DNA from: a virus
Direction: 5' to 3' (one strand)
Length of the DNA: 50,201 nucleotides
Virus record (IMG/VR): IMGVR_UViG_3300008107_004148
Coordinates: 1 to 50,201 of that record
Both the position numbers and the translations under genes were made by a program. This document shows positions 1 to 50,201 of the stretch, piece by piece; the first letter of the stretch is position 1, and the number at the start of each line of letters is the position of its first letter. The notes below the pieces were generated by a model. The model made no database searches. It had not been told where the DNA came from and saw only the letters and a list, made by a program, of their open reading frames with translations.

Positions 1-10
1 CAACCTTGAC

Positions 11-141
11 CCCGTATTGGTCCTGGTTGGCACATTAAATCAATTTAATTACGACCAACCACTTGTAGCGTTAACGGTAGCGCACTTGACTCTTAATCAA
101 TGAGGTGTGAGTTCGAATCTCACCGGGTGGACCAATACGGG
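11..141 (+). repeat. 13-bp inverted repeat enclosing a tRNA-Lys gene
   Basis: CCCGTATTGGTCC at 11-23 is the exact reverse complement of GGACCAATACGGG at 129-141. The right arm contains the 3' CCA of tRNA-Lys(CTT) and the first bases of tRNA-Lys(TTT). Between the arms, GGTTGG (25-30) can pair with CCAACC (55-60), and ATTAAAT (34-40) with ATTTAAT (43-49), forming a long hairpin that reaches into the first two bases of the tRNA at 59. The precursor RNA therefore has a fold that competes with the tRNA fold, possibly a processing control or the remnant of a duplicated tRNA end. The repeat is seen directly; its role is inference. Confidence 0.7.
59..134 (+). tRNA. tRNA-Lys (anticodon CTT)
   Basis: Complete cloverleaf with encoded CCA. 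Acceptor CCACTTG pairs with CGGGTGG including two G-T pairs. D-stem is GCGT/GCGC. The anticodon loop CTCTTAA gives anticodon CTT. The T-arm is GTGAG-TTCGAAT-CTCAC and the discriminator is A. The outermost anticodon-stem pair (C-T) is mismatched. First gene of the tRNA cluster; the window starts too close upstream to show its promoter. Confidence 0.93.
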
Positions 142-214
142 AGTATGGTGAAATGGTTATCACAGCAGACTTTTAATCTGCCAGTTCCGGGTTCGAGTCC
201 CGGTGCTCCTACCA
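139..214 (+). tRNA. tRNA-Lys (anticodon TTT)
   Basis: Cloverleaf of 76 nt with encoded CCA. Acceptor GGGAGTA pairs with TGCTCCT, the anticodon stem GCAGA/TCTGC encloses loop CTTTTAA, and the T-arm is CCGGG-TTCGAGT-CCCGG. It follows the first tRNA-Lys after only four bases. A phage with AT-rich codon use plausibly gains from two lysine tRNAs reading AAG and AAA. Its CCA (212-214) also pairs with downstream sequence in the structured RNA that follows. Confidence 0.95.
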
Positions 215-342
215 TAGATAAACACACTTTCAATCTGAATTGACAGATACAAACAACCAAGGGGAGCCTCTGGGTTCATCCAGTTTCATCCTGAATTGAC
301 AGGAACAAGGTTGTAAGGGGAGCCGAGTGTGTTTTTCTATGG
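212..342 (+). ncRNA. Unassigned structured RNA with a duplicated motif
   Basis: Lies between tRNA-Lys and tRNA-Arg and has no coding potential. The outer helix pairs 212-217 (CCATAG) with 337-342 (CTATGG) and 220-229 with 325-334 (ten pairs, two possible wobbles or better). Inside it are hairpin TCTG-AATTGA-CAGA (234-247), helix CAACC (254-258) with GGTTG (309-313), hairpin CTGG-GTTCAT-CCAG (270-283), and hairpin TCCTG-AATTGA-CAGGA (289-304). The same hexaloop AATTGA and the same ten-mer AAGGGGAGCC (259-268 and 315-324) occur twice in the same order. Helices with differing stem sequences but identical loops suggest selection for structure. I do not recognise a known riboswitch or ribozyme consensus. 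Confidence 0.6.
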
Positions 343-347
343 TAATA

Positions 348-422
348 CGGCCCTTGGTGAAATGGATATCATTTCGGTCTTCGAAACCGACGGTGGGAGT
401 TCGATCCTCTCAGGGCCGGCCA
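348..422 (+). tRNA. tRNA-Arg (anticodon TCG)
   Basis: Acceptor CGGCCCT pairs fully with AGGGCCG; anticodon stem TCGGT/ACCGA encloses loop CTTCGAA, giving TCG. The T-arm GGGAG-TTCGATC-CTCTC has one wobble pair. CCA is encoded at 420-422. It starts six bases after the outer helix of the structured RNA ends, and the spacer TAATACGG resembles the AATACGGG before the second tRNA-Lys. Confidence 0.94.
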
Positions 423-429
423 AATATAT

Positions 430-504
430 ACCCCTGTCGTTCAATGGATAGGATACCATGCTACGAACGTGGGGACGGTGGTTCGATTCCATCCAGGGGT
501 GCCA
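430..504 (+). tRNA. tRNA-Arg (anticodon ACG)
   Basis: Acceptor ACCCCTG pairs with CAGGGGT; anticodon stem CCATG/CGTGG (one wobble) encloses loop CTACGAA, giving ACG, which would be deaminated to ICG by host TadA. CCA is encoded. It is the second arginine tRNA, seven bases after the first. Confidence 0.94.
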
Positions 505-510
505 ATCAAT

Positions 511-584
511 GGTGTTGTTAGTGTAGTGGTAACACGACTGTCTGTGAAACAGTAGACCAGGGTTCGATTCCCGACTTCACCCCA
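511..584 (+). tRNA. tRNA-His (anticodon GTG), atypical acceptor and T stems
   Basis: Anticodon stem ACTGT/ACAGT encloses loop CTGTGAA, so the anticodon is GTG. D-stem is GTGT/ACAC. The 3' end CACC-CCA with an extra 5' G pairing to C73 fits the tRNA-His identity rule. The acceptor has two T-T mismatches at its inner positions, and the T-stem before TTCGATT has only three good pairs (GGG/CCC). The gene looks complete but structurally weak, so it may be decaying or may depend on the host enzyme's tolerance. Confidence 0.8.
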
Positions 585-588
585 AATT

Positions 589-710
589 TGTAGTAACCAG
601 CTAGGTGCTGTGTAAAAGGTGTTGCGGATAGTAGAGGTCTCATAGAGATAAGCTCGCTGTCGTTAAAGATCGTGACGCAAACTAATTGAGTTTTGTCTCA
701 ACCTACTACA
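589..710 (+). ncRNA. Unassigned cloverleaf-like structured RNA
   Basis: Occupies the space between tRNA-His and tRNA-Phe. TGTAGTA (589-595) pairs with TACTACA (704-710) as a seven-pair closing helix. Inside are hairpin CAGC-TAGGT-GCTG (598-610), helix TTGCG (622-626) with CGCAA (676-680), hairpin TTGAG-TTTTGT-CTCAA (686-701), and, within the central arm, hairpin TCTC-ATA-GAGA (638-648) closed by GAG (634-636) with CTC (653-655). The layout (7-bp stem, D-like arm, long central arm, 5-nt gap, T-like arm) imitates a tRNA with an enlarged anticodon arm, but there is no TTCRA T-loop and no CCA. A T-rich run (711-720) follows. Could be a degenerate tRNA or an independent small RNA. Confidence 0.5.
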
Positions 711-720
711 TTTTATTTTT

Positions 721-796
721 GCCGCTTTAGCTGATGTGGTCATAGCAACGGATTGAAAATCCGAGGAACCCTGTTCGATCCGGGGAGGCGGCACCA
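721..796 (+). tRNA. tRNA-Phe (anticodon GAA)
   Basis: Acceptor GCCGCTT pairs with AGGCGGC; anticodon loop TTGAAAA gives GAA; T-arm CCCTG-TTCGATC-CGGGG; discriminator A and encoded CCA. The outermost anticodon-stem pair is A-A. Last tRNA on the plus strand of the cluster. Confidence 0.93.
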
Positions 797-820
797 TTAA
801 CTGTGTATGATTTTATATTA

Positions 821-898
821 TGGAGCGACCGGGGGATTCGAACCTCCGCTTCTTGGGTTACAGTCCCAAGTGTAGTGACCACTCTACTACGAGTCGCA
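821..898 (-). tRNA. tRNA on minus strand, anticodon GTA (Tyr) or TGT (Thr)
   Basis: On the minus strand, GCGACT pairs with GGTCGC as a six-pair acceptor, the D-stem is GTAG/CTAC, the T-arm is GGAGG-TTCGAAT-CCCCC (one A-C mismatch), and CCA is encoded. The anticodon helix CTTGGG/CCCAAG encloses ACTGTAA. Strict loop geometry gives TGT with C instead of T at position 33; sliding by one gives T33-GTA, a tyrosine anticodon, but breaks the stem. Bacterial tRNA-Tyr usually has a long variable arm, which is absent here. The only tRNA in the cluster facing the other way. Confidence 0.7.
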
Positions 899-905
899 TA
901 TTGAT

Positions 906-1748
906 TTAAGGTATTGTGCTACTAGTTGCCAACAGTTCTTTTATTTTGTCAAAAATTATCTTATTTCCTTCTGCGTTCATTGCATTAGCAGATTGTTGAT
1001 AACCAATGTTATATTGGCTGTTATCTTTATATAGCTCGCGCATAGAAAGATCTACAGGTCCAGACGTAATAGTATACCAAGAAGGGTACCATTGATCTTT
1101 ACTAAAAAAATGTACACAGGGTATTTTTTTATTATGCAAGTACGAATCAATTTGCATTAATGCCCCATAGTATCTGTTTAATTGTAAATCTGGATGATAC
1201 ATATATTTTCTAGTTAGTTCAAAAGCAGTCCAAAGTTCTTGGTAAAACTTTTCATCGTCTGATGCTATTCGAACCTGATCTAATAGTGCTTGTTTAATTT
1301 CACTACTATCCCCATCTTGCCATTTTATAAATGCATCAGTATAGTTTTCAAAATGAATGTTATAATATTCTAATAATTGTAAACATGCTCCGTTAGGGAC
1401 GTTTTCAAAAAAATCAATATAAAAATCATGTTCTTTAAAGTCAGTTCCCCACATTGATTCTACCCAATTTCGAGCAGTGTATTTTCTATCAAATGTAGTT
1501 TTGTCTATGTTCGAAACATCTTTGTTCCAGCTAGGCATAAAGATATGATACGGTGCGGCATGGAATATAATTGCTGTATCTAGTTTTTTAGTTTTCTTTA
1601 AATTGAATAATATTCTTTCCTCACTGCAATGTGGGATTCCAGAATGGACAATATTAGCATCAAACTCTTTTTTTAATAAACTTACAAAATTCCATTCTTG
1701 GTTAGGATCATATCTAGAAATACTATCTCCATACACACCTATGTTCAT
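906..1748 (-). CDS. SGNH/GDSL hydrolase-like protein
   Basis: The 280-residue product begins MNIGVYGDSIS, matching SGNH block I with the nucleophile serine at residue 9. Near the C-terminus the sequence MNAEGNKIIFDKI resembles the last SGNH block, but the usual Asp-x-x-His just before it is missing (SANAMNAEGN), so catalysis is doubtful. A nucleotide- or glycan-esterase role would be guesswork. The start is supported by AGGAG about seven bases upstream on the minus strand and by a TAAATA late-type motif (1767-1772). It is transcribed away from the plus-strand enzyme block and toward the tRNAs. Confidence 0.7.
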   Translation of the reverse strand: MNIGVYGDSISRYDPNQEWNFVSLLKKEFDANIVHSGIPHCSEERILFNLKKTKKLDTAIIFHAAPYHIFMPSWNKDVSNIDKTTFDRKYTARNWVESMWGTDFKEHDFYIDFFENVPNGACLQLLEYYNIHFENYTDAFIKWQDGDSSEIKQALLDQVRIASDDEKFYQELWTAFELTRKYMYHPDLQLNRYYGALMQIDSYLHNKKIPCVHFFSKDQWYPSWYTITSGPVDLSMRELYKDNSQYNIGYQQSANAMNAEGNKIIFDKIKELLATSSTIP

Positions 1749-1766
1749 TCTGAACTCCTAAAAAAG

Positions 1767-1772
1767 TATTTA
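1767..1772 (-). promoter_or_regulatory. Late-type promoter motif for the SGNH-like gene
   Basis: The minus strand reads CTACTAAATACT here, 18 bases before the start codon and just upstream of the ribosome site TAGGAG. It matches the TAAATA core found before other late genes in the window. Confidence 0.5.
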
Positions 1773-1833
1773 GTAGTAGTTTTTTTTTAAAAATTATATG
1801 TGGATCGGTAGAAGATTAATTTTACCACACCAG

Positions 1834-1862
1834 TTGACAACATTACAACTTGACTATATAAT
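1834..1862 (+). promoter_or_regulatory. Sigma-70 promoter, TTGACA-17-TATAAT
   Basis: Perfect -35 (1834-1839) and -10 (1857-1862) hexamers with the optimal 17-bp spacer. Seven bases after the -10 is 1869, which is the A of the next gene's ATG, so the transcript should be leaderless. Confidence 0.88.
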
Positions 1863-1868
1863 AGCAAT

Positions 1869-2099
1869 ATGTATAACGTAATAGGAAAAGAAGAAACACT
1901 CAAAGTTCTTACACTTGCTGAAGCAATGAATGTTGCAAAGCATATGAATGAATATGTAACTATCGTTGGAAAAGATTTTGAAATCGTTGGCATATTTGGT
2001 GCTGACACAGTGAGCAATGGTAAACTACCAAGTGGTCACGATTACACTTGGAACAAGGCTAGCCGAATTGGTCGTGTGAAAAAAGAACGTTCATCATGA
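1869..2099 (+). CDS. Small protein of unknown function
   Basis: A 76-residue product starting [11 protein letters not shown], without recognised motifs; it contains alternating hydrophobic stretches ([16 protein letters not shown]) that suggest a small beta-rich fold, and a basic C-terminus (VKKERSS). There is no Shine-Dalgarno sequence: the ATG coincides with the predicted transcription start of the promoter at 1834-1862. It overlaps the downstream endonuclease gene by ATGA, so it may act as a leader cistron whose translation couples to it. Confidence 0.7.
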
Positions 2100-2497
2100 T
2101 AAAAGAACTATTCGAAGGCCTTGATGAAAAAACAAAAACCTGCGGAATGTGCTTATTGAATCTTCCTTTAGGAATGTTTGGTACAGATGGTGGTGCAAAG
2201 TATCTTAGATATGAATGTAAACCATGTGCAAAGAAACAATCTGCTTTATTGAAGAAGATAAAATCGACTGCACCTATTAGACCTAAAGATTATACATGCC
2301 CTATTTGTAACAGAAACGAAGAAGAAGCAAAGGGACACAATCCTAATAAAAAAGGAGTTTGGTGTGCAGACCACGATCATGCTACTGGAAAATTTAGAGG
2401 TTGGCTTTGTCATAAATGTAATTTAGGGTTAGGTAATATGAATGATGATATTAGTAGACTAGAATCTGCTATAAAATACTTAAAGGAGCGAGTATAA
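2096..2497 (+). CDS. Recombination endonuclease VII family protein
   Basis: The 133-residue product has the T4 endonuclease VII pattern: zinc ligands C68-x-x-C71 and C105-x-x-C108, the catalytic DHDH at residues 92-95, and the following asparagine N109 in [10 protein letters not shown]. In T4 this fold resolves branched DNA before packaging. It has an additional N-terminal pair of CxxC motifs (C16/C19 and C41/C44), likely a second zinc site, and lacks the long C-terminal extension of T4 gp49 (157 residues). The ATG overlaps the stop of the preceding gene (ATGA); the TAATG at its end couples to the phosphatase gene. It could act as a homing-type or resolvase-type HNH nuclease. Confidence 0.85.
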
Positions 2498-2964
2498 TGC
2501 CTTGGATTGAAAATGTAGCAGCCGCTGATATTCCAACAGGATTCCATCACGACGCCGGCGCTAACAGTATGCTGATCAGTATTGTGGATCCTGCCAGCTG
2601 GCGTCCTGAAGCTAAACACCAATTCAAAGAGCGTCATAACTTTGAATTTTTAGATGTAGAAGAAAAAGACGAAGTGTTAGAGGAAGCAATGAAGTGTAGT
2701 CACGAGCAGGCCGCAGAGCTTGTTCGACTGCTACAACACGCATTAGAGAACCGTATGAATGTTGTTGTGCATTGTTATGCAGGCGTATGTCGTAGTGGTG
2801 CTGTGTGCGAAGTCGGAGTCATGATGGGCTTCAATGACACAGAACGTTTCCGTAGTCCAAACTTGCTAGTCAAGCATCGTATGATGAAGGCTTTGGGTTG
2901 GACATATGATGCTGACGAAAAACCAAACATTGATGATTGGCGTACATTTAGGAGTATTGATTAA
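2497..2964 (+). CDS. Protein tyrosine / dual-specificity phosphatase-like protein
   Basis: The 155-residue product has the phosphatase signature HCYAGVCRSG (residues 92-101), fitting HCx5R with nucleophile C93 and R99. The family hydrolyses phosphotyrosine, phosphoserine or phosphorylated RNA 5' ends through a cysteinyl-phosphate intermediate. The segment before the signature (VRLLQHALENRMNVVVHC) fits the usual helix and strand leading to the P-loop. It lies beside a kinase-like and a metallophosphoesterase gene, so an RNA-end or nucleotide-processing role is possible, but host protein dephosphorylation is equally so. Preceded by AAGGAG and coupled by TAATG. Confidence 0.85.
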   Translation: MPWIENVAAADIPTGFHHDAGANSMLISIVDPASWRPEAKHQFKERHNFEFLDVEEKDEVLEEAMKCSHEQAAELVRLLQHALENRMNVVVHCYAGVCRSGAVCEVGVMMGFNDTERFRSPNLLVKHRMMKALGWTYDADEKPNIDDWRTFRSID

Positions 2965-3155
2965 TGTATCTATGTAGAGAAGAAGTTCAAAAGATTCTGG
3001 ACACTATAGACAAGTTTCCGGAGGCTACTAGTTTTGAGTTAATTCAAGACAACCACAGTGGCATTGGTAGTGTTACTGCGCTTATTGTGCATACCACAAT
3101 TAACGGACTCCCTGGTGAGTTTAAAACTGAAATATCTGGCGTGGAGAATTGGTAA
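2964..3155 (+). CDS. Small protein of unknown function
   Basis: 63 residues, start codon overlapping the phosphatase stop (TAATG). It shows a helical N-terminal half (CREEVQKILDTIDKFPEATSF) followed by beta-like segments. No motif recognised. It ends in another TAATG overlap with the next gene, part of a tightly coupled run. Confidence 0.65.
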   Translation: MYLCREEVQKILDTIDKFPEATSFELIQDNHSGIGSVTALIVHTTINGLPGEFKTEISGVENW

Positions 3156-3376
3156 TGTATAAAACTATGTACAAAGAAGTTGAAGTTGATGTTGATCTCA
3201 GCGACTTCGACACAGACGACTTAATTGAAGAATTGGAAAGCCGCGGCGCAGGTGTAACCGACTACGGTGATGGCAAAGATATTCTTAATGCTATCTACGA
3301 AAAACGTAGACTGGGCAAAGACTATCAACAAGATTTAGATCAATTGATTTGGTTGGGTTTAGGGAAGATTCTATGA
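3155..3376 (+). CDS. Small acidic protein of unknown function
   Basis: 73 residues, acidic N-terminal half (VEVDVDLSDFDTDDLIEELESRG). The ATG at 3155 shares its A with the previous stop codon and is preferred to a TTG six bases earlier. No motif recognised; the DL.DF.TDDLIEELE pattern suggests one amphipathic helix. Ends 13 bases before the kinase gene. Confidence 0.6.
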   Translation: MYKTMYKEVEVDVDLSDFDTDDLIEELESRGAGVTDYGDGKDILNAIYEKRRLGKDYQQDLDQLIWLGLGKIL

Positions 3377-3389
3377 GTGGAGGATTGTA

Positions 3390-3905
3390 ATGTCTGTGTG
3401 TTATCAACTAGTTGGAGTTCCTGGTGCAGGTAAATCTACTTGGCTAGACAATCAAGACTGGATCAAAGGATTTGTTTCATTTGGTCAAACTGGAATTAAT
3501 TACTGGACTCCAAAAAGTGACTACGTAATAGTTTCTACAGATTACTTTGTAGAACGATTTGCTCGTCGAATGGGTTCAACCTATTCGGAAGTTTTTGATA
3601 AGGTAATGCCTAGAGCTATTCGTTTAATGATGCGTCGAGTTCGAAAAGCGCAGTCTGAAGGTCGCCGCATTATTTGGGATCAAACATCTACAACTTTGGC
3701 AAGTCGTAAACGTAAGTTTAATGCCTTGCCAGACTATGAGCATGTTGCTGTAGTGTTTAAGACTCCGGACTGGACAGAATTAGAACGTAGACTAAGCAAT
3801 CGTCCTAACAAGATCGTTCCATTAGAAGTTGTTAAAAGTATGATTGATAACTTTGAAATGCCGACTGAAGCAGAAGGATTTAAAGAAATCTGGTACGCTG
3901 ATTAA
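3390..3905 (+). CDS. Polynucleotide kinase-like P-loop protein
   Basis: The 171-residue product has Walker A GVPGAGKST (residues 9-17), an aspartate in IVSTDYF corresponding to the 5'-OH activating residue of T4 Pnk, and DQTSTTLASRKRKF, resembling the Pnk lid motif D-x-T-N-x-x-x-x-R-R. Only the kinase domain is present; the C-terminal 3'-phosphatase half of T4 Pnk (301 residues) is absent. It likely phosphorylates a nucleic acid 5' end or a small substrate. The start is supported by GGAGG ten bases upstream. Zeta-toxin or gluconate-kinase-like folds are alternatives. Confidence 0.75.
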   Translation: MSVCYQLVGVPGAGKSTWLDNQDWIKGFVSFGQTGINYWTPKSDYVIVSTDYFVERFARRMGSTYSEVFDKVMPRAIRLMMRRVRKAQSEGRRIIWDQTSTTLASRKRKFNALPDYEHVAVVFKTPDWTELERRLSNRPNKIVPLEVVKSMIDNFEMPTEAEGFKEIWYAD

Positions 3906-3927
3906 CTGTGGCTTTTTTTTACAACAT

Positions 3928-3956
3928 GCCCTGTCAGTCTATTTGGTTGACAGGGC
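3928..3956 (+). terminator. Hairpin after the kinase gene, overlapping the next promoter
   Basis: GCCCTGTCA (3928-3936) pairs perfectly with TGACAGGGC (3948-3956), with a loop of 11 bases, followed by only TTTG. A weak intrinsic terminator. The right arm contains the -35 hexamer TTGACA of the next promoter (3947-3952), so terminator and promoter are fused. Confidence 0.6.
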
Positions 3957-3975
3957 TTTGTCTTGACTATATAAT
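3947..3975 (+). promoter_or_regulatory. Sigma-70 promoter, TTGACA-17-TATAAT
   Basis: Perfect hexamers at 3947-3952 and 3970-3975, spacer 17 bp. The predicted start near 3982 gives a 25-nt leader with AAGAGAG before the metallophosphoesterase ATG at 4007. Confidence 0.88.
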
Positions 3976-4006
3976 ATATGCATTACTAAAGATAAGAGAG
4001 AAAAAA

Positions 4007-4564
4007 ATGACAACTTGGTTGACTAGTGACCTGCATTTTGGACACGCAAACATTATGAACTTTTGTTCACAAGCAAGAGCAAGATTTCATAATGATGTAA
4101 CGTACATGAACGAAAAAATGATAGAAGAATGGAATGAAACTATTGCTCAAGATGACACCGTTTACATTCTAGGAGATGTTGCATTTCTTCCAGCTGACAA
4201 AGCTGTAAAGATTTTGCAACGATTGAATGGCAGAAAAATTTTGATTGAAGGAAATCACGATCGTAAACTGTTAAATGATCCAGTGTTTCGTAGATGTTTT
4301 GTAGAAATACATCCGTATTTGTGCATTAACTACGAAAAGACTCGTGTAGTAATGTTTCACTATCCTATTGCAGAATGGGATCAAATGCATAGAGGTGCTG
4401 TTCACTTTCATGGTCACTTACACGGTGGCAAGAGTGGATTAGAAGAATATCGTGCAAGAGACATGGGTATGGATGCAACAGGAATGATTGCGGTTACTAT
4501 GGAGCGAGCCATTGCTGATGCAATGACTGGCAAGGTTAAAGGACACCACACCACTGTTATGTAA
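4007..4564 (+). CDS. Calcineurin-like metallophosphoesterase
   Basis: The 185-residue product shows all the metal-binding motifs in order: D8-x-H10 (SDLHFGH), G56-D57, G82-N-H-D85, H118 in FHYP, and G136-H-L-H139. This fold hydrolyses phosphomonoesters or diesters with two metal ions; the small single-domain form is common in phages and host cyclic-nucleotide or RNA-processing enzymes, and the substrate cannot be told. An in-frame extension to 3908 was rejected because it would start upstream of the promoter's -10 element and lacks a ribosome site. Followed after nine bases by the HD hydrolase gene. Confidence 0.88.
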   Translation: MTTWLTSDLHFGHANIMNFCSQARARFHNDVTYMNEKMIEEWNETIAQDDTVYILGDVAFLPADKAVKILQRLNGRKILIEGNHDRKLLNDPVFRRCFVEIHPYLCINYEKTRVVMFHYPIAEWDQMHRGAVHFHGHLHGGKSGLEEYRARDMGMDATGMIAVTMERAIADAMTGKVKGHHTTVM

Positions 4565-4573
4565 GGAGTGATT

Positions 4574-5077
4574 ATGACAATCGTAGAAAGAGCTAGGGTA
4601 TTTGCAACAGCGGCACATTCAGCTGTAGCTCAACTTCGTAAGTACACAGGTGAACCATACATCGTTCACCCTGCTGAAGTTGTTCGCATTGTTAGTACAG
4701 TGACTCACACTGACGCAATGTTAGCGGCGGCTTGGTTACATGATGTTGTAGAAGACACTGGTGTTACTAACGAAGTGATCCGTGCTGAATTCGGAGACGA
4801 AGTTGCAGAGTTAGTGGGATGGTTAACTGATGTTAGTCGTCCTGAACAAGGCAATCGAGCTGTGCGCAAGGCTATTGACAGGGCACACTCTGCTATGGCA
4901 CCGGCAGCGGCGCAAACAGTAAAGTTAGCTGACTTAATCTCTAACACTCGTAGTATTATGGCACACGATGAAAAGTTTGCTAGAACATACTTAGAAGAAA
5001 AGAGATTGTTGTTAGAAGTAATGACTAAGGGCGATCCTGTGTTATTAGCTGAAGCTAGAAAGAATATCAGCAAATGA
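4574..5077 (+). CDS. HD-domain (p)ppGpp hydrolase-like protein (MESH1/SpoT type)
   Basis: The 167-residue product covers only the RelA/SpoT hydrolase domain: GEPYIVHP with H32, the WLHDVVEDT motif with H56-D57 and E60-D61, and VKLADLISN with K117, D120 and N124. The four metal ligands expected for the family (H, H, D, D) are all present, and the length matches stand-alone alarmone hydrolases (about 180 residues). It would remove the stringent-response signal (p)ppGpp during infection. The ATG at 4574 is preceded by TAAGGAG; an alternative GTG lies at 4568. It overlaps the next tiny ORF by ATGA. Confidence 0.85.
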   Translation: MTIVERARVFATAAHSAVAQLRKYTGEPYIVHPAEVVRIVSTVTHTDAMLAAAWLHDVVEDTGVTNEVIRAEFGDEVAELVGWLTDVSRPEQGNRAVRKAIDRAHSAMAPAAAQTVKLADLISNTRSIMAHDEKFARTYLEEKRLLLEVMTKGDPVLLAEARKNISK

Positions 5078-5169
5078 CATATCGTCAGTACTATTGGCGA
5101 GAGATGATGAGAGCTCTCAAGGCTTTCATCATCTACTCACGGGGATTCATTTTAGGTAAACGTATATGA
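5074..5169 (+). CDS. 31-residue basic peptide
   Basis: ATG at 5074 overlaps the HD hydrolase stop (ATGA), and its own TGA (5167-5169) overlaps the ATG of the next gene in the same way. The product MTYRQYYWREMMRALKAFII... is basic and contains a hydrophobic stretch (AFIIYSRGFILG), possibly membrane-active. The DNA also holds an 8-bp inverted repeat (GATGATGA at 5103-5110, TCATCATC at 5126-5133). Its reality rests on the coupling at both ends. Confidence 0.55.
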   Translation: MTYRQYYWREMMRALKAFIIYSRGFILGKRI

Positions 5170-5327
5170 AAATTAAATTTGATAAAGAAACTATGCCCGA
5201 CGAATTGTATAATGCACTACTACAGCATTTTGTAAATGAAGCAGTTGGACTAGGAGTAGAAGTAACCAAGCATACTCGATTTGAAGATTGGGTAGTTGAG
5301 TGCAACATCAAGGTACCATTACAATGA
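5166..5327 (+). CDS. Small protein of unknown function (53 residues)
   Basis: Starts MKIKFDKETMPDELY and ends IKVPLQ. Both ends overlap neighbours by ATGA. The sequence looks like a small mixed alpha/beta protein; no family recognised. Confidence 0.65.
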   Translation: MKIKFDKETMPDELYNALLQHFVNEAVGLGVEVTKHTRFEDWVVECNIKVPLQ

Positions 5328-5503
5328 AGGACGAAAGTCATTTACCAGTAGCAGAACAGAGTCTAGTTTTTCGTTTGCGTAAGCGAGCAGAAATACGTAG
5401 GCAAATTAAAGATCGTAAATCAGTGCAAGAAGGTGCCAATGATCGCATTGCGGATCTCTTAGAGGAAGCCGCTAACGAAATTGAAAGACTGCAAAATGAG
5501 TGA
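5324..5503 (+). CDS. Small basic coiled-coil protein
   Basis: 59 residues starting MKDESHLPVAEQ. The central part is rich in Arg and Lys (RLRKRAEIRRQIKDRKS) and the C-terminal half is an amphipathic helix (DRIADLLEEAANEIERLQ). The ATG at 5324 overlaps the previous stop and is preferred to the in-frame ATG at 5300. Possible nucleic-acid-binding or adaptor protein; no family recognised. Confidence 0.65.
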   Translation: MKDESHLPVAEQSLVFRLRKRAEIRRQIKDRKSVQEGANDRIADLLEEAANEIERLQNE

Positions 5504-5870
5504 ACTATATCAATATATATTTAGCGACTATGCAGGTACTGGAGAAGGGCGCACCATGTGCGTTCTAATCACACGAGCATATCCAAAAAAAGATGACTAC
5601 GAAGTACAACCAGATTTTGTTACAGACGAAACAGGTAAAATGGTGTATGTTCCAGGCAAACTAAAGCATAGTCAAAAATTTATTGCGGCTAGAGAATTCA
5701 AAGAACGATTTGGAGACTTCTATATTCATTTCGCAGAGAATTTGAGCAAGGAAGACTTCTTAACCAGATCTGGTAGACTTTTACCTGAAATGGTGTTAAA
5801 ATTAGTTAACAGTGAGGATCAGCCTGGCAATCTTTACTTTGCACAAGAATTCCATTTTAACTTTAGCTGA
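5496..5870 (+). CDS. Protein of unknown function
   Basis: 124 residues starting MSELYQYIFSDYAGTGEG. The ATG at 5496 overlaps the previous stop; a TTG at 5481 would add five residues. The product is mixed charge with aromatic-rich termini (ends YFAQEFHFNFS). No motif recognised. It lies directly before DNA ligase (six-base gap), suggesting co-expression with replication and repair functions. Confidence 0.65.
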   Translation: MSELYQYIFSDYAGTGEGRTMCVLITRAYPKKDDYEVQPDFVTDETGKMVYVPGKLKHSQKFIAAREFKERFGDFYIHFAENLSKEDFLTRSGRLLPEMVLKLVNSEDQPGNLYFAQEFHFNFS

Positions 5871-5876
5871 GGACAT

Positions 5877-7193
5877 ATGCGTACACAACCCGAATACATT
5901 ATTGGTGCTTTAGAAGATCACCCTAGCCGTCTTAATAAAGAAGGTATCCTCGAGTCGGCTATGGAAGAAGGACTAGACGAGTTCTTTGAAGGTGTACGTA
6001 TGGCCTTGGATCCTCTTGTAACATTTGGCGTTAAGCAAGTACCAGAAGCTACTGTAGACGGGCAAGGACTTACTTGGGCTAATTTTAAAACACTTGCAGA
6101 TCAACTTAATCGTAGAGAACTAACCGGTCATGCGGCACGTGATGCTATTAAACTATGCATGGACACAGCTACAGCATCACAGTGGAATCGATTCTATCGA
6201 CGCATCCTTATTAAGGATTTGCGTTGCGGTGTTTCGGAAAAGACTGTAAACAAGGTTGCTAAAAAATTCCCGCAGTACACAATTCCAATCTTTGAATGTC
6301 AGCTTGCGCATGACTCAGCTAATCACGAAAAGAAGATGACTGGCAAGAAACAGATTGAAGTTAAACTAGACGGTGTTCGAGTCATTGCTGTAGTTCGTGT
6401 TGACGGCAGAGTCGAACTGTTTAGCCGCAATGGTAAAGAGTTTCATAACTTTGGACACATCGCAGACGAAATTTCTAAAGTAGTAAAATTTAATCCGCCA
6501 GCTTATGACCTAGTGCTAGACGGCGAAGTAATGAGCGCCAGCTTTCAGGACCTAATGAAGCAGGTTCACCGTAAGGACAATGTTGCCGCAAGCGATGCAG
6601 TACTGCATCTGTTTGACATGTGTCCATTAGAGGATTTCCAAAAAGGTGTATGGGAAAAGCCACAGAGTGTCCGCAGTCAAATGGTTCAGGCTTGGGTTTC
6701 AAAACATGTGGCTTTTCTGCCACACGTCCAATGCTTAGACTGGGAAACTGTGGACTTAGACACCCCCGACGGACAAAAACGCTTTGTAGACCTGAATAAA
6801 CGTGCTGTAGACGGTGGTTATGAGGGTGTTATGATCAAGGATGTTGATGCACCCTACGAGTGCAAGCGGAGCCACAGTTGGCTCAAAGCTAAACCATTTA
6901 TAGAAGTAACATTAAGTATTACAGCCGTAGAAGAAGGAACCGGAAAAAATGAAGGAAGACTTGGGGCTTTTGTATGCAGTGGCGCGGATGATGGGCGTGA
7001 TATTAGGGTCAATGTTGGCAGTGGCTTTACGGATGATCAAAGATCCAGTTTTTGGACTAGTCGTAATGATCTTCTTAGTGCTTTGGTGGAAGTCCGTGCA
7101 GACGCCGTAACACAAAATCAAGACGGTACATATAGCCTTCGCTTTCCTAGGTTCAAAACTTTTAGAGGATTTGAAAAGGATGAAAAGTTATGA
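5877..7193 (+). CDS. ATP-dependent DNA ligase (T4 gp30-like)
   Basis: The 438-residue product has the nucleotidyltransferase motif K163-LDGVR, with K163 as the lysine adenylated by ATP, motif IIIa-like LFSRNGKE, DGEVM (motif III), EGVMIKD (motif IV) and WLKAKP (motif V), followed by an OB-fold domain. It joins nicks in replication and repair. T4 ligase is 487 residues, so it is slightly shorter than that. The N-terminal DNA-binding domain (about 1-140) has the T4-type AxxxLKxL.. helical character. Preceded by GAGGA; its stop overlaps the next ATG. Confidence 0.93.
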   Translation: MRTQPEYIIGALEDHPSRLNKEGILESAMEEGLDEFFEGVRMALDPLVTFGVKQVPEATVDGQGLTWANFKTLADQLNRRELTGHAARDAIKLCMDTATASQWNRFYRRILIKDLRCGVSEKTVNKVAKKFPQYTIPIFECQLAHDSANHEKKMTGKKQIEVKLDGVRVIAVVRVDGRVELFSRNGKEFHNFGHIADEISKVVKFNPPAYDLVLDGEVMSASFQDLMKQVHRKDNVAASDAVLHLFDMCPLEDFQKGVWEKPQSVRSQMVQAWVSKHVAFLPHVQCLDWETVDLDTPDGQKRFVDLNKRAVDGGYEGVMIKDVDAPYECKRSHSWLKAKPFIEVTLSITAVEEGTGKNEGRLGAFVCSGADDGRDIRVNVGSGFTDDQRSSFWTSRNDLLSALVEVRADAVTQNQDGTYSLRFPRFKTFRGFEKDEKL

Positions 7194-7366
7194 TAAAAAT
7201 TGGCAGCAGATGGAAGACAGTTGACAACACATTTATAGTTATTGACGTAATAGAAAAAGAAGGAGACCCATGGGTCTATTATAAAAACATTAAAACACTA
7301 CAAGAATATAACTGTCGCCAAGAAGCATTCGTAGGACGCTTCGGCGAAATAGTAAATGAAAATTAA
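7190..7366 (+). CDS. Small protein of unknown function (58 residues)
   Basis: Starts MIKIGSRWKTVDNTFIVIDV; ATGA overlap with DNA ligase and an 11-base overlap with the next gene. The pattern GSRWKTVDNTFIVIDVIEKEGDPWVYYKN looks like a small beta-barrel (KOW or SH3-like) protein of the type common in T4-like phages. Inferred from pattern only. Confidence 0.65.
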   Translation: MIKIGSRWKTVDNTFIVIDVIEKEGDPWVYYKNIKTLQEYNCRQEAFVGRFGEIVNEN

Positions 7367-7589
7367 TACAACACACAGTCAATTAAAAACAATTAAACAA
7401 GGTGAGCCGGGCTTTATGCTCACTGACGGACTTGTAGTCGCACCAAGAGCAGGTTTTGAAATAAGTCAAAATTGTCCAGCTGAATATAAAAGTATTTTTA
7501 TTACAGCAATTAATGCTGGCTGGATTAAACCCATAGCTAATGTCTATGCTCGAGATTTGACTTTCCAAGCATTAAAAGAATCGACGTGA
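7356..7589 (+). CDS. Small protein of unknown function
   Basis: 77 residues starting MKINTTHSQLKTIKQ. Contains GFMLTDGLVVAPRAGFEIS, a beta-rich stretch. No family recognised. Its TGA overlaps the GTG start of the following gene. Confidence 0.65.
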   Translation: MKINTTHSQLKTIKQGEPGFMLTDGLVVAPRAGFEISQNCPAEYKSIFITAINAGWIKPIANVYARDLTFQALKEST

Positions 7590-7876
7590 CTTGGTTAGGA
7601 CAACCTACTTATCATATAGTTGGCAATAACATAGAAGAACGGCGTAAAGTTCTTCTATACCAGTTTAGCATGGGCGATGTAGAAGACCCACAGCTATATG
7701 CCGCGTTTCCAATAAGTGAATGGCAAAAAACTGAAATTGGTCAGTGGTGTATGAAAAATGCCACAGACATAGAGTGGCACACAAACATAGATCACCATTC
7801 ATTGGGCTATAATGTAGTAATAACAGGTGTTCTCTCGGGCAAACATTTAACCTACTTTTTACTCAAAAAAGGTTGA
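7586..7876 (+). CDS. Protein of unknown function
   Basis: 96 residues, GTG start at 7586 within the overlap GTGA. It contains ISEWQKTEIGQWCMKNATDIEWH and ends TYFLLKKG. No domain recognised. Last gene before the promoter at 7873, which begins inside its stop region. Confidence 0.6.
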   Translation: MTWLGQPTYHIVGNNIEERRKVLLYQFSMGDVEDPQLYAAFPISEWQKTEIGQWCMKNATDIEWHTNIDHHSLGYNVVITGVLSGKHLTYFLLKKG

Positions 7877-7901
7877 CTTCTTTTGGATAAGCATATATAC
7901 T
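7873..7901 (+). promoter_or_regulatory. Sigma-70 promoter, TTGACT-17-TATACT
   Basis: -35 TTGACT (7873-7878) and -10 TATACT (7896-7901) separated by 17 bp; predicted start near 7908, leaving a 24-nt leader containing TTAGGAG before the ATG at 7932. The -35 overlaps the stop codon of the preceding gene. Confidence 0.82.
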
Positions 7902-7931
7902 AACGACTTACACAACTGTTAGGAGTAAAGC

Positions 7932-9221
7932 ATGGCAACCAAAGTCGGAATCAAAGTACCAAAAAAGAAAGCTCGGTTGGCGCCCACTGTACGCCAAGGA
8001 TCCAAAATCAAAGGTCCTAGCTTTGAAGGTTGGGAAACTTGGCCAGGTGAACAGTATCACCGTGCTGTGCGTTCTGCTCGTGACTTTTATTACGACAATT
8101 ACAAGCCTGCAGATTTGCTACCAGAAGTTCTAGCATGGATGAAAGAAAATGGTTACAAGGCTGACGAAATCAAAAGTGTAAAAGCCGCTGGTGTAAACAT
8201 TACCGTTTGCATCTACTGCAAACTGCTTCGTAATGGTATGCCTGACTACAATAAAGTACACGACGAGTTTTGGCAAGGCCTTTCTGGAACTATGGGTCCA
8301 ATTAAACCTGTTACTGATTATATTAAAACTGCCCTTGAACTAGCAATAGTTGGAGGCAAATCGATTGTGGTCCAAGAAGCCAAGGCTGAAAAAGTCAAAG
8401 CAAATACCTATACTCCTACTATTCAAGAACGTATTACAGAGCAAGCTCAAAAAGCTGCCGAAGATATCGATAATTGGCTTGAAGGATTTGTTGAAGATCG
8501 CAAAAACTTTAATCCAAAAGGTTTTGATTTTAAGGCTCACTTTAGTAAAATGGGCGTGACACAAGCACACGCTCGCAAATTGGTTGGCTTTTATCAAAAG
8601 GAATTGGAAGAGTTTCGTTCGCTCCAAAACTTACCCACAGCGGCACAACTCAAAAAAATGGATGCTAGAGAAGCAGATCATGTAGAGCAACTAAAAGAAG
8701 CCTACAGTCACCTTGCTAAGAAGGATGTCTCTAACTACATTGCGGCTCTAGAAACGCTTGTAGACGCTTGTACGCTTATCGTAGACACCAGCAAAGCTAC
8801 ACGCAAACCTCGTACAGCAAAGCCTAAGTCGGCTGATAAATTGGTTGCTAAACTCAAATATATGAAAGTGGATCAAAAGTACAGTTTGGCATCCATTAAC
8901 CCTACAGATATTGTGGGTGCAAATGAACTTTGGGTGTTCAATGTAAAGACTCGCAAGTTGGGCAAATATATTGCGTCTAGCATTGATCCAACTGGTATGG
9001 GCAGAAATGGGAGTGGACTTACAGTCAAAGGTACTACTGTTGAAGGATTTGATCCAGTAAAGAGTATCCAAAAAACTTTGCGTAAACCAGAAGAACAAAT
9101 CAAAGCATTTAAAGCTGCCGGTAAGGTTGTATTGCGTAAGTTTTTAGAAGACATCAATACTACAGATACGATCATGAACGGACGTATTAATAGTGATACT
9201 ATACTACTTAAAGTAGCATAA
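7932..9221 (+). CDS. Conserved-looking phage protein of unknown function
   Basis: 429 residues with a very basic N-terminus (KVGIKVPKKKARLAPT). The central part (roughly residues 135-250) is helical and charged, while the C-terminal part (SIDPTGMGRNGSGLTVKGTTVEGFD) looks beta-rich. No catalytic motif seen. It has its own sigma-70 promoter and good ribosome site (TTAGGAG), so it is probably made early and in quantity. Could be a DNA-binding or nucleoid-associated protein given the basic start; that is inference. Confidence 0.75.
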   Translation: MATKVGIKVPKKKARLAPTVRQGSKIKGPSFEGWETWPGEQYHRAVRSARDFYYDNYKPADLLPEVLAWMKENGYKADEIKSVKAAGVNITVCIYCKLLRNGMPDYNKVHDEFWQGLSGTMGPIKPVTDYIKTALELAIVGGKSIVVQEAKAEKVKANTYTPTIQERITEQAQKAAEDIDNWLEGFVEDRKNFNPKGFDFKAHFSKMGVTQAHARKLVGFYQKELEEFRSLQNLPTAAQLKKMDAREADHVEQLKEAYSHLAKKDVSNYIAALETLVDACTLIVDTSKATRKPRTAKPKSADKLVAKLKYMKVDQKYSLASINPTDIVGANELWVFNVKTRKLGKYIASSIDPTGMGRNGSGLTVKGTTVEGFDPVKSIQKTLRKPEEQIKAFKAAGKVVLRKFLEDINTTDTIMNGRINSDTILLKVA

Positions 9222-9225
9222 ACCC

Positions 9226-9261
9226 GCTCATACATGTATCTTGATAAATACATGTATGAGC
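9226..9261 (+). repeat. 14-bp perfect palindrome spanning late promoter and start codon
   Basis: GCTCATACATGTAT (9226-9239) is the exact reverse complement of ATACATGTATGAGC (9248-9261), with an 8-base loop. The right arm includes the end of the late promoter GATAAATA (9243-9250) and the ATG at 9256. A transcript read through from upstream would bury the ATG in a 14-pair stem; a transcript from the late promoter would lack the left arm and expose it. Confidence 0.85.
9243..9250 (+). promoter_or_regulatory. Late promoter GATAAATA
   Basis: Matches the T4 late promoter core (TATAAATA) with G at the first position. In T4 transcription starts six bases after the motif, here 9256, exactly the A of the ATG. 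Confidence 0.75.
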
Positions 9262-10356
9262 ACAAACAATCCTAACATTCACGATATACTAAAGAGTCTC
9301 GGCGATGCTATCGACGGGATTTCTAAACGCGAAGTCCAAAAGACTAAAATTTTCGATAGAGAATTAAGCGGCGACAAAATTAACGGTGGTATGATTACCA
9401 ACTTTGCAAGTGTCGGTATTAAAGATACTGCTACAAAGGCAATTTTACGAGTAGCAGATGACGGTATTCGAGTTGATGTAGTTCATACAAATGTTGTTGC
9501 TTGTCCGTTAACTGTTAAAGGAAACTTAACAGTTGAGGGCGAAATACATGCCCGTAAACTACACGTTGACGAAGTATCAGCGGACATAAGATATGAAAGA
9601 ACAAGTCCGCTAGAATTTAAAGGCGAAGACGGTTCATTAGCATATGGTAAGGGACTTATTTGGACAGGTGGTAGTTACACTAAACAATTTGTTCTACAGC
9701 CAAAGCCGGATCGATTTTTTAGCTCAGAATCTATTGACCTGTTCAAAGACAAATACTACTCTATATCAGGTCTACCAGTGTTAACACAAACTGAGCTAGG
9801 CACTAGTGTTGTTAAAAGTAATCTAAAACAAATAGGTACATTAGACGAGCTTCGTGTTGCAGGCAACGTGGTAGTGGACGAATTTTTATTCTGGGATGCT
9901 GACACACAACGTTTAGGTTTAGGAACAGATGCACCTAACGGTGCTATTAGTATTATGAGTTGGGATCACGAATTTGTAATTGATCCTACTGAAGATAAGA
10001 AATTTAAAATAGGCACATGGACTACAACTGCACTAGAAATTATCACAGACGATTCTACTAGGATTGATATTGCACACAATGGTGTTGTAACTTTTTACGA
10101 AAAAGTTGTGTTAAAGCATAAGCTAGGTGTAGGTGTTAAGAACTTTGCTGAGGATGCTGATATCACTACAGCAGGTCCTGTGCGATTCCAAGATAAAAAG
10201 TTTGAAGTAGGTACAGAGATTCCTACAGCAGGTACTTACAAAAAAGGTGATATAGTATGGGACGCAAATCCTCAAGCTGGAGGGTATACTGGTTGGATCT
10301 GTATACGTGAAGGCACGCCAGGTGTGTGGAAACCATTTGGTCAAATTTCTGTTTAA
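9256..10356 (+). CDS. Tail fibre-like structural protein
   Basis: 366 residues starting MSTNNPNIHDIL. Beta-rich repeats such as LTVKGNLTVEGEIHARKLHVDEVSA, typical of trimeric phage fibre shafts, fill residues 70-120 and 200-300. The C-terminal part (TYKKGDIVWDANPQAGGYTG) resembles the tip domain often seen in tail-fibre proteins, with a Trp-rich surface. It begins at a late promoter without any leader or ribosome site. An in-frame TTG at 9241 is inside the palindrome and unlikely. Confidence 0.72.
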   Translation: MSTNNPNIHDILKSLGDAIDGISKREVQKTKIFDRELSGDKINGGMITNFASVGIKDTATKAILRVADDGIRVDVVHTNVVACPLTVKGNLTVEGEIHARKLHVDEVSADIRYERTSPLEFKGEDGSLAYGKGLIWTGGSYTKQFVLQPKPDRFFSSESIDLFKDKYYSISGLPVLTQTELGTSVVKSNLKQIGTLDELRVAGNVVVDEFLFWDADTQRLGLGTDAPNGAISIMSWDHEFVIDPTEDKKFKIGTWTTTALEIITDDSTRIDIAHNGVVTFYEKVVLKHKLGVGVKNFAEDADITTAGPVRFQDKKFEVGTEIPTAGTYKKGDIVWDANPQAGGYTGWICIREGTPGVWKPFGQISV

Positions 10357-10368
10357 TCAAACAATTTT

Positions 10369-10965
10369 ATGTGGGTCTTTGGCAACGGCGAAAGTCGTAA
10401 ACATATTGATCTAGATCGTCTTAAAGGTTATAAGATAGGGTGTAACGCTATAATGCGTGACCATGAAGTAGACTATCTAGTATGTGTTGACAGACGTATG
10501 GTCAACGAAGCAATTAAAGATAATATAAACGAGACTACATTAGTTTATACTAGAAAAGACTGGTATGGCGATTATCGACATTTAAAAAATGTTAGAGAAG
10601 TTCCAGATATTCCATACGAGTCTGTGATACGAGCCGATGAGCCGTTTCAATGGGGCAGTGGCCCTTATGCTGTGTTACTTGCGGCAAAATTATCTAAAGA
10701 ACGTTCTGTTAGTCTAGTAGGCTTTGATTTATACAGTGACAATAAACTTGTAAATAATTTATACAAAGACACACAGGGCTATGATGAAGCATCAAAGTCC
10801 GCAGTCGATCCACGCTATTGGATACACCAAATAGGCAAAGTTTTTGAACATTTTTCAAAAGTAAATTTTACAGTCTATCGTCCGCTTAATTGGGAGACTC
10901 CCAAAGCCTGGATTAAATCTAACGTTGAGGTTGACAAGATAAGTAACATATACTATAATACATAG
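10369..10965 (+). CDS. Putative nucleotide-sugar or Rossmann-type protein, function unknown
   Basis: 198 residues beginning MWVFGNGESRKHIDLDRLKGYKIGCNAIMRD. The GNGES start and the sequence YLVCVDRRMVNEA, then SGPYAVLLAAKLSKERSVSLVGFDLYS resemble the DUF115/sialyltransferase-like Rossmann fold in which the first Gly-rich turn binds a nucleotide. Catalytic residues cannot be named. It lies between a fibre gene and a glycosyltransferase-containing block, so surface-glycan or fibre modification is plausible but inferred. Confidence 0.55.
   Translation: MWVFGNGESRKHIDLDRLKGYKIGCNAIMRDHEVDYLVCVDRRMVNEAIKDNINETTLVYTRKDWYGDYRHLKNVREVPDIPYESVIRADEPFQWGSGPYAVLLAAKLSKERSVSLVGFDLYSDNKLVNNLYKDTQGYDEASKSAVDPRYWIHQIGKVFEHFSKVNFTVYRPLNWETPKAWIKSNVEVDKISNIYYNT
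10931..10959 (+). promoter_or_regulatory. Sigma-70 promoter, TTGACA-17-TATAAT, for the QueD-like gene
   Basis: Perfect hexamers at 10931-10936 and 10954-10959, spacer 17 bp, inside the end of the upstream gene. Predicted start near 10966 leaves an unusually long leader of about 90 nt, in which AGTGG and CCACT and, within them, GTC and GAC can pair. No preQ1 riboswitch consensus recognised. Confidence 0.85.
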
Positions 10966-11056
10966 TATACTATACAGTGGTCTTTTAATGACGTTCACCC
11001 CACTTTAAATACTCTGCATGTCATCAAACTTGCTACCTACAAAAAGGAGACTAGAG

Positions 11057-11581
11057 ATGGCAAAATATCTTTCAACAAAAACTTATGGCAATGACAGAGG
11101 TCTGTCATGTTGCTTTAGACAATGGCGTAGTACACATTCACACTGTTCGTTACTACACGGATACTCAATTGGTATCAAATTAATCTTTGAATCAAAAACA
11201 CTAGATGATCGCAACTGGGTTATGGACTTTGGTGGACTCAAAGCATTCAAAGAGTGGAGTGAATGGCAATTTGATCACACTACTGTTATGGCTTTAGATG
11301 ATCCTCATCTCCCAAAGTTTAAGGAACTTGCTAAGTTGGGTAAACAAGCTGAAGGCGGTGTATTGGATTTGCGTCTAGTAGAAGCTGTTGGATGCGAAAA
11401 ATTTGCTGAACTGGCATATCGCACAATGAATGAAATACTAGAAGCATACAAAGAAGGTCGTGCTTGGACTCATCCAGACGGAAGAGTATTTGAAGCACGG
11501 TATCCTGTTGGTGCTGGTGTTCGTCTACGTTCAGTTGAAGTGTTTGAACACGCTGGTAACTCTGCTACTTATGAGGGTTAA
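11057..11581 (+). CDS. queD: QueD-like 6-carboxytetrahydropterin synthase family protein
   Basis: The 174-residue product has the family's catalytic cysteine spacing C30-x3-H34-G, the MDFGGLKAFKEW motif, and FDHTTVM with catalytic H74. The family converts 7,8-dihydroneopterin triphosphate to carboxytetrahydropterin (queuosine/7-deazaguanine route) or pyruvoyl-tetrahydropterin. The usual Zn-binding HGH is HGY here and the N-terminal ligand histidine is displaced (RQWRSTHSHC), so this is a divergent branch. The ATG at 11057 has AAAAAGGAGA at a good distance; an upstream ATG at 11018 overlaps the leader. No QueC or QueE gene is in this window. Confidence 0.8.
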   Translation: MAKYLSTKTYGNDRGLSCCFRQWRSTHSHCSLLHGYSIGIKLIFESKTLDDRNWVMDFGGLKAFKEWSEWQFDHTTVMALDDPHLPKFKELAKLGKQAEGGVLDLRLVEAVGCEKFAELAYRTMNEILEAYKEGRAWTHPDGRVFEARYPVGAGVRLRSVEVFEHAGNSATYEG

Positions 11582-11583
11582 AA

Positions 11584-12414
11584 TTGCCAAAGATTGACAA
11601 AGGTCAATATACTAAAGAAGAATGGCGTAAGATAAAAGAACAGAGGCATTTAGAAAAACAAAAGCCTCAAGAAATTATTACGCCTAATTTAGTTACCCAT
11701 GAAGATAGTCTAAAAAATTATCTTCTTTGTTTAAAACACGGCACAAAATACGGTCCAGAATATGTAAACAAACTCTACAACATGGTTAAGAGAAACTGTA
11801 GTTTAGACTACGAGTTTGTTTGTTTAACAGATAACGCTAATGGACTAGATCCAAGAATAAAAACAATACCTTTGCCCGCCAACTTACAAGGATGGTGGTG
11901 TAAACCTTATATGTACAGTAAAGAGTTGCCTATTAATGGCACAATACTTTACATGGATTTAGATGTAGTAATAGCAAGTAATATAGATAAACTTTTTACC
12001 TACCAACCTAATCACTGGTGTACTATTAGAGATTTTACCAGAGCTATGCGCCCAAGTTGGAAAAAATATAATAGCAGTGTAGTTCGATTTAAAACTGGCC
12101 AGCTAGATTATGTCTGGACAGGATTCCGAGAAAATCAACACGATATTCAAAGAAGACTACATGGCGATCAAGATTGGTTATTTGAAGCTACACAAAAAAA
12201 TCAAGCAATGCTGTATCCGGACAGTTGGATACTAAGTTGGAAATGGGAAGTTAGACGTACTAAAGAATTTGATTATGGCAGCACTAAAGGAAATCGAAAA
12301 TTTAAACAGATAGAAGATGTAAAACCAAGGATTGAATGTTGTGTAACAGTATTTCACGGAGACCCAAATCCTCATAATTGTGAAGACCCTTGGGTGGTTG
12401 ACAACTGGCGCTAA
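11584..12414 (+). CDS. Glycosyltransferase (GT-A fold, family 8-like)
   Basis: 276 residues. LCLKHGTKYGPEYVNKLYNMVKRNC followed by FVCLTD and a DxD-type motif YMDLDVVI (around residue 125) are typical of nucleotide-sugar-dependent transferases; HGDQDWLFEA and VTVFHGDPNPH fit the acceptor and phosphate-binding parts. The enzyme may modify phage DNA, tail fibres or host surface. The start is a TTG at 11584 preceded by GAGGGTTAAA; no in-frame ATG lies nearby. The N-terminal 40 residues are highly charged and probably helical. Confidence 0.82.
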   Translation: MPKIDKGQYTKEEWRKIKEQRHLEKQKPQEIITPNLVTHEDSLKNYLLCLKHGTKYGPEYVNKLYNMVKRNCSLDYEFVCLTDNANGLDPRIKTIPLPANLQGWWCKPYMYSKELPINGTILYMDLDVVIASNIDKLFTYQPNHWCTIRDFTRAMRPSWKKYNSSVVRFKTGQLDYVWTGFRENQHDIQRRLHGDQDWLFEATQKNQAMLYPDSWILSWKWEVRRTKEFDYGSTKGNRKFKQIEDVKPRIECCVTVFHGDPNPHNCEDPWVVDNWR

Positions 12415-12426
12415 ATCTAGTATAAT
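12398..12426 (+). promoter_or_regulatory. Sigma-70 promoter, TTGACA-17-TATAAT, for the UV endonuclease
   Basis: Perfect hexamers at 12398-12403 and 12421-12426 with a 17-bp spacer, embedded in the end of the glycosyltransferase gene. The UV endonuclease ATG is at 12432, six bases beyond the -10, so the mRNA should be leaderless. Confidence 0.88.
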
Positions 12427-12431
12427 AACTT

Positions 12432-13532
12432 ATGAAAAAACGTATCGGCTTTGCTTGCAAATATATGTACCCTGATCGAACTCAAAAGAAAAAACTTTTG
12501 GAAGAAATTCAGAGACCACTAAATACTCGGTCAACTACTGTACAATGGTTGAACAGACAAACTAAGGCTGTAGCAGAACAGCGGCTTTGGGAAATTATGG
12601 AGCACAATATTGCTTCGTATAGGAGACTTATAGAATATGTTGGACGTTTGCCGCAAGATCTTAGAATGGTTAGACTGGGTAGCGATTGCCTTCCTGTGTA
12701 CACTGAGCCGACTTGGGGGTACTATTGGAAGTTACCAGACGTTAGAGCATATTGTGAAAGAGAGTTTGCCTTGGTGGGCGAAACGGCTCGTAGGCTTGAT
12801 GTGCGTGTGTCTATGCATCCTGGCCAGTTTACTGTGTTGGCATCTGAGTCAGATGACATTGTTAATCGATCAATAGAGGAGTTTGAATATCATGCAGATA
12901 TGGCCCGTTGGATGGGGTTCGGCAAACAATTTCAGGACTTTAAAATCAATGTCCACATCGCGGGTCGCAGAGGTCCAGCCGGTATTATCAGCGCACTTGG
13001 GCGTCTCTCACCAGAGGCGCGAAACTGTATTACTATCGAAAACGACGAAATGTCTTGGGGAATCGACGCCTCTCTCGAACTATCAAAGCATCTCGCTTTG
13101 GTGCTAGACATACATCATCATTGGATTAATTCTGGAGAATATATTGAAGCTACTGACGACCGTTTTAAAAGGATTATTGATAGCTGGCGTGGTGTTCGGC
13201 CTGTTATACATTATAGTGTTTCACGGGAAGACTGCCTTATTGGCCATTCCAAACACCAGCGCCCCGATCTTTGGACGCTACTAGAAAACGGATACAAGAA
13301 AGCTAAACTTAGAGCACACAGCGATTACATGTGGAATGACGCTGTAAATGATTGGGCTCTTACATTCCGTGAATATGCAGATATTATGGTTGAATCTAAA
13401 TGTAAGAATTTAGCAACATTGGACTTATATAACTATGCCAATACCAATGCAAGTATTAAGAATGAGTACGGATTCTTGGATGTTCAACAAGCGCAGGATA
13501 GGGCATCAGCAGAAACTGTGCTTATTGCCTAG
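12432..13532 (+). CDS. uvsE: UV damage endonuclease (UVDE family)
   Basis: 366 residues beginning MKKRIGFACKYM. Recognisable UVDE elements: LRMVRLGSDCLPVYT, RVSMHPGQFTVL with a metal-binding histidine, INVHIAGR, ITIENDEMSW, LALVLDIHHHWIN and PVIHYSVSRE, all placed along a TIM barrel. The family nicks DNA 5' to UV photoproducts and abasic sites using a three-metal centre. Most bacterial homologues are about 300 residues, so this has a C-terminal extension (DWALTFREYADIMVESKCKNLATLDL). No Shine-Dalgarno; start coincides with the predicted transcription start. Useful to a phage of sunlit water. Confidence 0.92.
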   Translation: MKKRIGFACKYMYPDRTQKKKLLEEIQRPLNTRSTTVQWLNRQTKAVAEQRLWEIMEHNIASYRRLIEYVGRLPQDLRMVRLGSDCLPVYTEPTWGYYWKLPDVRAYCEREFALVGETARRLDVRVSMHPGQFTVLASESDDIVNRSIEEFEYHADMARWMGFGKQFQDFKINVHIAGRRGPAGIISALGRLSPEARNCITIENDEMSWGIDASLELSKHLALVLDIHHHWINSGEYIEATDDRFKRIIDSWRGVRPVIHYSVSREDCLIGHSKHQRPDLWTLLENGYKKAKLRAHSDYMWNDAVNDWALTFREYADIMVESKCKNLATLDLYNYANTNASIKNEYGFLDVQQAQDRASAETVLIA

Positions 13533-13674
13533 GCGCTGTTATCTAAGTAATAAGTTTTTGTGGCTTAAACGCTGTGAAGTAATTACTAGTATGATAACTG
13601 GCCCTGGTGAATCTATTTTTGAAACGTATTGGTGTGACCCTAAAGAATTTCTACTCAACGAATTGAAACGGTAA
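13525..13674 (+). CDS. Small protein of unknown function, uncertain start
   Basis: An open frame of about 49 codons following the UV endonuclease in a different frame, from TTG at 13525 (overlapping the stop of that gene) to TAA at 13672-13674. The product contains MITGPGESIFETYWCDPKEFLLNELKR at its end, a compact sequence with a GPGE turn that looks coding rather than random. No Shine-Dalgarno at the TTG; an ATG lies near 13591. Length and start are uncertain. Its stop overlaps the late promoter of the next gene. Confidence 0.45.
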   Translation: MPRRCYLSNKFLWLKRCEVITSMITGPGESIFETYWCDPKEFLLNELKR

Positions 13675-13677
13675 ATA
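13672..13677 (+). promoter_or_regulatory. Late-type promoter motif TAAATA
   Basis: GGTAAATAC four bases before the ATG at 13682; the predicted start falls within the start codon, so the mRNA would be leaderless or nearly so. Confidence 0.5.
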
Positions 13678-13681
13678 CAAT

Positions 13682-13969
13682 ATGAACTACTTAACCAAAA
13701 TGTACGGTCGCACATCAAGCGTAGTACCTAAAACTTCAGACAAAAATCCTAACCGAGTTGCCGGCGGGCTTCGTGGTCAAGGTGTAGACACATTTACTAT
13801 GCTAGGAGAAGATGGTATAGAAAAGCGTATTCCTACTCATGCTTATGTGCAGAGTCTGGAAGAGCAGATAAGAAAACAGCGAGCAGCCATCGATGTATTA
13901 GATCGAAAGCTAGCTCGCCAAGATAGTGCAATTCAAACTATAGAAAGTTTGTTGCGCTCGCGTAATTAA
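13682..13969 (+). CDS. Small coiled-coil protein, probably structural
   Basis: 95 residues starting MNYLTKMYGRTSSVVP. The N-terminal half is polar and Gly-rich (RVAGGLRGQGVDTFTML) and the C-terminal half is a clear amphipathic coiled coil (VQSLEEQIRKQRAAIDVLDRKLARQDSAIQTIESLL). A late promoter motif lies directly upstream. Fits a minor virion or fibre-adaptor protein; not assigned to a family. Converges on the minus-strand gene at 13966 with a four-base overlap. Confidence 0.65.
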   Translation: MNYLTKMYGRTSSVVPKTSDKNPNRVAGGLRGQGVDTFTMLGEDGIEKRIPTHAYVQSLEEQIRKQRAAIDVLDRKLARQDSAIQTIESLLRSRN

Positions 13970-14289
13970 GCACTAGTTTTCGGCTTACGGCCACGTGTTG
14001 AAGCAGTCTTAGTGGCTGCTTTTTTAACGGTTGCCTTTGCTTTGGTTGCAGTCTTCTTAACGGCTGCTTTTGCTTTAGTCGCTACAACTTTTACATCAGC
14101 TACATCAACTTTACCGTCTTTGTTAGCATCTGCAACTTCTGCAACAGCTTCAACAGTCTTTTCAACTGCGGCTTTCGCATCAGCTAAATCAACTTTTCCG
14201 TCTTGATTGACATCAATACCAGTTTTACGATTTGCGTACCAAATCGCTGTACCAGCTACTACAACTATAATTGCAATTATAATTTCCAT
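13966..14289 (-). CDS. Membrane-anchored protein with two Ca-binding loops and a histone-H1-like tail
   Basis: 107 residues in three parts. Residues 2-19 are a hydrophobic membrane anchor (EIIIAIIVVVAGTAIWYA). Residues 26-37 and 54-65 are two dockerin/EF-hand-type loops, DVNQDGKVDLAD and DANKDGKVDVAD, with Asp/Asn at positions 1, 3, 5, 9 and 12. Residues 70-107 are Lys/Ala/Thr-rich and resemble histone H1 or bacterial HU-like tails (KKTATKAKATVKKAA). The start has AAGGAGG eleven bases upstream. The tail might bind DNA or the wall; the loops suggest Ca2+ control. I know no protein with exactly this arrangement. Confidence 0.75.
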   Translation of the reverse strand: MEIIIAIIVVVAGTAIWYANRKTGIDVNQDGKVDLADAKAAVEKTVEAVAEVADANKDGKVDVADVKVVATKAKAAVKKTATKAKATVKKAATKTASTRGRKPKTSA

Positions 14290-14314
14290 GTTAAAATACC
14301 TCCTTAAGGTCTTT

Positions 14315-14320
14315 TATTTA
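14315..14320 (-). promoter_or_regulatory. Late-type promoter motif, minus strand
   Basis: Minus-strand GTTAAATAAAAG, 26 bases before the start codon at 14289. It is back-to-back with a plus-strand motif (14322-14328), the two forming the near-palindrome TATTTAACTAAATA. Confidence 0.5.
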
Positions 14321-14321
14321 A

Positions 14322-14328
14322 CTAAATA
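14322..14328 (+). promoter_or_regulatory. Late-type promoter motif CTAAATA
   Basis: CTAAATAC 22 bases before the ATG at 14350, with CTGGAG as ribosome site in between. Divergent from the minus-strand motif a few bases away. Confidence 0.55.
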
Positions 14329-14349
14329 CAAATAACTGGAGATTAAATT

Positions 14350-14526
14350 ATGGCAGGACTATACAGCGGAAGTTTAAAATTGGATCGTGTAACAGGAATT
14401 AGACACGACAAAGGTCAATACATGACTTACGTTCCTGTTAAGAAAGATACTACTAAACTTCAAGAATCACCTAAAGGTATGAAAATAACCCCTAACGTCA
14501 CTAGTGACGGACTTAAAAAATCATAA
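14350..14526 (+). CDS. Small late protein of unknown function (58 residues)
   Basis: Starts MAGLYSGSLKLDRVTGIRHD and ends TSDGLKKS. Basic, with no membrane segment. It has its own late promoter, a CTGGAG ribosome site and an intrinsic terminator after it (14551-14579), a one-gene transcription unit, which suggests a minor virion or head-associated protein made late. Its last six bases overlap the convergent gene. Confidence 0.7.
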   Translation: MAGLYSGSLKLDRVTGIRHDKGQYMTYVPVKKDTTKLQESPKGMKITPNVTSDGLKKS

Positions 14527-14808
14527 CTTACTAATATCTAAACTAGAGCTAGCAGGTAAATCCCATACCTGCTTTTTTTGTACTCCGCGTTTCTGAGCAA
14601 ATCTTTTAGCATCACATTTTGAGCAAACATGGAAATAGTTGTTGCTCAACCTCTTTGGATCCATACTTCCTTTTTCTCTTGAAAATTCCGTATCACAACT
14701 ATCGCACCGAAATAGAGCATAAGTTCGTTCCCTGTCATACAGATGCTCAACACCCAGTTTACTTTTACGAGTGTGTTGTGTTTTTTCAATTCTAGTGCCA
14801 ATGAACAT
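14521..14808 (-). CDS. Zinc-ribbon protein of unknown function
   Basis: 95 residues starting MFIGTRIEKTQHTRKSKLGVEHLYDRERTYALFRC. Four cysteines in two CxxC pairs (C35/C38 and C62/C65) would bind one zinc ion. The basic N-terminus suggests nucleic acid binding, as in phage transcription factors or HNH-adjacent zinc domains; no catalytic His-Asn is visible. It begins four bases after a late motif on the minus strand (14813-14818) and its 3' coding part contains the terminator of the opposite transcript. Confidence 0.7.
   Translation of the reverse strand: MFIGTRIEKTQHTRKSKLGVEHLYDRERTYALFRCDSCDTEFSREKGSMDPKRLSNNYFHVCSKCDAKRFAQKRGVQKKQVWDLPASSSLDISKL
14551..14579 (+). terminator. Intrinsic terminator of the small late gene
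   Basis: AGCAGGT (14551-14557) and ACCTGCT (14567-14573) form a seven-pair hairpin followed by seven T residues. It lies inside the C-terminal coding part of the convergent zinc-ribbon gene and should act only on plus-strand transcription. Confidence 0.85.
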
Positions 14809-14812
14809 ATAC

Positions 14813-14818
14813 TATTTA
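14813..14818 (-). promoter_or_regulatory. Late-type promoter motif for the zinc-ribbon gene
   Basis: Minus strand AATGTAAATAGTAT then ATG; four bases separate TAAATA from the start codon, so the mRNA is predicted to be leaderless. Confidence 0.5.
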
Positions 14819-14840
14819 CATTAAGATTATAAAATTTTAC

Positions 14841-14848
14841 GATAAATA
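14841..14848 (+). promoter_or_regulatory. Late promoter GATAAATA of the giant tail gene
   Basis: Strong match to the late motif, 46 bases before the ATG at 14895. Divergent from the minus-strand motif at 14813-14818. Confidence 0.75.
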
Positions 14849-14852
14849 ATTG

Positions 14853-14872
14853 AGCAGGAAAGAAATCCTGCT
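14853..14872 (+). promoter_or_regulatory. Stable hairpin at the 5' end of the giant tail mRNA
   Basis: AGCAGGA and TCCTGCT pair perfectly around a six-base loop, beginning where late transcription should start (about 14854). A 5'-terminal stem of this kind protects long mRNAs from decay. CGGAGTAAAGT follows as ribosome site. Confidence 0.65.
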
Positions 14873-14894
14873 ACATCTAATATCGGAGTAAAGT

Positions 14895-17800
14895 ATGGCA
14901 AGAAAAGAGATTAACATTGGCGTAGAAGGCAATGACGGCACAGGTGATAGTATCCGTGAGTCGTTTAGAAAGACCAACGAAAACTTTAATGAACTATATG
15001 CTATTTTTGGAGCAGGCGGTACTATTAGATTTACTACGCTAAGTGATACTCCTGACGGCTATGAACCTAATACTGTATTATTTGTTGATTCAAACGCTGA
15101 CGGAATTAAATTTAGAGCCTTAGCTTCTAATTCAGCTGCTGATCCTACTGCCGACGATAGTATTTTAATTAGCTATGATACTCCTAATAAAATTGTACTG
15201 TCAACATCTTTCAGAGCATTATCACAAGATTTATCACCGCAATTAGGCGGTCCTTTAGATGGAAGAAATAAAGCTATTGCTCGTATAGCAATATCACAAG
15301 AAGCAGTTGACGAGTTTAACGCAGAACAACCTAATCCTCAAATAACCATTGACGATCTAGTTATTACCAAAGGTTACGCTGATAATAGATATATTGCGGG
15401 TGCCTTACCAATTAGAATTCCAGACGAGCCTGCTAATGCAAGTGATTATACGTTGGTTATTGAATCTTATTCAAATGGTAATATTGTAGTTACTGGTCAC
15501 GGATTTGACAATACCATTAACGGAACTCCTTACAAATTTCGAGCAGAAGATACTGATCCATCCGGAATAGTAACTGATACAACTTATTATTTACGGTATG
15601 CTACAGCAAATCAATTAAGTGTACATGCTACCAGAGCCGATGCTACTGTTCTAAGTCAGTCCGATGCCAATACAAATAAGATATTCATTACGGGTACTAT
15701 TGGTGTAGATGATGAGCATATTTTTGTTGATGCTGCATACGACTCAAACTTACAAGGATTTTATCTAGCTAATCAAGCAATACCTAGAAAATCAGTAGTT
15801 CGCCGTCAGGGTGATAAGATGACTGGACCGTTGATACTGCATGACAGCCCAGGCGAACTTGCAGGGCTAGCCAGCAGCGATGAAGATTTACAAGCAGCAA
15901 CTAAATTTTATGTTGACAATACCAGTTATGCTAGTATCAGTAACTTATATGTAACTACGCAGGGCGACGATAGAATGACAGGAGTGCCAGCTGGTAAAGC
16001 AGGAACTTCTTGGAGTTATGCGTATAGAACTATTAACGCAGCAGCTCGGCGAGCTGAAGAAATTATTCAAGCATCTGAAGCTGAACCCGGTCCGTACATG
16101 CAGACTATTACTCGAGACGGCGGCACAACACCAGCTGAAGTACTTGAAGCTGCCATTGTTACTCCTGTGTTTAATCAAGCAAGGTATTTGATCGAACAAA
16201 ATAGAGCGTTTGTTGTTAGTGAAGTTACAGGTTACTTACAATTTAAATATCCTAATTTTGATTATAATATTGAAACTTGCGAACGTGATCTAGGTTTGAT
16301 TTTAGATTCTATTGCATTTGATATTAATAGAGGACCCGCAGTTGATGCTACAGCTAACTACCTAACAAGATTGGCTGCTGAAAGATATTATGCTAATGCA
16401 AGTGCTATTGTAGCAATTACAAGACAATTAACAGAAACTGTTGATGCTATTAATACTGCAAGAGATATGATTGCAGCAGTTCTGTTAAATCGTCCATATT
16501 TACAAAGACCAATATCAAATATTACACAAGCAGCTATAGCAAGAGTTACTACTAGCGTTTCACATAATCTAGTAAGCGGTAATCAGGTGATTATTAAAAA
16601 TGTATCTGGTATGACACAGGTCAACGAGAACGTTTATTATGTAAGAGTAGTAAGCCCAAATCAATTTGAGTTATTCACTGATCGAACACTATTAACCGCA
16701 GTAAATTCATTATCTTTTACAGCATATAGTTCGGGCGGTATAATTGGTATTAGATATCAAGACGACGAAGGTCAATTTTTTGATATTGGTAATGATGCTG
16801 ACGCAACATCAAGAACTGCTATCAGTGATAAGTTTAATTTAGTTACCAACATTATCCAGAACGGTATTAATGCTGGTGCATTAGTAGTATATGGTAGTAC
16901 ATACAAAGTTGTTGTTAATAACGGCGGTCTTAGTGCAATTGACCAAGGTGTAGGCAATAACGTAGACTTATTACCAGGAAAAATACTAGTTGGTAAAATA
17001 TCAGGCGCACAAGGACGTATTGTTAGCTTAACAACTAATGATCCAGCCGAAGGCGGCCAAGATAAAATTCTTGTGCATTTAATAAAGCCTATTGATTTTA
17101 TACCAGGTGAAGATCTAGAGTTTGATAATTTTGTTAAACGCAAACAGATTACGATTTTTATTGAATCAGGTATTTATGAAGAAGACTACCCTATTAAAGT
17201 TGCTGCCAACGTTTCAGTTGTGGGTGATGAATTTCGTCGCGTAATTATAAGACCAAATCGTCGAGTATCTCAATCACCTTGGGCAAGTACTTACTTCTAC
17301 AGAGATTTAGAATTTGATGGTATACCGCTGGTTACAGGAGGTAATAGATTCTATAACCAAGTAGGCGAAATACAAGGTAGATTTGGATATCATTACTTAG
17401 AAAATCCAACCAAAGTTAAAAACACAGGCACGTCTGTTGTAAACCCAGGAAAATTTTCAACAGCCTCAAACATTCTTCAAGAAAATAAAAAGTTTATACA
17501 AGAAGAAGTAATTGCGTATATCAATCAAAACTTCCAAGATTTGCTCTACGACAAAATTCAGTTTGCTAGCGACTTTGGAGAAATACTTGACGGCATTACC
17601 TATGACATAGTATTAGGTACAAATTACAATCAAGTACTAGAAGGATTAAAATTTTCTCGTGCAGGCAGTATATACAGAGATTCATATCTAAGAGAACTTT
17701 GGGTAGATGCATTAATTAGAGCTAGAAATCTTGTTTCAGCATTACCAGCAGTTATTAGTAGTGCAACTGCAACTACTAGATCAAACACAGCGTTTAATGA

Positions 17801-20800
17801 AATAATTGATATTATTCAAAACGGTGTTGTTAGTACTGAGACTGCGGCAAATGCATTAACATTTAGTCCTATTGACAGTACCTTACAAGATCAAATTGAT
17901 GCAAAGAATCAATTGCAGGCAAATAGAAACTTCATTGCTGCTGAGATTACTGCATACATAGCTGTAAACTTTCCTAGGTTAGAATACAATTCAACTAAGT
18001 GTGCAAGGGATGTTAAGTATATAGTTGATGCATTAAGCTATGATGTGATGTATGGAGGTAACTTTGCTACTAGACAATCTGCAATTAGTTACTTTGTTAA
18101 TGCAGTAAGTCAGTTAGGATTAAATCAAAGATCTTTTACTGTTGATGCGTACGAGCATTTGTCAGGAGTAGTAGCAGACATAGTTCGTGGTATTGCTATA
18201 GTACCAACTTCAGGAAATGTATTGTCACAGACTGGCGTAGGATCTAACCCAGCTAGTACAACAGAATCAACAATAGTAACTAATTTAGTTAATATTATTA
18301 AAAATCAAATTAATAATAATAATTTGCTAACATTGCCTAGCGCCGTGTATCCTTCATTAACAAGTGCAAACGTAACCTTACTTGATGTAAAAACTGCAAT
18401 CAACGGCAGTACTAATACTATTGTTTCTGATGTAATCAGTACACTTGATGGTATTGCTGTATACTCATACAATCAGGCAAAGTGTCGTCGAGACGTTGGA
18501 TTAATCGTTAATGCACTAGCAGATGATTTAAAGCTAGGCGGTGATGAGTTTTCTACAGAAGTACAAGGAGAATATTTTAGAAGCTATATTCAAAAGTATA
18601 ATAACGACGGATTTGGTGGACAAGAAAATGTTACCAAAGGCGCTATTAGATATATTTCAGAAATTGCTGCTAGACTATTTGACGGTGCATACGATGCCGG
18701 CGCTATCCAACAAAATCCTCTAGCTGTTAATTATGTTGCTCCTGACTTTGAATATGGAGTAGCAGAAAATGATACAGATAATATAATAAGCAATTTAATT
18801 GAAAAGATTGTTTTTGTTTTTGATCCTAGATATAATCCTCCAAAACGAAATGACGAAGTAGATGTGTTTTTAATGAACGATGCTACAATTTTACGTAACA
18901 TGACAGTTCAGGGGCACGGCGGATTTATGTGTACTCTTGATCCAGACGGTCAAATATTAACTAAGTCACCTTACATACAGACAGGATCTTCATTCTCACA
19001 AACATTAAATCGCAAACGTTTTGCTGGCGGTATGTTTGTTGATGCATATGTAGGTAACTTACCAGCTGAGATAACTGGAAAAATTAATGCGTTTACTCTT
19101 ACAATTCGCAGCGAAGAAACTCAAGGTCTAAGAATTCGACCACCCCAGTTACCATGTCCATTCTACATAGAAGGCAGACGCTATCAAGTTAATGCAATTT
19201 CTGATTATGACCAAGCACAAGGTACTGCAACTATCTATCTAGATGCTACATCTAACGCAGGTGTTGGATATCTAGAAAGTCAATTTGAAGAAGACACTGG
19301 ACAAGTAGAACGTCCGTTATATTTACAAACTGCTGGTAATCGTTCGATGCTGGGCAATGACTTTACACAGATTAATGACCTTGGTTACGGCTTAGTAACT
19401 AACAATGGCGCATTCTCTGAAATGGTGTCAATGTTTACCTATTATTGTCAAGCAGCCTACTATGCTAAGAACGGATCAGAAATTCGTTCACTAAACGGTT
19501 CTAACGGTTATGGTAACTTTGGTCTTGTGTCAGAAGGCGCAGATCCTAACGAAATTCCTGATCAGGTTACATTAGAATTTCCTATGACTGCTCCAGCTAG
19601 AACGCTTCGATTCCCTCAAGGAGTTGACAATCTCGGTGCACCTACTAATTTTACAAACGTAGAAGCAGCAAATAGCATAGTAGTAACAGATGTACCATAT
19701 GCTCCACTAACTGGTTCTGTGGTTACAATTAATCACGGCGGTACAGTAGGAACCTTACAGTATAACGTTTCTGTTGTTAGGTATTTAGGAGACGGTAATC
19801 AATCTGGAGACGTAGTTCTAACAGGTATACAATCTGTTAGTTCTGTAGCTGGTAATGCTTCTAGAACTCCTGGAACATATACTGGCAAAGTAGGTACTGG
19901 TGGTACACCTACTGTACAAGCAACATATACTATAGTAATAGTGCCTGGCGGAGCAACTACAGTAACCGTTGAAGGCTGTGGTGAAGGATATGCTATTGGT
20001 AATACTATTACTATTGCTAATACACAGTTTGGAGGTACAGGAACTGCAATTACATTTACGGTTGCATCAATTTACGGCAACGACGGTGTAACAGCATTAC
20101 CTGCTAGTGTATATAATAATAAGGTATATAGATTACAAATAAGCGGACAACCTAACGGTACTAACGGAGATTTCTACTCAGCAATTAAGGCTGATGTAGC
20201 CAACGGAGTACTAGTTGAATATCGTAACGGCGGAACTCATATATTTGACAGCGTTAAGGATACTTCAAGATTAGTTACTAGACCAAGTACAGCTATTAAC
20301 TTTGACGAGAGTGACAATGTTACTTACAGAAGTATTGGTTTCAGTGCATTTAATTCACTAGGTTTACCTTTAGACAGTAATTCTATTCAGACAACTTTTG
20401 AAGTTAGTTACGATCATATTGAGTTGTACGTTGAAGCAGCGAACGTTACCAGTACAACTGGTGGAACTATTGGTAATACACAAATTAAAATTAATCCAGA
20501 TAAAGAAGGATTCGGATTACTTGCAGATGAACTTGCAAGAATTACTAGAGACGTTGCTGGTAGATTGCCTGGAGCTCCAGGCTATAGTGGTGGTATGGTG
20601 TTTACATGGGCAGGTAGAACACATCAAATTATAAATTATACCCCAGTTGATACAGACGAAGCTATACTTACTATAAGCAGTACAAACATACATAATCTTG
20701 CAGGCGCAGGCACAGGCATTGCTGAAGCGTTTACTACCGATAAAGTATTACGTGCTGGTTTGCCTGTAGGCAGTACTGCTGAGATAACTATTGCTATTTC

Positions 20801-23800
20801 ATTGTGCCGCGCTACAGGTCACGATTTTACACAAATTGGTACTGGTGGATTTAATACATCTAACTATCCTAATGTAATTTTAGGTGATCCATTAGGCTCT
20901 CTTGCACCTGCTTATGTAGATTCTCCTAATGCCACATCAGGACAAGTTTACGAAAAACGAAAAGGTCGTGTATTTTGGATGAGTACTGACCAATTTGGAT
21001 TCTTCCGAGTTGGTAAGTTCTTTGAAGTTGATCAAGGCCAGGGTAGTATTAAGTTCTCAGGTGACATTGGTATTACTGGTGCAACAGCATTAGGATTTAA
21101 GAAAGGTGTTACTATTGATGAATTCTCCATTGACGATACAATGGCAGATGAGTCAGATACAAAAGTACCTGTTGAAAAGGCTATCGTTAGTTACATTAAC
21201 AGACGATTAGGCAGAGATAGAAATGACACTAACATATCTAACAAAATTGGTCCAGGATTCTTACCGCTAAGTGGTACCGCAGAAATGCAAGGAAACTTGC
21301 TGATGGGTAACCAAAAAATTACTAACTTAGGTGATCCAGGAGTTGATCCTACCGCGGCTGTTAATAAAGCCTACGTTGACGATGCGGTATCTAGTTTTGA
21401 TACCTTAGAAGATCAACGAAACATTAGCTTCAACAGAATTGAATCTGGTGATATTTTAGTTGGTACTGGTTTGAAAAAGATATTTGTAACACCTCCAAGC
21501 GGTGGTGTTTTTGTTGCTGGTGATACTATTACAGATATTTCTGCAAGTAAATCTGGAACAGTAGTTGATGTACAAGAAGTTACAGACGAAATTTTAGGTT
21601 CTGCGCCAGGGTACGATCTAACTATAATTACATACCTACCAGTAACTAATTCTTTTAACCTAGGTGAAGACGTTGTTAAGGGTGCTATTTCAGCTAACAT
21701 AGTAGACGGTCCTATTGATGAAGTTGCTAATGCAAGAGAATCAACCAACAGCGTTATTAATATAACTGTATCAAGAACAGCGGCAGTATATCAAGACGGT
21801 TTAACTGTTCCAATCGCACAACTTAATCTTCAAATAGAAAATGATTCAATAGTTAATGCTGACATTAATGCTAATGCAAGTATTCAGCAAAGTAAACTAT
21901 TAATGGAAAGAGCAAGACCATTATCAGCTAGTACTGGTTTATATGGTGTGAACAATGCAGTTGGACAAACTGACAGAGGTTTATCAGCATACGATGCTAA
22001 AAACTTTACAGAAGAGCTGCAAGTAACATTGGCAAATTCTGTCTCTGCTAATGCTGGAGATATATTATACCAAGGAACTTCAAAAGGTGTAGTAGTAAAC
22101 ACGATTGTTAATAACACTACTGTAATAATTAAAACTTCGGACACTTGGGCTACTAGTCCAACTGTATTAACCAAAGCAATATTCACTAACGGTATAGAAC
22201 AAACTCCTACTACATTAACTGGGGTCAATGTAACAGCCGTTAATCGTAGTGCATATATAGGTTTAAAAGAAAGAAGTATTGGACTTGATAAACACGAACC
22301 AATTTCAACTGATACTGTATTGGGAAGATTTACTCCTGGAACAGGAGCAGTTGAACTAGTACCATTTGATACCATTGTTGATCAAGGCTTCGCTGTTCAG
22401 GATAAAGATTTTACAAACAGTGAAATTACTCAACTAACAGGTCAGCGACTTGTGTTTACTAGTGAACTAAGCGTAGCAGATGGCGCTTCTGTAACACAAG
22501 CAGGTAGCGGTGCAACTGGTACTGTACAAGGACAAACATTTAGTGAAACATCATTTATTGTTGTAAACATTACTGGTGCGTTCAACAACAGTGGCATTGT
22601 AACTGTTGGCGGAGTAGCAGTAGGAATTCCTACTCCGGCATCAATAAGTCTTGCTGGTAAAGCAATGGTACAGATAGCCGACGGCATTTATGGAACTACT
22701 AGTATATCAACAGGTTCATCTAACAATAGTATTGTAAGAAGAACTGGTGATGGTAAAATACAAGCTGAAGCATTTATTATTGGCGGTACGCCAAGTCAAG
22801 AAATACTAAGTCAAAGTGGCGGTGTATTATCATTTAAAACTCCTGTGCAAGGCGTTATATTAACAGCCGCAGGCGGTAGTGGCGGTGGAAGTCCTACATA
22901 TCCAGTTGTTCAAATGCCGGGTTCATTAAACGTTGGAGTTGAACTGTTTAGTGGATTAGTTAACACCACACAAGGAACTGCACAATCTAACATTGCTGGA
23001 CTAACTGGAAAAGGCTTTGTAAGTGCTCCGTGGATGTACAGTAACTTTATCCAAGCATTAGATAATAAAGGAACAGCAAACACTACAGGCATTTCTCTTG
23101 GTGCTACATCTGGATTTACAAGTTCTGCACTCAGCACACTAGTATTGGTTGCAAACGGTTCAGAAGCTATCAAAGTTAACAGTACAGAGTCTCAGTTCTT
23201 TGGTAATGTAAAAGTTTCCAGTGGAGGCCTAGATAGATTTGTTATTACAGCATCTAGTGGAAACACTGCTGTTGGAGGCACTCTAGGTGTTGGTGGAAAC
23301 TTTGCAGTAGCTACTACTAAATTTACTGTAGCAAGTGCTAGTGGTGATACAGCAATTGCAGGTAATCTAAGTGTTACAGGCACCTTGGGTATAACTAGTA
23401 ACACAACATTAACAGGAAATCTAACTGTTAATGGTAACACTATTATTGGTGATGCTAATACTGATACTGTGACTTTTACTGCTAGGGCTGCAAGTGATCT
23501 TGTACCAAGTACTAATAATGCAAACAATCTAGGAAGCGGTTTATTAAAATGGAATACTGTATATGCTACTACATTTGACGGTACTGCATTAACTGCTCGT
23601 TATGCTGACTTAGCTGAAAACTATCAAGCAGATGCTGCATACGAACCAGGCACTGTGCTGATATTTGGCGGTGATGCTGAAGTTACTATAACTACCATTA
23701 AAGACGATCATAGAGTAGCAGGTATTGTTTCTACAAATCCAGCATATCTAATGAACAGCAATCTACAAGGAGCCAATGTTGTTTCAGTGGCACTGCAAGG

Positions 23801-23981
23801 CCGAGTACCATGCAAAGTGTTAGGTAAGGTAAGAAAAGGTGACTTGTTAGTTTCTAGTGCAATTCCTGGATATGCTATGGTTGGACAGACACCAGCAGTT
23901 GGTACTGTAATAGGTAAGGCTCTTGAAAATAAAGACAGTGAAGGTAAAGGTATTATTGAAGCTGTAGTAGGAAGAGTATAA
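14895..23981 (+). CDS. Giant tail fibre/adhesin-like structural protein (3028 residues)
   Basis: Residues 1-40 form an N-terminal module (INIGVEGNDGTGDSIRESFR, then KTNENFNELY) shared with the products at 25279 and 47846, presumably the attachment to the baseplate. Residues about 455-1215 carry four related repeats with a pattern Y-N-x-x-K-C-x-R-D-V-x-x-I-V-D-A (starting near 455, 885, 1030 and 1191). Glycine- and Thr/Asn-rich beta-repeat regions follow. The C-terminal ~130 residues (TARYADLAENYQADAAYEPG onwards) are a conserved-looking end domain found in fibre proteins, ending IIEAVVGRV. No enzymatic motif seen. It is likely a long receptor-binding or whisker-like fibre and accounts for 18 percent of the window. 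Confidence 0.85.
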   Translation: MARKEINIGVEGNDGTGDSIRESFRKTNENFNELYAIFGAGGTIRFTTLSDTPDGYEPNTVLFVDSNADGIKFRALASNSAADPTADDSILISYDTPNKIVLSTSFRALSQDLSPQLGGPLDGRNKAIARIAISQEAVDEFNAEQPNPQITIDDLVITKGYADNRYIAGALPIRIPDEPANASDYTLVIESYSNGNIVVTGHGFDNTINGTPYKFRAEDTDPSGIVTDTTYYLRYATANQLSVHATRADATVLSQSDANTNKIFITGTIGVDDEHIFVDAAYDSNLQGFYLANQAIPRKSVVRRQGDKMTGPLILHDSPGELAGLASSDEDLQAATKFYVDNTSYASISNLYVTTQGDDRMTGVPAGKAGTSWSYAYRTINAAARRAEEIIQASEAEPGPYMQTITRDGGTTPAEVLEAAIVTPVFNQARYLIEQNRAFVVSEVTGYLQFKYPNFDYNIETCERDLGLILDSIAFDINRGPAVDATANYLTRLAAERYYANASAIVAITRQLTETVDAINTARDMIAAVLLNRPYLQRPISNITQAAIARVTTSVSHNLVSGNQVIIKNVSGMTQVNENVYYVRVVSPNQFELFTDRTLLTAVNSLSFTAYSSGGIIGIRYQDDEGQFFDIGNDADATSRTAISDKFNLVTNIIQNGINAGALVVYGSTYKVVVNNGGLSAIDQGVGNNVDLLPGKILVGKISGAQGRIVSLTTNDPAEGGQDKILVHLIKPIDFIPGEDLEFDNFVKRKQITIFIESGIYEEDYPIKVAANVSVVGDEFRRVIIRPNRRVSQSPWASTYFYRDLEFDGIPLVTGGNRFYNQVGEIQGRFGYHYLENPTKVKNTGTSVVNPGKFSTASNILQENKKFIQEEVIAYINQNFQDLLYDKIQFASDFGEILDGITYDIVLGTNYNQVLEGLKFSRAGSIYRDSYLRELWVDALIRARNLVSALPAVISSATATTRSNTAFNEIIDIIQNGVVSTETAANALTFSPIDSTLQDQIDAKNQLQANRNFIAAEITAYIAVNFPRLEYNSTKCARDVKYIVDALSYDVMYGGNFATRQSAISYFVNAVSQLGLNQRSFTVDAYEHLSGVVADIVRGIAIVPTSGNVLSQTGVGSNPASTTESTIVTNLVNIIKNQINNNNLLTLPSAVYPSLTSANVTLLDVKTAINGSTNTIVSDVISTLDGIAVYSYNQAKCRRDVGLIVNALADDLKLGGDEFSTEVQGEYFRSYIQKYNNDGFGGQENVTKGAIRYISEIAARLFDGAYDAGAIQQNPLAVNYVAPDFEYGVAENDTDNIISNLIEKIVFVFDPRYNPPKRNDEVDVFLMNDATILRNMTVQGHGGFMCTLDPDGQILTKSPYIQTGSSFSQTLNRKRFAGGMFVDAYVGNLPAEITGKINAFTLTIRSEETQGLRIRPPQLPCPFYIEGRRYQVNAISDYDQAQGTATIYLDATSNAGVGYLESQFEEDTGQVERPLYLQTAGNRSMLGNDFTQINDLGYGLVTNNGAFSEMVSMFTYYCQAAYYAKNGSEIRSLNGSNGYGNFGLVSEGADPNEIPDQVTLEFPMTAPARTLRFPQGVDNLGAPTNFTNVEAANSIVVTDVPYAPLTGSVVTINHGGTVGTLQYNVSVVRYLGDGNQSGDVVLTGIQSVSSVAGNASRTPGTYTGKVGTGGTPTVQATYTIVIVPGGATTVTVEGCGEGYAIGNTITIANTQFGGTGTAITFTVASIYGNDGVTALPASVYNNKVYRLQISGQPNGTNGDFYSAIKADVANGVLVEYRNGGTHIFDSVKDTSRLVTRPSTAINFDESDNVTYRSIGFSAFNSLGLPLDSNSIQTTFEVSYDHIELYVEAANVTSTTGGTIGNTQIKINPDKEGFGLLADELARITRDVAGRLPGAPGYSGGMVFTWAGRTHQIINYTPVDTDEAILTISSTNIHNLAGAGTGIAEAFTTDKVLRAGLPVGSTAEITIAISLCRATGHDFTQIGTGGFNTSNYPNVILGDPLGSLAPAYVDSPNATSGQVYEKRKGRVFWMSTDQFGFFRVGKFFEVDQGQGSIKFSGDIGITGATALGFKKGVTIDEFSIDDTMADESDTKVPVEKAIVSYINRRLGRDRNDTNISNKIGPGFLPLSGTAEMQGNLLMGNQKITNLGDPGVDPTAAVNKAYVDDAVSSFDTLEDQRNISFNRIESGDILVGTGLKKIFVTPPSGGVFVAGDTITDISASKSGTVVDVQEVTDEILGSAPGYDLTIITYLPVTNSFNLGEDVVKGAISANIVDGPIDEVANARESTNSVINITVSRTAAVYQDGLTVPIAQLNLQIENDSIVNADINANASIQQSKLLMERARPLSASTGLYGVNNAVGQTDRGLSAYDAKNFTEELQVTLANSVSANAGDILYQGTSKGVVVNTIVNNTTVIIKTSDTWATSPTVLTKAIFTNGIEQTPTTLTGVNVTAVNRSAYIGLKERSIGLDKHEPISTDTVLGRFTPGTGAVELVPFDTIVDQGFAVQDKDFTNSEITQLTGQRLVFTSELSVADGASVTQAGSGATGTVQGQTFSETSFIVVNITGAFNNSGIVTVGGVAVGIPTPASISLAGKAMVQIADGIYGTTSISTGSSNNSIVRRTGDGKIQAEAFIIGGTPSQEILSQSGGVLSFKTPVQGVILTAAGGSGGGSPTYPVVQMPGSLNVGVELFSGLVNTTQGTAQSNIAGLTGKGFVSAPWMYSNFIQALDNKGTANTTGISLGATSGFTSSALSTLVLVANGSEAIKVNSTESQFFGNVKVSSGGLDRFVITASSGNTAVGGTLGVGGNFAVATTKFTVASASGDTAIAGNLSVTGTLGITSNTTLTGNLTVNGNTIIGDANTDTVTFTARAASDLVPSTNNANNLGSGLLKWNTVYATTFDGTALTARYADLAENYQADAAYEPGTVLIFGGDAEVTITTIKDDHRVAGIVSTNPAYLMNSNLQGANVVSVALQGRVPCKVLGKVRKGDLLVSSAIPGYAMVGQTPAVGTVIGKALENKDSEGKGIIEAVVGRV

Positions 23982-23986
23982 TGACC

Positions 23987-23994
23987 GATAAATA
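23987..23994 (+). promoter_or_regulatory. Late promoter GATAAATA
   Basis: Just after the stop of the giant gene, 21 bases before the ATG at 24015. The leader between (ATGTAACAGGACAAAAAA) has an AGGA ribosome site. Confidence 0.72.
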
Positions 23995-24014
23995 TAATGT
24001 AACAGGACAAAAAA

Positions 24015-25265
24015 ATGGCTAATAAGTTTCCCTTAATATTTGACACCACTGACGGCAACAAGATTAAAGAGTTACCCAGCGGTGATAATTTAAATCTTCA
24101 AGGCAGTAGTATTGTTGACGTTGTTAATGTTAATGCTTCGGGCACTTTGCAAGCAAATACTTTGTCAGTGCAGTCTATAAGCGTAGGTGGAAGCAATCTC
24201 GCTAGTGTAGCGTTATCTGGAAATTATAATTCACTAATTAATAAACCTAATATTTTTAGTGGTGACTATAACGATCTTAATAATCGTCCAGTAATTTTCT
24301 CTGGCAGTTATATTGATTTAACTAACAAGCCTGTAATACCTACCGCAGTGTCACAACTAACTAACGATGCAGGATATGTTACAAGTGTTACAGCTACCGT
24401 TCCTGCTTCAAATGTAGTTGGACTAGCTGATGTAGCTGTTACAAATGATTATAATGATTTAGATAACTTACCAGATGTAATTCTTAGAAGCGAATTTACA
24501 AGCGGTGCATTAACTATTGATGTTACTAACACTGGTAATTTGACAGGTAGTGTGTTTTCAGATTCGAATGTTTTATTAGTGGATCACATAAATTCTATCA
24601 TTCCAGCTAGTGTGCTATCTGGGACTGCCGGCATAGATATTAACAGTGTTGGAAATAGTGCATTTAATCAAATGAGTGCAGTAAGACTTTCAGTGGCACT
24701 TGCAACATTCGAAGATATTAAACTAGAAGGAAACTTAACAGCTGACGATTCTAGTTTAATTATAGACGGAACTACTAAACGAATTTTTGGTAGTTTCAAC
24801 GGCCCGTTAGATGGTAATATTAATAGAGCAGGTTCAGAATTATTAGTAACTGCTGTAGGAGGCATTACATTATCCCCAGCGGGAGTATTAAACGTACCCA
24901 ATGCTACGGATATCTCATTGAGTGGTACTGGTGATATGCAACTATCAGGTTCTACCGAAATTGGTATTCAAAGTAGTGCTGGGCCAGTTCAAGTTACTTC
25001 ATTTACTGAAACTGACATATCATCAACTAGTTCATTTGTTCGATTAAAAGCGCAAACTAATTTGACGCTAGAAGGTAATACAATAATTTTTAAACCTTTG
25101 AAAGCAAAGCCTACAACAAGGTTTGGGGCGGTTGGCGACACAGCAGGAGAAATTCGCATAGACAGTAGTACTGGATTTACATACATTTATTATTGTGTTA
25201 AAGATTACACTGATGGAATTGATGGTATTTGGACAAGAACAATTATGGATACTTTCTGGCCATGA
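24015..25265 (+). CDS. Tail fibre-like protein
   Basis: 416 residues starting MANKFPLIFDTTDGNKIKEL. Residues about 70-115 contain the fibre repeat GNYNSLINKP, GDYNDLNNRP, GSYIDLTNKP, and the motif recurs at NDYNDLDNLP. This Y-x-D-L-x-N-x-P repeat is typical of phage fibre shafts. The C-terminal part (RFGAVGDTAGEIRIDSSTGFTYIYYC) resembles the tip domain of other fibres. It has its own late promoter; probably a side-fibre subunit. Confidence 0.8.
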   Translation: MANKFPLIFDTTDGNKIKELPSGDNLNLQGSSIVDVVNVNASGTLQANTLSVQSISVGGSNLASVALSGNYNSLINKPNIFSGDYNDLNNRPVIFSGSYIDLTNKPVIPTAVSQLTNDAGYVTSVTATVPASNVVGLADVAVTNDYNDLDNLPDVILRSEFTSGALTIDVTNTGNLTGSVFSDSNVLLVDHINSIIPASVLSGTAGIDINSVGNSAFNQMSAVRLSVALATFEDIKLEGNLTADDSSLIIDGTTKRIFGSFNGPLDGNINRAGSELLVTAVGGITLSPAGVLNVPNATDISLSGTGDMQLSGSTEIGIQSSAGPVQVTSFTETDISSTSSFVRLKAQTNLTLEGNTIIFKPLKAKPTTRFGAVGDTAGEIRIDSSTGFTYIYYCVKDYTDGIDGIWTRTIMDTFWP

Positions 25266-25278
25266 TAAGGAATTTAAA

Positions 25279-25974
25279 ATGACTATAAATTATATTGATG
25301 TAGGTATTGTTGCTAACGATGGCACCGGTGATGATCTCCGTGAGGCATTTATAAAAGTTAACGATAACTTTCAAGAACTAGATTTAAGAATTGTTGAAGA
25401 AACTGTTATAGACAATGCAGGAGTTTTAGGTGTAGGTATATATGCTGGAAAAATTGATGGAGAAAATATATTTAAACGTCTCCTGGCTGGCTCTAATATA
25501 AACTTAAATCAAAACGCTAACACTATTACAATCAATGCTAATGACAGCTTAGACCAATTAATTGTTGTATCAGACAGTGGTACTGTTACGATTTCAAGAG
25601 GACAAACACTATCAATACAAGGTGGCCAAGGAATTAACACTAGAGTTAATGGTCAGCAGCTGATAGTTGACCTAGACAATAATGGAATTCTAGTTAAAGA
25701 TTTAACTCCTACCCTAGCTGGTAACTTAAATGCTAACAACAAGAACATACAGAATGCCAACACAATTTCTGCAACTACATTCAGCGGAGAATTACAAGGC
25801 AACGTATACGGATTTGATGTTCGAGATTTTGGTCCTTACTTAACTGGTTTTGACTTTGGTGAATTTAGAGCAGTTTATACTAATTCGCTTCAATTTATTA
25901 TGCGTAAAGTAGACGTTGACTTTGGTCCTTTTGACCCACCTAGCGGAGATACTGTAGACCTGGGTGGTTTTTGA
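25279..25974 (+). CDS. Tail fibre-like protein with the shared N-terminal module
   Basis: 231 residues starting MTINYIDVGIVANDGTGDDL, followed by REAFIKVNDNFQELD, the module also seen in the giant protein and at 47846. The middle is a beta-rich repeat region (LAGSNINLNQNANTITIN). The ATG at 25279 has TAAGGA upstream and is preferred to an in-frame extension reaching back into the preceding gene. Lies 13 bases after the previous fibre gene, without its own late motif, so it is probably co-transcribed with it. Confidence 0.78.
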   Translation: MTINYIDVGIVANDGTGDDLREAFIKVNDNFQELDLRIVEETVIDNAGVLGVGIYAGKIDGENIFKRLLAGSNINLNQNANTITINANDSLDQLIVVSDSGTVTISRGQTLSIQGGQGINTRVNGQQLIVDLDNNGILVKDLTPTLAGNLNANNKNIQNANTISATTFSGELQGNVYGFDVRDFGPYLTGFDFGEFRAVYTNSLQFIMRKVDVDFGPFDPPSGDTVDLGGF

Positions 25975-25987
25975 ATCCGTTGTTTCC

Positions 25988-25995
25988 GATAAATA
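25988..25995 (+). promoter_or_regulatory. Late promoter GATAAATA
   Basis: Located 20 bases before the ATG at 26016; TAGGATATAAAAT supplies the ribosome site. Confidence 0.72.
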
Positions 25996-26015
25996 CGCTA
26001 TATAGGATATAAAAT

Positions 26016-28697
26016 ATGGCAGACTTGTGGACGCAACCGTCTAATACTAAATTAGCTACGCTAGAAGAAAATGTTACAACAAGCATAAATTTGCCGTTGG
26101 TTAATCCTTCATCTACGGTTTCTCTTATCAGTGGAAAATTGCCTGGTGGGATACGAATCCAAGGTTCTCAAATAGTAGGTACTCCTTACGAAGTGCCGCG
26201 TGTTACAGATTACAGATTTGTCCTAAGAGCTAGCTATAACAATGTAACTAGAGATAGAACATTTGTAATTACTGTAGGTGATGCTGATGCACCTGTATGG
26301 CAAACAACTCCTGGATTATTACCAGTAGGTAATAACAATACATTTTATATTTTAGACAATTCACCAGTTGATTTTCAATTAGTGGCAACTGACGTTGATT
26401 TACCTATTGGTGAAAGTTTAGATTTTTATATAGCGTCCGGAGACGGACAATTACCGCCTGGTATACAATTAACCAGAGACGGCAGATTAGTAGGAGTAGT
26501 TGATCCTATTCTTGCTATTGAAAGAACACTGCTTTATAATGCAGGCTCGTATGATACAGCGCCGTACGATTTTACTTCTGCAGGATATGATTTTGGCTTA
26601 AGATCATCTAATGGTTTTGATAGTTTTTTCTACGATACTGACATTTATGATTTTAACTATCCAGAACGAACACCTAAAAAATTAAATAGATATTATCAAT
26701 TTACTGTAAGTGTATCTGACGGAGATATTATATCTCGACGAACATTTAGAATTTATGTAGTAGGCGATGACTTTTTACGTGCTGACAACACTATTATGCA
26801 GGTTGGTACAGGTACGTTTACTGCTGATAACACTAATATAAGAGTTCCCATATGGTTAACACCTAGCGACTTAGGTGTTAGACGAGCCAACAATTATATT
26901 ACTTTGTTCTTAGATGTTATTGATTCAAATACATTAACAGGTATTGTTACATATTTCTTACAGGCTACTAATCCCGATAGTTCTCTTAGCAGACTACCTC
27001 CAGGACTAACACTAGATAGTAGCACCGGAGAAATTGCAGGTAAAGTGCCCTATCAAGCAGAGGTTACAAAAACTTTTAAATTTACTATACGGGCTCAAAG
27101 ATTTACCCCTGATCAAGCACAAGAATTAGTTGCAAGTAGTAAAACATTTACTGTAAAATTACTAGGGGAAATTAATTCTGAAACAAAATGGATTACTGAT
27201 AGTAATCTAGGACTGTTGGGATCAAATGTTATTTCTGTACTAAAAGTTGAAGCAACTACAAATGTTCCCGGAAGTAACGTAATTTATAACTTATCATCAG
27301 GAAGACTGCCGCCTGGACTTGCACTAAGTTTTGATGGTGAAGTTGTAGGTAAAGTAAATGCATTTGGTGAAAATGTTTATAAAAGCACTTGGAAAAACGA
27401 ACGACAATATACATTAAACGATGTTGTACGTTATCAAGGGTTGCTTTATCAAGCTCTGAGTACTCATCAGAGTACCAGTACTGGGTCATTTAGTACTGAT
27501 CAGGCGCTATGGGCAAGATTTGCATATAGAACTAACGGGCTGACAGTATTTGATAATGATACATTTAGACTTGATGCCAATTCGACTACAATAGATAGAG
27601 AATATCGTTTCACTGTTACTGCACAAGATCTTTACAAATATAGCGTAGTGAGTAAAGAATTTGTAATTAGAATATCAGACCCTGATAGTAAAAAGTATAG
27701 TAATTTATACATGAAGCCTTTTCTTAAAGAACAAGTTAGAAGAAACTTTAATGCTTTCATTTCTAATCCAGAAATTTTTATTCCAGAATACATTTATCGA
27801 CCAAGCGATCCTAATTTTGGTATACAACGTGAAATTAAAATGCTTGCATATGCTGGTATTGAAACTAAAGAATTACAAGAAGTAGTTAGAGCAATGTCTA
27901 CAAATCATAGAAGAAAACGCTATCGAGTGGGCGATTTAAAGAGTGCTATTGCAAAAGTTCCTGGAACTAATGATATAGTTTATGAAGTACTTTATTTGGA
28001 TGTAATAGATCCTTATAATCCAAGTGAAGGTCGAACTAAGAAAAGTATTACAGTACGTAATTCTAAAAAGATTAAAGTTAATTCTGTTAGTGCAACGCCT
28101 AAAGACATGTTTTACGACTACGAAGAAAAACCTTCTTTTACAGTACAGGCTAGAGGAAAAACTATTACTGTTACACTAGGCGAAGATTTCGTAGTTGAAA
28201 CTAGAGCTGATGGAGAATTTAAGTTAAAATGGGAAGATGGATTGGAAATAGATTCTAGAACAGAAACTAGAATTCTATCAATACTAGAGGGACTATCTCC
28301 AAACATGGTGTTAAGACCCGAACCTGAAGCTAATACAGTTAAAGCGGATTCTAATATATACACTGCTGGACAGACAATTGATTCAATAAAATATATCAGT
28401 AATATCACAAACATGCGTGATAATATACGACCGTTAGGTCGTACTGAAAGATCTTTTGTTCCGCTTTGGATGCGATCATCACAACAGAGTAGTGTAGACG
28501 AACTAGGTTATACTCCATCGTTGGTGTTGTGCTATTGTAAACCAGGAACTAGTCAAATTATTCAAAGTGCCATTAAAGCTAGCAATTTTGACTTTAGTCA
28601 ATTTGACTTAGACATGGACAGATACATTATTGATAATACTCTTATAAGCAGTAAATCGCAGTATTTACTGTTCGCAAATTATCAGTACAATATATAA
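26016..28697 (+). CDS. Tail protein with four Ig-like (He_PIG type) domains
   Basis: 893 residues starting MADLWTQPSNTKLATLEENV. The pattern LP-P/G-G-I/L-x-L-x-x-x-G-x-I/V-x-G repeats four times: KLPGGIRIQGSQIVGTP (near residue 45), QLPPGIQLTRDGRLVGVV (near 145), RLPPGLTLDSSTGEIAGKV (near 330) and RLPPGLALSFDGEVVGKV (near 430), the signature of putative Ig-like domains. A central WKNERQYTLNDVVRYQGLLY looks like a carbohydrate-binding strand pair. The C-terminal third is highly charged and lacks recognised repeats. Probably a baseplate-associated or fibre-adaptor protein. Confidence 0.8.
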   Translation: MADLWTQPSNTKLATLEENVTTSINLPLVNPSSTVSLISGKLPGGIRIQGSQIVGTPYEVPRVTDYRFVLRASYNNVTRDRTFVITVGDADAPVWQTTPGLLPVGNNNTFYILDNSPVDFQLVATDVDLPIGESLDFYIASGDGQLPPGIQLTRDGRLVGVVDPILAIERTLLYNAGSYDTAPYDFTSAGYDFGLRSSNGFDSFFYDTDIYDFNYPERTPKKLNRYYQFTVSVSDGDIISRRTFRIYVVGDDFLRADNTIMQVGTGTFTADNTNIRVPIWLTPSDLGVRRANNYITLFLDVIDSNTLTGIVTYFLQATNPDSSLSRLPPGLTLDSSTGEIAGKVPYQAEVTKTFKFTIRAQRFTPDQAQELVASSKTFTVKLLGEINSETKWITDSNLGLLGSNVISVLKVEATTNVPGSNVIYNLSSGRLPPGLALSFDGEVVGKVNAFGENVYKSTWKNERQYTLNDVVRYQGLLYQALSTHQSTSTGSFSTDQALWARFAYRTNGLTVFDNDTFRLDANSTTIDREYRFTVTAQDLYKYSVVSKEFVIRISDPDSKKYSNLYMKPFLKEQVRRNFNAFISNPEIFIPEYIYRPSDPNFGIQREIKMLAYAGIETKELQEVVRAMSTNHRRKRYRVGDLKSAIAKVPGTNDIVYEVLYLDVIDPYNPSEGRTKKSITVRNSKKIKVNSVSATPKDMFYDYEEKPSFTVQARGKTITVTLGEDFVVETRADGEFKLKWEDGLEIDSRTETRILSILEGLSPNMVLRPEPEANTVKADSNIYTAGQTIDSIKYISNITNMRDNIRPLGRTERSFVPLWMRSSQQSSVDELGYTPSLVLCYCKPGTSQIIQSAIKASNFDFSQFDLDMDRYIIDNTLISSKSQYLLFANYQYNI

Positions 28698-28701
28698 AGT
28701 A

Positions 28702-28709
28702 AATAAATA
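28702..28709 (+). promoter_or_regulatory. Late promoter AATAAATA
   Basis: Followed by CTGTTAGGAGATAAATTAAA and the ATG at 28730, with TAGGAG as ribosome site. Confidence 0.65.
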
Positions 28710-28729
28710 CTGTTAGGAGATAAATTAAA

Positions 28730-29332
28730 ATGGCTAGTAATATAAATTATATAAATGTCGACGAAAGTTTTCCAATAGCTGGACAGGACAACGATAGTCA
28801 GGGTTTTCGAGATAACTTTGCAACAATTAAAAGTAGTTTAGCATCTGCTAAAACTGAGATTACAAATCTTCAAGATAATACTGCAAAATTAAACGTTAAC
28901 AATAACTTTAATCAAAACGAAATTTCAAATGCTAAACTTAGAAACACACCATATGTGTTTTTTAATAAAAATATTAACCAAGGCGATACGCATAATTTAC
29001 TGTTCAGTGACGGAAGTTACCAGCAATTAAATATCAACAATTTTGCTATTATAGATTTAGAAGATTTTAGACCACCAAACGGTGCTCAAGTTCAGTTTAA
29101 AATTCAAATTTTGTTTAATGGAAACGGAACAGTTGAGTGGCTTACTGGATCTCCAAGCAATGTTTTTAGGGTTAATTCTACCTGGCCTAAGAGAGTAAAC
29201 CCAACTAATCCATTTACTGTTACGACAAATCAACCCGTTCTAGTTGATATTTGGACAACTGACGGTATAACATTCTACGGCCATTATTACGGAAACTATG
29301 TAACGATTGCTCAAGACGATGGTATCATTTAA
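28730..29332 (+). CDS. Tail fibre-associated structural protein
   Basis: 200 residues starting MASNINYINVDESFPIAGQD. The N-terminal NDSQGFRDNFATIKSSL resembles, more loosely, the shared fibre module NDGTGD..R..F.K.N.NF. A coiled-coil segment (ASAKTEITNLQDNTAKL) follows, then a beta-rich C-terminal domain (VQFKIQILFNGNGTVEW). Own late promoter and ribosome site. Likely a short fibre or adaptor. Confidence 0.75.
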   Translation: MASNINYINVDESFPIAGQDNDSQGFRDNFATIKSSLASAKTEITNLQDNTAKLNVNNNFNQNEISNAKLRNTPYVFFNKNINQGDTHNLLFSDGSYQQLNINNFAIIDLEDFRPPNGAQVQFKIQILFNGNGTVEWLTGSPSNVFRVNSTWPKRVNPTNPFTVTTNQPVLVDIWTTDGITFYGHYYGNYVTIAQDDGII

Positions 29333-29558
29333 TCCTCTAGTAGACGATTTTTCAAAACTTTCAGACCTTGAAGTAGAATCAAAGGTTACTGATCTAGGGC
29401 GAAAATATTTTATGTCTAGAAATCCAGAAGTACAAATGCAGATAGCAGCACTGCTAGGAATGTACAAGGAAGAAATGCAAGCAAGGCGTGCTCGCACACA
29501 ATTACAATCACAACAAAACGGCAATTCTGATCTTGACAATTTAATCAATATCAGCTAA
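29319..29558 (+). CDS. Small helical protein of unknown function
   Basis: 79 residues starting MVSFNPLVDDFSKLSDLEVESK. Strongly helical (VESKVTDLGRKYFMSRNPEVQMQIAALLGMYKEEMQARRAR) and ending DLDNLINIS. It overlaps the preceding gene by 14 bases. The ATG at 29319 is preferred to a TTG at 29307. Typical of small assembly or scaffold-like proteins in T4-like genomes; not assigned. Confidence 0.65.
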   Translation: MVSFNPLVDDFSKLSDLEVESKVTDLGRKYFMSRNPEVQMQIAALLGMYKEEMQARRARTQLQSQQNGNSDLDNLINIS

Positions 29559-29567
29559 TATAGTTAG

Positions 29568-30125
29568 ATGCTTATTAAAACTGACAAGTTAGGGGTGCCT
29601 AGATTTTCTAACCAAGACTTAATATCTATGATCTATAGCGGACATGTAGATAAATGTCACGTAGTACTATGCGAGCCTTCCGATGACATTGATAAATTTA
29701 ATGCTACTATGGAAGAACAAGGACTCCCAACATTAACCAAATACATTGCACTAGATGTAGATCAGAAAGATTTTGACAACGCTTTACAGTCAGAATGGTT
29801 CATGCCTGAAGATTATAAAAATCTAGATATAGGTGCCTATATCATGCATAAGTTGATGCAAAAACTAGGCACAATTGAACCCTACGAAATACAAGAACGA
29901 GAAGAATACAAAAGAGTATGCGAAGAATTAGATGCATTTGGTGAGCATAATATGCAGGATTTGCTTCGATATATGGTATATCTTGTAGACTTTATGAGAG
30001 AAAATAACATAGTTTGGGGAGTTGGGAGAGGCTCTAGTGTAGCAAGTTATATTTTATATCTAATTGGTATACACAGAATTGATTCAATTCAGTATAACCT
30101 AGACTGGCGAGAGTTCTTGAGATAA
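29568..30125 (+). CDS. DnaE-like protein fragment (Pol III alpha palm-like, without catalytic residues)
   Basis: 185 residues. The C-terminal segment NNIVWGVGRGSSVASYILYL (about 146-165) followed by IGIHRIDSIQYNLDWREFLR matches the DnaE region VGPGRGSxAGSLVAYxLxIT...LxFERFL that precedes the two catalytic aspartates. The protein stops right after it, before those aspartates, so it cannot polymerise. The N-terminal ~100 residues have no counterpart I recognise. It may bind nucleotide or host polymerase, or be an independent domain reused. It starts near the end of the tail block and before the GroES-like gene. Confidence 0.65.
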   Translation: MLIKTDKLGVPRFSNQDLISMIYSGHVDKCHVVLCEPSDDIDKFNATMEEQGLPTLTKYIALDVDQKDFDNALQSEWFMPEDYKNLDIGAYIMHKLMQKLGTIEPYEIQEREEYKRVCEELDAFGEHNMQDLLRYMVYLVDFMRENNIVWGVGRGSSVASYILYLIGIHRIDSIQYNLDWREFLR

Positions 30126-30153
30126 GTACATATATAATATTAGGAGAATTAAT

Positions 30154-30492
30154 ATGCCAATGAAACAACCACAAAAAAAGATTTACAAAACTGCCCAAGG
30201 CAAAATAGTTGATATGGACATGCTTAGGCAGCGCAACGAACTTACACCTGCTGTAGGTAATGCTCGCGTAAATGCTAGAGGAGATGAATTAGGTCCTGGC
30301 GGGAAAGTTATTCGTAAGCGGGAAGATGTTCTTAAAGAATATTACGACACAGCACAAGGTGTAGCAGATCAAACGCCAGTAAGAAAAGCTAAAACTGTTA
30401 CAGAAACAGCAAGTGAAGAAGAATGGGTTGAGGACGACGAAGGTAATTTTGTTCCGGCAGACGAAGTTAAAGTTACAAAAAGAGGGCGTTAA
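30154..30492 (+). CDS. Small charged protein of unknown function
   Basis: 112 residues starting MPMKQPQKKIYKTAQGKIVDMDMLRQRNELTPAVGNARVNARG. Basic at the start and acidic toward the end (EEEWVEDDEGNFVPADEVK), with little predicted secondary structure. Supported by TAGGAG upstream and by a TAATG overlap with the GroES-like gene. Looks like a virion or scaffold-type protein; not assigned. Confidence 0.65.
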   Translation: MPMKQPQKKIYKTAQGKIVDMDMLRQRNELTPAVGNARVNARGDELGPGGKVIRKREDVLKEYYDTAQGVADQTPVRKAKTVTETASEEEWVEDDEGNFVPADEVKVTKRGR

Positions 30493-30893
30493 TGAGTATT
30501 CAGCTTAACGTTACCAAAGGCAAACCAAGAGCAGTTAGTAATAGAGTACTAGTCTCCGATATGTACTTTGGTGAGCAAAAAACTACAAGCGGCATTGTGC
30601 TAACGTCAGACGACGGAACTACTCGAGGAATTTATCCTCGCTGGGCAAAGGTTTACTGTAAAGGTCCAAATAATAAAGATCCTTATGAGATTGGACAGTG
30701 GATCCTAGTTGAACACGGACGCTGGACTCGAGGGTTCAAAGTTGATGACGGAGAAGGCGAAAAAGAGCTACGTATGGTTGAATCTGAAAGTGTTCTTGCC
30801 TATGCAGATGAAAAACCAAATGATGTTTATGTTGGTCAAGAATATGCCAACGGATCTAGTACTACTATTAAACCGGAAGATTTTATAAAATGA
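30492..30893 (+). CDS. GroES / gp31-like co-chaperonin
   Basis: 133 residues. VLVSDMYFGEQKTTSGIVLTS matches the GroES core, where the flexible mobile loop that binds GroEL is around residues 28-42 (EQKTTSGIVLTSDDG). IGQWILVEHGRWTRGF fits the barrel strand pair. T4 gp31 replaces host GroES to fold the major capsid protein, and this is its likely analogue. Its ATG overlaps the preceding stop, and its TGA overlaps the next ATG. Confidence 0.8.
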   Translation: MSIQLNVTKGKPRAVSNRVLVSDMYFGEQKTTSGIVLTSDDGTTRGIYPRWAKVYCKGPNNKDPYEIGQWILVEHGRWTRGFKVDDGEGEKELRMVESESVLAYADEKPNDVYVGQEYANGSSTTIKPEDFIK

Positions 30894-31291
30894 CAAATCC
30901 CTTCAGAGATCAAGAAAAATTTATGCGAGCCTGTGACCAAACAGTTGGTGAGAGTAACTTAAATCAATTTGGTCTGTATACAAAATTGATAGAAGAAGAG
31001 TATAAAGAATTTAAACATGCCTGTGATATGAATGATAATGTAGAAGCATTAGATGCTTTAATTGATATTTTAGTTGTAACAATTGGAGCTATTCACAGTG
31101 CAGGATTTGATGCAGAAGGTGCATGGAAAGAAGTTATGCGTACTAACTTTGCTAAGATTGATAAGGACACTGGCAAGGTTCGAAAGCGTGAGGACGGCAA
31201 AGTATTGAAACCTGTGGGATGGACTGCTCCGGATTTAAAACCGTTTGTAACCAAAATACCACCTAATGGATTTGTAACAGACTGCGTTTAA
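30890..31291 (+). CDS. mazG: MazG-like nucleoside triphosphate pyrophosphohydrolase
   Basis: 133 residues. KLIEEEYKEFKHACDMNDN and EALDALIDILVVTIGAIHSAG supply the EExxE..D..D metal-binding pattern of the MazG/all-alpha NTP-PPase family, and the C-terminal WKEVMRTNFAKIDKDTGKVRKREDGKVLKP is typical of the HisE/phosphoribosyl-ATP-type branch. It hydrolyses (d)NTPs to monophosphates. Together with the (p)ppGpp hydrolase it could reshape host nucleotide signals. Coupled to the GroES-like gene by ATGA. Confidence 0.85.
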   Translation: MTNPFRDQEKFMRACDQTVGESNLNQFGLYTKLIEEEYKEFKHACDMNDNVEALDALIDILVVTIGAIHSAGFDAEGAWKEVMRTNFAKIDKDTGKVRKREDGKVLKPVGWTAPDLKPFVTKIPPNGFVTDCV

Positions 31292-31301
31292 CCTAAATTA
31301 C

Positions 31302-31330
31302 TTGACTCCTAATAGATTATGCAGTATAAT
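31302..31330 (+). promoter_or_regulatory. Sigma-70 promoter, TTGACT-17-TATAAT
   Basis: -35 TTGACT (31302-31307) and -10 TATAAT (31325-31330), spacer 17 bp. Predicted start near 31337, leader about 20 nt with TTAGGAG before the TTG start at 31357. Confidence 0.86.
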
Positions 31331-31356
31331 GTATATAAACTATTAGGAGTTTTCTT

Positions 31357-31896
31357 TTGGCCACACACGGAATGATTGACTTAGAAACACTTGGTGTAGA
31401 ACCTGATTGTGTCGTAATGACAATAGGTGCTATTAAGTTTGATCCTTTTACTGATGCAGAACCGCATAGCGGTTTATACTTGCGTTGCGATGTTGATGAA
31501 CAGACGGCCATGGGCAGGACTATTGACGACAATACTCTAGCTTGGTGGGCAAAACAAGACGAAGCTATCAAAGAAGAAGCATTTGGCGAACACAAACGAG
31601 CGTCAATGGATCAAGTTACAAGAGCAATCAACAAGTTTTGCGTAGGATTAGATGTATTATGGTGTCAAGGTCCGTTGTTTGACTATGCTATTTTACAAAA
31701 TCTTTACAAGCAACTGGGAAAGCCTGCACCGTGGCACTATTGGCAGATTCGCGATAGTCGAACACTGTTTTCTATGATGCCTCAAGATCCTCGAAAAGCA
31801 ATTCAAGAAAGTTTACACAATGCGCTTGCTGACTGTTATTATCAAGCAAAGTGTGTACAACAAAGTTACAAGCATTTTGGAGTTAAAGCAAGATGA
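31357..31896 (+). CDS. DEDD-type 3'-5' exonuclease (DexA-like)
   Basis: 179 residues. MIDLETLG has the first two acidic residues D8 and E10 of the DEDD exonuclease fold; WCQGPLFDYAILQNLY carries the third, and HNALADCYYQAK the last His/Asp (DEDDh type). In T4, DexA (227 residues) degrades DNA 3' to 5'. TTG at 31357, with TTAGGAG eight bases upstream, is preferred; an in-frame ATG follows at 31372. First gene of the unit driven by the promoter at 31302. Confidence 0.83.
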   Translation: MATHGMIDLETLGVEPDCVVMTIGAIKFDPFTDAEPHSGLYLRCDVDEQTAMGRTIDDNTLAWWAKQDEAIKEEAFGEHKRASMDQVTRAINKFCVGLDVLWCQGPLFDYAILQNLYKQLGKPAPWHYWQIRDSRTLFSMMPQDPRKAIQESLHNALADCYYQAKCVQQSYKHFGVKAR

Positions 31897-32237
31897 TAAA
31901 TGGCATTACATCTAACAGTAGATATATTACTGTGTCAGATGGTTCAGGTACTAATCCGTATATTAGTCCCGGAGCAGTAGGAGCAGGCATGATGCGCTGG
32001 AACCCAAACATGAATTGTATGGAAGTATGTGACGGTAATAGTTGGAAGTCTTTAGGTATGAGCTATGCCAGCGTGGGACTAACAGGTGAAACTGAATCTT
32101 TGTTAGACTGGGCTAGAGAAAAACGTATGGAAGAACAACGACTACAGGAAATGATGGAGAAGTATCCAGCACTTAAAAAAGCCAAAGATAACTTTGATAT
32201 ATTACTCAATATAGTTAAGGATGATTTTAAGCAATGA
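31893..32237 (+). CDS. Conserved-looking small phage protein
   Basis: 114 residues. The first half (RYITVSDGSGTNPYISPGAVGAGMMRWNPNMNCMEVCDGNSW) is beta-rich with a Gly-rich turn and the motif RWNP-N-x-MEVCDG-x-SW, typical of receptor-binding tip sequences; the second half is a charged helix (AREKRMEEQRLQEMMEKYPALKKAKDNFD). Its ATG overlaps the exonuclease stop, and its end overlaps the next ATG. Function unknown. Confidence 0.7.
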   Translation: MINGITSNSRYITVSDGSGTNPYISPGAVGAGMMRWNPNMNCMEVCDGNSWKSLGMSYASVGLTGETESLLDWAREKRMEEQRLQEMMEKYPALKKAKDNFDILLNIVKDDFKQ

Positions 32238-32638
32238 AAATAGGTTTTACTTGTTCAACTTTTGATTTGTTTCATGCCGGGCATGTAATGATGCTGGAAG
32301 AGGCAAAAACACAATGTGAGTTTTTAATTGTAGGATTACAGACTGACCCTACACTTGATAGGCCCGATACTAAAAATAAACCTGTACAAGGAGTATTTGA
32401 ACGTTGGGCACAATTGAAGGCTTGTAAATTTGTAGATCAAATCGTACCTTACTCCACTGAGCGAGAGTTACGCGATATTCTTTTATCGTTTCCTATCAAT
32501 ATTAGAATTTTAGGTGAAGAGTATCAAAGTAAAGAATTTACGGGACACGACATTCCTATGGAATTTTACTTTAATAAACGTAGACACAGTTTTTCAACTT
32601 CAGAATTAAGACAACGTGTAATAGAGGCCACAAAATGA
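32234..32638 (+). CDS. Cytidylyltransferase-like nucleotidyltransferase (TagD type)
   Basis: 134 residues with the HxGH motif H14-AGH17 in FDLFHAGHVMMLEEAK, the ERWAQLKACKFVDQIVPY segment of the family and a C-terminal STSELRQR matching its ISTTxLRxR motif. It transfers CMP or another nucleotide to a phosphorylated small molecule such as glycerol-3-phosphate, and could support surface-glycan or lipid modification together with the transferases. The tyrosine-rich C-terminus is normal for the family. Confidence 0.83.
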   Translation: MKIGFTCSTFDLFHAGHVMMLEEAKTQCEFLIVGLQTDPTLDRPDTKNKPVQGVFERWAQLKACKFVDQIVPYSTERELRDILLSFPINIRILGEEYQSKEFTGHDIPMEFYFNKRRHSFSTSELRQRVIEATK

Positions 32639-32805
32639 AATGTGATACTTGCGGTGAAAATTTAAAAGAAAATGGTTATGGATGTGACTGGCGACAAGGT
32701 CGTTGCCCGCATCGCCATCCCATGTTTAACGAAATCGTACTTGACAATTACAAGATGCGATATTATAATTTAGTACAAACTATTAAAGGCTGGTTTAAAT
32801 TTTGA
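32635..32805 (+). CDS. Small zinc-binding-like protein (56 residues)
   Basis: Starts MKCDTCGENLKENGYGCDWR with C3-x-x-C6 and a second group C18...C25-P-H-R-H, a compact zinc site. ATGA overlap with the nucleotidyltransferase and TTGA overlap with the next gene. Very similar in style to small zinc-finger proteins of T4-like phages. Confidence 0.6.
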   Translation: MKCDTCGENLKENGYGCDWRQGRCPHRHPMFNEIVLDNYKMRYYNLVQTIKGWFKF

Positions 32806-32993
32806 GAAACTTAGAATTAGAAGATGCTGTAATAGCATTACATGACACAGCTAGAACTGTTGAAAAAAGAATTGGTCGAGGTCAATTAAGCGACGACATT
32901 AGATCCTGTGCAGATCGATTGCATCAATATTTAAGAACCGATGCATCAATTAATATACTAACACAAAATATTATTAACAAGGCAGAAGAATGA
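32802..32993 (+). CDS. Small helical protein of unknown function
   Basis: 63 residues from a TTG start overlapping the previous stop (TTGA): MRNLELEDAVIALHDTARTVEKRIGRGQLSDD and so on, a run of helices with alternating charge. Overlaps the clamp-loader ATG (ATGA). Its placement just before gp44 suggests it could be a clamp-loader partner, as gp62 sits beside gp44 in T4, but T4 gp62 is 187 residues and no similarity is claimed. Confidence 0.6.
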   Translation: MRNLELEDAVIALHDTARTVEKRIGRGQLSDDIRSCADRLHQYLRTDASINILTQNIINKAEE

Positions 32994-33904
32994 AAGAACT
33001 ATGGGTAGAAAAGTATCGTCCTAAAAAGGTCAACGGATATGTGTTCCGAGATGACGCACAACGAAAACAAATACAGCAATGGATTAAAGACCAAAGTATT
33101 CCTCACTTACTGTTTAGTGGCAATGCAGGTATTGGTAAAACCACTCTTGCTCGGATTTTGTTTAATGAATTAGATATTAACGATCTAGACATTATGGAGA
33201 TTAACGCAAGTCGTGAAAACAATGCAGATACTATTCGTGACAAAATCACAAACTTTGTACAAATGATTCCGTTTGGCCCGTTCAAGGTTGTACTGCTGGA
33301 TGAGGCAGATTACTTAACTCCAAATGCACAGGCTATCTTGCGCGGTGTTATGGAAGAGTATCATACCACAGCAAGATTTATTCTAACTTGTAACTATCCT
33401 AACAGGATCATTCCTGCGATTCACAGTCGCTGTCAAGGCTTCCACGTTGCAAAAGTAGATCAAACTGAGTTTACTGCTAGAGTAGCTGAGATCCTTATCA
33501 CTGAAGAAGTAGAATTTGACATTGATACTCTTGACACATATGTTAAAGCAACATATCCAGACCTCCGTAAGTGCATTAATACTGTTCAAATGAACAGTCA
33601 AGAAGGTAAATTAGTAAAACCCAATGAGGCAGACACTGGTGAAGCAGACTGGAAGATTCATATGGTAGAACTATTTAAAGCTGGTAAGATCAGCGAAGCA
33701 CGAAAACTACTGTGCGGAAGTGTTCGACCTGAAGAAATGGAAGATATTTTCCGCTGGCTTTATGACAATATTGAACTGTTTGGTGACGAAGAAAAACAAA
33801 ACTCTGCGGTGCTTACTATCAAACAAGGATTAGTTGATCATACTCTTGTAGTAGATCCAGAAATAAATCTTGCCGCAACTCTTATTAGACTTGCAAGACT
33901 GTAA
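32990..33904 (+). CDS. Sliding-clamp loader ATPase (T4 gp44-like)
   Basis: 304 residues. Opens with LWVEKYRPKKV, the RFC-box of clamp loaders. Walker A GNAGIGKTT lies at residues 44-52, Walker B LLDEAD near 104, and IHSRCQGFHV carries the SRC arginine-finger motif. T4 gp44 (319 residues) forms the ATPase subunits of the loader of clamp gp45. The length is close to that. Overlaps the preceding gene by ATGA. Confidence 0.9.
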   Translation: MKELWVEKYRPKKVNGYVFRDDAQRKQIQQWIKDQSIPHLLFSGNAGIGKTTLARILFNELDINDLDIMEINASRENNADTIRDKITNFVQMIPFGPFKVVLLDEADYLTPNAQAILRGVMEEYHTTARFILTCNYPNRIIPAIHSRCQGFHVAKVDQTEFTARVAEILITEEVEFDIDTLDTYVKATYPDLRKCINTVQMNSQEGKLVKPNEADTGEADWKIHMVELFKAGKISEARKLLCGSVRPEEMEDIFRWLYDNIELFGDEEKQNSAVLTIKQGLVDHTLVVDPEINLAATLIRLARL

Positions 33905-33925
33905 TAATTAAGTAAAGGAAATTAA

Positions 33926-34627
33926 ATGAGAGTTCGTATTGTAGGCTATACTGTAGCAGACCCAGAATTTGTAGAAGAATGTAAAGCAGAAGCTCTGGCC
34001 AAGGGTAAAACAGAACCAGAATTTGCAGACATTCAAGATCTAATTGCGTTTTGCGCAAGAGTTAGTAACCCAGCTAACCAAATGAATGAAGAAACTAGTG
34101 CTAAACTTATCAAATATTTGATCAAACACAGTCACTGGAGTCCACTCGAGATGGTTAATGCTACTCTCGAAATTGATACTACTCGTGATATTGCACATCA
34201 AATTGTGCGTCATCGCAGTTTTTCCTTTCAAGAGTTTAGCCAGAGGTATGCTAACCCAGAAGACATGGGCGACATGTTTGAATATTCAGAAGCAAGATTG
34301 CAAGATGAAAAGAATCGTCAGAACAGTATTGAAACTGAAGACCGTCAGTTAGCCATAGACTGGTTGCATGCACAGATGCGAGTAGCACATAACTGTAAGA
34401 AAGAATACGACTGGGCTATTAAAAACGGTATTGCTAAAGAACAAGCACGTAAGGTTTTGCCAGAAGGCATTACCAAGACACGATTATACATGCAAGGCAG
34501 TTTGCGTAGCTGGTTACACTATATTGAACTACGCAGTGCAAATGGCACACAGAAAGAACACATGGCTATTGCGATTGCTTGTGCAGAAATCATTGGAAAG
34601 ATCTTTCCGTTGATGAATGAATTATGA
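33926..34627 (+). CDS. thyX: Flavin-dependent thymidylate synthase
   Basis: 233 residues with the ThyX signature R95-H-R97 followed by seven residues and S105 (RHRSFSFQEFSQRY) and downstream QGSLRSWLHYIELR. ThyX makes dTMP from dUMP using FAD, NADPH and methylene-tetrahydrofolate, as opposed to T4 td (ThyA type). Preceded by AAAGGA. Its stop overlaps the dCMP deaminase ATG, so dUMP supply and dTMP synthesis are coupled. Confidence 0.95.
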   Translation: MRVRIVGYTVADPEFVEECKAEALAKGKTEPEFADIQDLIAFCARVSNPANQMNEETSAKLIKYLIKHSHWSPLEMVNATLEIDTTRDIAHQIVRHRSFSFQEFSQRYANPEDMGDMFEYSEARLQDEKNRQNSIETEDRQLAIDWLHAQMRVAHNCKKEYDWAIKNGIAKEQARKVLPEGITKTRLYMQGSLRSWLHYIELRSANGTQKEHMAIAIACAEIIGKIFPLMNEL

Positions 34628-35094
34628 AAGCAAAGTTTGTAGATGCATACATGGATGTTGCTGACAGGTTTAGCAAATTAAGTTCTGCTAAACGACTGCA
34701 AGTTGGTGCTATTGTTGTTAAAGATGATAGGATTATCAGTATTGGCTATAACGGTATGCCTAGTGGGTGGGACAATAATTGCGAACACGAAGATATTGGA
34801 TTTAGTGATGCAGTGTTTGGAGAGTCACAATCTCTAGTTAATAGAGGTTTAAAAACGAGACCAGAGGTTTTACACGCAGAGTCAAACGCCATAGCAAAAT
34901 TAGCCCGCAGTTCTGAGAGCGGAGATGGTGCTACGTTATTTGTAACGCACCAACCTTGCATGGAATGTGCTAAATTGATCTATCAAAGTGGCATAAAAGC
35001 TGTTTATTATGCCCATCCATACAGACTCAACGATGGTCTAGACTTTTTACAAAAGTCAAATATCAATGTTATTAAAGTAGAAAAGGGCTCGTAA
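34624..35094 (+). CDS. Deoxycytidylate deaminase
   Basis: 156 residues with HAE (H84, E86) and PCMEC (C112, C115), the zinc site of the cytidine/deoxycytidylate deaminase fold. MPSG and GYNGMP near residue 43 match the substrate-binding part of dCMP deaminase. It converts dCMP to dUMP, feeding ThyX next door, as T4 cd does. T4 gp cd is 193 residues. Start overlaps thyX by ATGA; the stop codon is in the loop of a terminator hairpin. Confidence 0.93.
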   Translation: MKAKFVDAYMDVADRFSKLSSAKRLQVGAIVVKDDRIISIGYNGMPSGWDNNCEHEDIGFSDAVFGESQSLVNRGLKTRPEVLHAESNAIAKLARSSESGDGATLFVTHQPCMECAKLIYQSGIKAVYYAHPYRLNDGLDFLQKSNINVIKVEKGS

Positions 35095-35105
35095 GCCCTT
35101 TTCCT
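35080..35105 (+). terminator. Intrinsic terminator between dCMP deaminase and PhoH
   Basis: GAAAAGGGCT and AGCCCTTTTC (35080-35089, 35094-35103) form a ten-pair stem with a four-base loop, then CTTTT. The TAA of the deaminase sits across the loop. The A/T arms let it work in both directions between convergent genes. Confidence 0.82.
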
Positions 35106-35120
35106 TTTAGTCTATATTAC

Positions 35121-35837
35121 TTATTCATCTCCGTAAAGTTGTAATACTTCCTTAACTGCCTCGTGACGTTCGATGTCTCCTTGTTCGAAACGGACTATGT
35201 CCAAATGTTTTAATTGTTTGGATTCAAGCTGTTCGATAAAACTTATCAAGCCGTTATCTTTTAAACGATCTGCTTGAGCTAAATCTCCTGTTACAGCCAT
35301 CATTGAGCCTTCTCCTAATCTAGTTAAGAGCATTTTCATTTGATTTTGAGTTGCATTTTGCATTTCATCAGCTAGAATAAATGCATTTTTGAATGTCCTG
35401 CCTCGCATATAGGCTAGGGGTGCAATTTCAATGATGCCTTCTTCTATCATGCCTTCTATTTCCTTAGCATTAAAGTATTCGCGTAAGACGTCAAATATAG
35501 GTCTTGTCCACGGTGCCATCTTTTGTTCTAGTGTGCCTGGTAAAAATCCTATATCCTCATCTACTGATACTGCTGGTCTTGTAACAATAATTTTGTCAAT
35601 TTCGCCTTCTTTAAACAATTTTACAGCCACCTGCACCGCAATAAGCGTTTTGCCGGTTCCTGCTGGACCCACTCCGAAGACTATATCTTTCTTTGGATCT
35701 AGTAATTTTAGCATGTAAGTTTCTTGGTGTTTATTGCGTGGAAGAATTTGCACTTGACGCTTGTGTTTATAATTGTTGATATCTACAACGTTTTCAAAGT
35801 TTTGTTTTTTAGTACGAGACGCTCTTTTTGCACTCAT
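35121..35837 (-). CDS. phoH: PhoH-like ATPase
   Basis: 238 residues. Walker A GPAGTGKT (residues 57-64), then LADEMQNAT as Walker B and TRPAVSVDEDIGFLPG, the conserved PhoH motif. PhoH-like P-loop proteins are widespread in marine phages, with unknown role in RNA processing or phosphate stress. The ATG at 35837 has AAGGAGG ten bases upstream; a longer frame to 35999 was rejected. Minus strand, convergent with the deaminase gene, with a TAAATA motif upstream. Confidence 0.9.
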   Translation of the reverse strand: MSAKRASRTKKQNFENVVDINNYKHKRQVQILPRNKHQETYMLKLLDPKKDIVFGVGPAGTGKTLIAVQVAVKLFKEGEIDKIIVTRPAVSVDEDIGFLPGTLEQKMAPWTRPIFDVLREYFNAKEIEGMIEEGIIEIAPLAYMRGRTFKNAFILADEMQNATQNQMKMLLTRLGEGSMMAVTGDLAQADRLKDNGLISFIEQLESKQLKHLDIVRFEQGDIERHEAVKEVLQLYGDE

Positions 35838-35901
35838 TAAGTCCTCCTTACGGATATTGAGTAACTGTGTACAGCGTTCCGGGCTGGAACACCCTACAAA
35901 G

Positions 35902-35909
35902 ATATTTAG
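35902..35909 (-). promoter_or_regulatory. Late-type promoter motif CTAAATAT for PhoH
   Basis: Minus-strand GAGCTAAATATC, 65 bases upstream of the PhoH start. Between them GTTCC and GGAAC (5 pairs around GGGCT in the plus strand) can form a small leader hairpin. Confidence 0.4.
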
Positions 35910-35953
35910 CTCAGACCTCCAAAAGTAAAAACATAATGTTATCTTTTTGATGC

Positions 35954-35961
35954 GATAAATA
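35954..35961 (+). promoter_or_regulatory. Late promoter GATAAATA
   Basis: Located 27 bases before the ATG at 35989, with TATAGGAC as ribosome site. Divergent from the PhoH-side motif. Confidence 0.72.
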
Positions 35962-35988
35962 AGTATAGTAGATTTATAGGACAGCACA

Positions 35989-36558
35989 ATGCACGACATT
36001 TATGACGTTATTAAAAACATCGAAGGAATATACGAAAACGACACTGCTTTTCAGGTGTTGAAAGACTTCGAACGAGTTCTAGACGAACTAGATCTTTATG
36101 TATATGCTAATTGGGAAGATGCTGAACTTTTAAGCGGCCCTGTGATTGATCGCCATTGGGTTACATGCTCGTTTATGTGGCCACGCAACAAGATGCCGGA
36201 TCCAATGGGAGGCAAGCGTCTAGTAGACTATGATTGTAAGATAGGCTATAAAAAAGACTACGTCATTGTTCCTAGAAAAATTAAAGACCCTGATGATATT
36301 CGACCAGGAACTAAAAAAGGAAAGCTGGATAGAAACCCAGTATGGATTGTTGAAATTCAAATGCCTAAGAAATTAATCGTTGATATCTATACAGGATATA
36401 ACGAAATGGAGAGTTTTGAAACTGAACCTGCTGTGGCTGCTAATTCTCCAGGATCAGAATCACAACCTGCTGATCAATCAATGGCTCCACCAGTAGCTGC
36501 ACCGGGCGGAGCAGTGGCTGCACCCAGCGGCAGCGAACCAACCGGAGGTGTAGCATAA
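35989..36558 (+). CDS. Conserved-looking phage protein, probably structural or assembly
   Basis: 189 residues starting MHDIYDVIKNIEGIYEND. The N-terminal two-thirds are mixed alpha/beta, and the C-terminal 40 residues are a Pro/Ala/Gly-rich disordered tail (PPVAAPGGAVAAPSGSEPTGG), seen often in phage proteins that are cleaved or act as linkers. Its TAATG overlap couples it to the next gene. Late promoter upstream. Confidence 0.68.
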   Translation: MHDIYDVIKNIEGIYENDTAFQVLKDFERVLDELDLYVYANWEDAELLSGPVIDRHWVTCSFMWPRNKMPDPMGGKRLVDYDCKIGYKKDYVIVPRKIKDPDDIRPGTKKGKLDRNPVWIVEIQMPKKLIVDIYTGYNEMESFETEPAVAANSPGSESQPADQSMAPPVAAPGGAVAAPSGSEPTGGVA

Positions 36559-37271
36559 TGGGACTACGAATAGGTGACCTACGAGATATGATCTACGAGA
36601 TATTTGAAATTGATTCATTTGCCTCTAAAATGGGCGATGATCAAAACATTATCACACTAAGCTTCAGCGTAAAAACAAAAGAACCTGCAGACGATCTAGT
36701 GAGTTTTTTAGAAAAAGGGTACGATTTTATTCTTGATGCAGACACAACAGCAGGAGAACAAAGCGATGGTACTTTTAAAGTTTTTGTAGAGTTAGAAAGA
36801 AATTCTGAAGCACATGAACAGATCGCTGAAATAGTAGACGGTATCAAAAAACTTGCAGATAAAGATAAACTAAAATTTAGATATTATAAAGATTTTAGAA
36901 GCCACGAAGCCACGTTAGAAAATTTACAACAATTTGTACCCAGCGACCCTGACAACTATGGAATTGTAGCTAACGAAAGCAACATGAATAATTTTAAAAA
37001 TTTCTTTAGTAAAAGTTTTGTTGAATCTATAGATATGTTAGATGATATTCTTACTATTAAAAAAATGTATGCAGATCCATTGCATTTTAGATTTGTAGAT
37101 ATTGGTGAAAAACATCTTATACTAAATAACATTACTGAAAGTTTGAATTTTAACGACTTCGGAGAAGTGATATATCTCAGTAAATATATAGGTAATTACA
37201 ATATTACAAAATATGGTAAAAAACTTACACTAGAAAATAACGGCAGAACACTAGTTCTCGAACGTTTATAA
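36558..37271 (+). CDS. Phage protein of unknown function
   Basis: 237 residues starting MGLRIGDLRDMIYEIFEIDSF. Two alpha/beta halves: residues about 1-95 with an EQIAEIVDGIKKLADKDKL helix, and the rest (FFSKSFVESIDMLDDILTIKKMYADPLHF) helical then beta. No family recognised. Paired with the previous gene, likely virion or assembly. Confidence 0.65.
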   Translation: MGLRIGDLRDMIYEIFEIDSFASKMGDDQNIITLSFSVKTKEPADDLVSFLEKGYDFILDADTTAGEQSDGTFKVFVELERNSEAHEQIAEIVDGIKKLADKDKLKFRYYKDFRSHEATLENLQQFVPSDPDNYGIVANESNMNNFKNFFSKSFVESIDMLDDILTIKKMYADPLHFRFVDIGEKHLILNNITESLNFNDFGEVIYLSKYIGNYNITKYGKKLTLENNGRTLVLERL

Positions 37272-37285
37272 AATAAGGAACTACA

Positions 37286-37915
37286 ATGAGTTTTACATTT
37301 GAATTTAAAAAAGAATATTTGTCAGAAATAATTGGCAAGAACCCATATACAGATTACTGGTACAGTGCATTATGCGAAATCCTTCCAGTATACGAAATAC
37401 ATACTCCTGAGCGTGTGGCAGCATTTGTTGCACAGTGCGCTCACGAATCAGGTGGCTTTAAATTCCTTAAAGAAAATTTAAACTATAAAGCAGAAAGTTT
37501 GACAAAGACTTTTTCTAAGTATTTTAAAACTTTAGATGAAGCTAGGGCCTACGAGAAAAAGCCAGAAAAGATTGCCAATAAAGTATATGCGAATCGTATG
37601 GGCAACGGAGACGAAGCTAGTGGTGACGGTTTCCGTTATCTAGGTCGAGGACTTATTCAGTTGACAGGTAAAAATAATTACACATTATTTGCGGCTGCTA
37701 TTGATACTCCATTAGAAGAAATTCCAGAGTACCTACAAACGTTTGAAGGTGCTGTACAATCAGCTTGCTGGTTCTGGGAGCAGAACAATCTTAATCAATG
37801 GGCTGATAAGAAAGACATCCTTACACTAACTAAGCGTATCAACGGTGGTACTATTGGTTTAGAAGACCGCATCAAGCATTACAATCACGCATTACACTTG
37901 TTTGTAGGACATTAA
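37286..37915 (+). CDS. Endolysin, glycoside hydrolase 19 (chitinase-like) type
   Basis: 209 residues. CAHESGGF (residues 51-58) carries the catalytic Glu E54, and GDGFRYLGRGLIQLTG is the GH19 signature with its second acidic and substrate-binding positions. GH19 phage endolysins cut peptidoglycan glycan chains. There is no signal peptide, so holin is needed for release. First gene of the lysis cassette, 15 bases after the previous gene, with TAAGGA upstream. Confidence 0.92.
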   Translation: MSFTFEFKKEYLSEIIGKNPYTDYWYSALCEILPVYEIHTPERVAAFVAQCAHESGGFKFLKENLNYKAESLTKTFSKYFKTLDEARAYEKKPEKIANKVYANRMGNGDEASGDGFRYLGRGLIQLTGKNNYTLFAAAIDTPLEEIPEYLQTFEGAVQSACWFWEQNNLNQWADKKDILTLTKRINGGTIGLEDRIKHYNHALHLFVGH

Positions 37916-37916
37916 T

Positions 37917-38381
37917 ATGTGGATGCTATCCTTTGTGCCAGATAGTTTTTTACTTTGGGTAGTTAACACTATCCTTATCGCTGGCGCAATTGGTACTTTC
38001 TTTACATTTTTTATACTACACAGAGTAGTTCGTTGGCTTCCAGCAATAGCTCCATATCATTTAATTTTACAAATAGTCAGTATTGTATTATTGATTGTAG
38101 GTGTATATTTCAAAGGTGGTGTAGGTGTTGAAATGGAATGGCGCGAAAAACTTCGTGTTGCTGAAGAACGTGCTAGAATCGCTGAAGAACAGGGAAAACA
38201 AGTAAACAAAGAAATTGTTACTGTTTACAAAGACCGTGTTAAAGTTGTAAAAGAAAATGTAGTTATCTATCAAGATAAGATTAAAGAAATAGAAAAAATA
38301 ATCAATCAAGAGTGTAAAGTAGCACCCGAAGCTATTGATATTCTTAACGAAGCAGCGAAACCACCAGGGAGCAAGAAATGA
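37917..38381 (+). CDS. Inner-membrane spanin-like protein (Rz type)
   Basis: 154 residues. Two or three hydrophobic segments in the first 67 residues (LLWVVNTILIAGAIGTFF, LILQIVSIVLLIVGVYF) are followed by a long charged coiled coil (KLRVAEERARIAEEQGKQ to about 145). This membrane anchor plus periplasmic coiled coil, with a lipoprotein gene overlapping its end, fits an i-spanin. Known Rz proteins have one anchor; the extra hydrophobic segments are unusual. Confidence 0.7.
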   Translation: MWMLSFVPDSFLLWVVNTILIAGAIGTFFTFFILHRVVRWLPAIAPYHLILQIVSIVLLIVGVYFKGGVGVEMEWREKLRVAEERARIAEEQGKQVNKEIVTVYKDRVKVVKENVVIYQDKIKEIEKIINQECKVAPEAIDILNEAAKPPGSKK

Positions 38382-38644
38382 AAAAACTTCTAATGTTGCT
38401 TCCTGCGGTTTTATTAACAGGATGTTTGTCCATAACAAAGCCGCCAACATTTCCTGAACTACCGCAAGAAATTGCAGATCCTTGCCCAGAACTTAAACAA
38501 GCAGAAAAGTCGCCTGAATTAAGTAAACTTCTTGACAGTGTAGTTCAAAACTACGGAACTTATTACGAATGCCGTGTAAAAATTGAAGCTATGGTTGAAT
38601 GGCACAAACGTCAAAAAGAAATTTACGACAAGGCAGTAAAATAA
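38378..38644 (+). CDS. Outer-membrane spanin-like lipoprotein (Rz1 type)
   Basis: 88 residues with signal peptide and lipobox LLTGC (C16). Pro-rich start after the Cys (SITKPPTFPELPQE) and a short helical C-terminus. Its ATG overlaps the i-spanin stop (ATGA). The pair would fuse inner and outer membranes in the last lysis step of Gram-negative hosts. Confidence 0.78.
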   Translation: MKKLLMLLPAVLLTGCLSITKPPTFPELPQEIADPCPELKQAEKSPELSKLLDSVVQNYGTYYECRVKIEAMVEWHKRQKEIYDKAVK

Positions 38645-38645
38645 A

Positions 38646-38984
38646 ATGTCAGGATCAACTGTACACGAAGATTGGATGAATAGAAAATGGCGTCCTGCTA
38701 TGGGCTGGACCTACATGTTTATTTGTATTCTAGACTTTGCTGTGTTTCCTATACTATGGTCAATTACGCAGGCAGCATATTCAGGCACGGTATCTACACA
38801 ATGGGATCCTATTACTCTTAAAGGCGCTGGCCTGTTCCACATGGCCATGGGTGCTATACTAGGCATTGCTGCTTGGAGTAGAGGACAAGAAAAAATAATG
38901 AATGCTACGACAGTACCAGCTCAGACTGTAGTAACACCAACAGGGCTACGTAAGCCTGTGCAACCAACTGAGCCAGAATTATAA
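38646..38984 (+). CDS. Putative holin (3-TM type)
   Basis: 112 residues starting MSGSTVHEDWMNRKWRPAMGWTYMFICILDFAVFPILW. Two or three hydrophobic segments (about 20-40, 65-82), a cytoplasmic-looking charged tail, and the N-terminal W-x-x-R-x-W-R-P-x-M-GW motif resemble the 3TM phage holin family. It lies just after the spanins, making a full lysis set: endolysin, spanins, holin. Confidence 0.78.
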   Translation: MSGSTVHEDWMNRKWRPAMGWTYMFICILDFAVFPILWSITQAAYSGTVSTQWDPITLKGAGLFHMAMGAILGIAAWSRGQEKIMNATTVPAQTVVTPTGLRKPVQPTEPEL

Positions 38985-38996
38985 AGGAGATTTTAC

Positions 38997-39119
38997 ATGT
39001 TAGATATATTATTATGGGTAGCAGTAGGTGCATTTGTAGGATGGAATTTTCCACAACCTTTCTGGGCAAAAGCCGTACAAGAAAAAGTTCAAGCCATGTT
39101 AGCTAAAAAGGAAAAATAA
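38997..39119 (+). CDS. 40-residue membrane peptide
   Basis: Too short to show in most gene lists: MLDILLWVAVGAFVGWNFPQPFW then a charged helix (AKAVQEKVQAMLAKKEK). One transmembrane helix and a basic tail. ATAAAGGAGATTTTAC gives an excellent ribosome site. Might be an antiholin, holin helper or membrane-signal peptide. Confidence 0.7.
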   Translation: MLDILLWVAVGAFVGWNFPQPFWAKAVQEKVQAMLAKKEK

Positions 39120-39120
39120 A

Positions 39121-39432
39121 ATGAAATTATTAACAACAGCAATTTTTGCAGGTATGATGGTTATTGGTACAGCAGCCTGCGCCAAAGAAGAACCAAAAAA
39201 AGCAACACAAGCAACACCAGCAGCCACAGCAAACGCAACTGCTCCGGCTGCTCCAGCGGATACTAATAAAGAAGCTCCAAAAACTAAACAAGTTTGCTTA
39301 GATGTACAAGGTAAAGACGGAAAACCTGTAATGGATCCTAAAACTAATAAACCAAAACAAACTTGTACTACAGTCAAAGTTCGTGAAAAGTTCGAAGGAA
39401 CTAAGATCGAAGACGCTAAGAAGAGCAAGTAA
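39121..39432 (+). CDS. Ala/Lys-rich lipoprotein
   Basis: 103 residues with signal peptide and lipobox-like GTAAC (C20). The mature part is a Thr/Ala/Pro-rich linker (TQATPAATANATAPAAPADTN) followed by KQVCLDVQGKDGKPVMDPKTNKPKQTCTTV with a Cys pair that could form a disulphide. Placed between the holin-side membrane peptide and a second lipoprotein. Could bind the outer membrane or mask it against superinfection; function unknown. Confidence 0.7.
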   Translation: MKLLTTAIFAGMMVIGTAACAKEEPKKATQATPAATANATAPAAPADTNKEAPKTKQVCLDVQGKDGKPVMDPKTNKPKQTCTTVKVREKFEGTKIEDAKKSK

Positions 39433-39821
39433 TGAGAATCTTAGCTGCCGCAGTTCTTGCTTTATCATTAACAGGCTGTGCTACTGTACAGAATTGGATA
39501 CCCAGCTTCTGGGATGATAATCAAAGCCGCGCAATCGTTGATGTACGTCAATCAGTAGCACAGTTAGATTGCAATATAGATCATGCTCCACAAGTAAAAC
39601 GCATTAAAGATCATCTAGAATGGTTTGATCTTTATAGTGAAAGCAAGGGATCACGTCAACAGGATGTTCGTAAGTTGATCGGACCGATGAAAGAAACTGT
39701 TGACGATTTTTATAAACGCAGTATTGACAAACAGGGCACCAAAGCCTACTGTGAAATTAAAAAGAAAATAATGATACTTCAGTCTGAAAAGTCTGCAAGT
39801 GCAGTATTAGGGAGATTCTAA
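39432..39821 (+). CDS. Lipoprotein of unknown function
   Basis: 129 residues with lipobox LTGC (C16) and an otherwise helical mature domain (RIKDHLEWFDLYSESKG, KETVDDFYKRSIDKQG). The ATG is at 39432 in a TAATG overlap. Third lipoprotein in the cassette with 38378 and 39121. Could be an envelope-stress or exclusion protein; no family recognised. Confidence 0.7.
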   Translation: MRILAAAVLALSLTGCATVQNWIPSFWDDNQSRAIVDVRQSVAQLDCNIDHAPQVKRIKDHLEWFDLYSESKGSRQQDVRKLIGPMKETVDDFYKRSIDKQGTKAYCEIKKKIMILQSEKSASAVLGRF

Positions 39822-40052
39822 ATGCAAGAACTAAGAGCACTAATTGGTTGTGGTCGTCCATGGGCAGAACAAAGAGCTCAAATGGCATTGCAACTATCAG
39901 AAGCGTATTCCGCTGGACAAATTAGTCCTGATGAATATAAAGAATTACTACAAGACTTAGTCAGAACAGATATACTAGACAATGAAGCAGACGATATGGC
40001 TGTAAAAGCCATGCTGGTTACAGGTGTGTATGGTCTACTTCAAGTTGTTTAA
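39822..40052 (+). CDS. Small helical protein of unknown function
   Basis: 76 residues starting MQELRALIGCGRPWAEQRAQMAL, mostly helical with no membrane segment or signal peptide. Directly after the lipoprotein stop (no gap). Probably co-expressed with the envelope genes. Confidence 0.65.
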   Translation: MQELRALIGCGRPWAEQRAQMALQLSEAYSAGQISPDEYKELLQDLVRTDILDNEADDMAVKAMLVTGVYGLLQVV

Positions 40053-40064
40053 CAAAGGAAAATT

Positions 40065-40511
40065 ATGAAAAGTTTATTTGTATTTTTATTAGCAACAGTA
40101 TTATCTGTTCCGGCTTTTGCACAAGGCAAAATGCCTACTAAGTCAGCAACATATGATGCACAAATTATTAGAGTGAGTGATGGCGATACTATTGTAATCG
40201 CCGCCCCCTTTCTACCAGCCCCGCTCAAACCTGAACTTGCTGTTAGAATCTACGGCGTTGACACCCCAGAAAAAGGACACAGAGCTCAATGTCCACAAGA
40301 AGACCAGCGAGCGCAACTGGCGAGTAAATTTACAACTCAAGCCATACAATCCCACCCAAAGCACCAGGTTATTATCTATGGATGGGATAAGTTTGGTGGC
40401 CGTATATTGGGAGACATCTTGGTAAATGGACAAAGTATTCGACAAGGATTAATTGCCAACGGTTTAGCTAGAGAGTATTACGGCGATGCTAAACAAAGTT
40501 GGTGTAACTAA
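40065..40511 (+). CDS. Secreted thermonuclease (SNase-like)
   Basis: 148 residues with an N-terminal signal peptide (FVFLLATVLSVPAFA|Q) and the SNase motif set: DGDT (residues 39-42), R61-x-x-G-V-D66-T-P-E69, and KFGGRILGDIL. This fold cuts DNA and RNA with Ca2+ after export. In a lytic phage it could act in the periplasm on host or competing phage DNA. Preceded by AAAGGA. Confidence 0.88.
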   Translation: MKSLFVFLLATVLSVPAFAQGKMPTKSATYDAQIIRVSDGDTIVIAAPFLPAPLKPELAVRIYGVDTPEKGHRAQCPQEDQRAQLASKFTTQAIQSHPKHQVIIYGWDKFGGRILGDILVNGQSIRQGLIANGLAREYYGDAKQSWCN

Positions 40512-40618
40512 CACACCTTAGGACCGGTATTAAGTTACCGAAAGTGTGCGCCGGCTGCTGGCGCGGAGAAAGCGATTCGCTACCGTAGACTTCGAAAGTG
40601 AGCTTTATAAAGATTAAA
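40512..40618 (+). ncRNA. Unassigned structured RNA upstream of the amidotransferase-like gene
   Basis: 107 bases with no start-stop frame of use. CACAC (40512-40516) pairs with GTGTG (40544-40548) and encloses CGGTA/TACCG (40525-40529 with 40536-40540) across an internal loop; then GCGCC (40548-40552) pairs with GGCGC (40560-40564), AGCG-ATT-CGCT follows (40571-40581), and ACTT-CGA-AAGT (40589-40599). The GC-rich helices stand out from the AT-rich surroundings. It ends a few bases before a TTG start that lacks a good ribosome site, so a riboswitch or leader-control role is plausible. I cannot match it to a known family. Confidence 0.6.
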
Positions 40619-40619
40619 G

Positions 40620-41249
40620 TTGAAAAAGATAGCATTATTTTTGCATCAACCCATCTGTGCCGTGGACTCTGCTAACGGCATCATCAAAGCTCTTTCATCC
40701 CACTACAGTTTTAAATTATTTTCTAGAGACGAAGTTGAACCTACCTTCTTTGATGATGTAGACTGCGTATGTTTTCCCGGAGGCTACGGTGACAGCGATA
40801 GATATGATACTCTAATGAAATGGAACTGTGACGCTGTTAGAAACTTTGTAAAGAGTGGAGGCAAATTTCTTGGAATATGCATGGGAGCATACTGGGCAGA
40901 TCGAGACTACCTTAATGTCTTAGATGGTGTTAGAGCAGTACAGTACATCAAACAACCTAACACTGACACAAGACGCCCCCATCCTAAAGCTATGCCAGTG
41001 AATTGGTTAGGTGTTAACGAAAGGATGTATTTCTATGACGGCTGTGCATTTGTTGGTAATAATATGGATGTTGTGGCTACCTATAGCAACGGTGATCCTA
41101 TGGCTATTATACAAGGACGCATTGGTGTAATAGGATGCCATCCAGAAAGTGAACAGTGGTGGTACGACAAAAAATATCTACAGCCTCACTGGCACGAGAA
41201 TCGACATCACCAATTATTATTAAATTTTGTTAATAGACTATTAAGCTAA
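40620..41249 (+). CDS. Class I glutamine amidotransferase-like protein
   Basis: 209 residues. CFPGGYGD, then LGICMGAYWA with nucleophile C87, and GCHPESE with H174 and E176 form the Cys-His-Glu triad. Long insertion RRPHPKAMPVNWLGVNE after the nucleophile. The family includes biotin-protein-ligase N-terminal-like domains and other stand-alone amidotransferases; no partner synthetase seen. The TTG start (40620) has no proper Shine-Dalgarno, and a structured RNA lies just before it. Converges on the HAD gene with a nine-base overlap. Confidence 0.75.
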   Translation: MKKIALFLHQPICAVDSANGIIKALSSHYSFKLFSRDEVEPTFFDDVDCVCFPGGYGDSDRYDTLMKWNCDAVRNFVKSGGKFLGICMGAYWADRDYLNVLDGVRAVQYIKQPNTDTRRPHPKAMPVNWLGVNERMYFYDGCAFVGNNMDVVATYSNGDPMAIIQGRIGVIGCHPESEQWWYDKKYLQPHWHENRHHQLLLNFVNRLLS

Positions 41250-41822
41250 AACAAGTTCGTAAATCTCTTTCCAATTTTTAACAATATTATATTCACAAAC
41301 GTGGTGCATGTTATGTCCATGCTCAATAAGAATACTTTTTAATCCCAACGCATGTCCAACATCTGCGTTTTGCGGCTTGTCTTCAATCCACCACATACCA
41401 CTATCCTTGTACGGAGCCAATGCACTGTCTTTATCTGCGCCTGTGTCTAAGCAAATAACTGATTCAATAGCATTGCCAAAGATCTTGCGTAAATTCATTT
41501 CACGCAGTTTCTGTGCATTTTTATCTAGACTCAAACTTGTAATAACACGGAATTGATATCCGTGTTCTTCGTGCAGTCGTTTAACATAGAAAGCACTGTC
41601 ACGAAGTGCAGGAAGAAAGCCAATGGCTGCAGATTCATTAAAAGTCTTAACAACTTTCTTAGCATCTTTTTCTTCTAATTCATTGTAGTGATGATGCAGA
41701 TAATAGCTTTTCTTATTATCCGCTGTTAGTGTATAACCTCGTTCTTGCATCCAAACTGAGAATGCCCATTCCCAATCTAGTAGAACTCCGTCTGCGTCTG
41801 TGAGTATAAGTTTACGTTTCAT
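41241..41822 (-). CDS. HAD-family phosphatase (5'-nucleotidase-like)
   Basis: 193 residues. D9-A-D11-G in LILTDADGVLLDW is HAD motif I; the sequence VITSLSLDKNAQKLRE (motif II-like Thr/Ser) and WWIEDKPQNADVGHALG (motif III-IV, IEDKP with Asp) follow. It removes phosphate from a small substrate, possibly a nucleotide as in other phage HAD proteins. The ATG at 41822 coincides with the predicted start of transcription from the promoter at 41829-41857; a frame extended to 41837 was rejected. Confidence 0.82.
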   Translation of the reverse strand: MKRKLILTDADGVLLDWEWAFSVWMQERGYTLTADNKKSYYLHHHYNELEEKDAKKVVKTFNESAAIGFLPALRDSAFYVKRLHEEHGYQFRVITSLSLDKNAQKLREMNLRKIFGNAIESVICLDTGADKDSALAPYKDSGMWWIEDKPQNADVGHALGLKSILIEHGHNMHHVCEYNIVKNWKEIYELVLA

Positions 41823-41828
41823 AATGCT

Positions 41829-41857
41829 ATTATACAATATTCTTGCTCACCTGTCAA
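41829..41857 (-). promoter_or_regulatory. Sigma-70 promoter, TTGACA-17-TATAAT (minus strand)
   Basis: On the minus strand -35 TTGACA (41857-41852) and -10 TATAAT (41834-41829) with 17 bp between. Seven bases on is 41822, the A of the ATG: a leaderless mRNA. It is back-to-back with the desaturase promoter. Confidence 0.86.
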
Positions 41858-41861
41858 CAGG

Positions 41862-41867
41862 TAAATA
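41862..41867 (+). promoter_or_regulatory. Late-type promoter motif for the desaturase gene
   Basis: GTAAATATAC 38 bases before the TTG start at 41905, with TTGGAG between as ribosome site. It lies beside the -35 region of the divergent sigma-70 promoter. Confidence 0.45.
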
Positions 41868-41904
41868 TACTATTACACAGACACAACATCTTTTGGAGAA
41901 TATT

Positions 41905-42609
41905 TTGGAAATTATCTTAGCAATCCTAATAATGACGCACATTACTATAGTGTGTGTTACGCTGTATTTGCATAGAAGTCAGGCACATAGAGGAATTGAG
42001 TTTCATCCAATTCTAAGTCATTTTATGAGATTTTGGTTATGGATGACCACAGGAATGACTACTAAAGCATGGGTAGCAGTGCATCGCAAGCATCATCAAT
42101 CAACTGATGTAGAAGGCGATCCACACAGTCCTCACATCTTTGGTATTAAACGATTACTACTAGGTGGATGGAGTTTATATCACGAAGCTACTAAAGATCC
42201 ACAAATGGTTATTAAGTATGGTGCAGGTACTCCGAAAGATCGTATTGAAGTTTTCTATACTAGATATCACCGCCATGGCATTCTCTTAATGTTAGTCATA
42301 GACTTGTTATTATTTGGGCTATGGGGTTTTCTAGTATGGGGCGTACAGATGATCTGGATTCCATTCTGGGCCGCAGGATTTATTAATGGCATTGGTCACT
42401 GGTGGGGATATCGTAACGGTGAAACCAAAGACCATAGTCGTAATGTTGGGCCTTGGGGCATACTAATTGGTGGTGAAGAACTACACAATAATCATCACTT
42501 GGATCCTGCTAACCCTAAACTAAGTCGTCGTTGGTTTGAGTTTGATATTGGCTGGATGTGGTTTAAGTTATTTGAATTATTTGGATTAGCCAAGTTGAGA
42601 AACAGTTAA
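41905..42609 (+). CDS. Membrane fatty-acid desaturase
   Basis: 234 residues from a TTG start. Three histidine boxes appear in order: H23-RSQAH28, H60-RKHH64 and H194-NNHH198, the di-iron ligands of acyl-lipid/acyl-CoA desaturases (Delta9 type). Hydrophobic segments flank them (2-22, 125-160). It would introduce a double bond into host acyl chains, altering membrane fluidity during infection. Start TTG at 41905 has GGAG six bases before. Host homologues are usually 270-400 residues. Confidence 0.88.
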   Translation: MEIILAILIMTHITIVCVTLYLHRSQAHRGIEFHPILSHFMRFWLWMTTGMTTKAWVAVHRKHHQSTDVEGDPHSPHIFGIKRLLLGGWSLYHEATKDPQMVIKYGAGTPKDRIEVFYTRYHRHGILLMLVIDLLLFGLWGFLVWGVQMIWIPFWAAGFINGIGHWWGYRNGETKDHSRNVGPWGILIGGEELHNNHHLDPANPKLSRRWFEFDIGWMWFKLFELFGLAKLRNS

Positions 42610-42618
42610 TAACCTGAG

Positions 42619-42624
42619 TAAATA
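42619..42624 (+). promoter_or_regulatory. Late-type promoter motif TAAATA
   Basis: GAGTAAATACTAAATG: four bases separate the motif from the ATG at 42629, so the kinase-like mRNA would be leaderless. Confidence 0.5.
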
Positions 42625-42628
42625 CTAA

Positions 42629-43204
42629 ATGAAAATAACAGAATTAGTCGGCGTAAAGCAAGATTTGGCAACAGCATCCTATACAGATGTTCTACAACAA
42701 AAAGGCTTTGCTGCTTTAGGCAGTGGTTCTTTCGCTACTGTGTGGGGGCACCCCGACTTTGATTATGTATTAAAAACATTCAAAGCCAGCGACACTTCTT
42801 ATTTGGAATGGTTAGCTGCTTGTCGATCTAATCAACAGAATCTTTTCATTCCACAGTTTATTAGCCCAAAGCCTGTAAAAGTTGTTCCTGGCATACTTGC
42901 AATACGTATGGAAAAACTCACGCCTGCCTCAGCCGCGGTCAAACCTATTTTGGATAAGTTAGAGGATGTAATAAATGAAGTTACTATTGAAGCTGACCGG
43001 CCCACTAGTAGTGCTAGAACCATCTCAAGAATAATAAAAGAAAGTTATCCTGGACTAGCTGCCTATGCAGCGGCTAACAAAGGGTTGATCCCGGCTATCT
43101 CCCTTATTGCCAATATCATCAATAATGGTAGTGGAGTAAATGATTTAAGCGTTAGTAATATTATGATGCGTGGCGAGCAAATGGTATTTACTGACCCAGT
43201 ATAA
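42629..43204 (+). CDS. Protein-kinase-like fold protein
   Basis: 191 residues. Gly-rich loop L30-GSGSFATV38 followed by the expected lysine K49 in YVLKTF; catalytic-loop-like NDLSVSN (D172, N177) and FTDPV (D189) in place of DFG. No HRD histidine and no activation loop, since the protein ends two residues after D189. Small phosphotransferase or pseudokinase; its substrate is unknown. It has a late-type promoter and no ribosome site. Confidence 0.6.
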   Translation: MKITELVGVKQDLATASYTDVLQQKGFAALGSGSFATVWGHPDFDYVLKTFKASDTSYLEWLAACRSNQQNLFIPQFISPKPVKVVPGILAIRMEKLTPASAAVKPILDKLEDVINEVTIEADRPTSSARTISRIIKESYPGLAAYAAANKGLIPAISLIANIINNGSGVNDLSVSNIMMRGEQMVFTDPV

Positions 43205-43248
43205 TCCAAGCTACGCTCTTAATATAATTTATTGCGATATATAATAGT

Positions 43249-44043
43249 ATGGATTATTACTCTGTACTAGGCATTGCCAAATCTGCTAATCAAGATGACA
43301 TTAAGCGAGCATATCGAAAACTTGCAATGCAACATCACCCTGACAAAGGCGGTGACGAAGCTAAGTTTAAAGAGATTAACGAAGCCTATTCTGTATTAGG
43401 CGATCCAGCTCAACGAGCGCAATACGACAATCCTCAACCACAGGTTAGATTTAGAGCCGGTGACTTTAATAACGATCCATTCTCTGACATGATGTCACAG
43501 ATGTTTGGTGGTCGAACAAGACGTAACCCAGACATTACTATTGCAGCAAAAATAGATCTAGTAGATTCAATTGTTGGTAAAAAATTAATAGCAGCCTATA
43601 GATTAAGATCAGGTAGGGAAGAAACTGTAAATATTGATATACCACCTGGTGCTAGACACGGAGACACTATTCGATTCAGCGGGCTAGGCGATGATATTAT
43701 GCCGGGACAACGCGGCAATCTTTTTGTAAAAATACAAATACTAGCACATCCTGTTTGGCGTAGAGAAGATGATGACTTGTATGCTAAACAGAATGTCAAC
43801 GCTCTTGACTTAATCTTAGGATGTAGTATAATAGTAAATACTGTAGAAGGTCGTCAATTAGAATTAAAAATTCCTAAAGCATCAAGAAACGGAATAACAT
43901 TTAGTATCAGCGACTATGGCGCACCAAATGTACACACAGGCAGACGTGGAAAAATTTTCCTAACAGTCGAAGCAGAAATTCCTAAAATAGACGACGAAGA
44001 TATGCTAAACAAAATTAGAGAGATAAGAAATGCAATTAGTTAA
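43249..44043 (+). CDS. DnaJ-like co-chaperone (CbpA type)
   Basis: 264 residues. J-domain at 1-65 with H30-P-D32 and [24 protein letters not shown]. No Zn-finger domain, but the two C-terminal beta domains ([28 protein letters not shown]) match DnaJ class II/CbpA proteins. It recruits DnaK to substrates. The start has no Shine-Dalgarno; TATAAT (43240-43245) ends three bases before it, but the -35 region there is weak. First gene of the DnaJ-PDF-ClpA run. Confidence 0.9.
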
Positions 44044-44539
44044 ATCACCGGATCCTTGGCTAGATAAAGCAGTATCTGCTTTTGATTTTGAAACACTGGA
44101 TGCTAAACAAATAGAAAAAGAAATGATTGAGCTAATGATTGCCGAAGGCGGTATAGGCCTTAGTGCTAATCAAGTTGCACTAGATGCTCAAATATTTGTT
44201 ATAAAACCGTATCTGCTAGAAAATAAAGAACCGTTCGCTGTTATTAATCCTGTTATACTTAGAGTAACAGAAGATACAGATGCTAGTCCAGAAGGATGTC
44301 TGAGTCATCCGTTGCTGTTCTTGAATGTAAAAAGACCTAGGGGGTTGGTGGCCAAGTACCTTGACACAGACGCAAAAGAGTGTACAATAGAACTATACGA
44401 TATTGATGCTCGTTGCTTCCTACATGAATATGATCATCTTCAAGGGATTGAGTTCGTTGATAGAGTATCGAAACTAAAATTAGATTTAGCACGTAAAAAA
44501 CAAATTAAAATAGAAAAAAGGATTGCACAACATGGTTGA
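44030..44539 (+). CDS. def: Peptide deformylase
   Basis: 169 residues with the three deformylase motifs: GIGLSANQ (residues 41-48), EGCLS (88-92) with the metal-binding C90, and HEYDH (132-136). It removes the formyl group from nascent proteins. Phage deformylases of marine viruses are known to be active on host photosystem proteins; here the target is open. Overlaps the DnaJ-like gene by 14 bases. Confidence 0.93.
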
Positions 44540-46769
44540 ACCATCAGAAGAACTACAACTTGTCTTTGATAAAGCTGTTAAAGATGCTAAGGCACTCAAG
44601 CACGAATATGTTACCCTTGAGCATCTGCTTTTTGCAATGTTGTGCTCTGAAAACTTTTACAATCTAGTAAAAGGTGCTAGTGCTGATGTTGATTATATCA
44701 AAACTAATCTAGAATATTATCTTAAAAATAATCTAGAAGAAATTAAAACAGAAGCAGAAAAGTATAAGCCAAAGAAAACACAGTCAGTTGAACGCTGTTT
44801 GAATAGAGCATTTACACAAGTATTGTTTGCTGGACGATCTGAGATTCAACTGAGCGATGTATTGCTTAGTATACTGTCTGAAAAGAAAAGTCATGCCGCA
44901 TACTATGCAGAAAAAGCAGGTATTGAAAAAGAAAAGTTTGCTGATTATATCAACAATGAATTAGAAGTTGAAACACAAGATGAAGAAGTGTCAGGTGTTG
45001 CTCAAAAGGCACTGAGACAATTTACGACTAACCTTAACGACGAAGTTAAAAAGAAACGCATTGATCCATTGATTGGTCGTGCAGACGAACTTGAAAGTAT
45101 TGCTCTTGCTTTGGGTAGACGCAGTAAGAACAACGTACTGTTAGTTGGTGAGCCCGGTGTTGGTAAGACTGCTATTGCAGAAGGTCTTGCATACAATATC
45201 GTTGAAGGTACTGTGCCAGCGTTTTTAAAAGATTACTCTGTGTACATGCTGGACATTGGTAGTATGCTTGCAGGTTCTAAGTATCGCGGTGACTTTGAAG
45301 AACGTTTTAAACTTGTACTGTCAGGATTAAAGAGCAAAGGTAAAACTATTATGTTTATCGACGAAGCTCACATGATGAACGGTGCAGGTGCAGGTGGCGG
45401 CAACAGTGCTAATGACCTTGCTAATATGTTAAAGCCTGCACTGAGCAAAGGTAACATCAAAGTTGTAGCAAGTACTACTTGGGAAGAATATCGCAAGTAC
45501 TTTGAAAAGGATCGTGCGTTGATGCGCAGATTCCAACGTGTTACTGTTGACGAGCCTACTCCAGAAGTAACCAAAGACATCTTACGTGGTATTAAGAAGT
45601 ACTACGAAGATCATCACAAAGTAACTATCACAGACGAAGCGATTGAAGTTGCTGTTAAGCTCAGTGTCAAGTATCAAGCAGATAAGAAGTTACCAGATAA
45701 GGCTATTGACTTGATCGATCTTGCGTGTTCTAGATTTAATCTAAAAGATGTCAAAGAAAAAATCGTAGGCGAACAAGAAGTACAGTTTGAACTTGCTAAG
45801 GTAGTAAATCTTCCTCCAGAACAGGTTATGGAGAAAGAAACTTCTAATCTAGAAAATCTAGAAAAGAATTTAAAAGCAGAAGTATACGGCCAAGATAACG
45901 CGATTGAAAATATTGTTGATAAGATTCTTGTTGCACAAGCTGGACTAAAACCAGAAAACAAACCAATTGGTAGCTTTGTATTCATGGGTCCAACTGGTAC
46001 AGGTAAAACAGAAACTGCTAAACAACTTGCTGGACAGCTTGGTGTAAAATTAGTACGCTTTGACATGAGTGAATATCAGGAAAAGCACAGCGTTAGTAAA
46101 CTGATTGGTTCACCTCCAGGCTATGTAGGCTTTGAAGAAAACGCAGGTATTCTAATTACTAAATTACAAGAACACCCTAACTGTGTGCTGTTGCTGGATG
46201 AGATTGAAAAAGCACATCCTGATGTAGCCACAATCCTATTACAGATTATGGACAACGGTCGTATAACTGGATCAAATGGTAAAGAAGCTGATGCACGTAA
46301 CTGTGTATTAATCTTAACTACTAACTTGGGCGCACAGGATGCTGAAAAGAATAATATAGGATTCGGTGACAGTCAAGACAAGGAATACGAAGACAAAGAG
46401 CTTAAGAAATTCTTTAGTCCAGAGTTCCGCAATCGATTAGATGGTATTATTACATTTGGTAAACTGACTAAAGAAGTAATGATGAAGGTTGTTGGCAAGT
46501 TCTTAGTTGAACTTAAGGCTCAAGTAGCTGATAAAAATGTTGAAATTTCAATCACAAACGAATCACTTGATGCACTAGTAGATCGTGGATTTGATAAAAA
46601 GATGGGTGCTCGTCCTCTACAACGTGTGATTGACAAAGATATTAAACGTCCTTTGGCTCGCAAGCTGTTGTTTGGCGAGTTGAAGAATGGTGGAAAAGTA
46701 AACATCGACTTCAGAAACAACGAGTTTGTACTCGAATGTGTCACGGAGCAAGTAGTTGAAAAAGTGTGA
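44532..46769 (+). CDS. ClpA-like AAA+ unfoldase
   Basis: 745 residues. An N domain (1-140) is followed by AAA+ module 1 with Walker A GEPGVGKTA (206-214) and DEAH-type FIDEAH, and module 2 with Walker A GPTGTGKT (486-493), LLLDEIEKAHPDVATILLQ and EFRNRLDGI. The loop NNIGFGD has the tripeptide I609-G-F611, matching the [LIV]-G-[FL] loop by which ClpA and ClpX dock to ClpP. ClpB-type long M-domain is absent. ATG at 44532 lies in the overlap with the deformylase stop; a TTG at 44523 was not chosen. It probably feeds host ClpP. Confidence 0.87.
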   Translation: MVEPSEELQLVFDKAVKDAKALKHEYVTLEHLLFAMLCSENFYNLVKGASADVDYIKTNLEYYLKNNLEEIKTEAEKYKPKKTQSVERCLNRAFTQVLFAGRSEIQLSDVLLSILSEKKSHAAYYAEKAGIEKEKFADYINNELEVETQDEEVSGVAQKALRQFTTNLNDEVKKKRIDPLIGRADELESIALALGRRSKNNVLLVGEPGVGKTAIAEGLAYNIVEGTVPAFLKDYSVYMLDIGSMLAGSKYRGDFEERFKLVLSGLKSKGKTIMFIDEAHMMNGAGAGGGNSANDLANMLKPALSKGNIKVVASTTWEEYRKYFEKDRALMRRFQRVTVDEPTPEVTKDILRGIKKYYEDHHKVTITDEAIEVAVKLSVKYQADKKLPDKAIDLIDLACSRFNLKDVKEKIVGEQEVQFELAKVVNLPPEQVMEKETSNLENLEKNLKAEVYGQDNAIENIVDKILVAQAGLKPENKPIGSFVFMGPTGTGKTETAKQLAGQLGVKLVRFDMSEYQEKHSVSKLIGSPPGYVGFEENAGILITKLQEHPNCVLLLDEIEKAHPDVATILLQIMDNGRITGSNGKEADARNCVLILTTNLGAQDAEKNNIGFGDSQDKEYEDKELKKFFSPEFRNRLDGIITFGKLTKEVMMKVVGKFLVELKAQVADKNVEISITNESLDALVDRGFDKKMGARPLQRVIDKDIKRPLARKLLFGELKNGGKVNIDFRNNEFVLECVTEQVVEKV

Positions 46770-47424
46770 AACACACAAACTTTTTTGGAATAAATACTTC
46801 TACAAGTTGGTCATAAACAACCGACTTGCAGGAGCATTTAGGAATAAGAATCTAAGAATGGCCAAATCATTCTTAGATTCACTTGACATAGAGTATAAGG
46901 CTGGTAGACCTTTGATGCTTACTAAAACACTACGTCAAGATGTAATAACAGAAAGTCATTATCGTGATGCAAAAAAGATACATAAGTATCTTAACAATGT
47001 TGATGACTATATGCTTAGAGTTGAAAGTTCTAATCTATGCATTTACAGCAACGATCGAAAATGGTTAACTAATCTAAAAGCAGATATAAGCGCATATAAC
47101 TTAGAAGAATTTTGGGAACCAAGTCCTGAAGCACTTAATATTCTTAATGCCAACACCATCATTGTAGAACAAGAAATACCATTCCAGTTCCGCGTTACCC
47201 TTGGTCGTAAGCGTGGAAATGAAAACTTTGCATTATGGGCTGAGAAAAATCCCAAGCAAATAAAACTGGGCCCCGTGCTTAAAGAAGTAATGATAGAAAA
47301 TGGGTACGTTGACGGCATGTATTTTTATGCCCGAGACGATCGTACTCTCCAGCTATGTAACTTAATGCTGGACAATATTCGCAGAGTTGATCGTATAGTG
47401 TCAAAGCGTAATATTGATAAATAG
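46756..47424 (+). CDS. Phage protein of unknown function
   Basis: 222 residues starting at TTG (46756), preceded by GGAGCAAGTAG, overlapping the ClpA gene by 14 bases. Very basic N-terminus (KKCETHKLFWNKYFYKLVINNRLAGAFRNKN). Contains FWEPSPEALNILNANTIIVEQEIP and a Trp-rich middle. No family recognised. It might be an adaptor for the ClpA-like protein, as the two are translationally coupled, but this is inference. Confidence 0.65.
   Translation: MKKCETHKLFWNKYFYKLVINNRLAGAFRNKNLRMAKSFLDSLDIEYKAGRPLMLTKTLRQDVITESHYRDAKKIHKYLNNVDDYMLRVESSNLCIYSNDRKWLTNLKADISAYNLEEFWEPSPEALNILNANTIIVEQEIPFQFRVTLGRKRGNENFALWAEKNPKQIKLGPVLKEVMIENGYVDGMYFYARDDRTLQLCNLMLDNIRRVDRIVSKRNIDK
47416..47423 (+). promoter_or_regulatory. 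Late promoter GATAAATA
   Basis: Starts inside the end of the preceding gene; the sixth base after it is 47429, the A of the next ATG, so the transcript is predicted leaderless. Confidence 0.72.
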
Positions 47425-47428
47425 TTAC

Positions 47429-47836
47429 ATGAGCACAAATTCAGAAACCATTTTATCCCAACAAACACACATAGGCGACAGTTCGTTACAGTCGCTTATC
47501 AGCAATCCGTTCAAGGGCGACGGCTTTTATAGCCGATCAGACGGCTTGCACACTATCCAAGTATCTATAGCAGGATTTATTGGTAAGATATCTATTCAAG
47601 GTACTCTTGCAGTAAATCCTGTAGAATCAGATTGGTTCACTGTAGAACTAGGCACAGGTGCTATGAGTGTTGACACTACCGGACTACTTACAGAACAAAA
47701 TATTACATCTGTAGAATACACAAGTCCTACAACAAATTCAAAATCTTACAATTTTATTGGTAATTATGTTTGGGTACGTGCTCGAGTATTTGACTGGACC
47801 GATGGTACAATTAATACTATTAAATTAAATCATTAA
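47429..47836 (+). CDS. Small late structural protein
   Basis: 135 residues starting MSTNSETILSQQTHIGDSSLQSL. Beta-rich (IQVSIAGFIGKISIQGTLAV, VWVRARVFDW), Trp and aromatic residues on a likely surface. The start MST and the promoter geometry are the same as in the fibre gene at 9256. Likely a fibre or baseplate component; an in-frame TTG 15 bases earlier is inside the promoter. Confidence 0.72.
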   Translation: MSTNSETILSQQTHIGDSSLQSLISNPFKGDGFYSRSDGLHTIQVSIAGFIGKISIQGTLAVNPVESDWFTVELGTGAMSVDTTGLLTEQNITSVEYTSPTTNSKSYNFIGNYVWVRARVFDWTDGTINTIKLNH

Positions 47837-47845
47837 GGGTAGAGC

Positions 47846-50201
47846 ATGGCTAAGAAAACTATTAATTTGGGCTCAGGAGAATTAACAGGAGACGGCGAAA
47901 GTATACGCTCTGCTTTTTCAAAAGTAAATGAAAACTTTACTGAAATATATAATGGCGGGATTGGTGGAAATATCGATCTGTCAGCTGTTGCGCAAAATAT
48001 TGTACCGTCAGTAGACAGCGACGGTACTACAGGATATACGCTAGGTAGTCCAGATTTTAAATGGAAAGAATTATTTGTTTCTAACGGTTCTATCTACATT
48101 GGTGATATTAAACTAACTAACGTTGGCGGTAAGTTTGTTGCTACAAAAGTCGTTAATCCTGGCACAGAAGAAGAAGAGGATGATCCAGAAGACAGCGATG
48201 CTACAAGTGACATTAGTGGCAATGCTAACACTGGAAACTTTACGTTCAACGCAGATACAATCGCAAACAATAACGACGCATCGATTGAAGTAGTTGGTGG
48301 TTCATTAGGAAACATCGAGGTAGCTACAGTAGATGAACTTGTGCCGCCAGGCGGCATTTGGAGATTGTTTATTGGTGATGAAGCATATCCTACTTTAGGT
48401 ACAACTGTTCAGATAGGCGACACTGTAACCACATCCTGGGGAACTCCCATAACTGCCACTATTACAGATATCCAACAAGATAACGGCTATTGGCAAATCC
48501 ACGTTGATCAAGATATTACTGCGGGACATGATTATTATGACACAGTTACATTTAGTACAGTAGTAACAACTAAGACTTGGACATTTGGCCAAGATGGTAG
48601 TTTACAGATTCCAGGTGGTATTACCGGCGACAACGACATCAACATCACTATTGACAATGACGACAGTAGTACATACACTTGGAACTTTGATCGGACTGGT
48701 GATCTAACTGCTCCTGGAGATATTACCACAGGCCTCGACGGTATTGGTGGTAGATTTATTCAAGACTGTGCTGACGGAGCTACTAGTATGCGTTGGATCA
48801 ATGTCAATCAAGGCAGCAGTAACACACAACTTATCCGTGCTTACACAGGTGATCCTAAACTAAACACAGAAGTTGAACGAGCACAGATCAAACTAAACTG
48901 GGATCAAACTGAAGACAAGAGTGGTTTGACTATTAGAACATTTGATCAATCCAATCCAAACAACGAAGTAGATCACGATTGGCTATTTAAGGGCGACGGT
49001 GTACTACAACTACCTGTGGGTGGAGACATTGTAGACAGCACTGGTGCGTCAGTATTAGGCGGTGGGTCAAGCGGTGATGCCAACATCTGGGTACAGACAT
49101 TTGAATCTGAGGACGGTGCCCCAACAGACATTGTGTCAATAGCATCCAGCGTGGAATATGATAGTGCGGGCAATGTTATTGCCTTGTTCAGTCATTTTAA
49201 CGACAATGACAACAGTCGTTACTATTCAGTGGGCAAGTATACCACCACAGGTACCAAGATATGGACAGCAAGATTTGAGGATGGTTTTCAAACAGACGGC
49301 TGGGGCTTGGCTGTGGACAATGACAGCAACTCAATATATGTGGCAGGTAAAACACTGGTATCAAACGAATCGGGATATGATGTATCCACACTGACCAAAC
49401 TTGACGCCGCTGATGGCACCTTTGAGTGGAGCAAGGTCTATGACTTTGGCTTCGTCAGTGACAGTCCTGTAGTTGATGTGGCCTCAGACGGCAATCCAGT
49501 CATGGTGGGATATGCCAGCAACGGCACTGACAATTATATCACCACTACCAAAGTTGATCCGGCAGACGGCACAATAATATGGTCAAGAGCACTGGATGGA
49601 CAAGGCAATGAAGAAGCCTTTGGTATGGCAGTGGGTCCTACAGGAGAAGTAGTGGCTGTTGGTTATATGACTCAGTTAGGTGTACTGTATGCGGCCGAGA
49701 CATTGTCAGTTGATCCAGCGAGCAATCCACTATGGACTGTAGGCGGTTCAATAAATTTTGTGAATGGCATCACAGCAAATTACTCTTTCACTGACGGTGT
49801 TCCCACATTTACCAATGTGGTTGATACTACGGGTGGCAGATCAGTGGACGATGTAATTGTCACTGTGTTGGGTGAGGACCTTGGCGGCGTTACTGGTGTA
49901 GATGATATGATCGTCAAAGTGGCCACCTTGGCTGCTAACGACACTGACGACCGTATGCTTGTGGTCAAGTACAACAGTTCAGGAGTAATACAGTGGCAAA
50001 AAGCCATACAGTTTGATGCGGGCTTTGACTGCCGTGGAGCAGATGCTGACATTGACAGCGACGGTAACATCTATGTTACTGGCAGTTATCAATATAGTTT
50101 TGAAAGCGGAACAACCAGTGCTCTCAGCATACTGAAACTGGACAGCGCGGGTGTGAAACAGTGGAGTAGACGAGTAACAGGCAACTGTGAAACATTTGGC
50201 G
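47846..50201 (+). CDS. Tail fibre-like protein with beta-propeller repeats (truncated by window end)
   Basis: At least 785 codons remain open to the window edge. Residues 1-36 are the shared fibre module (INLGSGELTGDGESIRSAFS, then KVNENFTEIY). Residues about 50-400 are beta-rich shaft-like. From about residue 408 onward there are SBBP/WD-like repeats (DNDSNSIYVAGKT, DSDGNIYVTGSYQ, with repeated KLD.A.G...W motifs) suggesting a beta-propeller. The DNA from about 48,600 to the end is clearly more GC-rich than the tail block, so this part may be a recent acquisition. AAGGGTAGAGC gives a weak ribosome site before the ATG at 47846. Confidence 0.78.
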   Translation, partial: MAKKTINLGSGELTGDGESIRSAFSKVNENFTEIYNGGIGGNIDLSAVAQNIVPSVDSDGTTGYTLGSPDFKWKELFVSNGSIYIGDIKLTNVGGKFVATKVVNPGTEEEEDDPEDSDATSDISGNANTGNFTFNADTIANNNDASIEVVGGSLGNIEVATVDELVPPGGIWRLFIGDEAYPTLGTTVQIGDTVTTSWGTPITATITDIQQDNGYWQIHVDQDITAGHDYYDTVTFSTVVTTKTWTFGQDGSLQIPGGITGDNDINITIDNDDSSTYTWNFDRTGDLTAPGDITTGLDGIGGRFIQDCADGATSMRWINVNQGSSNTQLIRAYTGDPKLNTEVERAQIKLNWDQTEDKSGLTIRTFDQSNPNNEVDHDWLFKGDGVLQLPVGGDIVDSTGASVLGGGSSGDANIWVQTFESEDGAPTDIVSIASSVEYDSAGNVIALFSHFNDNDNSRYYSVGKYTTTGTKIWTARFEDGFQTDGWGLAVDNDSNSIYVAGKTLVSNESGYDVSTLTKLDAADGTFEWSKVYDFGFVSDSPVVDVASDGNPVMVGYASNGTDNYITTTKVDPADGTIIWSRALDGQGNEEAFGMAVGPTGEVVAVGYMTQLGVLYAAETLSVDPASNPLWTVGGSINFVNGITANYSFTDGVPTFTNVVDTTGGRSVDDVIVTVLGEDLGGVTGVDDMIVKVATLAANDTDDRMLVVKYNSSGVIQWQKAIQFDAGFDCRGADADIDSDGNIYVTGSYQYSFESGTTSALSILKLDSAGVKQWSRRVTGNCETFG

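Follow-up and report, generated by a model that had tools for sequence, protein, structure and literature searches.

A strongly folded stretch begins at the very 3' end of a viral tRNA-Lys gene; we examined what kind of RNA it encodes and how this RNA relates to the tRNA in front of it. The window, that is the whole stretch of DNA analysed, is a 50,201-base virus record of IMG/VR. Eight of its proteins were scanned and include phage proteins such as tail fibre proteins, PhoH and a clamp loader; ARAGORN places the last part of a tRNA array at 59-897. The last gene of the array, tRNA-Thr(TGT) at 821-897, lies on the strand opposite to the other six tRNAs, and a QueD-like 6-pyruvoyl-tetrahydropterin synthase is encoded at 11018-11581. 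An earlier note, made from the letters alone, had read the stretch at 212-342 as a structured RNA with a duplicated core. This part of the reading stood: the fold beats shuffled sequences, compensatory changes are found and one-module copies occur naturally. What it had missed is that the outer helix is anchored at the CCA end of the tRNA and that many unrelated interiors occur at this one place.

Folding of positions 205-350 led to an MFE of -51.2 kcal/mol (z -4.55), with 0 of 200 shuffles as good. The two hairpins with identical AAUUGA loops on different stems, which the earlier note had described, are present, and AAGGGGAGCC follows each of them exactly as claimed (259-268 and 315-324); with one mismatch allowed it has four matches in the window against 0.96 expected, a count that is weak evidence alone as 4/100 shuffles also reach four. 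The proposed helices exist as well, with corrected sizes: the outer helix, given as ten plus six pairs, consists of 7 bp, a U.U mismatch (219/335) and 10 bp, the hairpin stems P2a and P2b have 5 bp each, which for the first is longer than the TCTG/CAGA named, and the cross-helix CAACC/GGTTG is really the 6-bp helix ACAACC/GGUUGU (253-258/309-314). A hairpin (270-273/280-283) and a junction pair (266-286) are parts that had not been noted before; the single-sequence fold pairs 270-283 differently from the P3 of the alignment, with GGGGAGCC partly used. The outer junction runs P1 - UCA - P2a - ACAA - P4 - AAGGGGAGCC and the inner junction P3 - UUUCA - P2b - ACAA - P4 - AAGGRGAKCC. As the two orders match, with P3 replacing P1, the element consists of one three-way junction in duplicate; the copies meet at P4 and are related by pseudo-two-fold symmetry (Table 1). 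An additional U230-G322 pair, invariant in the copies, could form.

Table 1. Parts of the twin-junction element and the preceding tRNA, in window positions
Feature	Position	Strand	Evidence or remark
tRNA-Lys (anticodon TTT)	139..214	+	ARAGORN; Rfam tRNA 67.2 bits; 3'-CCA 212-214 opens the outer helix
P1 5' arm (CCATAGATAAACACACTT)	212..229	+	fold; 9 outer-helix pairs changed on both sides, position 8 included
P1 position 8, U.U mismatch with 335	219	+	unpaired in 16/26 copies; mismatched in 57/71 cassettes
Junction strand UCA, outer junction	230..232	+	alignment
P2a hairpin AUCUG[AAUUGA]CAGAU	233..248	+	fold; invariant in 26 copies
Junction strand ACAA, outer junction	249..252	+	alignment
P4 5' strand ACAACC	253..258	+	fold; alignment: one C-G to U-G change
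Junction strand AAGGRGAKCC, inner junction	259..268	+	266 (K) co-varies with 286 (N)
P3 hairpin CUGG[GUUCAU]CCAG, in P1's place in the inner junction	270..283	+	alignment reading; one pair changed on both sides
Junction strand UUUCA, inner junction	284..288	+	alignment
P2b hairpin UCCUG[AAUUGA]CAGGA	289..304	+	fold; one pair C-G / U-G / U-A
Junction strand ACAA, inner junction	305..308	+	alignment
P4 3' strand GGUUGU	309..314	+	fold and alignment
Junction strand AAGGGGAGCC, outer junction	315..324	+	exact repeat, alignment
P1 3' arm (GAGTGTGTTTTTCTATGG)	325..342	+	fold and alignment

An exact pattern of the first module retrieved 18 viral stretches and a looser pattern 63, of which, by reading of the stretches, 43 are the element and 20 chance matches; the 43 include repeated assemblies of one and the same phage in several cases, and the alignment was built from 26 distinct copies with two modules. 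In these copies pairing is kept in 97.3% of the structure cells and falls to 32-45% when the partner is slid by one to three columns. Changes on both sides were detected at 12 pairs (63 cells), and neither number was reached by any of 500 shuffles, which give 20.3 cells. The interior is nearly invariant and P1 varies with compensation (nine outer-helix pairs, including position 8), and the junction pair 266-286 appears as G-U in 11 copies, U-G in 11, U-A in three and unpaired in one. As P2a does not vary at all and P4 shows only one C-G to U-G change, compensation supports neither of them. Pairs with changes on both sides lie in the outer helix (nine pairs), the second hairpin (one pair) and P3 (one pair). 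Homologues breaking the pairings were looked for among the 26 copies and not found. Model R1 finds the element in 39 of the 39 records searched, all chosen as carriers (34 in the two-module and five in the one-module form, the latter at 75.1 to 25.8 bits), with 86 of the 120-183 candidates scored in each of the four largest records.

Further scans added little to this set. The pattern TCACNCTGAATTGACAGNG led to six stretches, five of them already included, and the sixth, L161, is not an element of this kind; a broad pattern gave at least 119 stretches, and a structural filter over all collected loci left 20 distinct sequences, among which L072 and L097 were rejected on reading. None of 15 stretches matching a looser stem pattern in viral contigs was real. 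BLAST of the element against 50,697 phage records gave no clear copy (15 weak matches, best E 0.1): the match in Vibrio phage phiKT1024 is limited to 29 bases from the 5' arm and the first hairpin and lies between reading frames, and in crAssphage cr56_1 (L160 1501-1525) 24/25 bases match the second hairpin only (R1 15.9 bits, E 0.086), in a gap beside an endonuclease gene. One exact pattern run over 84,980 species genomes had two matches, both read as chance.

In agreement with the earlier note, the element matches no family of Rfam 15: the only hits in the window are to tRNA, and up to E 5 none falls within 212-342. The same search showed no known intron or tRNA-like element, and neither ARAGORN nor Rfam calls a tRNA or degenerate tRNA within 215-347. 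In the openly licensed PMC literature we found neither the element nor CCA-anchored cassettes described. Tandem riboswitch aptamers (e.g. glycine) likewise combine two similar folded modules in a single RNA; unlike these, the element lies between tRNA genes and not upstream of a regulated reading frame, and no Rfam match to them was obtained. The purine strand AAGGRG could presumably pair with the anti-Shine-Dalgarno sequence, and by eye we took the region to resemble helix 45, which would make the element a mimic of the 16S rRNA 3' end or a Shine-Dalgarno decoy; we hold both to be extremely unlikely. Mimicry was rejected because local alignments of four modules with E. coli 16S, 23S and 5S rRNA were matched by 18 to 159 of 200 shuffled sequences in each of 12 comparisons, and a decoy would at most be a weak rival. 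A tandem conserved core that is borne by phages and stands where cargoes are diverse would also suit a mimic of a toxin-antitoxin or defence RNA, the two repeats binding two nuclease subunits. ToxI repeats are laid out head to tail, whereas the units of the element are nested via P4 and are no simple head-to-tail repeats; moreover, Rfam gives no match to a type III or any other antitoxin RNA. Even with the precedent of pseudo-ToxI, phage-borne repeated RNA units reported to neutralise ToxN (PMC3475682), we hold such a mimic to be very unlikely.

The module is a real unit, as natural one-module copies show. They fall into L001/L018 (R1 75.1 bits), L048/L051/L059/L062 (47.6 bits for L048/L051) and L064 (25.8 bits, E 1e-4, the weakest). 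In L001/L018 the form may perhaps have come from a deletion between the AAGGGGAGCC repeats; in the other two groups the letters of P1 are quite different. At 226-319 of L064, a 16-base direct repeat (ACCAAATTTGATACAA at 226 and 304) flanks the element, its first copy overlapping the CCA of a tRNA-Leu, a possible insertion footprint. At the place of P4, self-complementary octamers are found in L064 (UUCUAGAA) and L048 (UUCGCGGA, with two G-U pairs), and cofold energies predict a dimer gain of -10.4 and -10.9 kcal/mol, respectively, compared to -5.2 kcal/mol for L001. From these two cases only, the prediction suggests that single modules may pair in trans. The two-module form would then be a covalent dimer and the whole an RNA-only oligomer like GOLLD and ROOL, the one-module forms dimerising through P4, and GOLLD does occur in the tRNA arrays of two carriers (L032 7933-8393 and L050 999-1464, both on the minus strand). 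We nevertheless consider an oligomer rather improbable: the two independent octamers were picked after the fact and one of them needs two G-U pairs, exchange of P1 strands accounts for part of the predicted gain, and L001/L018 are without such an octamer. GOLLD and ROOL, described as structured RNAs of phage tRNA islands with unknown function (PMC12286853), are also far larger, with hundreds of bases and another sequence and fold, and the element has no Rfam match to them.

In the window, P1 starts exactly at the 3'-CCA of tRNA-Lys(UUU) and spans 18 positions from 212. By our own assignment of contexts among these related copies, 15 of the 26 start at a CCA (window included), most often that of tRNA-Lys(UUU), five lie behind another cassette and six elsewhere; in L021, L032 and L040, ARAGORN calls no tRNA at the CCA where P1 starts. 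Position 8 of P1 is mismatched in 12/15 copies at a CCA, in 4/5 behind a cassette and in 0/6 elsewhere, and the resulting contrast (16/20 vs 0/6, Fisher 0.0009) is weaker than it looks as the six copies elsewhere represent two P1 lineages. When all 417 distinct tRNA ends of the window and the 43 loci chosen for the element were scored, 33 had a helix with score ≥14 running from the CCA. With the anchor moved by -40 to -10 or +20 to +60 there was none, with +100 there was one and with shuffled tails one; anchors within about 10 bases of the CCA catch parts of the same helices. At score ≥13, 35 CCA-anchored interiors of many kinds were obtained.

The twin junction is one of many cargoes found within such helices. 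A scan with one exact pair of arms gave at least 120 stretches, and over all collected loci 111 distinct interiors in 82 clusters from 134 loci, counts that include a few wrong-strand readings and are less clean than those from the 71 contexts below. The same arm letters enclose many interiors, and some loci hold two or three cassettes with differing interiors. Among the 120 arm-fetched loci listed, Lys(UUU) precedes 64 of the 91 distinct tRNA-cassette units, Gln(UUG) 14 and Glu(UUC) two, and Lys(UUU) accounts for 77 of the 1682 distinct tRNA genes in the background; no cassette follows Lys(CUU), though 30 such genes are present. As this preference is drawn from exact arms and shared lineages, its p-value is not to be taken literally. 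A less biased scan used only 25 bases of one tRNA-Lys(UUU) allele ending in CCA and again led to at least 120 stretches, five matches too near the locus end being left out. In at least 97 distinct contexts (tRNA-Lys(ttt) called by ARAGORN in 90, nothing in seven), a CCA-anchored helix of score ≥12 was present in 77, from which six with tRNA motifs inside were dropped to leave 71; no helix reached score 12 in 20 contexts, or 26/97 with the dropped ones counted in. Shuffled tails and anchors at +40 gave no helices in these 97 contexts, and the helix was found in 59 of 81 loci that our other scans had not met. Of 70 records matched by BLAST, five from cultured phages were inspected (Vibrio phages V09, nt-1, F86 and VH7D and Acinetobacter phage vB_AciJM_313); in each, tRNA-Lys is followed by a gap that holds no CCA-anchored helix.

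The 71 interiors among the matches listed form 46 sequence clusters, and the twin-junction element fills three of the 71. Position 8 is mismatched in 57/71 cassettes (A.C 42, C.A 10, U.U 4, C.C 1), and the remaining P1 cells comprise 1152 Watson-Crick, 94 G-U, 6 A-C and 9 other combinations. This excess of G-U over A-C outside position 8 indicates that the helix functions as an RNA with the same sense as the tRNA. The window shares the marks of the class, namely a P1 of at least 16 positions (mostly 18-20) from the CCA, the usual mismatch at position 8 and location on the tRNA strand. As a group, the 88 cargo interiors folded are only slightly more stable than shuffled sequences (mean z -0.63), with eight of them below -2. 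A T-loop-like GTTCRANYC was seen in 7/88 interiors compared to 0.5% of shuffles, and some cargoes may descend from tRNAs. BLAST of the L024 and L022 interiors found no named phage.

Alternatively, the cassettes might be mobile or recombining DNA, their arms serving as recombination or homing sequences and the interior as a passenger. Many interiors within the same arm letters would fit this, as would the direct repeat around L064 and the relation of the carriers. A clamp loader was identified in 12 of the 32 carrier records, with three identical (the window itself and two near-identical relatives), five at 57-60% and four at 34-38% identity, and the core and arms of the window and of L014 are near-identical, with three differing sites in the 95-base core, despite only 37% clamp loader identity. 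In 10 distinct tRNA-Lys contexts the mean pairwise identity is 69% for the tRNA (lowest 45) and 91% for the element core (lowest 79). Judged from these sequences, the cargo is common to distant phages. No empty site was available for comparison, as the five loci found by the window's neighbouring protein were all 100% identical in that protein. On the other hand, each record has one element copy (R1, E ≤0.01) except L010 with two; exact scaffolds are single in 13 of the 14 records with a match, though some loci hold more than one cassette; the tolerance of G-U and not of A-C points to selection on one-strand RNA; and the arms change with compensation instead of being fixed repeats. A passenger cassette in this strict sense is distinctly unlikely, whereas exchange of cassettes between phages by ordinary recombination is likely and compatible with an RNA function.

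The anchoring at the CCA would also suit a lid acting in cis, where P1 hides the CCA and keeps the tRNA-Lys inactive or protected until the interior, as a sensor, signals opening or cutting. Besides the start of P1, the association of the position-8 mismatch with a CCA or behind-cassette position and the strong preference for Lys(UUU) and Gln(UUG) speak for it. However, the interior persists without a tRNA directly upstream (L002, L028, L054 and others), behind another cassette (L007, L014, L042, L050, L052) and behind a tRNA-Lys remnant (L021), the long P1 would form without ligand binding, and sensing for a single switch hardly accounts for dozens of unrelated interiors at the same tRNA. In L021, L293 and L321, only the 3' part (T-arm and acceptor) of tRNA-Lys precedes the cassette and no tRNA is called; there the cassette has survived the tRNA or moves together with part of it. 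Freeing a working tRNA can therefore not be the only use of the helix. The remnants speak for a cargo with a use of its own, and because of them we slightly lowered our estimate for the lid, which is unlikely, and slightly raised that for the passenger cassette.

The overall best explanation, with a probability of about 0.4, is that the element is a small non-coding RNA released from a tRNA-Lys precursor via P1. It would be made as part of the phage tRNA transcript, and as P1 starts at the CCA of tRNA-Lys(UUU), tRNA and element would form one precursor in which P1, with its recurrent wobble-like defect 8 bp from the outer end, acts as a processing handle. That cutting in P1 frees the tRNA 3' end for CCA trimming and releases the inner RNA has roughly an even chance. 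Each junction consists of P1 or P3, a UNCA strand, the AAUUGA-loop hairpin, an ACAA strand, the shared P4 and the AAGGRGAKCC strand, and for the inner RNA to present two copies of one recognition surface the odds seem about balanced. Against the explanation as a whole stand the weak folding of the interiors as a group, the 26 of 97 tRNA-Lys contexts with no helix or dropped, the six copies that have neither a CCA nor a cassette before them, the tRNA-Lys remnants, the missing clear copy in the BLAST of phage records and in the one exact-pattern scan of species genomes, and the five cultured phages with no such helix. A protein encoded at 42629-43204 matches a PHROG (E 4.8e-10) of a phage kinase annotated as inhibitor of host transcription and described as raising RNase III and lowering RNase E activity, a match that would matter if RNase III cuts P1.

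In phage T4, too, the tRNA cluster holds small stable RNAs, rnaC and rnaD (species 1 and species 2 RNAs), with rnaD annotated directly behind tRNA-Arg and rnaC behind rnaD; we know of no function for either. They differ from the element in that no common motif was seen and no CCA-anchored helix of score ≥10 is present. Homology to them was dismissed after inspection of the sequence and a search of L065 with R1, which gave no match at E ≤10. Although a phage tRNA-island RNA of unknown function is an already known heading, the combination of fold and handle appears to be new, and none of T4 rnaC/rnaD, GOLLD and ROOL has it by the tests made.

What the released RNA might do is suggested by its neighbour. 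The PARIS nuclease AriB cuts tRNA-Lys and the tRNA-Lys of T5 resists (PMC11455837), PrrC cuts tRNA-Lys(ttt) (PMC10264068), and phage tRNAs are now reread as counter-defence in both. The tRNA next to the element is by its anticodon of the same type as the PARIS-evading tRNA-Lys; the known evasion works by changes in the anticodon stem-loop (PMC11455837) and not by a 3' RNA cassette. A hypervariable site beside a tRNA attacked by PrrC and PARIS, together with a cargo found in distant phages, led us to a decoy or inhibitor: the cargo may, at odds well below even, bind or mislead a host factor, an anti-defence role which we infer only from the link to tRNA-Lys, the target of PrrC and PARIS. More doubtful is the general form of this idea, that in phages with large tRNA arrays the 3' end of tRNA-Lys(UUU) is kept as a hypervariable locus for RNAs, where the A.C-defect helix holds one of dozens of exchangeable small RNAs, each against another host factor, with the twin junction as a two-site binder. 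If so, tRNA replacement and RNA-borne counter-defence would come from one precursor, and if the RNAs are made and released, there would be a large unmapped set of phage RNAs. The signature of the class is simple (a helix starting at the CCA with a mismatch at position 8) and can be searched in any virus collection. Even if the anti-defence role is wrong, a helix that captures the CCA raises the question how these tRNAs mature.

Other RNAs were observed in the same surroundings. A longer interior (about 170-200 bases) anchored at the CCA, with TTACATGAA and GGCAAGTAATGTGG as shared stretches, recurs in L021, L024 and L015 behind Ile and Glu tRNAs, and L050 has a looser relative behind a Leu tRNA. 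L050 and L197 each carry a cassette behind a CCA end whose motif looks like that of tmRNA. Permuted tmRNA was called by Rfam at L021 2777-3297 (minus strand) and L038 3601-3888 (plus strand) and by ARAGORN in L026, L037, L038 and L040; the betaproteobacterial match of the L038 tmRNA is a weak hint to the host. In the window itself, a second structured stretch at 584-720 between tRNA-His and tRNA-Phe (MFE -36.1, z -1.97, 9/200 shuffles as good) has a closing helix UGUAGUA/UACUACA close to the CCA of tRNA-His and is perhaps another cargo RNA.
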